Shown here in pieces: positions 1 to 35,076 of a stretch of DNA of 35,076 nt (within the stretch, counting starts at the first letter, position 1; every line of letters starts with the position of its first letter). The notes under the pieces were generated by a model, which saw only the letters and a list, made by a program, of their open reading frames with translations, searched no databases and was not told where the DNA came from. This stretch comes from Proteobacteria bacterium CG1_02_64_396 (GTDB lineage Bacteria > Pseudomonadota > MNWR01 > CG1-02-64-396), in contig MNWR01000089.1 in NCBI GenBank assembly GCA_001872725.1, positions 1 through 35,076 of the forward strand, read 5' to 3'. A program made the position numbers and the translations under genes.

Positions 1-239
1 TTCTCATCAGCATGGACGGACGGGGCCGGGCGCTGGACAACGTCTTCATCGAACGTTTGTGGCGCACGGTGAAGTACGAAGAGATCTACCTGTACGACCA
101 TGCCGATGGGGTGGCGCTGCACCAGGGGCTCGACCGCTACTTCCGGTTTTACAACACCGAGCGCCCCCACAGTGCCCTCGGCGGCAAGACCCCAGAACAG
201 GTCCATCAAACCCACGGCGGAACCACCCACCGCCACTAA
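1..239 (+). CDS. IS3-family transposase, C-terminal fragment (rve integrase core)
   Basis: About 79 residues at the end of a DDE transposase, open at the left edge of the window. The stretch DNVFIERLWRTVKYEE carries the glutamate that is the third member of the DDE triad in this family. It is followed by YFRFYNTERPHSALGGKTPE, the conserved C-terminal block of IS3-type orfB products. The frame ends with TAA at 237-239. The enzyme catalyses cutting and joining of the IS ends during transposition. In IS3 elements orfB is normally expressed by frameshifting from orfA. Whether the upstream part is intact cannot be seen. It is the only mobile-element gene in the window. Confidence 0.88.
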   Translation, partial: LISMDGRGRALDNVFIERLWRTVKYEEIYLYDHADGVALHQGLDRYFRFYNTERPHSALGGKTPEQVHQTHGGTTHRH

Positions 240-285
240 CCGTTTACAAATTTTCGCCCCCAAACTGTCCAAGGAGTGGGGTCCA
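1..285 (+). mobile_element. Right (3') end of an IS3-family insertion sequence, cut by the window edge
   Basis: The segment holds the C-terminal part of an IS3-type transposase followed by about 45 bases of non-coding end. The likely terminus is the CA at 284-285. Read inward on the minus strand it gives TGGACCCCACTCCTTGGACA, with the 5'-TG...CA-3' ends usual for IS3 elements. The lipoprotein reading frame to the right runs straight into this point, which supports the boundary. The left end and the matching inverted repeat lie outside the window, so neither the exact edge nor any target duplication can be confirmed. Confidence 0.7.
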
Positions 286-456
286 CCCCACCATGATGGC
301 CACGATCTGTTCTTGGCTCAGGCTGTTCGGCGAAACCGCAATATGGGTTGAATCGAAGGAGCTATTTCGATAATTAGCCGTATCGTACGATGAACTCGCA
401 CACCCATATAACATCATAATGCCTAAAAAAATAGCGGCTCCCAAGAATCTATTCAT
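244..456 (-). pseudogene. Small lipoprotein gene truncated by the IS insertion
   Basis: The frame starts with an ATG at 454-456 and encodes a lipoprotein-type signal peptide: MNRF, a hydrophobic run (LGAAIFLGIMML), and a lipobox LYGC with Cys19 as the expected lipidated residue. A short hydrophilic region (about residues 20-58) follows, ending SLSQEQIVAIMVG. The last 13 or so codons (WTPLLGQFGGENL) are read from the end of the IS element, so the native C-terminus is missing. A GAGGA motif directly abuts the ATG, which is unusually close; TTG at codon 5 would be better spaced. Base composition is more AT-rich than in neighbouring genes, which hints at acquired DNA. The family is not recognised. 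The product would be a short, probably non-functional, lipoprotein. Confidence 0.6.
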
Positions 457-677
457 TCCTCATTACCCCCGAGTTCCACGTTTATCCAGAGACATCCTTC
501 GATCTTACAAGGGCACCTCTAAAACGGCTTTCCCAGCGGTTTTTAAGGTGGGAATCGAAACCCTAGGCACCATGAAGCGGCGTGGTTTTCGACTTCCTTT
601 CGCTTCAGTCGCTTACGTTTCTGCGTTTGCTGGCCCATCCCTGAGCGGCGCAGAAGCGCCATTAAATCAGCGCTTCC
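457..677. other. Gene-free stretch with repeat-like and hairpin sequences
   Basis: No convincing gene lies here; the open frames lack family resemblance. The stretch contains a hairpin flanked by A and T runs at 521-543, a small hairpin at 647-660 (GGCGC, loop AGAA, GCGCC), and one of two related 24-25 base segments (521-544). The second copy (664-688) extends into the end of folD. The layout suggests a remnant of a small mobile or repetitive element next to the IS insertion. Confidence 0.5.
521..544. terminator. Terminator-like hairpin, possibly bidirectional, in the repeat region
   Basis: AAAACGGCT (521-529), loop TTCCC (530-534) and AGCGGTTTT (535-543) form a 9-bp stem with one mismatch. 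It is flanked by an A run on the left and a T run (540-544) on the right. On the minus strand it lies downstream of folD and could end that transcript. The stem is only moderately GC-rich, so activity is uncertain. The same segment resembles 664-688 and may be part of a repeat. Confidence 0.35.
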
Positions 678-688
678 CTAACGGTTTT
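521..688. repeat. Pair of imperfect direct repeats (521-544 and 664-688)
   Basis: The core CTTTCCCAGCGGTTTT in the left copy corresponds to GCTTCCCTAACGGTTTT in the right copy, same orientation, about 140 bases apart. Both copies also begin with an A run. The right copy contains the folD stop codon (678-680). The two may be remnants of one element or a member of a dispersed repeat family; the window has no third copy to decide this. Confidence 0.35.
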
Positions 689-1586
689 CAGAAATGCCCT
701 TGGGGTGTTTACCCCCGGCAGAACCTGCTCCCCTTTGCCCATGCAACGTCTCGGCGGCGTAGAGGGTGTTGACCAGCAGCATGGCGCGGGTCATGGGGCC
801 GACCCCGCCGGGAACCGGGGTGATCCACGAGGCCCGTTTTGCGGCCTCTTCAAAATCGACATCGCCGACCAGCTTGCCATCGGGCAGCCGGTTCATCCCC
901 ACGTCGACGACAATCGCCCCCGGTTTGATCCACGCCCCCTTCACCAAACCAGGTTTGCCGGCAGCGGCGACCACCAAATCGGCGTCGCGCACATGGGCCT
1001 CAAGGTTGCGGGTGAAGCGATGGGTGACGGTGACGGTGCAACCGGCCAGCAGCAGTTCCATCGCCATGGGGCGGCCGACGATGTTCGAGGCCCCCACCAC
1101 CACCGCATCGAGCCCCTTCAAAGCCGCCCCGGTGGTTTCGAGCAGCTTCATGATCCCGAAGGGGGTGCAGGGGCGCAGCATCGGTTGGCGCACTGCCAGA
1201 CGGCCCATGTTGAAGGCGTGGAAACCATCCACATCTTTGTCGGGGTGGATCGCCTCGATGACCGGTTTGGCATCGAGGTGGCTGGGCAGGGGGAGCTGCA
1301 CCAGGATGCCGTCCACATCTTCACGCTCGTTGAGCTCCTCGACCAGGGCGAGCAGCTCCTCTTGGGTGGTGTCGGCGGGCAGGTCGAAGCCGAAGGAGCG
1401 GATGCCGGTCTCTTGGCAATCTTTACGCTTGCTGGCCACATAAATCGACGAGGCGGGATCCTCCCCCACCAGAACGACTGCAAGGCCGGGCGCCCGGTTG
1501 TGGCTTTTGATACGGGTCTCAACACTGGCGCGGATCTCTTGACGAATCTGGGTTGCCAGGGCTTTTCCGTCGATCAATTGACTCAT
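678..1586 (-). CDS. folD: Bifunctional methylenetetrahydrofolate dehydrogenase / methenyltetrahydrofolate cyclohydrolase
   Basis: FolD interconverts 5,10-methylene-, 5,10-methenyl- and 10-formyl-tetrahydrofolate in the cytoplasm using NADP, feeding purine, formyl-Met and methyl-group synthesis. The 302-residue protein shows the family blocks in order: YVASKRK (49-55, catalytic Lys53), VQLPLP (96-101), DKDVDG (116-121), PCTPFG (139-144), the nucleotide-binding [10 protein letters not shown] (164-173), DVGMN (228-232) and PGGVGPMT (259-266). The ATG at 1584-1586 is chosen because AGAAGG lies eight bases upstream; the longer frame upstream lacks family sequence. The protein carries an unusual tail of about 20 residues ([20 protein letters not shown]), and its stop lies inside a repeat-like segment. 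It is 76 bases downstream of the SDR gene and may be co-transcribed with it. Confidence 0.95.
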
Positions 1587-1662
1587 GGGTACAACCTTCT
1601 GGGGGACTGGTGAACGAGGGGGCAAGGATACACGAGGGGGGGGTGAAAAACCTACGGGGGCA

Positions 1663-2373
1663 CTACCAGGCAATCGGGGTGCGGTCGCGAAAAAAGCCCC
1701 CCGAGGGGCCGTTTTCGGGCAGGGTCGCCAGCCACACCACCGTGTCGGCCCCTTGCGCCACCGAGCGCGGCGCCCCCTTGCCCCCCATACGGGTCGCCAC
1801 CCAACCGGGGCACACCGCGTTGACCTTGAGATCCCCCTGCCCCCGTACCTCGCCGGCCAGCTTAACCGTCAGGGCATTGAGGGCCGCCTTGCTCAGGGCG
1901 TAGGGAGCGGTGCCGGGCAACCCGGCGTTGAGGGAACCGATCCCCGACGAGACGTTGACCACCCGACCAAAGCCACGGGCGATCATGCCGGGGACAAACG
2001 CGCAGCAGAGCCAGAAAGGGCCATAAAAATTCACCCTCATCGCCTCTTCCAGCATGGGGGTGGTCAGGTCGAGCAGCCCCGCTTCGGGGTAGATTCCGGC
2101 GTTGTTGACCAACCCCTCGACGTGGATTCCCACCCGATGCAGCCGGGCGGCGCAGTCCTGCACCGAGGTCTCATCGCCGACATCGAGCGGCTCGACCTGC
2201 ACCGTCAGTCCTTTGCGGGCCAGATCGTGGGCGGCGTGAATGCCCGCCTCATGGTCGCGCGCGCCCAGAATTACCTTGTGGCCAAGGTCGGCAAGCTGGC
2301 GGCAGACCTCAAGGCCGATGCCACGGTTGCCACCGCTGACCAGAATCGTGCGAGGGGTCGGTTTTCGGGTCAT
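1663..2373 (-). CDS. Short-chain dehydrogenase/reductase (SDR) of unknown substrate
   Basis: A 236-residue classical SDR, an NAD(P)-dependent oxidoreductase. Visible motifs are the cofactor-binding SGGNRGIG (13-20; Ser in place of the usual Thr), NNAG (90-93), the catalytic serine in NVSSGIG (140-146) and YALSK (Tyr158, Lys162). The segment [12 protein letters not shown] (188-199) after the active site resembles carbonyl-reductase-like SDRs. The substrate cannot be predicted. The start ATG (2371-2373) overlaps the mobB stop as ATGA, which indicates translational coupling with mobB. Its link to molybdenum cofactor synthesis is by position only. Confidence 0.88.
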
Positions 2374-2855
2374 GGAAGGCGTTCCTGCAACCAGGCGGCG
2401 ACCGCCGCAGGGGCATTGATGTCGAGGTGCCGCCAGGGGGCATCCGAGGGGGGCAGGTCGCAGGCGAGCGCCACCACATGGATCAGATCGCCGGGATTCC
2501 AAGGGTGGGCTGCTCGCAGCACCGCCAGCTTGGGAAAGGGGGAAGACTTGAACCCTTCGGCCAGCACCAGATCGGCGGGGGGCAGCAGGGGAAGGAGCGC
2601 TTCGAGCGGCTGGGGCGCGGCGGCAGGCTGGGCCAGGAAGGTGGCGTGGGGGGTGGCGAGGAGGGTGACGGCAGCCCCGGCCCGGCGCATGCGGAAGGTA
2701 TCCTTGCCGGGGGTGTCCCACTCCACCGGGTGGTGGGTCTGTTTCAGCGTCGCCACCTTGATCCCTTGGTTGCTCAGGATGGCGACGACCTTCTCCAGTA
2801 GGGTGGTCTTGCCGCTGCCCGATGGGCCCACGAAGCAGACGACCGGCGGGTTCAT
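2370..2855 (-). CDS. mobB: Molybdopterin-guanine dinucleotide biosynthesis adaptor protein MobB
   Basis: MobB is a GTP-binding P-loop protein that assists MobA in attaching GMP to molybdopterin in the bis-MGD branch of cofactor synthesis. The Walker A motif GPSGSGKTT lies near the N-terminus. [19 protein letters not shown] and the AEGFK block ([15 protein letters not shown]) are typical of the family. I chose the ATG at 2853-2855 because it overlaps the moaC stop codon as ATGA, giving 161 residues. An ATG four codons upstream is possible. The 3' end overlaps the SDR start in the same way, so moaC, mobB and the SDR gene form a coupled unit. Confidence 0.9.
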
Positions 2856-3328
2856 CCCCGCACCCAATCGCCGCTCTTGCCACCCCTTTTTTCGAGCAGC
2901 TGAATCGGCCCGATGGTCATCCCTTTGTCGATCCCTTTAAGCATGTCGTACAGGGTCAGGCAGGCGACACCCGCGCCCGTAAGCGCCTCCATCTCGACCC
3001 CGGTGGGGCCGGTGCAGGCGACCAACACCCGAACCTCGATGGCCCCCTCCTCCTGCAAAACCTCGAACTCGGCGCTGACCTTGCGCACCGGCAGGGGGTG
3101 GCACAGGGGGATGAGATCCGAGGTCTTCTTCACCGCCTGAATCGCGGCGACCCGCGCCACGGCGATCACATCCCCCTTGGGGGTATCACCCGCCAGCAGC
3201 GCCGCCATGACCTGAGGGCCGATCTCGATCCGCCCGAGCGCCAACGCCTCGCGCCGGGTCTCGGCCTTACCGCCGACGTCGACCATGTGGGCTTGGCCTT
3301 GATCGTCAAGGTGGGTGAGTTGGGACAT
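2852..3328 (-). CDS. moaC: Cyclic pyranopterin monophosphate synthase MoaC
   Basis: MoaC converts 3',8-cyclo-7,8-dihydro-GTP (the product of MoaA) to cyclic pyranopterin monophosphate, the first stable intermediate of molybdenum cofactor synthesis, in the cytoplasm. The 158-residue protein has the expected [18 protein letters not shown] (73-80), [11 protein letters not shown] and [12 protein letters not shown] segments. Asp128 and Lys131 match the catalytic pair known for the family. The ATG at 3326-3328 has GAGG upstream at good spacing. A further-upstream start would add non-family sequence. It is separated from fxsA upstream by a large palindrome, and it is coupled to mobB downstream. Confidence 0.95.
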
Positions 3329-3353
3329 GGGGGCCTCGGGGAAAGAACAAATC

Positions 3354-3434
3354 ATCGCGGCGAGGACGCCGCTCCCACAAAACCTAGTGCTTCAACGGAG
3401 CCCGGCATGGTGGGAGCGGCGTCCTCGCCGCGAT
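3354..3434. repeat. REP-like palindrome with perfect 25-bp arms
   Basis: The arms at 3354-3378 and 3410-3434 are exact reverse complements of each other, separated by 31 bases. The right arm begins GTGGGAGCGGCGTCC and ends GCCGCGAT. This resembles the repetitive extragenic palindromes common in proteobacterial intergenic spaces. It lies in the 118-base space between fxsA and moaC, both on the minus strand. It could limit read-through or stabilise the upstream mRNA. No RAYT-type transposase gene is in the window. Confidence 0.8.
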
Positions 3435-3446
3435 TATCTAAACGAT

Positions 3447-3833
3447 TTACCCAAACGGATCTTGATCGATCACCTCAAACGGCATCACCCGCCGCTTGAG
3501 GGTCTGGAAAATCTTGTCGCGCGCCCAGGGGGTGAGCAGGGTGAAGCCGACCGCATCGGTGAAAAATCCGGGGGTGAGCAGCAGGGCGCCCGCCACCAGC
3601 AACACCGCCCCCTCGACCAGGGCGCGGGCGGGGGGGCGGCCCGAGGCCAGATCGTGCTGGAGACGGGCGATCACCCCCAAACCCTCGCGCCGCACATGCC
3701 AGGCGCCGATCACCGCAGTGAGCAAAACAATCAGCAACGTCGGCCACAAACCGATCCAGCCCCCCACCTGAATGAAGAGGCCGATCTCGATCAGCGGCAC
3801 AGCGATGAAGAGGACCAGCAGAATCCGAAACAT
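3447..3833 (-). CDS. fxsA: FxsA-family membrane protein
   Basis: A 128-residue inner-membrane protein of the FxsA family, named for suppression of F-exclusion of phage T7 in E. coli; its molecular role is not established. The N-terminus is two hydrophobic helices (FRILLVLFIAVPLIEIGLF and LWPTLLIVLLTAVIGAW), followed by HVRREG, and then a third hydrophobic part containing the family signature LLLTPGFFTDAVG. The ATG at 3831-3833 has GAGG six bases upstream, while the longer open frame upstream is low-complexity and not family-like. It is probably the first gene of the minus-strand group that continues through moaC. Confidence 0.88.
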   Translation of the reverse strand: MFRILLVLFIAVPLIEIGLFIQVGGWIGLWPTLLIVLLTAVIGAWHVRREGLGVIARLQHDLASGRPPARALVEGAVLLVAGALLLTPGFFTDAVGFTLLTPWARDKIFQTLKRRVMPFEVIDQDPFG

Positions 3834-4033
3834 TTTTTTGCCTCTACGAATATTCCTGGGAACCAACCCCGGAGGTCGCCTACCAAGGTGGCCAAGACCG
3901 GGGCGGCATATCCCCCCCTTTGCCCCCCGGTCTTCCTCCTTCCGGTTTGATCCTCTAATTCGCCGCCGCCCAGCGGCGTTTTTTTTTGCCCACGGCCGCT
4001 GCATGATTGAGCCCCAACCTACGGAGGAACCCA
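3834..4033 (+). promoter_or_regulatory. Divergent intergenic region with a structured leader upstream of the CopD-like gene
   Basis: This 200-base space separates fxsA (minus) from the CopD-like gene (plus). On the plus strand it contains a hairpin with a perfect 10-bp stem (arms 3894-3903 and 3925-3934), then a terminator-type hairpin with nine T residues (3964-3987), then GGAGG at 4023-4027. That order, a stem, a terminator and then the ribosome binding site, resembles an attenuator or riboswitch leader. It could instead be a small RNA ending at the terminator. No known riboswitch class was recognised, and no clear promoter was found. Confidence 0.35.
3964..3987 (+). terminator. Intrinsic terminator upstream of the CopD-like gene
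   Basis: CGCCGC (3964-3969), loop CCA, GCGGCG (3973-3978), followed by nine T residues (3979-3987). It points in the plus direction but has no plus-strand gene before it, so it ends either a leader or small RNA, or antisense transcription from the fxsA side. Confidence 0.65.
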
Positions 4034-4474
4034 ATGCTCACCCTACTCACCACCGCTCACCTGTTGGCCGCCATCTTCTGGATCGGCGGCATGATGTTTG
4101 TGCTGACGATGCTCATTCCCAGCCTACCCCGACTCACTGCCCCGCCCCCGCCGCAATTGATGCCGACGGTGTTGATCCGCTTCCTCAACGCGGTGGCGGT
4201 CGCCGCCTTTGTGCTGATCGCGACCGGCCCCTGGCTGACCATCGATATGCCCATGGGCGCCATTTACCTGAAGCTGACCCTGGCGCTGGTCATGATCGTC
4301 GTCTATGCCTACTTGCGGCAGCGCTACCTCGAAACCCTTGAAGCCTTGGCGCTACGCCCCGCCGGATCGCCCCCCACCGAAGAGCAAGCCATCGCCCTGG
4401 CTGGGGTGCGCAAGCTGGCGACGATCAACCTGAGTCTGAGCATCGTCATCGTGGGATTGACGACGTTGGGGTGA
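4034..4474 (+). CDS. Small CopD-like integral membrane protein
   Basis: A 146-residue protein with about four predicted membrane helices. The first contains HLLAAIFWIGGMMFVLTML, a histidine-plus-WIGG pattern as in CopD-type membrane proteins. Later helices are NAVAVAAFVLIATGPWL, LKLTLALVMIVVYAYL and INLSLSIVIVGLTTLG. CopD proteins are associated with copper handling, but this is a short single-domain relative and copper binding is not shown. The start ATG at 4034 is well supported by GGAGG at 4023-4027. It is the only non-IS gene on the plus strand, standing alone between divergent fxsA and convergent hisC, and behind a terminator-containing leader. Confidence 0.7.
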   Translation: MLTLLTTAHLLAAIFWIGGMMFVLTMLIPSLPRLTAPPPPQLMPTVLIRFLNAVAVAAFVLIATGPWLTIDMPMGAIYLKLTLALVMIVVYAYLRQRYLETLEALALRPAGSPPTEEQAIALAGVRKLATINLSLSIVIVGLTTLG

Positions 4475-4534
4475 TGGCAAAGTGGCCGCCCGAAGGTGGA
4501 TCAGCGCAAGCACATCCACCCCCCCCAACAAAAC
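4475..4534. other. Short convergent spacer with a 7-bp hairpin
   Basis: The spacer between the convergent CopD-like and hisC genes contains GGTGGAT (4495-4501) and ATCCACC (4514-4520), which form a perfect 7-bp stem with a 12-base loop. Neither side has a T run, so it is only a weak candidate for a bidirectional transcription end. Confidence 0.3.
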
Positions 4535-5593
4535 CTACCCCACCACCTCGCCCAGCATCTGCACGAAGGCCGCCATCTCATCGTCGGAGCCGATGGTCAC
4601 CCGCAGATGATCGACAATGCGCTCGTTGCCAAAGCGGCGCACCAGCACCCCCCTGGCTTTGAGCCCCTCCAGCAGATCCCTCCCGGCAAAACCGGGGTGG
4701 CGGATCAAGATGAAATTGGCGCTGGAGGGGACCACCTCGAAGCCGAGCTTTTTGACCTCATCCACCGTCCACTGCCGGGTTTGGATCACCTTGTCGCGGC
4801 AGACGCGGAAGTAATCCTCGTCCTCGATGGCGGCGACCCCCGCCGCCAGGGCAAGCCGGTCGATGGGGTATGAATTGAACGCATTCTTGGCCCGCTCCAG
4901 CCCCTCGATGAGTTCGGGTTGTCCCAGGGCAAAGCCGAGTCGCATTCCAGCCAGCGAACGGGATTTGGAATAGGTCTGCACCACCAGCAGGTTGGGGTAG
5001 CGCCCCACCAATCCCGCCGCCGTCTGCCCCCCGAAGTCGATGTAGGCCTCATCCACAATCACCACCCGCAGCGGTTGGCTTTGCAGCAGCGCCTCAATCG
5101 CCTCCAAACCCAGCAGCCGCCCGGTCTGGGCGTTGGGATTGGGGACGATCACCCCGCCGCAGGGGTGGACGTAATCCTCGACCCGAATCTGCAACCCCTC
5201 ATCGAGCGGGATCTGCTCGAAGGCGATCTCGAAAAAACCGCACCACGCCTCGTAAAAGCCGTAGGTCACGTCGGGGAAGCGGATCGGAGCCCCTTGTTTA
5301 AAAAACGCATAAAAAGCCAGCGCCAGCACCTCGTCCGAGCCGTTGCCGACAAAGACGTTGGCCGCCTCAAGCCCGTAATAGCGGGCCAGGGTGTGGCACA
5401 AATCGCGGGCGGTCGGATCGGGATACAGGCGCAGGTCGCCCCCCACCGCCCCCCGCACCGCCTCGATGACCTTGGGGGAGGGGGGGTAGGGGCTTTCGTT
5501 GGTGTTGAGCTTGATGTAGCGCTTGTCCCGGGGCTGCTCGCCGGGGACGTAGGGATCCAGGTCGCGGACCACCTGACTCCAGAACTTGCTCAT
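4535..5593 (-). CDS. hisC: HisC-type aminotransferase (histidinol-phosphate aminotransferase family)
   Basis: A 352-residue class I/II PLP enzyme of the HisC family, which converts imidazole acetol phosphate and glutamate to histidinol phosphate. Motifs are LNTNESPYPPSP (29-40), GNGSDEVL (83-90), DEAYIDFGG (181-189), the PLP lysine in TYSKSRSLAGMRLGF (Lys210, Arg218) and HLRVTIGS near the C-terminus. The usual NPN(A/N)PTG loop reads NPNAQTG (152-158), with Gln in place of Pro. The ATG at 5591-5593 lies seven bases after the mtnA stop, so the two genes are probably co-transcribed. That pairing allows another role, as the final transaminase of methionine salvage, because related aminotransferases act on 2-oxo-4-methylthiobutanoate. 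Family confident; substrate open. Confidence 0.85.
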   Translation of the reverse strand: MSKFWSQVVRDLDPYVPGEQPRDKRYIKLNTNESPYPPSPKVIEAVRGAVGGDLRLYPDPTARDLCHTLARYYGLEAANVFVGNGSDEVLALAFYAFFKQGAPIRFPDVTYGFYEAWCGFFEIAFEQIPLDEGLQIRVEDYVHPCGGVIVPNPNAQTGRLLGLEAIEALLQSQPLRVVIVDEAYIDFGGQTAAGLVGRYPNLLVVQTYSKSRSLAGMRLGFALGQPELIEGLERAKNAFNSYPIDRLALAAGVAAIEDEDYFRVCRDKVIQTRQWTVDEVKKLGFEVVPSSANFILIRHPGFAGRDLLEGLKARGVLVRRFGNERIVDHLRVTIGSDDEMAAFVQMLGEVVG

Positions 5594-5600
5594 TTTGGGT

Positions 5601-6605
5601 TCACTCTTCGGCAAACAGAGCACGGATCCCCGCCTCGTTCACCGGGCTGACCACCCCTTGCTCGGTAATCAGGCCGGTGATGAGTGCGGCGGGGGTAACG
5701 TCGAAGGCGGGGTTGAAGACCCCCACCCCTTCTGGGGCGGTGGGCAACCCGCGCAGCTGCGTAACCTCTTTGGGATCGCGCTCCTCGATGGGGATCCCCT
5801 CCCCGGTCGGGGTGGTTAAGTCGATGGTCGACAGCGGCGCCGCCACATAGAAGGGGATGCCGAAATGTTTGGCGGCGATTGCCACTTGCAAGGTGCCGAT
5901 TTTGTTGGCGGCGTCGCCGTTGGCGGCGACCCGGTCGGCCCCTACCACCACCGCATGAATCCGTCCGGTTTTCATGGCGTGGGCCGCCATGTTGTCGCAG
6001 ATCAGGGTGGTCGGAATGTCGTCGGCCATCAGCTCCCAGGCGGTCAGCCGCGCCCCTTGCAAATAGGGGCGGGTTTCGTCGGCATACACGGTGACCTTGG
6101 CCCCCGCTTCGACCGCCGCCCGGATCACCCCGAGCGCCGTGCCGTATCCGGCGGTAGCCAGGGCACCGGCGTTGCAGTGGGTCAAAATCCCCCCCTGGCG
6201 CGGCATCAAGGGGCCACCGTTGGCGCCGATGGCCTTGTTGATCGCCACATCCTCATCCAAAACCGCTTGGGCCTCGACGAAGAGGGCGGCGGCGTCGGCC
6301 CCGGCAGCCCGCACCCGCGTCATCCGCTCCAAAGCCCAACGCAGGTTAACGGCGGTGGGACGGGCCGCGTTGAGGTCGGCGCTCGCCTGTTGCCAAGCGG
6401 CATCGTCCAAATCCTTGCGGGCCTCGAAGGCCATACCGAAGGCGGCGGTCACCCCGATGGCGGGGGCGCCCCGGACCACCATCAGCTTGATGGCGTCATG
6501 GGCGGTCGCGGCATCGGTCACGTCAAACCATTGTTCCTCGAAGGGGAGCAACCGCTGATCGATCAGGCGCAGCGCGTTGGGGGTGACGATAAAGGTTGGG
6601 GTCAT
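5601..6605 (-). CDS. mtnA: Methylthioribose-1-phosphate isomerase
   Basis: MtnA isomerises 5-methylthioribose-1-phosphate to methylthioribulose-1-phosphate in the methionine salvage pathway. The 334-residue protein shows [14 protein letters not shown] (45-58), NLRWALERM (87-95), [17 protein letters not shown] (141-157) with the catalytic Cys144, [15 protein letters not shown] (174-188), and [17 protein letters not shown] (222-238) with catalytic Asp224. All match the family, a relative of the eIF2B regulatory subunits. The ATG at 6603-6605 follows AAGGG at seven bases. It lies 26 bases downstream of a small membrane protein gene and directly upstream of the aminotransferase gene. No other salvage gene is in the window. 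Confidence 0.93.
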
Positions 6606-6631
6606 GGATCGGCCCTTTGGGTGTTCGTGAT

Positions 6632-6976
6632 TTAGGTGGGTTCGGCGGGGGGGGCTTCGGTAGGCGGCGTAACCGCAGGCTTGGCCGCTCCCTTGTGCAA
6701 ACGGGCGTGTTGTTGCATCGCCACGAAAAAGCCGGGGTAGCTGATGAGCAGGTAGACCAGGAAGTAGATCCAGTAATTGATCGACTCCTGGGCGTGGGCC
6801 GCACCGGCAATCGCCTTCTCGGCAAAGTCGGCGAAGACCAGGATCAGGCCGAAGCCCGCCAGCCAAATCAACAGACCGACGAGGCGGCGACGGATGGCCA
6901 GCGGGTTGACCCAGGCGAAGTTGCCGATCAACAGATAGAGGGCGGTGCCCAAAATGGCCCAGGAGGCAGCGGACAT
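6632..6976 (-). CDS. Small three-helix membrane protein of unknown function
   Basis: A 114-residue protein that I do not recognise. It has three hydrophobic segments: [20 protein letters not shown] (about 5-24), [21 protein letters not shown] (about 30-50), and [20 protein letters not shown] (about 66-85). A basic stretch and a proline/alanine-rich tail ([15 protein letters not shown]) follow. The start ATG (6974-6976) is chosen because the hydrophobic region begins there; the ribosome binding site is weak (GAGAG). It lies between gspN (97 bases upstream) and mtnA (26 bases downstream), so it may be the distal part of the T2SS transcript. Confidence 0.65.
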
Positions 6977-7073
6977 GGGACTCTCTCGGGGGGTGTCGTG
7001 ATGGAAATGGGGCGGGGAGTGTAACCGATTCGACAGGTGATTGAGCGGTTCCGTTGCAAAACCTACAGCCTGA

Positions 7074-7814
7074 TTACAGCGGCACCACCCCACTCCATTG
7101 AATCGGAAAGCGTCCCTGGGGATCGGGGTTGCCGATCATGCGCAGGAAGGGGGCCAGCTGGGCCCGTTGCGCTGAGGCCGGGGCGTAGAGGCCGGAGAGG
7201 GTGGCGTTGATCGCGCCGTCGGGGGTGGCGCGCAGGGCGATCTTCAGGTCGAGCCCCGCCCCGATCAGGGTGCCGCTCCATTTGCCGCCATCCCCCGCCC
7301 CCTTGAAGGTCAGGGTGTCGACGGGTAGCGCCAGCCCCATGTAACGCAGGGTGGCGCCGCTTAAGGTGGCGGTCAGGTCGCTGCGTAGCGGATTGGCGGT
7401 TTGGATGGCGCCGCTCAGGTTGAGCAGCCCCTCGCCGTAGGCGGGTAGCCAGCGTTGCAGATGCAGGGCGCCGACCACCTCTTGCAAGGATCCGTTGCTG
7501 TCGGATTGGCCGGTTAGCCGGTCGTCGCCCGCCCGAAGCTCAAACTCGGCGGCTGGGTCGAAGGTGAGCAGCCGCCCCCAAGCAGGGGAGAGGGTGGCGA
7601 GGTCGATGTTGAGGGGGTCGGGATTGCCGGGCAGGCGTAAAGTCAAGGCGTGCACGTTCAGGCTCAAGCCCTCGCGCTCGATGGAACCGACCTGAGCCAC
7701 CGCCGGGATCTTCTCGATCTGAGGACGAAGCCAGGGATCGATGGGCCAAAGCACCACGGTGAACAGGGCGGTGAGGAGCAGCCATACCCCCCCCATAATC
7801 CAGGCGCGTTTCAT
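7074..7814 (-). CDS. gspN: Type II secretion system protein N
   Basis: GspN is an inner-membrane protein with a periplasmic domain, present in a subset of T2SS operons and often dispensable. The 246-residue protein has one N-terminal membrane helix (WIMGGVWLLLTALFTVVLW, about 5-23), then a periplasmic beta-rich region with GspN-like features: PAVAQVGSIEREGLS, ALTLRLPG, SGAIQTANPL and FLRMIGNPDPQGRFPIQWSG near the C-terminus. The ATG at 7812-7814 overlaps the gspM stop as ATGA. It is the last gsp gene of the operon. Confidence 0.85.
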   Translation of the reverse strand: MKRAWIMGGVWLLLTALFTVVLWPIDPWLRPQIEKIPAVAQVGSIEREGLSLNVHALTLRLPGNPDPLNIDLATLSPAWGRLLTFDPAAEFELRAGDDRLTGQSDSNGSLQEVVGALHLQRWLPAYGEGLLNLSGAIQTANPLRSDLTATLSGATLRYMGLALPVDTLTFKGAGDGGKWSGTLIGAGLDLKIALRATPDGAINATLSGLYAPASAQRAQLAPFLRMIGNPDPQGRFPIQWSGVVPL

Positions 7815-8317
7815 CCCCCCACCTCCAGCCGCAGATCACACATCCCCGGTTCGCGGTAGCGCTCCTTGATCGACATCCGCTCGATCCGGTCGCCGCTCCC
7901 CCCCGACTCGATGGCAGCCATGAAGCGGATCGCATCTTTGAAGGCGATCTGCTCAACCTGCACCGACACCCGCTCGCTGTCGCCGATCTTGATCGGCTTG
8001 ATCCGACTGATGCGGTCGCCAATGCCGACGTTGCGCCCCGCCGCCTCGACCCGCGACAAGGGCGACCCGCTCTGGGCGGCGCCCGCCCCCTGCGGATTAC
8101 GGGCTTGCAGCGCCCGGTACTCGGCGACCAACCCCGCCATTTTGCCCTGCGCCTCTTGCGCCGCCTGCAACGCCCGTTCGGCCCGATGGTGACGCTCGGC
8201 CAAAGGGGAGACGATCCCCTCCGAGATCAGCACCAGCAACAAAAGGGCGGCGCCGACCCCCAGCACCCAACGCTCACGGGGCTCGCGCTCCAGCCACCAC
8301 GCCATCATTTGTTCCAT
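7811..8317 (-). CDS. gspM: Type II secretion system protein M
   Basis: GspM is a bitopic inner-membrane component of the T2SS assembly platform and partners GspL. The 168-residue protein has a short cytoplasmic N-terminus (MEQMMAWWLEREPRERW), a membrane helix (VLGVGAALLLLVLISEGIV, about 18-36), a helical region rich in Ala, Glu and Arg (about 40-70), and a C-terminal ferredoxin-like periplasmic part. I place the start at the ATG 8315-8317, which overlaps the gspL stop by one base (TGATG). A GTG one codon upstream (8318-8320) would give a GTGA overlap and cannot be excluded. Confidence 0.85.
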   Translation of the reverse strand: MEQMMAWWLEREPRERWVLGVGAALLLLVLISEGIVSPLAERHHRAERALQAAQEAQGKMAGLVAEYRALQARNPQGAGAAQSGSPLSRVEAAGRNVGIGDRISRIKPIKIGDSERVSVQVEQIAFKDAIRFMAAIESGGSGDRIERMSIKERYREPGMCDLRLEVGG

Positions 8318-9453
8318 CACGCCCCCCCCTCGGCCCGCAGCACCCTTAAGGTCACCCGGACTTTATCTTCTTGGGAGCGGGCATCGGCAATGGTCGCCTC
8401 GCCCAGGGCTGCGAGTTTGGCCCGCAACTGTTCGGCGGCGTCGAAGCTGGCCACCTGACCGCGCAGATTGATCGCCCCGTCGGTCACCTCGATCTCCTCA
8501 ACCTGCAAATCGAATCCGGCAATCGCCGACTGCATCTTGGCCAGCAGAGGGACCACCCCCGCCTCGGCCCGTCCAACCGAGCGGCGCAGGGCGTCGACCT
8601 TTTGTTTCATCTGATCGAGGGGGACCACCACGCGGGCACCGGGGAAGAGCTCTTGGTACTGCGCCCCCAACCCCGCTTGAATCGCGGCGGCCCGGTCGAG
8701 CTGTTGGGAGGCGCCGACCCAACTCAGAACCAGCGCCAGCACCATCACCCCGGCCAACATGGCGGCGGCCACCCGCCCCTGGCGCCACAGGGTGCGTCCC
8801 AGCGACGAGGGGGCATAGGGGCCCAACAGCAGATTTTTGCTCCGTGCCTGCATGGCTGCGGTGAGCACCCGCTCCCAGGGCCAATCCTCCTCGTTGAGCA
8901 CCGTGACCTCCAGCGCCGGGATCCAACCCTCGGGCAGATCGATCCCATCGAGGTGCAGGGCGTCGACCACCTCACCCCCCTCGATGTGGACCCAGCGGTT
9001 GCCCGCGACCCAGTGGTACCACCCCTGCGCTTGTTTGCCCAACAGTTGGGCCAAACCGTGTTCGGGCAACACCAGCCGCTGCGGCTCCCAACCGGCCTCA
9101 CGCAGGATCGACAGCCGCTCTTGCAGCAGCGCTTCGGGTAGCGCCGCCGCCAACACCGGCACCGGTTTGCCGTGCCCCGCAGGCAAAGATGCGACGAACC
9201 AACCCCGCATCTCGCCGGGCCAGAGATCCTCGACCGCGCCGGTCGCCAGCACCTGCAAGCGGGCGTCGCGCACCGGCAAGGTCATGGCCCGAACCGGCAA
9301 GGGATCGCACCACACCAGGGTGCGCAGCCGGGGGGGGGGCTCGGGCAATGCAGCAACGCTCTCCAGCCGCATCTGTCCCTCGGGGGTGATGAGGTAGAGC
9401 GCCTGGCCATCGAAGGCCAGCGCCGCCTGTTGGGTGCGGACCGCCGTCACCAC
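8317..9453 (-). CDS. gspL: Type II secretion system protein L
   Basis: GspL links the cytoplasmic ATPase GspE to the inner-membrane platform. About the first 220 residues form the cytoplasmic actin-like domain (ALAFDGQALYLITPEGQ, LPVRAMTLPVRDARLQ, LPEHGLAQLLGKQ). A membrane helix follows (VAAAMLAGVMVLALVLSWVG), then a coiled-coil-like stretch and a periplasmic ferredoxin-like domain ending VTLRVLRAEGGA. The start is one of two adjacent GTG codons. The GTG at 9451-9453 is seven bases from AGGAGG; the GTG at 9448-9450 overlaps the gspK stop as GTGA. Both give about 377-378 residues. The longer open frame upstream would overlap gspK and looks artefactual. Confidence 0.85.
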   Translation of the reverse strand: MVTAVRTQQAALAFDGQALYLITPEGQMRLESVAALPEPPPRLRTLVWCDPLPVRAMTLPVRDARLQVLATGAVEDLWPGEMRGWFVASLPAGHGKPVPVLAAALPEALLQERLSILREAGWEPQRLVLPEHGLAQLLGKQAQGWYHWVAGNRWVHIEGGEVVDALHLDGIDLPEGWIPALEVTVLNEEDWPWERVLTAAMQARSKNLLLGPYAPSSLGRTLWRQGRVAAAMLAGVMVLALVLSWVGASQQLDRAAAIQAGLGAQYQELFPGARVVVPLDQMKQKVDALRRSVGRAEAGVVPLLAKMQSAIAGFDLQVEEIEVTDGAINLRGQVASFDAAEQLRAKLAALGEATIADARSQEDKVRVTLRVLRAEGGA

Positions 9454-10379
9454 AGGGGGACCTCCTGACGGATCGTCTGGATCGTCGTGCCGTTGCGGCG
9501 CACCCAACGGATCACCGTCGCTTGGGCGCGGCCAAAGCGGGCGGTGGCGCTGATGCGGAAGAGGTCGCTTTTCACGTCGAAAACTCCCTGGGGGGTGGTG
9601 AGACCACTCAACACCTGAAGGTTGTACATGGTTGAAACCGCGTCGAACGGCCGTTCATGAATCACCTGCTCGGCAATTCCAAGGCTGGTATCGATCGCTG
9701 CGGCCAGCACCTGGGGCGAGGCGGTATTGACATTGATGGTGTGGTTGACCCCCGGATCGACGGCCATCACCAGGGGCCGCAGCACCTTCTGCACCTCGGG
9801 ATCGCCCAACCCCGGCAGCCGCCAGATCTCGGCGTCGGTGTCGAACCAGCCGTTGCGGGGTCCACCGTCGGTGTATCCCGCCCCCTCATCACCACTGGGA
9901 CGGGGTTCAACATCGGGATCAAGGGCGTCTGCAACCACCAGTGCCAATGGCCCCGGCGCCCCCTGGTTTTGCAGCAGCCGCGACAAGATGTCGATATGGG
10001 TCACCGAGGCGGTACCGTTGCCGCTGGCCTGAGCCTCCCAAATTCGGTTGACGTTGAAGTAGCGGTTGCCGTCCTCGATCTGTACCGCCACCACCCCGTC
10101 CTCAACCGGGAAGGGGGGCAGAACCTGAGCCCAATCCTCGCTCAGATCGTCCTGTTTCTGGGTCTCACTCCCCTTGGCATCCTCGATCAGCAGCGCCTCG
10201 GCGGCGGCGGCGCCGCCACGGGCGACCTCGAAGGCGCGGTTCCAATCCTCGGTATTGGTGGCCCTGCGTACCGAAATCTGGGTATCGGTCAGCGCCTGGG
10301 TCACCAGCACGGTCAACACCGCGATCAGCCCCACCACGATGAGTAAGATCGCACCGCGTTCGTTGCTCCGCCCCCTCAT
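9447..10379 (-). CDS. gspK: Type II secretion minor pseudopilin GspK
   Basis: GspK is the large minor pseudopilin that, with GspI and GspJ, caps the pseudopilus. The 310-residue protein has a prepilin-type N-terminus (NERGAILLIVVGLIAVLTVLV) with cleavage expected after Gly9. The usual Glu at +5 is absent, as is normal for GspK. The large domain contains FNVNRIWEAQ, VADALDPDVEP and INVNTASPQVLAAA, the helix-hairpin-like block of the family. The ATG at 10377-10379 overlaps the gspJ stop as ATGA. Processing requires a prepilin peptidase that is not encoded in this window. Confidence 0.9.
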   Translation of the reverse strand: MRGRSNERGAILLIVVGLIAVLTVLVTQALTDTQISVRRATNTEDWNRAFEVARGGAAAAEALLIEDAKGSETQKQDDLSEDWAQVLPPFPVEDGVVAVQIEDGNRYFNVNRIWEAQASGNGTASVTHIDILSRLLQNQGAPGPLALVVADALDPDVEPRPSGDEGAGYTDGGPRNGWFDTDAEIWRLPGLGDPEVQKVLRPLVMAVDPGVNHTINVNTASPQVLAAAIDTSLGIAEQVIHERPFDAVSTMYNLQVLSGLTTPQGVFDVKSDLFRISATARFGRAQATVIRWVRRNGTTIQTIRQEVPLW

Positions 10380-11005
10380 CGGCTCACCGCCAAAACCTGG
10401 CTACCGCCTTGAAACCACAGGGTGAGGCGCAGCCCCACCGGGGCGGCGACTCCGGTTTGGTTGTCCCAATTGGGTTGGGGGGTGGCCGAACCGCTCTTGT
10501 AGAACTCGACCTGCCCGCCGGTCAGACCGGTTAGGACCGTTTCCTCCGGTGGGGTTTGGATCCCCTCCCAGGCCATGGGGAGGGTGCGGCGCACCAGGCG
10601 GTAGCGCACATCCCCCCCCTGGCTGCGGTCCTCTTCGACCATGGCCCAGATGATCCTTTGCAAATTGCTGCCGCTGTCGAAACCGGTCAAACGGCCCGTC
10701 CCGCCCCAACTTAAAGAGAAGCTCCCCCCCTCGGTCAACCGCACCAAGTCGGCTTGAAAAGGGGGGAGATCCTTGGGGAGCTTGTCGTTGGCGGGGTCCC
10801 GCTCGACGAGGGCAAAAAAGTCTCGTTGCAGCGCCAGCCCCGCCCGGTCGAGGGCGGCGCTGGCCCCCGCCGCCTCCCGCCGCGCCTGCTGGCCGCTGCC
10901 GACCTGGGCCTCGATGCCGAACAGAAAACCCGCCATCACCGCCCCGATCCCAAGGGCAACCAACAGCTCGATCAGGGTGAATCCACCGCTGTTTTGGGGC
11001 CGCAT
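10376..11005 (-). CDS. gspJ: Type II secretion minor pseudopilin GspJ
   Basis: A 209-residue minor pseudopilin. The N-terminal segment SGGFTLIELLVALGIGAVMAG is a type IV prepilin signal: cleavage between Gly and Phe, with Glu at +5 of the mature protein. The rest is a beta-rich periplasmic domain with the GspJ-like IIWAMVEEDRSQGGDVRYRL-type pattern. The ATG at 11003-11005 overlaps the gspI stop by one base. A GTG one codon upstream would give a GTGA overlap and is equally possible. It is expected to form a ternary tip complex with GspI and GspK. Confidence 0.88.
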   Translation of the reverse strand: MRPQNSGGFTLIELLVALGIGAVMAGFLFGIEAQVGSGQQARREAAGASAALDRAGLALQRDFFALVERDPANDKLPKDLPPFQADLVRLTEGGSFSLSWGGTGRLTGFDSGSNLQRIIWAMVEEDRSQGGDVRYRLVRRTLPMAWEGIQTPPEETVLTGLTGGQVEFYKSGSATPQPNWDNQTGVAAPVGLRLTLWFQGGSQVLAVSR

Positions 11006-11364
11006 CACTTGCGCACCAGGGTTATCAAGGTGACCAGCGGGGCATCCTCGCCAGGACGGGCGACCTCGATGTTCACCTGCCTGAGGTCGGCGGTCAGGCT
11101 CGGGAGCAGCACTCGGTTCCAGGTCAGGGTTTTGTCCTCGGTTTCGCCGTGATCCTCGCGCAGGGCGTTGAAGGGGATCTGCCGGGCTTCGAGCAGCATC
11201 TGCCGCGCCAGCGCCGTGGCCTTGATGTGCTCCTCGACCACCAACTGCTGCTGCAACGAGCGGGCGTGCCCTTCAAGCAGTGCGACCAACGCCACCGCCG
11301 CCAGGGCGAGCGCCACCATGACCTCCAATAGGGTGAAGCCGCGGTTGGACCGAAGCGGTGTCAC
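11005..11364 (-). CDS. gspI: Type II secretion minor pseudopilin GspI
   Basis: A 119-residue minor pseudopilin. The prepilin motif NRGFTLLEVMVALALAAVAL (about 7-26) has cleavage after Gly9 and Glu at +5. A long N-terminal helix follows, ending near ATALARQMLLEARQ, and then a compact beta domain. The length is typical for GspI. The start codon is GTG (11362-11364), which overlaps the gspH stop as GTGA and so supports this start. In the family, GspI initiates the pseudopilus tip with GspJ and GspK. Confidence 0.88.
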   Translation of the reverse strand: MTPLRSNRGFTLLEVMVALALAAVALVALLEGHARSLQQQLVVEEHIKATALARQMLLEARQIPFNALREDHGETEDKTLTWNRVLLPSLTADLRQVNIEVARPGEDAPLVTLITLVRK

Positions 11365-11873
11365 GGCGCCCTGCCTTGGCTTTCGATGCGCACCGGATCG
11401 ATCCCCGGCGCAATGGTGAGCACCCGCTGTTGATCTCCGGCAACCAGCACCACCTTGCCCGCCGGGATTACCCCGGTGGGGAGGATCAAAAACACCGGGG
11501 AGCCGTCCAGGCCGACCGCCGCCCCCAACTTCACCTGGGGCGGCAGGGTGTGGGGGGCGAAGGGGCGCTCGCGCATCAGGATCCCCTCCGGCGGCTTGCC
11601 ATCGCTCGATCCCCCCAGATTTTGGGGCAGTTGCAGCCAGCGGTAACTCCCCTTTTCAAGGTCGAATTCCAACCGCACCGCCTGGGCAGTCACCGCCGTC
11701 TCGTCGGCCATCGCTCGGATCGTTTTGGCCAACCGGTCGGACTCGTCGTCGAGCAGCGCCGCGTTGGGATCCCCCACCAGGGTTGCGGTGAACAGACCGA
11801 TGGTCAGGGAGATGATCGCCATGGTGGCCACCAGCTCCAGCAGGGTGAAGCCCCTGTGGCGGCGGCCATTCAT
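11361..11873 (-). CDS. gspH: Type II secretion minor pseudopilin GspH
   Basis: A 170-residue pseudopilin with the prepilin segment RRHRGFTLLELVATMAII near its N-terminus, cleaved after the Gly with Glu at +5. The C-terminal domain is Gly/Pro-rich (VGLDGSPVFLILPTGVIPAG), as in GspH proteins, which join the GspI-J-K tip to the GspG shaft. The ATG at 11871-11873 lies two bases after the gspG stop. No clear ribosome binding site is visible, so translation probably depends on coupling. A TTG seven codons upstream is possible but lacks a ribosome binding site too. Confidence 0.85.
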   Translation of the reverse strand: MNGRRHRGFTLLELVATMAIISLTIGLFTATLVGDPNAALLDDESDRLAKTIRAMADETAVTAQAVRLEFDLEKGSYRWLQLPQNLGGSSDGKPPEGILMRERPFAPHTLPPQVKLGAAVGLDGSPVFLILPTGVIPAGKVVLVAGDQQRVLTIAPGIDPVRIESQGRAP

Positions 11874-11875
11874 CG

Positions 11876-12325
11876 TCAGTTGTCGAGATTCCAAGAGCCG
11901 ATGTCGGCATCGAGCCCGTCGCCGCCGGGCGCACCGTCGGCCCCCTGCGACCAGATGTCGACCGAACCATGGGTGCCGGGGCTCAGGTACAAGTAGGGGT
12001 TACCCCAGGGGTCGTTGGGCAGCTTGTTGACGTAGCCCCCCTGCCGCCATTTTTTGGGGGCGGGCTCTCCGGAGGGCTGGCTCACCAGCGCCTCCAGCCC
12101 CTGATCGGTGCCGGGGTAGAAGCCGTTGTCGAGCCGGTACATGTCCAGCGCCCCGTTGAGGCTTTGAATATCGACCTTGGCCTTGGTCACCTTGGCATCG
12201 TCGGTGCGGCCCAGAATTTTGGGGGCGACCAGTGTGGCGAGCACCGCCAGAATGACGATGACCACCATGATTTCGATCAGGGTAAAGCCCGCCTCGGAGG
12301 AGCGGGGGGGGGCGTGTCGCTTCAC
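11876..12325 (-). CDS. gspG: Type II secretion major pseudopilin GspG
   Basis: GspG forms the shaft of the T2SS pseudopilus. The 149-residue protein has the prepilin motif EAGFTLIEIMVVIVILAVLA with cleavage before Phe and Glu at +5. The mature region shows the strongly conserved YRLDNGFYPGTDQGLEAL and LPNDPWGNPYLYLSPG. The C-terminal GADGAPGGDGLDADIGSW loop is the calcium-binding region of the family. The GTG at 12323-12325 is preferred because AAAGGAG sits six bases upstream. An alternative GTG at 12344-12346 overlaps the yidD-like stop. Having its own strong ribosome binding site, unlike its neighbours, fits the need for many GspG copies. Confidence 0.94.
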   Translation of the reverse strand: MKRHAPPRSSEAGFTLIEIMVVIVILAVLATLVAPKILGRTDDAKVTKAKVDIQSLNGALDMYRLDNGFYPGTDQGLEALVSQPSGEPAPKKWRQGGYVNKLPNDPWGNPYLYLSPGTHGSVDIWSQGADGAPGGDGLDADIGSWNLDN

Positions 12326-12342
12326 GTTAAACTCCTTTGAAA

Positions 12343-12684
12343 TCACTGTTTGAGCCAGAAATCGTTGCTTCTTAAAGGGTCGTCGATCCGCACTCCGGCG
12401 GAGGTTTCGACAAAGGGGCCGCGAAAACGCTGATCGGCCTCGTGAATCAGCCGGTCGACCGTCAGCCCAATGCCAAGCAGCCCCCCATGTTGGGCCACCG
12501 CCTGCCCGGCGTAATGCAGGCAGTTGGGGTGGGAGGGGCAGCGGTCGCCGTCGATCTGCGACAAGGTCTTGCCGTAGATCTGCATGAAGACCCGTCCGGG
12601 GGTCGGCTCCGGCTCAGCCCAGGCGGAGCCCGCCGCCAGGAGCGCCGCCACGGTCAGTGCTGTACCCATTGTTGCCTGCTTCAC
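12343..12684 (-). CDS. YidD-domain protein with N-terminal signal peptide, inside the T2SS operon
   Basis: A 113-residue protein. The N-terminus is a signal-peptide-like hydrophobic run ending GSAWA (VKQATMGTALTVAALLAAG...). The domain after it matches the YidD (membrane protein insertion efficiency factor) pattern: IYGKTLSQIDGDRCPSHPNC, then LHYAGQAVAQHGGLLGIGL and TVDRLIHEADQ. The RC...PxC...YA core of YidD is present, but the conserved C-terminal HPWGxxGxDP is replaced by an unrelated tail ending SNDFWLKQ. The GTG at 12682-12684 overlaps the stop of the upstream gene as GTGA. Canonical YidD lies beside rnpA/yidC and acts with the YidC insertase; this is a divergent copy between gspF and gspG. 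Its role, perhaps helping pseudopilin insertion, is inferred. Confidence 0.7.
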   Translation of the reverse strand: MKQATMGTALTVAALLAAGSAWAEPEPTPGRVFMQIYGKTLSQIDGDRCPSHPNCLHYAGQAVAQHGGLLGIGLTVDRLIHEADQRFRGPFVETSAGVRIDDPLRSNDFWLKQ

Positions 12685-13523
12685 GGCATGCTCCAGCCGC
12701 CCGGCATGGTGTCGTGGGGCCACCGCAGCCGCTCCTCTCGGTTCTGCCGCTGCGCCAGCGAAACCGCCGAGAAGATCGTGCCGCCGTACCAGGTCACCGT
12801 CACACTCCCCAGCAGCAGCCCCAATCCCCACTCTTTTTTGCGCACGGTGTCGGCGGTGGCGGCCATGAGCAGGGCGTTGACCCCGAAGGCGGTCAGGGCG
12901 TCCATGGGACGGTCGAGGTAGAGATGTCCGGCGCCGGGGATGAGCGACAGCCATCCCGCCTTGTCGGGGGCGTAATACTTGGGGGGGTGGTCCCAGGCTT
13001 TACGCCGCCATAGTTCGGCCATCGTGCGCTCCGGGCTCCCCTCGGGGATTTGCTTCCAAAGTGCCGAGGCGCGGGCCGGATCGTGCTGCCACGCCGCCGC
13101 CCCCGCCCAATAACGCATTTTTTCGTGCTCCCCCCCCTTGAGCAGAAAGGGCTCGGGGTCGATCCCCCCTTGCAGCAGGGCGGTGCTCATCTCGCCGATG
13201 GCAGCCTGCACATCGGGGTCGCTCCACAAGATGGGGCGTGCCCCCAGCCATCCTTCGAGCTGGGCCAAGGTGCCCCGGGCATCGGCGTCGTGCCCCCCCT
13301 TGATGCGGGCGGCGACCAACCCCGCCATCGCCCCGGCGACCTCAACCTCGGAAAGTCCGCCGTAAAAAAGGGCGCGCTCGAACTCGATCCGCGCCGCCTC
13401 GGCCCGCCCGTCGCCGAGCAACGCCCAAGCAAAGCGGACGTTTTGCACATCGCCCCAGGCGTTCGAGAGGCTCCCCAGCGTCAGCAACAACCAGGCGCCC
13501 AACCAACCGGCCTGCCCCCTCAT
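12681..13523 (-). CDS. Secreted TPR-like protein with C-terminal membrane domain, inside the T2SS operon
   Basis: A 280-residue protein of no assigned family. Residues 1-24 form a signal peptide (WLGAWLLLTLGSLSNAWG). Residues from about 25 to 180 are alpha-helical with TPR-like spacing (DGRAEAARIEFERALFYGGL; DADARGTLAQLEGWLG; AWQHDPARASALWKQIPEGS). The C-terminal part (about 188-262) contains GWLSLIPGAGHLYLDRPMDA and two hydrophobic stretches, resembling the small membrane domains (TM2/DUF5683-like) with a PGAGHLY-type motif. The ATG at 13521-13523 overlaps the gspF stop as ATGA, and the stop overlaps the yidD-like start, so it is coupled to both. It is not a standard T2SS component. Confidence 0.65.
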   Translation of the reverse strand: MRGQAGWLGAWLLLTLGSLSNAWGDVQNVRFAWALLGDGRAEAARIEFERALFYGGLSEVEVAGAMAGLVAARIKGGHDADARGTLAQLEGWLGARPILWSDPDVQAAIGEMSTALLQGGIDPEPFLLKGGEHEKMRYWAGAAAWQHDPARASALWKQIPEGSPERTMAELWRRKAWDHPPKYYAPDKAGWLSLIPGAGHLYLDRPMDALTAFGVNALLMAATADTVRKKEWGLGLLLGSVTVTWYGGTIFSAVSLAQRQNREERLRWPHDTMPGGWSMP

Positions 13524-14731
13524 CGTTTGCCCACCAACTCGTTCATTTCGAAGATCGGCAGCAGCACCGACACCACCACAAATCCGACCGCCACCGCCAT
13601 CACCACAATTAGCAGCGGCTCAACCACCGCCATCAGGGCGGCGAGGGTGGCGCCAGTCTCCCGGTCGAGCCGGTCGGCGACCCGCTCCAGCATACGATCC
13701 AGGGTGCCGCTCCCCTCTCCGCTCTTGATCATCTGAATCAACAACGGGGGGAAGGTCGCCTGCCGTTGCAGGGCGCGGGCTAGGGATCCCCCCTCCCGCA
13801 CCTCGCCCGCCGCCTCGGCCACCTTGCCCTCTAAAATTCGGTTGTTCATCAACGGGGCGGCGGTGCGCAGCGCCGAGAGGATCGGCACCCCCGAACCGAG
13901 CAAAATCGAAAGGGTGCGCGAAAACCGCGCCACCCCCAGCTGAATGACCAAGCGGCGCAGCAGCGGCACCTTAAGCACCCAACCGTCCCGGCGCCGCCGC
14001 CCCTCCTCCCCCCGCACGGCCCAAGCCATCCCCCCGGCCAGCACACCCAAGGCAAGCAACATCAGCCCCCAGTGCTGGGCGAGCAGGTCGCTGATCCCCA
14101 TCAAAATGCGGGTCGGCAGCGGCAGGGTCTGCCCCATATCGACGAAAACCTTGGTGATCTTGGGGACCACCACCGCCACCAATCCGACGACAATGCCGCC
14201 ACCCAGCACCGTCATCAGGGCGGGATAGACACTGGCGACCACCAACTTGCCCTTGAGTGCTTCAGATTCCTCAAGAAAGTCGGCCAGCCGGTCGAGGGAG
14301 GGGCCCAGGGCGCCCGCCTCTTCGGCGGCGGCGATGATGGCGCGGTAAAGATCGGGGAAAACCCGTGGGTGGTCGCTCAACGCGCCCGCCAACGAACTGC
14401 CTTCGTTGACCCGCCCTTTCACCGCCGCAATCACCGGCTCGATGGACTCCCCCTCCATCTGCTCACGGCTGGCATCCAGAGCGTCAACCAGGGTGATCCC
14501 CGCCCCGAGCAGGGTGGCCAGATTGCGGGTGAAGAGCACCACCTCGGCCCGCTTGGCCCGCCGCCCCCGCTTGGGCCCCTCCCCCGCCTCGGCCCGCTCT
14601 TGGGTCACGCTTAAGGGGGCGATGCCGTCGCTACGCAGCTTGGTACGGATCTGCCGCTCCGAGTCGCCCTCAAGCAGCCCCGAAACGTTGCGCCCCTTGG
14701 CGTTGACCCCTTGGTAGCGGAAGAGCGCCAT
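13520..14731 (-). CDS. gspF: Type II secretion inner-membrane platform protein GspF
   Basis: GspF is the polytopic core of the T2SS inner-membrane platform. The 403-residue protein begins MALFRYQGVNAKGRNVSGLL and carries two repeated GspF domains. Their signatures are FTRNLATLLGAGITLVDAL in the first and FSRTLSILLGSGVPILSAL in the second. Membrane helices occur near the middle (PALMTVLGGGIVVGLVAVVV and GLMLLALGVLAGGMAW) and at the C-terminus (LLIVVMAVAVGFVVVSVLL). The ATG at 14729-14731 is four bases after the gspE stop. No strong ribosome binding site is seen, so coupling is likely. Confidence 0.95.
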   Translation of the reverse strand: MALFRYQGVNAKGRNVSGLLEGDSERQIRTKLRSDGIAPLSVTQERAEAGEGPKRGRRAKRAEVVLFTRNLATLLGAGITLVDALDASREQMEGESIEPVIAAVKGRVNEGSSLAGALSDHPRVFPDLYRAIIAAAEEAGALGPSLDRLADFLEESEALKGKLVVASVYPALMTVLGGGIVVGLVAVVVPKITKVFVDMGQTLPLPTRILMGISDLLAQHWGLMLLALGVLAGGMAWAVRGEEGRRRRDGWVLKVPLLRRLVIQLGVARFSRTLSILLGSGVPILSALRTAAPLMNNRILEGKVAEAAGEVREGGSLARALQRQATFPPLLIQMIKSGEGSGTLDRMLERVADRLDRETGATLAALMAVVEPLLIVVMAVAVGFVVVSVLLPIFEMNELVGKR

Positions 14732-14735
14732 CGGG

Positions 14736-16296
<1,561 letters not shown>

Positions 16297-16304
<8 letters not shown>

Positions 16305-18423
16305 CCTGTCCCCCGCTCTCCCCCCCGTGGGGCTGCGGCTGGGTAGGTGTGGTTTCTCGGGGGTGCGGGGCCGGGGATTTGGCGGCGTCGTTTTCGATTT
16401 CGTCCATCGGCACGTCGCCTTTGAAAACCGCGTCGAGGTCGGCGTCTGAGAGTTTCTTGGGGGGATTCTCGGGACTGAAGAGCCACGTCCCCTTGTACTG
16501 CTGTTCGACCCGAACATCGTCCATGCGCCGGAATTGCAAGCGACTGACCCGGTCGAGGTCGTCGTAGGAATTGATGATCGTGGGGCGCAAGAACACCATC
16601 AGGTTGGTTTTACTGTTGCCCGCCACCGTGTAGCGAAACAGCTCGCCCAGCAGCGGAATTGCCCCGAGGCAGGGGACCTGTTTCACCGTGGTGGTTTGGT
16701 TGTCTTGCATGAGCCCACCCAACGCTACCAACTGCCCATCGCGCACCACCACCGAGGTCTTCACGCTGCGTTTGTTGGTAATCAGGTCTGCGGCGCCGGT
16801 GGTGGAAGGGGCGACCGAAGAGGCCTCTTGGTAAAGATCGAGATGGACGAATTGCCCCTCGCTGATCTGGGGGGTGAGCTTGAGGGTGATCCCAACATCC
16901 TGTCGCTGCACCGTCTGAAACGGGTTGGCGGTCGTGGTACTGGTACTGCCTGTCGTGGAGTACGAACCGGTAATGAAGGGGACATTCTGCCCCACCACAA
17001 TTTCGGCCTCTTGGTTGTCGGTGGTCAACAATGTCGGGGTCGAGAGGATGTTGACGTCGGCATCGGTTTGCAGGGCGCGCACCAACGCCCCCAGATTCAA
17101 AAAGGTGTTGCCACCATAGGTAATGCTCCCCTTGGCCACCCCGATGGCCAGGCCATCGGCCCCCGCCAGACCGGTGATGTTGCCCGCCACCGAACGAATC
17201 CCTGTGCTGCTTGCGTTGTTGAAATTCGTTCCCCCAAAGGCGGCGACCCCCGAGCTGTTCACCCCGTTCATCGATTGCCACTCGAATCCAAACTCACGGC
17301 TTTTGTTGGCGCTGACCTCCATGATGAGCGCCTCGACGAAGACCTGTTGACGGCGCACGTCGAGTTGTTCGATGACGGGGGCCAGAACCTCGAAGTCGGC
17401 GGGATCGGCGGTGATGATGAGGCTATTGGTCGCCTTGTCGGCCACCACATTCACCGCCTTGTTGAAGGTGACCGGCGCCTGGGAGGCGTCCCCCGGCTTG
17501 GCACCACTGCCCAACATCTGCGTGAGGATTTTGCTCAATTCTTCGGCGTCGGCGTTGCTCAAGGTGACCAGGTGGATGTTGCTTTTGGTCTGGGCGGTGG
17601 GGACATCGATGGTGGCGATCATCTCCCGCACCTTGCGCAGTTGCGGCTCGTCGCCCAATACAATCAAGGTGTTGGTGCGGTCGTCGGCCATGATCGCCAA
17701 CCGCTGCCCAATGGCCTGCTGCTGTGCTGCCGCCCCTTGTCCTCCGCCCGAAGCGAAAAGCTCCTTAACCATCCGCTGCACGTTCGAGGCCGAGGCGTAC
17801 TTCAAAGGTATGAGTTCGGCGAGCGCGTCTGAGAGGGGAAGATCGAGTCCAGCGATCATCTTGGTCAACCGCCGAATGTTCCCAGCAGTATCAGAGATAA
17901 TCAGCGCGTTGGTGGGGGTGTAGGCGACCAATACCGAGTTGGGGTTCACCAGGGGGCGCAGCACCGGTACCAGCATCTGAGCATTGGCGTACTCCAGGCG
18001 GACGATCTGGGTAATCATCTCGTCCCCCTGCCCCCCCAGGCGGCGGTCGAGCCCGACAGGTCCGTCGATCTGCTTGGCGTCGGCGACCGGCACGATTTTG
18101 GTTACTGCCCCGGCATCAAGCGCCGTGAAACCGATGCTTTGCAACATCGCCTGGAAGAGCTGGTAGGCCTCTTTCTCGTCAATAGGGTTGGGCCCCACCA
18201 AAGAGACCCGCCCCTTCACCCGCGAGTCGACCAGGAAGTTTCTGCCGGTAATCTCGGCCATCGCCTTAATGACTGCGTGGATCTCGGCGTCGTTGAAATC
18301 AATGGAGAGGGGGGCTGCTTGAACCGGCTGGGCCAGCCCCAAGGTGGCGATAAGCCACATCCCGGCCAACCAGCGCGACAGGCGCCAAGAACGTGTCGTC
18401 ATTGCGGTGCAGGGTTGGCTCAT
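16297..18423 (-). CDS. gspD: Type II secretion outer-membrane secretin GspD
   Basis: GspD forms the outer-membrane channel. The 708-residue protein has a signal peptide (to about residue 36, ending PVQA), an N0 domain (PLSIDFNDAEIHAVIKAMAE), N1-N3 domains with repeated NTNALII/TNTLIV/TNSLII patterns, and a secretin domain with VNILSTPTLLTTDNQEAEI, VGQNVPFITGSY and CLGAIPLLGELFRY. A hydrophilic C-terminal tail rich in Pro and Gln follows, possibly for a pilotin. No pilotin gene was recognised here. The ATG at 18421-18423 is used; an in-frame ATG seven codons later is equally plausible because the Shine-Dalgarno signal is poor. It lies 16 bases after the gspC stop. Confidence 0.94.
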
Positions 18424-18439
18424 CGTGGACCGTCTTTCC

Positions 18440-19315
18440 TCAACGAATTGCGAAATGCAGGGTGGTTGGTTGCCCGTTGCGGGTCACCTCGACCTCGACA
18501 TCGGACTCACCCTGCAATTGCTGGTAAACCATTACCGCTTGCTCGGGTGAAGAGAGCTCCCGGCCATTTACCCGGTGCACCACATCGCCATTGTGTAGCC
18601 CCAGGCGCTGATAAAATGAGCCGGGCTGAATGGCCGAAAGGGTGAAACCGTCGGCCTGCCCATCGGTGAAGTGGGGCATGATACGGGCCTGCACCATCAG
18701 TTGGTTGATGTTGGCCAGCGCAGATTGAATATCGGCCCGGGCCAAGGTGGTGGATCCGTCCGCCGCCGCCCGTGCTGGTTGAACCACGTCCAGGACGGGG
18801 GTAGTGGAGACCAACTTGCCCCCCTCCTCATCCTCTAGCGTCAGAATCTGAATCCCACCACCCGGAACCTGCAGCTTGACCTGACGAGCGGTGATTTCGA
18901 TAACCGTCGCCCCCGCCACCACAGCCCCAACCCCGTAGGGCTCCTGCCAGCGCTTGGCTGTCTCTTCGATGATCGCCAGAGGGCGTTTGCCGGTAATCAC
19001 CCCTTGCAGTTTCAACGGCAAAGAGGTGGGGCGAATATCGACAGGGGCCTGGACTGCACTCGGCGTAGGGGCGACATGCGCAGCGCCAAAGGGGGTCCAA
19101 GTCAACAGGCGGTCCAATTTCACAGCGACCTGAGCGCCCGATGGGGGTGCGGCCACATGGGCGACCGAGGAGGAAATGCCAATTGCAGATACGGGGGCAA
19201 GGGTCGATACAACCACCTGGGCGCTGAGCCACGCCAAGGCGACCAAAAGGCCCCATTCGGCGCCCCGAAAGCCCGTCGACCATCCAGTTATGGATTTCCA
19301 CCACATCAGACCCAT
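18440..19315 (-). CDS. gspC: Type II secretion protein GspC (PDZ type)
   Basis: GspC connects the inner-membrane platform to the GspD secretin. The 291-residue protein has a short N-terminus, one membrane helix (WGLLVALAWLSAQVVVSTLA), a linker, and a periplasmic HR domain (about 95-160; LPLKLQGVITGKRPLAIIEE and WQEPYGVGAVVAGATVIEI). A C-terminal PDZ domain has GFTLSAIQPGSFYQRLGLHN and VHRVNGRELSSPEQAVMVY. The start is the ATG at 19313-19315, with GATGGGG upstream as a weak ribosome binding site. It is the first gene of the T2SS operon; an extended -10 promoter candidate lies 46 bases upstream. Confidence 0.9.
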   Translation of the reverse strand: MGLMWWKSITGWSTGFRGAEWGLLVALAWLSAQVVVSTLAPVSAIGISSSVAHVAAPPSGAQVAVKLDRLLTWTPFGAAHVAPTPSAVQAPVDIRPTSLPLKLQGVITGKRPLAIIEETAKRWQEPYGVGAVVAGATVIEITARQVKLQVPGGGIQILTLEDEEGGKLVSTTPVLDVVQPARAAADGSTTLARADIQSALANINQLMVQARIMPHFTDGQADGFTLSAIQPGSFYQRLGLHNGDVVHRVNGRELSSPEQAVMVYQQLQGESDVEVEVTRNGQPTTLHFAIR

Positions 19316-19360
19316 GGTCGCCCCATCCCGCACCCTCCCCCAATGACATCCACTTAAAGT

Positions 19361-19369
19361 ATTACAGCA
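19361..19369 (-). promoter_or_regulatory. Candidate extended -10 promoter for the gsp operon
   Basis: On the minus strand the bases read TGC TGTAAT, an extended -10 (TGn) followed by a hexamer matching TATAAT at 5 of 6 positions. No good -35 is seen at 17 bases, which extended -10 promoters tolerate. It lies in the 86-base space between the SAM hydrolase stop (19402) and the gspC start (19315). Initiation would fall near 19354, giving a 5' leader of about 40 bases. Confidence 0.4.
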
Positions 19370-19401
19370 GGCATCCAAACCAACAATCTGAAATTATTCC
19401 C

Positions 19402-20127
19402 TTATTGATCTTTCCAGCATAGTAAATCCAGGGTTCCATCGAGGTGCTGGCGAGCACTCCCCTCCACAACGGCAACCTCCCACAACCCAAGGGAACCCCG
19501 AACCGCAACCAGCCGACCGGGAGGCTGCTGCGAAAAATGTTCCACTTGCGTCAAACACCCCTCGGCAGACCACCAAGCCCCTGCGGCACCACCCTCCCAC
19601 GGACAGGTGGTCACTGCATTGCCGAAGGCATCCCAAAAGGCCAGGCCGGGAGGGGGCAAAGAGCACATTGTGGGATTTGGCGCAAAGGGCAGGTCGGCCA
19701 AAGAGGCACGTCCCGTTAGAAAGTCTGCTGCGGCGGCAACCATCCAGTCACGACCGTGAAAGGTGTGCGCGCTGGAGGCGACAGGGCGGTAGTCCTCAAG
19801 ATCGTAGCTTGGCGCCCCCTCACCGAGTATCGCGCTGAGCAAACCGTTGTCGGGCGCGATCCAGGTTGCGCCTTGCCATGGCACTGCTACCACCCTGCGA
19901 TCGCTACCCACCCCTGGATCGACCACCGCAACCACCACGCTTCCCAAAGGAAGAGGTCGAACGAGTCGAGGCAGAAGAACCGGGCCCAAATCGACGCGGA
20001 ACGAAGGCCACTCATGCCAGAGCTGCACAATGTCGCCCGCCCATCCGCATGCACGGGCGGCGAGTTCCATCTGCCCCGGATAGGGGCTAACGATTCCAAA
20101 ATCGCTGGCCAGTACCAATGGCGGCAT
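19402..20127 (-). CDS. S-adenosyl-L-methionine hydrolase (adenosine-forming), DUF62 / SAM hydroxide adenosyltransferase family
   Basis: A 241-residue member of the family that uses water/hydroxide to split SAM to adenosine and methionine; related enzymes are fluorinases and chlorinases. Family blocks are LASDFG (6-11) followed by SPYPGQMELA, VVDPGVGSDRRVVAV (68-82), APDNGLL (91-97) and HTFHGRDWMVAAAADFL (121-137). The ATG at 20125-20127 is selected because GGAGG lies about four bases upstream; the earlier TTG is poor. The ribosome binding site directly follows the T run of the ribosomal operon terminator, so expression must come from read-through or an upstream internal promoter. The protein is short for the family, whose usual length I recall as about 260-290. 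Confidence 0.85.
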   Translation of the reverse strand: MPPLVLASDFGIVSPYPGQMELAARACGWAGDIVQLWHEWPSFRVDLGPVLLPRLVRPLPLGSVVVAVVDPGVGSDRRVVAVPWQGATWIAPDNGLLSAILGEGAPSYDLEDYRPVASSAHTFHGRDWMVAAAADFLTGRASLADLPFAPNPTMCSLPPPGLAFWDAFGNAVTTCPWEGGAAGAWWSAEGCLTQVEHFSQQPPGRLVAVRGSLGLWEVAVVEGSARQHLDGTLDLLCWKDQ

Positions 20128-20140
20128 GGATCCTCCAGCC

Positions 20141-20173
20141 AAAAAAAAAGGGGCCCAGCAACGGGCCCCTTTT
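20141..20173 (-). terminator. Strong intrinsic terminator at the end of the alpha (ribosomal protein) operon
   Basis: On the minus strand, AAAAGGGGCCC, loop GTTGCT, GGGCCCCTTTT forms an uninterrupted stem (7 GC pairs plus 4 AT pairs), followed by a run of nine T residues (20149-20141). It lies 21 bases past the rplQ stop. The T run ends next to the ribosome binding site of the SAM hydrolase gene. Confidence 0.9.
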
Positions 20174-20194
20174 CATTACTTTAGCGGTCGCGAT

Positions 20195-20551
20195 TCAGCG
20201 ATCCACCCACTCGATGATCGCCATCGGAGCGGCATCGCCGGGACGGATCCCAGCTTTCAGCACGCGGGTGTAACCGCCGGGACGGCTGGCCGAGCGCTTG
20301 GCCAGATCCTCGAACAACTTGGCAACCGCACCCTGATCGCGAATCTTGGCGATCGCCTGACGGCGGGCATGCAGATCACCACGTTTGCCAAGGGTCATCA
20401 TGGTGTCGGCAAAGCGACGCAGTTCCTTGGCCTTGGGCAGGGTGGTACGGATCTGCTCATGCTCGATCAACGAGGAGAGCATATTCGCCATCATGGCCCG
20501 GCGGTGGGAGCCGGTACGCCCCAATTTGCGGCCTGAATTGCGGTGGTTCAT
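20195..20551 (-). CDS. rplQ: 50S ribosomal protein L17
   Basis: L17, a large-subunit protein near the peptide exit tunnel. The 118-residue sequence begins [20 protein letters not shown] and contains [20 protein letters not shown] and [20 protein letters not shown], all family hallmarks. The length is the short bacterial form. It is the last gene of the alpha operon, 43 bases after rpoA, and is followed by the strong terminator. Start: ATG at 20549-20551. Confidence 0.97.
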
Positions 20552-20594
20552 GACTAATGACCTCTAGGAGTTTCTTATCGCAGCGCTTGGCCGA

Positions 20595-21635
20595 TTAGGC
20601 AGTCGCGGTGTCCACGTTTGCATCCGAGACGGGCAAAGTTCCGGGCTCGGGCAGGTTTTCAGGGGGCCATCCGGGAACCGACATTCCCAGCTCCAACCCA
20701 TTGCGCTCCAAGACCTCTTTAATCTCGTTCAGGCTCTTACGCCCGAAGTTGGGGGTCTTGAGCAGTTCTTGTTCGCTTTTGGTGACCAAATCGCCAATGT
20801 AGAAGAGTTTTTCATTCTTCAGGCAATTCATAGAGCGCACCGAGAGTTCAAGGTCGGTGATCGGTCGGGTCAGAATCGACGGAATCTGCTCCTCTTTCTC
20901 TTCCACCTTCTCGACCACATCGGGTTCGAAGGTAATGAAGGGATTGAGCTGATGGGTCAAGATCTTCCCAGCAATGGAGACAGCATCCACCGCACTCAAG
21001 GCGCCGTTGGTCTCGACCTCAAGCAGCAAACGGTCGAAATCGGTGTCCTGGCCGATTCGGGCATTCTCGACGTTGAAGGACACCCGACGAATCGGGCTGT
21101 ACAACGCATCGATGCTCAACTCCCCGATCACACCAGTCGACTCCTGCCGATCGGCGGGCACGTAGCCCTTCCCGGAAGTCACGGAAAGCTCCATATTGAG
21201 CTTTCCATCCTCACCCAGATGGGCGATGACGTGATCGGGATTAAGTACCTTCACCCGGTGGCCGGTGTCGATATCCTTGCCGGTGACGGTCGCGGGTCCG
21301 GTTACGTCCAAACGCATGGTTGCCGGCTCGTCGTCGCCATCCAAGGTCACCCACAATCCCTTGAGGTTCAAGACGATATCAGTGACATCCTCTTCAACCC
21401 CGGGAAGGGTGGAGAACTCGTGCAGGATTCCGTCGATTCGAATCCGGCTGACAGCCGCCCCCCGCAAAGAAGAGAGGAGCACCCGGCGGAAAGCATTGCC
21501 CAAAGTCGTTCCGAAACCACGCTCCAAGGGCTCGGCCACCAAACGGCCATGCCGAGATCCGCTGATCTCTTCCATCTCGACCCGGCGGGGCCGAATCAGG
21601 TCGGTCCAATTCTTTTCGTTGGGCAGAAAGCTCAT
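20595..21635 (-). CDS. rpoA: DNA-directed RNA polymerase subunit alpha
   Basis: The alpha subunit dimerises to nucleate RNA polymerase, and its C-terminal domain contacts UP elements and activators. The 346-residue protein has the NTD block [20 protein letters not shown] and the CTD block [20 protein letters not shown] (the Arg equivalent to E. coli R265 is present), then [19 protein letters not shown]. The tail [13 protein letters not shown] resembles alphaproteobacterial and deep-branching RpoA, followed by about 15 extra acidic/Thr-rich residues. The ATG lies at 21633-21635, 30 bases after rpsD. Confidence 0.97.
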
Positions 21636-21665
21636 CGTCGCCCTTTCTCCTATCGGATGGGGGGA

Positions 21666-22298
21666 TTACTTCGAGTAAAGCTCAACGATCAAGCTCTCGT
21701 TGATGTCGTCTAGGCCGATCTCCGTACGGGCAGGAACCGCCTTAAACACCCCCGCGAGCTTTTGGGCATCAACTTCCAACCAGGAAGGGATCCCACGTTG
21801 TTTGCTGGCAAACTCGATGGCGCTCTGAATACGAGCCTGACCACGGCTCTTTTCCATCACGGCCACTTCATCACCCACCCGAACCGAATAGCTGGGAATA
21901 TTGACGCGACGGCCATTCACCTGGATTTGGTTGTGGCGAACCACCTGCCGAGCCTCGTTGCGGGAGCTGGCAAAACCCATCCGGTAGACCACGTTGTCCA
22001 GGCGTGCTTCGAGCAGGCTGAACATATTCTCACCGGTGTTGCCACGGCGACGAGCTGCCTCTTCGAAGTACTTGCGGAACTGCTTTTCGAGCACACCGTA
22101 AATCCGGCGAACCTTCTGCTTTTCACGCAACTGAACCCCGTAGTCGCTCACGCGAGGACGCCGTTGGCCGTGCTGACCCGGAGGATAAGGACGGGTCTCG
22201 ATGGGGCAGCGGTCGGAGTAGCATTTGCTGCCCTTAAGGTACAGCTTCACGCCCTCACGACGGCATTGATGGCACTTGGAACCCAAATAACGAGCCAA
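21666..22298 (-). CDS. rpsD: 30S ribosomal protein S4, zinc-binding form
   Basis: S4 is a primary 16S rRNA binder. The 210-residue protein carries four N-terminal cysteines (9, 12, 26 and 31; CHQC and CYSDRC), the zinc-binding version that E. coli S4 lacks. An S4 RNA-binding domain follows ([20 protein letters not shown], then [20 protein letters not shown]). The start codon is TTG (22296-22298), supported by AAGGAG seven bases upstream and by homology beginning at MARYLG. In E. coli S4 represses this operon; no such element was identified here. Confidence 0.96.
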
Positions 22299-22379
22299 GG
22301 GGGATCTCCTTTATCAAACTACCGGCCGGGATACGGTCCGGACTTCATCTTCAACCAGCCGCGGATTCCAACTCAGAAA

Positions 22380-22775
22380 TCAGACGCGGCGACGCTTCGG
22401 AGGACGGCACCCGTTGTGGGGGATCGGCGTCACGTCACGAATGAAGGTGATGTTAAAACCGGCAGCCGCCAAAGCGCGGATGGCCGACTCACGCCCGGAA
22501 CCGGGCCCCTTCACCATGACCTCCAGGTTTTTGAGACCGTGCTCGGCAGCCTTCTTGCCAGCCTCTTCTGCCGCCAACTGGGCCGCATAGGGGGTCGACT
22601 TCCGGGATCCCTTAAACCCACCAGCACCCGCCGTCGACCAGGAAACCGTGTTTCCCTTTTTGTCGGTGATGGTGACGATGGTGTTGTTGAAGGAGGACTT
22701 GATGTGGGCCACGCCATCGGAAATGTTTTTCCGCTCGCGCTTTTTGACCCGGCTGGCGGCTTGTGCCTTGGCCAT
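22380..22775 (-). CDS. rpsK: 30S ribosomal protein S11
   Basis: S11 lies on the platform of the small subunit near the mRNA exit. The 131-residue protein shows [40 protein letters not shown], and the C-terminal [18 protein letters not shown], all diagnostic. The start ATG is at 22773-22775. It lies 29 bases downstream of the rpsM stop within the alpha operon, and 81 bases upstream of the rpsD start. Confidence 0.97.
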
Positions 22776-22804
22776 GGAGCAAAACCTCTTCTAATCAGAC
22801 GTGA

Positions 22805-23173
22805 TTATTTCTTCTTGCCGGCGATCGGCTTACGCGGCCCCTTACGGGTCCGTGCGTTGGTATGGGTCCGTTGACCACGAACCGGCAAGCCACGGCGATG
22901 GCGCAGGCCGCGATAGTTGCCGAGATCCATCAGATGCTTGATGTTCATGGAGATTTCCCGGCGAAGGTCACCTTCAACCCGGAAGTTGTGCTCAATGATC
23001 TCACGCAGACGAGCCAACTCGGGCTCGGCAAGGTCGCCCAAACGGGTCTGAGCATCGATGCTGGCCTGTTCGATGATCCGCTTAGCGGACGAACGGCCAA
23101 TGCCATAGACGTAAGTCAAAGCAATTTCGACGCGCTTGTTGTTCGGCAGATTGACGCCAGCAATACGGGCCAC
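22805..23173 (-). CDS. rpsM: 30S ribosomal protein S13
   Basis: S13 forms intersubunit bridges in the small-subunit head. The 122-residue protein begins [20 protein letters not shown] and has [11 protein letters not shown] and the [20 protein letters not shown]-terminal motif. The start codon is GTG (23171-23173), with AAGGAGGA six bases upstream. It is the first gene of the alpha operon, about 44 bases after a predicted transcription start. Confidence 0.97.
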
Positions 23174-23223
23174 GAATGGTCCTCCTTCGGATTCGATCGG
23201 ACGTCCCGCGCAAAAGGGCGCGA

Positions 23224-23251
23224 ATTCTACGAATGAACGTCACCAAGTCAA
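23224..23251 (-). promoter_or_regulatory. Sigma-70 type promoter for the alpha operon (rpsM-rplQ)
   Basis: On the minus strand the -35 is TTGACT (23251-23246, 5 of 6) and the -10 is TAGAAT (23229-23224, 5 of 6), separated by 16 bases. Initiation is expected near 23217, giving a leader of about 44 bases before the rpsM GTG. The -35 overlaps the base of the adjacent hairpin by two bases. The match is the best promoter seen in the window. Confidence 0.7.
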
Positions 23252-23277
23252 GAAGCCCCCAAATTTGGGGGCCTCTT
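23250..23277 (-). terminator. Hairpin at the end of the spc operon (terminator-like)
   Basis: A near-perfect inverted repeat centred on CCCCCAAATTTGGGGG (23256-23271), extending outward as AAGAGGC/GCTTCTT with one G-U pair. It lies 37 bases past the rpmJ stop. The T-rich tail is short (CTTCTT), so termination may be partial. It probably separates spc and alpha transcription units. Confidence 0.55.
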
Positions 23278-23313
23278 GGGATCGACAGTGTTTGGGATAC
23301 GAAACTTAGGCGA

Positions 23314-23427
23314 TCAACCTTGCCGCTGCTTGTGCTTGGGGTTTTCGCAGATGATGCGAACCACACCTTTACGGCGGATCACCTTGCACTTAGGGCAAAT
23401 GGTTTTAACGCTGGGACGAACCTTCAT
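23314..23427 (-). CDS. rpmJ: 50S ribosomal protein L36 (zinc-binding form)
   Basis: The smallest large-subunit protein, 37 residues: it begins [20 protein letters not shown] and ends NPKHKQRQG. Cys11, Cys14, Cys27 and His32 form the zinc site of the C+ type. The start ATG (23425-23427) and stop (23314-23316) are clear. It is the last gene of the spc operon, 47 bases downstream of infA. Confidence 0.95.
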
Positions 23428-23474
23428 CGGTCTTTCCTCTTGAACGAAACCCCGGCCGATCGGGCCGGTGGACC

Positions 23475-23693
23475 TTATTTCGAACGGTAAATAATCCGGC
23501 CGCGGGTTAGATCATAGGGGGTCAGCTCAACAGTGACCCGATCACCCGGCAAAATCCGAATGTAGTGTTTACGCATCTTCCCGGAGATGTGGGCCAACAA
23601 AATGTGGCCATTCTCAAGCTCGACCCGAAACATTGCGTTGGGCAAGGTCTCGGCGACCGTGCCTTCCATCTCGATGGTGTCTTCTTTAGCCAT
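23475..23693 (-). CDS. infA: Translation initiation factor IF-1
   Basis: IF-1 binds the ribosomal A site during initiation. The 72-residue S1-like OB-fold protein starts [20 protein letters not shown] and contains [20 protein letters not shown] and [12 protein letters not shown]. The start ATG is at 23691-23693. Its position between adk and rpmJ is as in Firmicutes and several non-gamma proteobacterial groups; in E. coli infA is elsewhere. Confidence 0.97.
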
Positions 23694-23705
23694 GGACCTG
23701 TCGAT

Positions 23706-24353
23706 TCAGTTCAGGGCTTCCAGAATGCGCACGGTAACGTCCGAAATTGGAGCGTCCCCCGCAATCTGGGTCACCAGCCCCTGATGGGCATAAAAGTCGA
23801 GCACCGGCGCCGTTTGGCCGTGGTAGGCTTCCAGGCGATGGCGGATCGTTTCCTCTTGATCATCCGACCGGACAATCAAAGCGCCGCCGCACTGATTGCA
23901 AACCCCGTCAACTTTGGGCGGATGATTGCTGCGATGGAACGAGGCGCCGCATGCAGGGCATGAAAGTCTCCCCGACAAGCGATGAACAACCGTTTCGTCG
24001 TTAACCTCAAGCGCCACAACTGCCTCGATACCACGACCGTGAGCCTCAAGCATCGCGCTGAGCGCCTGCGCTTGGGCCACGGTACGAGGAAAGCCATCAA
24101 GCAGAAAACCATCTTGGGCATCGGATTGTTGCAATCTCTCTTCGATCATCGCAACCACCAGAGCATCGGGGACCAACTTTCCCCCATCCATGTAGCCCTT
24201 AGCCTCCACCCCCAACGGGCTTTGCTGGCGAACAGCGGCCCGAAGGAGATCCCCCGTCGAAATTTGGGGAATCCCGAGATCACCGGTCAAAATCTGAGCC
24301 TGAGTTCCCTTTCCGACACCGGGAGGGCCAAACAGGATGATTTGTTTCTTCAC
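23706..24353 (-). CDS. adk: Adenylate kinase (zinc-binding LID type)
   Basis: Adk converts ATP and AMP to two ADP in the cytoplasm. The 215-residue protein has the P-loop GPPGVGKGT (9-17), DGFPRT (86-91) and the long LID, in which Cys132, Cys135, Cys152 and Cys155 (CPAC, CNQC) form a zinc site, as in Gram-positive Adk; the E. coli enzyme lacks it. The start is GTG (24351-24353), overlapping the secY stop as GTGA, so translation is coupled to secY. The ribosome binding site is a G-rich stretch rather than a clean AGGAGG. Confidence 0.96.
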
Positions 24354-25669
24354 CGTCCAGCCCCCCGCAGATTCGACTTTTTCATCAGACCTTCGTACTG
24401 ATGGCTCATTAAATGAGCCTGAATCTGGCTGGTCGTATCGATGGTGACCACCACGATAATCAGTAACGAGGTGCCGCCGAAGTAGAACGGCACGTGGTAC
24501 TGAGCAATCAAAATCTCGGGAATGAGACAGACGATCGCCACATACATCGCTCCTGCAAAGGTCAACCGTGACAACACCTTGTCAAAGTACTCGGCCGTTT
24601 TTGCACCCGGCCGGATGCCGGGAATAAACCCGCCGTATTTCTTCAGGTTGTCAGCCGTCTCGTGGGGATTAAACACGATGGCAGTGTAGAAAAAGCAGAA
24701 GAAGAAAATGGCGGACGTGTACACCAACATGTACAGCGGCTGACCAGGCGACAGATACGCCGCTACCGTCTTCAAGAAATCGACCGGAGCAAAATTCGCA
24801 ATGGTCAGCGGAAACAGGATGATAGAACTGGCAAAAATGGGCGGAATTACACCGGCCATGTTCACCTTTAAGGGCATGAAGGTCGACTGCCCCCCCATGA
24901 CTTTGCGCCCCACCTGTCGCTTGGCGTACTGAATGGTAATTCTGCGCTGAGCTCGCTCCATGTAGACAACACCCGCCGTCACCGCAATAGCCATGACAAA
25001 CAGGAACATTACAAAGAAGTAGCTCAAATCCCCGGTTTGACTCATCCGTCCGGTGTTGTACAGGGCCACTGGCAAGTTGGCGACGATCCCCGAGTAGATA
25101 ATCAAGGAGATGCCGTTGCCGATGCCGCGTTCCGTAATCTGCTCACCCAACCACATCAAGAAAACGGTCCCTGTGGTCAGGGTCAACACCGTCAGCAATC
25201 GGAAGCTCCAACCCGGGTCGGGAACCACTGCCAAACCTCCGGGACCGCTCATCGATTCGAGTCCGATGGAGATCCCGTAACCCTGGAAGATCGCCAGGAT
25301 CACCGTGCCATAGCGGGTGTATTGGGTGATTTTACGTCGTCCGGCCTCACCCTCTTTTTTAAGGGCCTCAATGGTCGGAGAAACGATGGTCATCAACTGC
25401 AGAATGATCGAGGCCGAGATGTACGGCATGATCCCCAGCGCAAAAATCGTTAGGCGCGAAAGCGCCCCGCCAGAGAACATATCGAACATACCCAGCAACG
25501 TACCCTGGGCAGAGTCGAAAAACGCCTGCAAGGCATCGGTGTTGATACCAGGGGTAGGCACGTGAGCACCTACCCGGTAAACCACCAACATCAGAAGGGT
25601 GAAAAAAATGCGCCGACGCAGCTCCGGTACACGACCGATATCCCCTACACCCGCGGTTCCCGGAACCAT
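24350..25669 (-). CDS. secY: Preprotein translocase channel subunit SecY
   Basis: SecY is the ten-helix channel of the Sec translocon. The 439-residue protein shows the family blocks [94 protein letters not shown] and [15 protein letters not shown]. The start ATG (25667-25669) overlaps the rplO stop by one base (TAATG). Its stop overlaps the adk start. Confidence 0.97.
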
Positions 25670-26121
25670 TAGGCCCCCAGCTGCTCGATGCTGCCGCCAG
25701 CCGCCTGGATTTTCTCCACGGCCGCCTTGGATGCCTTTTCGACCTTGATATCAAGCTTCTTAGTCAAATTGCCACGCGCCAAAATCTTGGCCACGGGACG
25801 GCTGGTGGGCACCAAGCCGCGCTCCATTAGGACATCGGTGGTCACGACATCGCCCGCTTCGAAATTCTCTTCGAGCTGGTCGAGATTCACGGGTGAGTAG
25901 GCAACGCGAAAGGGGTTATGAAAACCGCGCTTGGGAACGCGGCGATGCAGCGGCATCTGGCCGCCCTCAAAACCAATGCTATGGCTGGCGCCCGAACGGG
26001 AGAGCTGCCCCTTCTGACCCTTGGCGCTGGTCTTACCCCAACCGCTTCCGACACCGCGACCGACGCGACGACGGTCGGTCTTGGAGCCGGGATTCGGCGC
26101 AAGTTCATTCAACTTCAACAT
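25669..26121 (-). CDS. rplO: 50S ribosomal protein L15
   Basis: L15 is a late-assembly large-subunit protein. The 150-residue sequence begins [20 protein letters not shown] and contains [36 protein letters not shown] and a C-terminal [15 protein letters not shown]. The ATG at 26119-26121 is 12 bases after rpmD. Its end overlaps secY by one base. Confidence 0.97.
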
Positions 26122-26133
26122 GGTTAAACCCCG

Positions 26134-26337
26134 TTATTTGCTCTGATCGCCTTCGGCAACCGCTTCAACCGCGATCAGGTGCCGAACCTTATTGATCATC
26201 CCCTGAACCTCGGGGGTGTCTTTCAGCACACGACTATTGCCGCGGCGCTTCAGACCCAACCCGCGCAGGGTGTCCTGAACACGCTCGGGATAACCGATCG
26301 AGCTGTTCACCTGAGTTACCTTGACCAAACCAGCCAT
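26134..26337 (-). CDS. rpmD: 50S ribosomal protein L30
   Basis: A 67-residue L30, with VKVTQVNSSIGYPERVQDTL, LGLKRRGNSRVLKDTPEVQG and MINKVRHLIAVE. It is slightly longer than E. coli L30 (59 residues), with a short acidic tail. The ATG lies at 26335-26337, 12 bases downstream of the rpsE stop. Confidence 0.96.
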   Translation of the reverse strand: MAGLVKVTQVNSSIGYPERVQDTLRGLGLKRRGNSRVLKDTPEVQGMINKVRHLIAVEAVAEGDQSK

Positions 26338-26349
26338 TGCCCTGCCCCC

Positions 26350-26871
26350 TTACTTCGAGCTTTGCGTGCGGGTGTTGATCTCCGCAACGCTCTTGCCGCG
26401 ACGGGCTGCGATGTCGGCCGGAGAATGTTGCTGGCGCAACGCCTGAACCGCAGCTTTAACCATGTTGTGGGGGTTGTTCGAACCCAGGTTTTTAGCCACA
26501 ACATCCTGCACCCCGGCCATTTCCATCACCGCACGCACAGGGCCGCCAGCAATAATGCCCGTACCTGCAGGAGCGGGTTTCAGAAGAACTTGCCCCGCGC
26601 CATAGCTACCCACGGCGCCGAACTGAACGGTGGTACCGTTCAGAGGAATCCGGATCAGGTTCTTCTTGGCCTGCTCGGTCGCTTTGCGAACCGCCTCGGG
26701 CACCTCTTTGGCCTTACCCTTGCCGTAGCCGACATGGCCTTTGCCGTCGCCTACCACAACCAGAGCGGCAAAGCCGAAACGACGACCACCCTTGACGACT
26801 TTGGCGACTCGATTGACCCCGACCAACTTATCTTGGAGATCCAAGGCGTCGGCGTTGATTTGATTGCGCAT
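26350..26871 (-). CDS. rpsE: 30S ribosomal protein S5
   Basis: S5 takes part in decoding accuracy and is a target of spectinomycin resistance mutations. The 173-residue protein has the S5 domain [40 protein letters not shown] and [20 protein letters not shown]. Lys-Val-Val-Lys-Gly (KVVKGGRR) in the spectinomycin loop is wild-type-like. The start ATG is at 26869-26871. Confidence 0.97.
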
Positions 26872-26888
26872 GAGTGTTCTCCAGCCGC

Positions 26889-27257
26889 TTAGAATTCGAG
26901 TCCGGCGGACCGGGCGCCATCGGCCAGCGCTTTAACCCGACCATGGTAGAGGTAGCCGCTACGATCAAAGACAACCTGAGCGATCCCGGCGGCTAAGGCG
27001 CGTTTGGCGACCAATTCACCCACCTTTTGCGCCGCTTCGACATTGCTGCCGATGCTTAAGGAAAGCTCTTTGTCCTTAGTGGAGGCCGCAGCCAGCGTCA
27101 CCCCACGGGTGTCGTCGATGATCTGGGCGTAAATGTGCTTGTTGGAGCGAAAGATGCTCAACCGCAGCCGCGTGCTCTCACGACGGAGACGACGGCGAAG
27201 GCGTTGAGCCCGCCGATCGCGGGAATCGGCATAACGTGCGCGACGAATGACAGCCAT
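26889..27257 (-). CDS. rplR: 50S ribosomal protein L18
   Basis: L18 binds 5S rRNA. The 122-residue protein has a basic N-terminus ([20 protein letters not shown]) and the conserved [18 protein letters not shown] and [20 protein letters not shown] blocks, ending ARSAGLEF. The ATG lies at 27255-27257, 15 bases after rplF. Confidence 0.97.
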
Positions 27258-27272
27258 GGTGTCGACCCCGAA

Positions 27273-27806
27273 TTACTTAGCCTTCTTACCTTCTTTGATG
27301 GCGACATGCTCGCCGACATAGCGAACCCCTTTACCCTTGTAGGGCTCTGGAGGCCGGAACGCCCGGATCTCAGCACAAACCTGACCCACGCGCTCTTTAT
27401 TGGCACCCGACACATGAATCAACGTCGGGGTATCGCACTTGATCTCGATCCCTTCGGGAATCGGGTATTCCACAGGATGGGAAAACCCGAGCGAGAGCTT
27501 CAAGGTCCGACCGGCCACTTCCGAACGATAACCGACACCCTTGATCTCCAAGGATTTGGTAAATCCCTGACTCACGCCAAGAACCATGTTGTTTAGAAGG
27601 GCACGGGTCAAACCCCAGAAGTTGTTCCCCTGGCCTTCGACCTTGGGAGACACAACCAGGCTCGAACCCTCCTGGGTCACCTGGACCTCAGGACGAATCT
27701 CCGCTGAAAGAGCCCCTTTGGGCCCCTTCACTTCCACCGAACCCTCCCCGAAGGTGATCGTCACCTGACCGGGAATTTCGATAGGTTGCTTGCCGATACG
27801 TGACAT
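27273..27806 (-). CDS. rplF: 50S ribosomal protein L6
   Basis: L6 lies near the GTPase-associated region. The 177-residue protein begins MSRIGKQPIEIPGQVTITF and has two L6 repeats; the second contains RAFRPPEPYKGKGVRYVGE, the family signature. The start ATG is at 27804-27806, with the spc order rpsH-rplF-rplR preserved. Confidence 0.97.
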   Translation of the reverse strand: MSRIGKQPIEIPGQVTITFGEGSVEVKGPKGALSAEIRPEVQVTQEGSSLVVSPKVEGQGNNFWGLTRALLNNMVLGVSQGFTKSLEIKGVGYRSEVAGRTLKLSLGFSHPVEYPIPEGIEIKCDTPTLIHVSGANKERVGQVCAEIRAFRPPEPYKGKGVRYVGEHVAIKEGKKAK

Positions 27807-27870
27807 CGAAAGCGTCCCCTGTCTCGTCTCAGTTCAAAATCTTAAAAGCAGCCCTGACGGGCCGCGCTAT

Positions 27871-28266
27871 TTACCAGATTTGGCAAAGAATCTCGCCGCC
27901 GACCCCGAACTCGCGGGCTTGACGATCACTAACCACCCCACGGCTTGTGGAGAGAATGGCGATGCCAAAACCGTTGCGTACGAAGGGGATCTCGGAGACC
28001 GCCACATAGCGCCGCAAGCCAGGCTTGGAGAGGCGACTGATGTGTTCAATCCCGTTGCCTTCGGGGGTGTACTTGAGCTGGATGCTCAGGGTGCGCTTGG
28101 CACCTTCGCCTCCGACCTTATAGGCCCGGATATATCCCTCGTCCTTTAGGATCGAGGCAATGGCGGTTTTCATTTTGGAGGCCGGCATGCGGATCACATC
28201 GAGGCGGGCAGTTTGCCCGTTGCGGATCCGAGTCAACATATCGGCGATTGGATCGGTCATGGCCAT
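27871..28266 (-). CDS. rpsH: 30S ribosomal protein S8
   Basis: S8 binds 16S rRNA helix 21 and in E. coli represses the spc operon. The 131-residue protein starts MAMTDPIADMLTRIRNGQTA and includes STSRGVVSDRQAREFGVGGE. The ATG at 28264-28266 was chosen over the ATG two codons on because it fits the family start (MxMTDPIADM) and has AGGGG upstream. Confidence 0.97.
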   Translation of the reverse strand: MAMTDPIADMLTRIRNGQTARLDVIRMPASKMKTAIASILKDEGYIRAYKVGGEGAKRTLSIQLKYTPEGNGIEHISRLSKPGLRRYVAVSEIPFVRNGFGIAILSTSRGVVSDRQAREFGVGGEILCQIW

Positions 28267-28280
28267 TGTCTAATCCCCTA

Positions 28281-28466
28281 TTACCAGCTGGCCTTGGTCA
28301 TGCCAGGAATCTCGCCCTTCAGCGCACGTTGACGCAGGCAGATGCGGCAGAGGCGGAATTTCCGGTACACCGAACGAGGGCGACCGCAGCATTCGCAACG
28401 GGTGTAGCCACGAACGCCAAATTTCGGCGCACGAGCAGCTTTTGCAATCAAGCACTTCTTAGCCAA
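28281..28466 (-). CDS. rpsN: 30S ribosomal protein S14, short zinc-binding form (type Z)
   Basis: A 61-residue S14 ([20 protein letters not shown]...ASW) with Cys24, Cys27, Cys40 and Cys43 as the zinc site. This is the short C+ form, unlike the roughly 100-residue zinc-free S14 of E. coli. The start codon is TTG (28464-28466), supported by AAGGAGT about six bases upstream and by the family N-terminus. It lies between rplE and rpsH, the normal spc position. Confidence 0.96.
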
Positions 28467-28476
28467 GGCGGACTCC

Positions 28477-29022
28477 TTACTTGCGGAACGGCATGTTCAG
28501 CGCACGAAGGAAGGCCCGGCCCTCTTCGTCACTGTTCGCAGAGGTCACGATGACCACATCCATCCCCCGAACCTGATCAACCTCATCGTAGTTGATCTCC
28601 GGAAAAATGATCTGCTCACGGATCCCCAGGGTGTAGTTGCCGCGCCCGTCGAAAGCCTTGGAGGAGACCCCCTTGAAATCTCGGACACGGGGAAGTGCGA
28701 TGCTTACCAGGCGGTCCAGGAATTCCCACATCTGGTCGCCACGAAGGGTCACCTTCGCTCCGATGTTCATCCCTTCGCGCAGCTTGAAAGCCGCGATGGA
28801 CTTCTTCGCCTTGGTGACGACCGGCTTTTGACCGGCGATTTTGGTCAAGTCGAGGACCGCGCCCTCAAGGATCTTGGGATTGCCGATGGCCTCCCCAACA
28901 CCCATGTTGATGACGATCTTCTCAAGACGGGGGACTTGGTGGATGTTGCTGTACCCAAACTCCTGCATCAGAGCGGGAACCACCTGATCCTTGTAAACCT
29001 GTTTCAAACGTGCCCGGGCCAT
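28477..29022 (-). CDS. rplE: 50S ribosomal protein L5
   Basis: L5 binds 5S rRNA and contacts P-site tRNA. The 181-residue protein contains [60 protein letters not shown] and [14 protein letters not shown], all typical. The start ATG is at 29020-29022. It is the second gene after rplN in the spc group. Confidence 0.97.
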
Positions 29023-29036
29023 TGCCTACCCCTAGT

Positions 29037-29351
29037 TTAAATCTGCTCGCCGCAGGACTTACACACGCGGACCTTGGAGCCATCCTCCAGAACACGCTGA
29101 CCGATCCGCACCCCTTTACCACAACTGTTGCAGTAAAGGTTCACATTCGACAGGTGAATGGGGGCCTCCCGCTCAATGATGCCACCCTGAGGGTTGCGCA
29201 TATTGGGACGGGTGTGCCGTTTGATCGTGTTGACCTGCTCGACGATGACGCGACCTTTGCGTGGCAGTACGCGGATCACCTTCCCACGCTTACCACGTTC
29301 CTTGCCCGCCAGCACGATCACTTCGTCGTCTTTACGGATGTTGGTTTTCAT
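29037..29351 (-). CDS. rplX: 50S ribosomal protein L24 with zinc-ribbon tail
   Basis: L24 initiates large-subunit assembly. The 104-residue protein has a KOW domain (IRKDDEVIVLAGKERGKRGK) and NTIKRHTRPNMRNPQGGIIE. Its C-terminal half has Cys74, Cys77, Cys97 and Cys100 (CNSC, CKSC), a likely zinc site seen in many non-enteric bacteria. I use the ATG at 29349-29351; a GTG one codon upstream (29352-29354) is an alternative, as it is better spaced from AGGG. Confidence 0.95.
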   Translation of the reverse strand: MKTNIRKDDEVIVLAGKERGKRGKVIRVLPRKGRVIVEQVNTIKRHTRPNMRNPQGGIIEREAPIHLSNVNLYCNSCGKGVRIGQRVLEDGSKVRVCKSCGEQI

Positions 29352-29386
29352 CACTATTCCAGCCCTGCGAACGGAGCCTGCCAGCC

Positions 29387-29755
29387 TTAGAGAACTTCAG
29401 GCGCCAGGGAGATGATCTTCATGAAATTGCGGGCACGAAGCTCGCGCGTCACCGGCCCGAAGATACGGGTCCCGATCGGCTCTTGGTTGTTGTTAATCAA
29501 GACGGCTGCATTACCGTCGAAGCGAATCACCGAACCGTCGGGCCGACGAACCTCTTTTTTGGTCCGAACGATGACGGCCTTGTGAACATCGCCCTTCTTC
29601 ACCTTGCCCCGGGGAATCGCATCCTTCACCGAAACAACGATGACGTCGCCCACCCCAGCGACCATGCGCTTGGAGCCCCCGAGCACCTTGATGCACTGCA
29701 CCTTTTTGGCACCCGAGTTGTCGGCCACGTCGAGGATGGTTTGCATCTGAATCAT
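29387..29755 (-). CDS. rplN: 50S ribosomal protein L14
   Basis: L14 lies at the subunit interface, where the silencing factor RsfS binds. The 122-residue protein shows [60 protein letters not shown] and the C-terminal [12 protein letters not shown]. The start ATG is at 29753-29755, 14 bases after rpsQ. Confidence 0.97.
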
Positions 29756-29769
29756 GACTGTCTCCCCGA

Positions 29770-30036
29770 TTAGGCTTCGGCTGCCCGCTTGAGGACCTGG
29801 CTAACACGCCAGTGTTTGTCCTTGGCCAGCGGGCGGCAGGCCGTCAACAGCACACGATCACCCTCGCGGCAAGCGTTGGTCTCGTCATGTGCCTTGTATT
29901 TTTTACTGCGGCGAATGGTCTTTTTATAGAGCGGGTGCTGAACCAACCGCTCGACCTTCACCACAATGGTCTTTTCCATCTTGTCGGAAACCACTACCCC
30001 TTCGAGGGTACGGGCTCGTCCGCGGCTCGCAGTCAT
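29770..30036 (-). CDS. rpsQ: 30S ribosomal protein S17
   Basis: S17 is a primary 16S rRNA binder with an OB fold. The 88-residue protein contains [20 protein letters not shown] and [19 protein letters not shown]. The ATG at 30034-30036 overlaps the rpmC stop as ATGA. The C-terminus (QVLKRAAEA) is slightly longer than in E. coli. Confidence 0.96.
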
Positions 30037-30236
30037 TGACCGCCCTCCCGCTGCTTCTCGGTGATGATGGTCCGAACCTGGGCGACCTCGCGGCGGACCT
30101 GACGGATCCGGGCCGTGTTCTCAAGTTGTGCCATCGCATGTTGGAACCGCATGCCCATTTGCTCCTTAAGCAGCTCACCGAGCTTGCTTTGAAGCGCCGC
30201 GTCGCTCATGCCACGAAGTTCTTTGGCGTCGGCCAT
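30033..30236 (-). CDS. rpmC: 50S ribosomal protein L29
   Basis: L29 sits at the tunnel exit with L23. The 67-residue helical-hairpin protein is [20 protein letters not shown]... with [20 protein letters not shown], the family core. The ATG is at 30234-30236, three bases after the rplP stop; its end overlaps rpsQ. Confidence 0.95.
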
Positions 30237-30239
30237 CGT

Positions 30240-30653
30240 TTATGCCTCTTCTCGCATAACAAACCGGGTCTTCACCGGAAGTTTCGCCGCGGCCAGTCGG
30301 AACGCCTCGGCAGCCACCTCAGGAGTAACACCCTCCATCTCATACAAAACCCGCCCGGGGCGAATCACCGCCGACCAGTGGTCAACCGATCCCTTACCAC
30401 TGCCCATGCGGACCTCGGCAGGTTTGCTGGTGATCGGCTTGTCGGGAAAGACTCGAATCCAGATACGACCGCCGCGTTTGATGTGGCGGGTCATCGCGAT
30501 ACGAGCCGCCTCAATTTGGCGTGCGGTCAACATCCCACGGGTCAACGCTTTGAGGCCATACTGACCGAAAGCCAAGGTCGATCCACGCTGGGAAAGCCCC
30601 TTGTTCCGACCCTTCTGGATTTTGCGAAACTTGGTACGTTTAGGCTGCAACAT
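30240..30653 (-). CDS. rplP: 50S ribosomal protein L16
   Basis: L16 helps organise the A-site tRNA region. The 137-residue protein starts [20 protein letters not shown] and includes [40 protein letters not shown] and [18 protein letters not shown], all diagnostic. The start ATG is at 30651-30653, 14 bases after the rpsC stop. Confidence 0.97.
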
Positions 30654-30667
30654 CGCTTATGCGCTCC

Positions 30668-31306
30668 TTAGGTCAACCGACCGGTCGGTACTTCCTCGCG
30701 GAAGATCCAGACCTTGACGCCAATGATCCCGAAGGTGGTCTTAGCCTCGGCAAAACCGTAATCGATATCGGCCCGCAGGGTGTGCAACGGTACCCTACCC
30801 TCGCGGTACCACTCGGCGCGGGCGATCTCGGCGCCGGCCAGACGCCCGGAGGTGTGGATCCGAATCCCCTTGGCCCCCAACCGCATAGCATTGGTCACGG
30901 AACGCTTCATCGCACGCCGGAACGCCACTCGACGCTCCAACTGAAGGGCGATGTTCTCGGCCACCAGTTGGGCATCAATTTCGGGCTTGCGCACTTCAAC
31001 GATGTTGATGTGCACCTCTTCGGATGTGCGCTTCTCGATCTCTTGGCGCAACGTCTCGATATCGGCACCCTTCTTACCAATAATAACGCCGGGACGGGCA
31101 GCGTGGATGTTGATCCGAGCCCGCTTGGCCGGACGCTCGATCACAATCTTAGAGACTCCTGCGTGATTGAGCTTCTCTTTCAAAAAGCTGCGCAGGCTAA
31201 AGTCTTCATGAAGCTTGTCAGCAAAGTCGCGTTCGGCATACCAACGCGACGCCCAATTCTTGATGATGCCGATCCGGAAACCGATCGGGTTTACCTTCTG
31301 ACCCAA
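30668..31306 (-). CDS. rpsC: 30S ribosomal protein S3
   Basis: S3 forms part of the mRNA entry channel. The 212-residue protein begins [20 protein letters not shown], has a KH domain with [20 protein letters not shown], and a C-terminal domain with [20 protein letters not shown]. The start codon is TTG (31304-31306), preceded by GGGGAGG six bases upstream and matching the family N-terminus exactly. It is 18 bases downstream of rplV. Confidence 0.97.
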
Positions 31307-31324
31307 GAGACACCTCCCCTTTCG

Positions 31325-31660
31325 TTAATCCCGTTCGGCGACGGCGACAGTGATGTGGCTGGTCCGCTTCAAAATACGGCTTCCACGGCCACGAGCCCGT
31401 GCCATAAACCGCTTCAGGGTAGGACCTTGATCGATGGCAATCGTCGAGACCATCAACCGATCCACATCCAGCCCGAGGTTGTTCTCGGCATTGGCCATCG
31501 CACTGAGCAACACCTTTCGGATGATGCGGGCGGCGGTTTTGGGGTTGTGGGCCAACTCGGCCAGGGCCACATCGACCTTCTTGCCACGAACCAGATCGGC
31601 CACGGGGCGGATCTTGGTCGGAGACATCCGGATCTGCCGGGCAACGGCTTTCACTTCCAT
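31325..31660 (-). CDS. rplV: 50S ribosomal protein L22
   Basis: L22 lines the peptide exit tunnel and is a site of macrolide resistance mutations. The 111-residue protein has AVARQIRMSPTKIRPVADLV and KRFMARARGRGSRILKRTSH. The ATG at 31658-31660 is preferred because AAGGGG sits seven bases upstream; the ATG two codons earlier (31664-31666) is almost on top of that signal. Confidence 0.94.
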   Translation of the reverse strand: MEVKAVARQIRMSPTKIRPVADLVRGKKVDVALAELAHNPKTAARIIRKVLLSAMANAENNLGLDVDRLMVSTIAIDQGPTLKRFMARARGRGSRILKRTSHITVAVAERD

Positions 31661-31671
31661 CGTCATTCCCC

Positions 31672-31950
31672 TTAGCGCCGCTTGGCCTTCTTATCGACGC
31701 CATGACCGTAGTAGGTACGGGTGGGCGCGAACTCACCGAGCTTGTAACCGACCATGTTTTCGGTCACATACACCGGGATGAACTTGCTCCCGTTGTGCAC
31801 CGAAAAGGTATGGCCGATGAACTCAGGCATGATGGTAGAGCGGCGCGACCAGGTCTTAATGGGATCCCGGCGGCTGCCCTCTTTCTGTTTGACCACCTTA
31901 TCCATGAGGTACTGGTCAAAAAATGGACCTTTTTTAATCGAACGAGGCAC
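31672..31950 (-). CDS. rpsS: 30S ribosomal protein S19
   Basis: S19 lies in the small-subunit head with S13. The 92-residue protein has [40 protein letters not shown] and [17 protein letters not shown]. The start codon is GTG (31948-31950) behind GAGGGGGG at good spacing. It follows rplB by 15 bases. Confidence 0.97.
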
Positions 31951-31965
31951 CTTGGTCCCCCCTCA

Positions 31966-32790
31966 TCACTTGTTGCGGCGGCGAACGATAAAGCGATCGG
32001 TCGCCCGGTTGTGGCGGGTGCGGTAACCCTTGGTAGGGGTACCCCAGGGCGAAACCGGGTGACGTCCACCGCTGGTCCGCCCCTCACCACCGCCATGGGG
32101 GTGATCGACCGGGTTCATCGCCACACCGCGGACGGTGGGACGAACACCCAACCAGCGCTTGCGACCCGCCTTGCCCAGCTTTTGGTTGGAATGATCGGGA
32201 TTCGAAACCGAACCCACGGTCGCCATGCAATGCACGGAAACCAACCGCATCTCGCCTGAAGAGAGCTTCAGGGTTGCCCAGTTGCCTTCCCGAGCCAACA
32301 GCTGAATTGAGGTCCCGGCAGAACGACCGAGCTGCCCGCCCTTGCCGGGTTTCATCTCCACGTTGTGGACGATGGTCCCGACCGGGATCGAACGCAGCGG
32401 CATCGCATTGCCGGGCCGGATGTCGGCACCGTCGGCAGCAATGACCTGGTCGCCCGCTTTCAAACCTTGGGGAGCAAGGATGTAGCTCTTCTCACCATCT
32501 GCATAAACCAACAACGCGATGAACGCGGTGCGGTTAGGGTCGTATTCCAAACGCTCGACACGGGCAGAAATGTCTTTTTTATTGCGACGGAAATCGACGA
32601 GCCGATACCGCTGCTTATGACCACCGCCCTGGTGGCGAACCGTCAAGCGACCAGTGTTGTTCCGGCCACCGTTTTTCTTTTGGGGGGCGAGCAAGGAGCG
32701 TTCAGGGCCCTCTTTCGAGAGCTCACTGCGATCCACCTTCACGGTGAATCTGCTGCTCGGGGTCGCCGGTTTCATCGCCTTCAAAGCCAT
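31966..32790 (-). CDS. rplB: 50S ribosomal protein L2
   Basis: L2 is needed for subunit association and peptidyl transfer. The 274-residue protein contains [40 protein letters not shown], and the C-terminal [16 protein letters not shown] with the conserved His essential for activity in the family. The start ATG is at 32788-32790. The order L3-L4-L23-L2 is standard. Confidence 0.98.
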
Positions 32791-32797
32791 AACCGCC

Positions 32798-33094
32798 TCA
32801 CTGCTCCAGGATTGCGAGGGATTGACCCTCTTTCAGCCGGACCACAGCCTGCTTTGAGGCAGAACGGCGGCCCTCGAAACGGCCCAGACGACGCACCTTG
32901 CCCAGCCGGTTACGGGTCTGAACGCTGATCACCTCGACACCGAAGAGCTTTTCGACGGCGGCGCGGATCTCCTGCTTGCTGGCATCGACCGACACCTCGA
33001 AGGTGTACTGGTTGTTCTTCTCGGTGCCACGCAGACTCTTCTCGGTGACGATCGGCCGACGGAGGATCCGATAGAGTTCGTGTTGCTGGCTCAT
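32798..33094 (-). CDS. rplW: 50S ribosomal protein L23
   Basis: L23 is at the tunnel exit and is the docking site for trigger factor and SRP. The 98-residue protein has [40 protein letters not shown] and [20 protein letters not shown]. The ATG at 33092-33094 overlaps the rplD stop as ATGA. Confidence 0.97.
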
Positions 33095-33717
33095 TGGAAG
33101 CGCTCCTCAAGCTTTTTCACCGCAGCCTGGGTGATGACGGTCTTCGGACGGCTCAGGATGTCGTAGACCGACAACGAGGCAACATCGACCACATCAACCT
33201 TGTGCAGATTGCGGCAACCCAAAACCAGGTTAGCCTCAAGACCATCGGTCACCAACAAGGCCTCGGGGATACCCAGGCTTTGCAATAGCGCCAAGGCTTC
33301 CTTGGTGCGGGGAGCCTCAAGGCTCAGATGATCGACGATGATCAGATCACCCTCGGCCAGACGGTCGGACAAGGCAATCGCAAGCGCTTTTTTCTTAAGC
33401 TTGCGGTTGATCTTGACCTGACGACGGTCGGGGCCGAATGCGAAGGCAACACCACCATGACGCCAGTGGGGCGCACGGGTCGTTCCTGCGCGGGCACGAC
33501 CGGTCCCCTTTTGTCGCCATGGCTTGGCTCCGCCACCGCTGACCTCGGAACGGGTCTTGGTTTTGCGGGTGCCGCGCCGATGAGCATCAAGCTCTGCCAC
33601 AACAGCCAAGTGAATGATGTCGCTGCGGATCTCCTGAGCCCAAAGGTCAGGATTCCCGTTGAGAACACCTGCCTCTTGGCCGCTCCGGTCAACGATTTTC
33701 AGGGCGATTTCGCTCAT
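33091..33717 (-). CDS. rplD: 50S ribosomal protein L4
   Basis: L4 reaches into the exit tunnel and in E. coli also represses the S10 operon. The 208-residue protein includes [20 protein letters not shown] and [20 protein letters not shown], the conserved loop. The ATG at 33715-33717 overlaps the rplC stop as ATGA. Confidence 0.97.
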
Positions 33718-34358
33718 GCCTTGGCCCCTTTCTTCACTGCAGTGTTGACGTAGACCAGAGACCCGGCATGTCCGGGAACCGAGCCTTCGACCAGCAGCAC
33801 GCTCTCCTCTGCACGCACCTGAACCACTTTTAGGTTCTGGGTGGTGACCCGCTCGGCGCCCATGTGACCCGCCATCTTCTTATTTTTGAAGACACGGCCC
33901 GGAGTTTGGCGATTCCCGATCGAGCCGGGGGAGCGATGGGAGATCGACACACCATGGGTGGCGCGCAAGCCGCCAAACCCATGACGTTTCATCACGCCCT
34001 GGAAGCCTTTACCGATCGAGGTTCCGGTGACATCGACGTACTCCGTGTCCGAAAACTGGGAGACGTCGAGTTCCTGACCCACCTGGTATTGGCTGGGATC
34101 CTCGATACGGAATTCACGAAGGTTGCGAAGGGGCTCAATGCCCGCTTTCGCGAAATGACCGCGTTGCGGTCCATTAACCCGCGAAGGTTTGGCATCCTCA
34201 AATCCCAGCTGTACGGCGGCATAACCGTCGTTTTCGGGGGTTTTGATCTGCACCACCTTGCAGGGCCCAAGTTGAATCACGGTAACGGGCACCGATTGCC
34301 CGTCTTCCTGAAACACCCGGGTCATTCCGAGCTTACGCCCGATCAGCCCTGTAGCCAT
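33714..34358 (-). CDS. rplC: 50S ribosomal protein L3
   Basis: L3 is an early-assembly protein near the peptidyl transferase centre. The 214-residue protein begins [20 protein letters not shown] and contains [20 protein letters not shown] and [20 protein letters not shown], with the Gln that is N5-methylated by PrmB in many bacteria. The start ATG is at 34356-34358, 32 bases after rpsJ. Confidence 0.97.
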
Positions 34359-34390
34359 CGAACCATCCTCAAATCAAACGAATGACGGTC

Positions 34391-34702
34391 TTAGACCTTG
34401 ATCTCAACATCGACGCCGGCCGCGAGGTCCAGCTTCATCAACGCGTCCAAGGTCTGCGGAGAGGGGTCAACGATATCCAAAAGCCGCTTATGGGCTCGGA
34501 TTTCGAACTGTTCCCGACTCTTCTTGTTGACATGGGGGGAACGGATCACCGTATACCGACTGAACTTCGTCGGTAAGGGGATCGGTCCCCGAACAATCGC
34601 ACCGGTCGCCTTCACTGCATCCACGATCTCTTGAGCAGACTGATCGAGAATGCGGTGATCGAACGCCTTCAAACGGATTCGAATCTTCTGTCCGTCCATC
34701 AT
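34391..34702 (-). CDS. rpsJ: 30S ribosomal protein S10
   Basis: S10 is a small-subunit head protein; with NusB it also takes part in antitermination. The 103-residue protein has [40 protein letters not shown] and [20 protein letters not shown]. The ATG at 34700-34702 is chosen over the next ATG because GAGG lies nine bases upstream. It is the first gene of the S10 operon, after the tuf terminator. Confidence 0.96.
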
Positions 34703-34746
34703 ATCGGCGAACCTCAAGCCTCACTCAGATACCAGGCCTAGCCCGG

Positions 34747-34776
34747 AAAAAAGCGCCGATGCCTGCTGGCACCGGC
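34747..34776 (-). terminator. Intrinsic terminator between tuf and rpsJ
   Basis: On the minus strand, GCCGGTGCC, loop AGCA, GGCATCGGC gives a 9-bp stem with one G-U pair, then GC and six T residues (34752-34747). It lies 23 bases beyond the tuf stop. S10 transcription would need read-through or its own promoter in the remaining 44 bases; no clear promoter is seen. Confidence 0.75.
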
Positions 34777-34799
34777 CCGTTGGAACTATTGCCTGTCGT

Positions 34800-35076
34800 T
34801 TATGCGATGATCTTACTGACGACGCCGGCGCCGACGGTACGACCGCCTTCACGAATGGCGAAGCGAAGACCCTCTTCCATCGCGATGGGCGCAATCAGCT
34901 CCACCGAAACAGAAACGTTGTCACCCGGAATCACCATCTCTTTGTCGGCGGGCAGCGTTACAACACCCGTCACGTCGGTGGTCCGGAAGTAAAACTGGGG
35001 ACGATAGCCACCGAAGAACGGGGTATGGCGCCCGCCCTCTTCCTTGCTCAGGATGTAGGCCTCGCCTTCAAACTTG
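34800..35076 (-). CDS. tuf: Elongation factor Tu, C-terminal part (cut by the window edge)
   Basis: The last 91 codons of EF-Tu, which brings aminoacyl-tRNA to the ribosome. Recognisable segments are [55 protein letters not shown] and the end [20 protein letters not shown] followed by Ala. The TAA stop is at 34800-34802. The GTPase domain lies outside the window. The tuf-rpsJ order is the usual junction between str and S10 operons. Confidence 0.95.

Follow-up and report, generated by a model that had tools for sequence, protein, structure and literature searches.

Our results suggest, tentatively and with the balance close to even, that the 200-bp gap at 3834-4033, between the divergent gene fxsA (minus strand) and a small CopD-like gene (plus strand), encodes a short RNA that ends at an intrinsic terminator and exposes an anti-Shine-Dalgarno seed, and that is made either alone or as the product of a leaky leader of the CopD-like gene. 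The plus strand at 3834-3987 would be transcribed into an RNA of about 110-130 nt, starting at about 3855-3875 and ending in the T-tract at 3979-3987, in which two hairpins are followed by a C/U-rich anti-Shine-Dalgarno seed (UUCCUCCUUCC), left exposed, and by a terminator whose tail has nine U. This order of parts is that of Hfq-type small RNAs that act by base pairing. Such a seed would pair with the Shine-Dalgarno sequences of target mRNAs and thereby block their translation. With a weak terminator lying just 46 bases ahead of the start codon, part of the transcripts may extend into the CopD-like gene, and the RNA would then be leader-derived, like GraL in the greA leader. The earlier note on this DNA had offered attenuation or a small RNA; the small-RNA branch is the better supported of the two, and attenuation comes second. 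From Rfam and the literature on small RNAs and leaders, we know of no description of such an RNA.

The features of the locus, in coordinates of the window (the whole stretch of 35,076 nucleotides that was analysed), are:

3447 to 3833, minus strand: fxsA, the divergent neighbour (PF04186, E 1.9e-36)
3834 to 4033, plus strand: intergenic region between fxsA and the CopD-like gene, from sequence and gene calls
3847 to 3855, plus strand: CGAATATTC, with the palindromic core GAATATTC, a possible promoter or operator element by presumed role, also present in an element on contig C101
3874 to 3893, plus strand: hairpin H1, GGTCGCCT-ACCA-AGGTGGCC, 8 bp including G-U pairs, from minimum free energy (MFE) folds
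3888 to 3950, plus strand: small GTG frame of 20 codons (MAKTGAAYPPLCPPVFLLPV), from sequence, with GGAGG 12 nt upstream; doubtful
3894 to 3934, plus strand: hairpin H2, a perfect 10-bp stem (AAGACCGGGG/CCCCGGTCTT) and a 4-bp inner stem, from folds
3933 to 3960, plus strand: C/U-rich stretch TTCCTCCTTCCGGTTTGATCCTCTAATT, from sequence and folds
3961 to 3987, plus strand: intrinsic terminator with a 6-bp GC stem, a 6-nt loop and nine T, from sequence, terminator scan and fold
4023 to 4029, plus strand: Shine-Dalgarno sequence GGAGGAA of the CopD-like gene, from sequence
4034 to 4474, plus strand: CopD-like membrane protein gene, 146 aa, from profile matches below cut-off

The 146-aa product matches the NCBIfam profile copper_CopD at E 7.4e-4 (19.2 bits, cut-off 195) and the Pfam profile CopD at 19.6 bits (cut-off 32.1); with both scores below the curated cut-offs, the protein can be called no more precisely than "CopD-like". 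The earlier note had described a perfect 10-bp stem, a GC hairpin followed by nine T residues and a ribosome binding site 35 bases later, and this arrangement was recovered base for base: AAGACCGGGG at 3894-3903 pairs fully with CCCCGGTCTT at 3925-3934, the hairpin CGCCGC-CGCCCA-GCGGCG occupies 3961-3978 with nine T at 3979-3987, and GGAGG stands at 4023-4027, 35 bases past the last T, with the ATG at 4034, 46 bases from that T. Hairpin H1 and the UUCCUCC at 3933-3939 do not figure in the earlier note. Its further statement that no plus-strand gene precedes the terminator holds for the neighbourhood, and needs amending for the window as a whole, in which a single such gene is called at 3-239, 3.7 kb away, by a simple codon-usage script rather than a published gene finder. 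Further upstream, between moaC and fxsA (3350-3440), the window carries an inverted repeat, CGCGGCGAGGACGCCGCTCCCAC / GTGGGAGCGGCGTCCTCGCCGCG, that is REP-like by its look.

Taken alone, the 10-bp stem is only mildly unusual: no perfect Watson-Crick stem in 3834-3990 is longer, and 10 of 400 dinucleotide shuffles contain one of at least that length. The complete fold is beyond chance: the plus strand gave z-scores of -4.55 (200 nt), -4.67 (157 nt) and -5.03 (118 nt) against shuffles, none of which (0 of 200 at each of the three lengths) was as stable. This bears on whether the structure could belong instead to the minus strand, as the 5' leader of fxsA, which starts at 3833 and on whose strand the stems are inverted repeats too. 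The minus-strand fold, however, hardly beats its shuffles (z -1.11; 28 of 200 as stable) and its hairpin is without a T-tract, so that we regard an fxsA leader as very improbable. Within the plus-strand structure, the best fold at H1 differs in a shorter transcript starting at 3870. The GTG frame at 3888-3950, which is proline-rich, overlaps H2 and is also the tail of a longer frame, is doubtful as a translated frame, the Shine-Dalgarno spacing of 12 being long.

Of 15 terminator-like sites listed in 1-9000 (shuffle mean 7.4), the hairpin with its T-tract holds the top rank. For comparison, the 1.42 million bases sampled on both strands contain 44 runs of at least eight T, and a perfect GC-rich hairpin directly precedes 17 of them. 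This terminator is orphan and one-sided, with no same-strand gene just upstream of it, and its stem is weak (-11.2 kcal/mol, as compared with -19.1 to -25.3 kcal/mol at four other folded places). It could be read as an insulator that keeps stray transcription of the plus strand, which would run antisense through fxsA and moaC, out of the CopD-like gene, the folded RNA upstream being functionless and the CopD-like gene having its own promoter near the T-tract (e.g., CATGAT at 4003-4008). The 3.7 kb upstream that hold no called plus-strand gene are in keeping with such a role, as is the fact that the scan picks out the terminator. Nevertheless, an insulator leaves the strong fold (z about -5) and the exposed C/U-rich stretch unexplained, and inspection by eye found no convincing promoter downstream of 3988; we consider it unlikely. 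As for promoters in general, a consensus scan found no sigma-70-like site in 1-9000 (1.5 expected in shuffles), which counts against the small-RNA reading.

The predicted small RNA would pair with its targets through the C/U-rich stretch between H2 and the terminator. UUCCUCC at 3933-3939 is complementary to the Shine-Dalgarno sequence GGAGGAA; its first two bases close the H2 stem, and CCUCC at 3935-3939 has a mean unpaired probability of 0.98 in a 125-nt model fold. The genome encodes Hfq (97.2 bits, cut-off 27), which may bind the RNA. Three marks of Hfq-type small RNAs thus occur together here: an orphan terminator with a long U-tract, an Hfq gene and, by prediction, a single-stranded seed.

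An enrichment of CCUCC before comparable terminators of the genome is not established. Among one-sided terminators that are unanchored (no same-strand gene within 120 bases), CCUCC was counted before 5 of 14 in a first sample (matched or exceeded in 3 of 500 shuffles) and before 4 of 13 in a second (6 of 500), both samples leaning to hits, as 12 of the 20 contigs of the first and many stretches of the second had been named by earlier matches. When the five known-hit stretches were removed from the second sample, which biases the count the other way, 1 of 10 was left against 0.73 expected (278 of 500 shuffles as high). The anchored and two-sided terminators of both samples displayed no clear CCUCC excess. 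Genome-wide, the pattern CCTCC-gap-T7 has 39 matches vs. 33 for its reverse, and CTCCC-gap-T7 has 20 vs. 26. Of the 39, seven near-duplicate or tandem rows were dropped, 23 were tested for a hairpin and seven of these passed (one, on C50, was later left out for its A-tract), and from the nine other rows seven hairpin-like ones were picked by eye. Among 13 places with CCTCC and a hairpin, CCUCC is unpaired at more than 0.9 in three, namely the window, C101 and C98b, the last of which sits 29 bases after a same-strand gene.

Since the terminator lies within a structured leader, 46 bases before a start codon, a cis-acting attenuator has to be weighed: the CopD-like gene would be transcribed from a start upstream of 3870, with a ligand, a protein or the movement of ribosomes on the small GTG frame acting as the signal that chooses between termination at 3987 and readthrough. 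GGGCGGC at 3901-3907 and the terminator arm GCCGCCC could form a 7-bp all-GC pairing as a possible antiterminator, and these seven pairs of upstream complementarity count in its favour. So does the leader position, defined by a same-strand gene within 150 bases on the downstream side and, upstream, either an opposite-strand gene or none, which is rare: only five of the 157 terminators outside genes in the two samples (675,024 bases, including the window, and 746,260 bases) have it, one of the five following a tRNA-like end. The weak stem (-11.2 kcal/mol) points the same way; in the available part of the survey of Naville and Gautheret (PMC2965389), 5' terminators average -16.5 and 3' ones -20.2. 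The folds, in contrast, would speak against a simple on/off attenuator, although not decisively. The terminator stem, in either of two registers, is kept in the best fold of all 15 model transcripts (starts at 3840-3885, ends at 3980-3990), and in the three transcripts where it was disallowed the cost is 11-13 kcal/mol, with no strong rival pairing. The 7-pair complement is equalled in 23 of 500 mononucleotide shuffles, and H2 would have to open for it to form. In addition, the Shine-Dalgarno sequence of the CopD-like gene is paired with the C/U-rich stretch in the full 200-nt fold, so readthrough by itself would leave translation blocked. No Rfam leader family matches, and none of 31 other loci with distant CopD-like relatives has an orphan terminator within 300 bases of the gene on its upstream side. 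Attenuation keeps its place because the terminator is weak, and we view it as possible but doubtful.

The suggestion of an unrecognised ligand-sensing element, also made in the earlier note, found no support. No Rfam family reaches its gathering score anywhere in the window; with hits admitted up to E 10, the region 3780-4060 gave ten rows, all far below gathering, and no tRNA or tmRNA was found. A class-wide genome search returned only this genome, in whose 98.48% complete assembly a search for 16S rRNA gave no match at E up to 0.001, probably because of an assembly gap. DNA searches for leader homologues in 60 genomes including this one recovered, besides the leader itself, only short arm-like matches, and a plasmid collection gave one chance-level match. 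A model of the element (R1, made from one sequence entered twice), searched in 398 phylum genomes including this one, found itself and two matches at E of about 9e-4 per genome; the E-values are rough, and about 0.4 matches are expected over 398 genomes. Both were taken as chance matches, and tblastn showed nothing convincingly similar to fxsA or the CopD-like gene at either locus, the nearest thing being a CopD fragment of 14 residues (E 0.005) some 930 bases away at one of them (L153).

The CopD-like gene itself has relatives in 83 of the 398 phylum genomes, this one included, all of them distant. The 31 other loci compared here came from the phylum search (29) and from a contig scan (two), with 53 further phylum genomes left out; most carried 1.5 kb on each side, some being clipped by contig ends. 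Their products match at 26-42% over at least 62 residues, apart from two at 59-64% over 22 residues only. Over the 300 bases before the gene, none of the 31 shows an orphan terminator; at one (L053) a terminator stands 53 bases before the CopD-like gene, but it follows an upstream gene. Likewise, no fxsA match at E below 0.05 was found near these 31 loci (best 0.084).

Within the same genome, the arrangement of the window is uncommon in the sampled sequence. The five one-sided terminators in leader position are that of the window, one in the leader of yhbY on contig C101, two others and the one after a tRNA-like end. The yhbY leader provides the best sibling of the window element:

Contig C101, about 4030 to 4150 (L068 1450-1570; L115 4038-4150): orphan RNA-like element in the yhbY leader, with TTGACA, CGAATATTC, exposed CCUCC, a GC terminator and nine T

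This element has an opposite gene upstream and yhbY (YhbY by PF01985) 87-93 bases downstream, and its CCUCC is unpaired at 0.93. CGAATATTC has five copies in the genome, three of them inside long ORFs (909, 848 and 282 aa), and the only two outside long ORFs, intergenic by the script gene calls, are those of the window and C101, in the same orientation in both and 132 and 101 bases, respectively, before the T-tract. In C101 the motif comes just after TTGACA, whereas the window has no placeable hexamer of that kind. The shared motif is a post hoc observation and serves as a lead. It is decidedly unlikely, in our estimate, that the two are members of an as yet unnamed group of anti-Shine-Dalgarno small RNAs encoded in leaders and controlled by one shared regulator binding GAATATTC, with early termination releasing the RNA and leakage feeding the downstream gene.

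The terminator search needs six pairs and misses shorter stems such as the one on C108 at 3596-3622 (L150 1479-1505), an orphan terminator in leader position that lies 138 bases downstream of an opposite gene and 57 bases upstream of a same-strand one. Two further terminators lie elsewhere. On C82 at 6630-6710 (L070 1500-1585), one with TCCTCCTTCC is found about 300 bases after polA, and 785 bases separate it from the next called gene; Spot 42 of E. coli is a small RNA that lies after polA. On C48 at 47828-47901 (L069 1500-1574), another with CTCCTCCTT is found between a Fur-family gene and a converging ORF, methionine aminopeptidase-like by eye, and could be a small RNA after fur. CCUCC terminators are thus not tied to leaders, as one of these two is 3' of polA and the other 3' of a Fur-family gene.

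Among known systems, the small RNA family RF00519 (suhB/MmgR), also called alpha-r8, resembles the look-alike loci in alignments, with a C/U-rich linker containing CUCC, a GC terminator and a U-tract. Membership was rejected, the score being 18.1 bits where gathering requires 41, and at a loose threshold the family has 16 sub-threshold places in the genome and also matches in 13 of 14 control genomes, which makes the likeness generic and nearly worthless. Four look-alike loci of the genome also stayed below gathering for every listed Rfam family. In the accessible text of PMC2573895, suhB is tagged OT, read here as orphan terminator. The alpha-r14 RNAs of rhizobia (NfeR1/SmelA075) likewise are structured and expose a CCUCC-type anti-Shine-Dalgarno seed, and NfeR1 silences ntrB at its translation start, as far as the excerpts of PMC10746234 and PMC3927594 go. 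In alpha-r14, however, those excerpts place an unpaired CCUCCUCCC in each of three hairpins, whereas the window element has one CCUCC between H2 and the terminator, and it was rejected as a member.

With regard to the position of the terminator, the closest parallel is GraL of the greA leader of E. coli, where, according to the portion of PMC6829880 at hand, short RNAs arise at an intrinsic terminator within the 5' UTR, roughly one transcript in three continues into the gene, and the RNA is reported to act both in trans and in cis. The window element would share with it a terminator in a leader and possible readthrough. GraL differs, on the same portion, in its length of 37-59 nt and its mapped promoters, as compared with the 110-130 nt predicted here from sequence alone, and in its downstream gene. 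The 5' terminators surveyed by Naville and Gautheret are likewise Rho-independent, located in 5' UTRs and weaker on average, as the present one is weak; in contrast to the attenuators in the available part of that survey (PMC2965389), the window element showed no recurrence before relatives of its gene, and no alternative fold was found.

If the small RNA is real, it would be a candidate in a bacterial class represented by a single genome in this analysis, and another case, beside GraL, of a leader terminator yielding an RNA that may act in trans. The prediction is testable, but the element, in a bacterium without close relatives at hand, would be of an ordinary kind.
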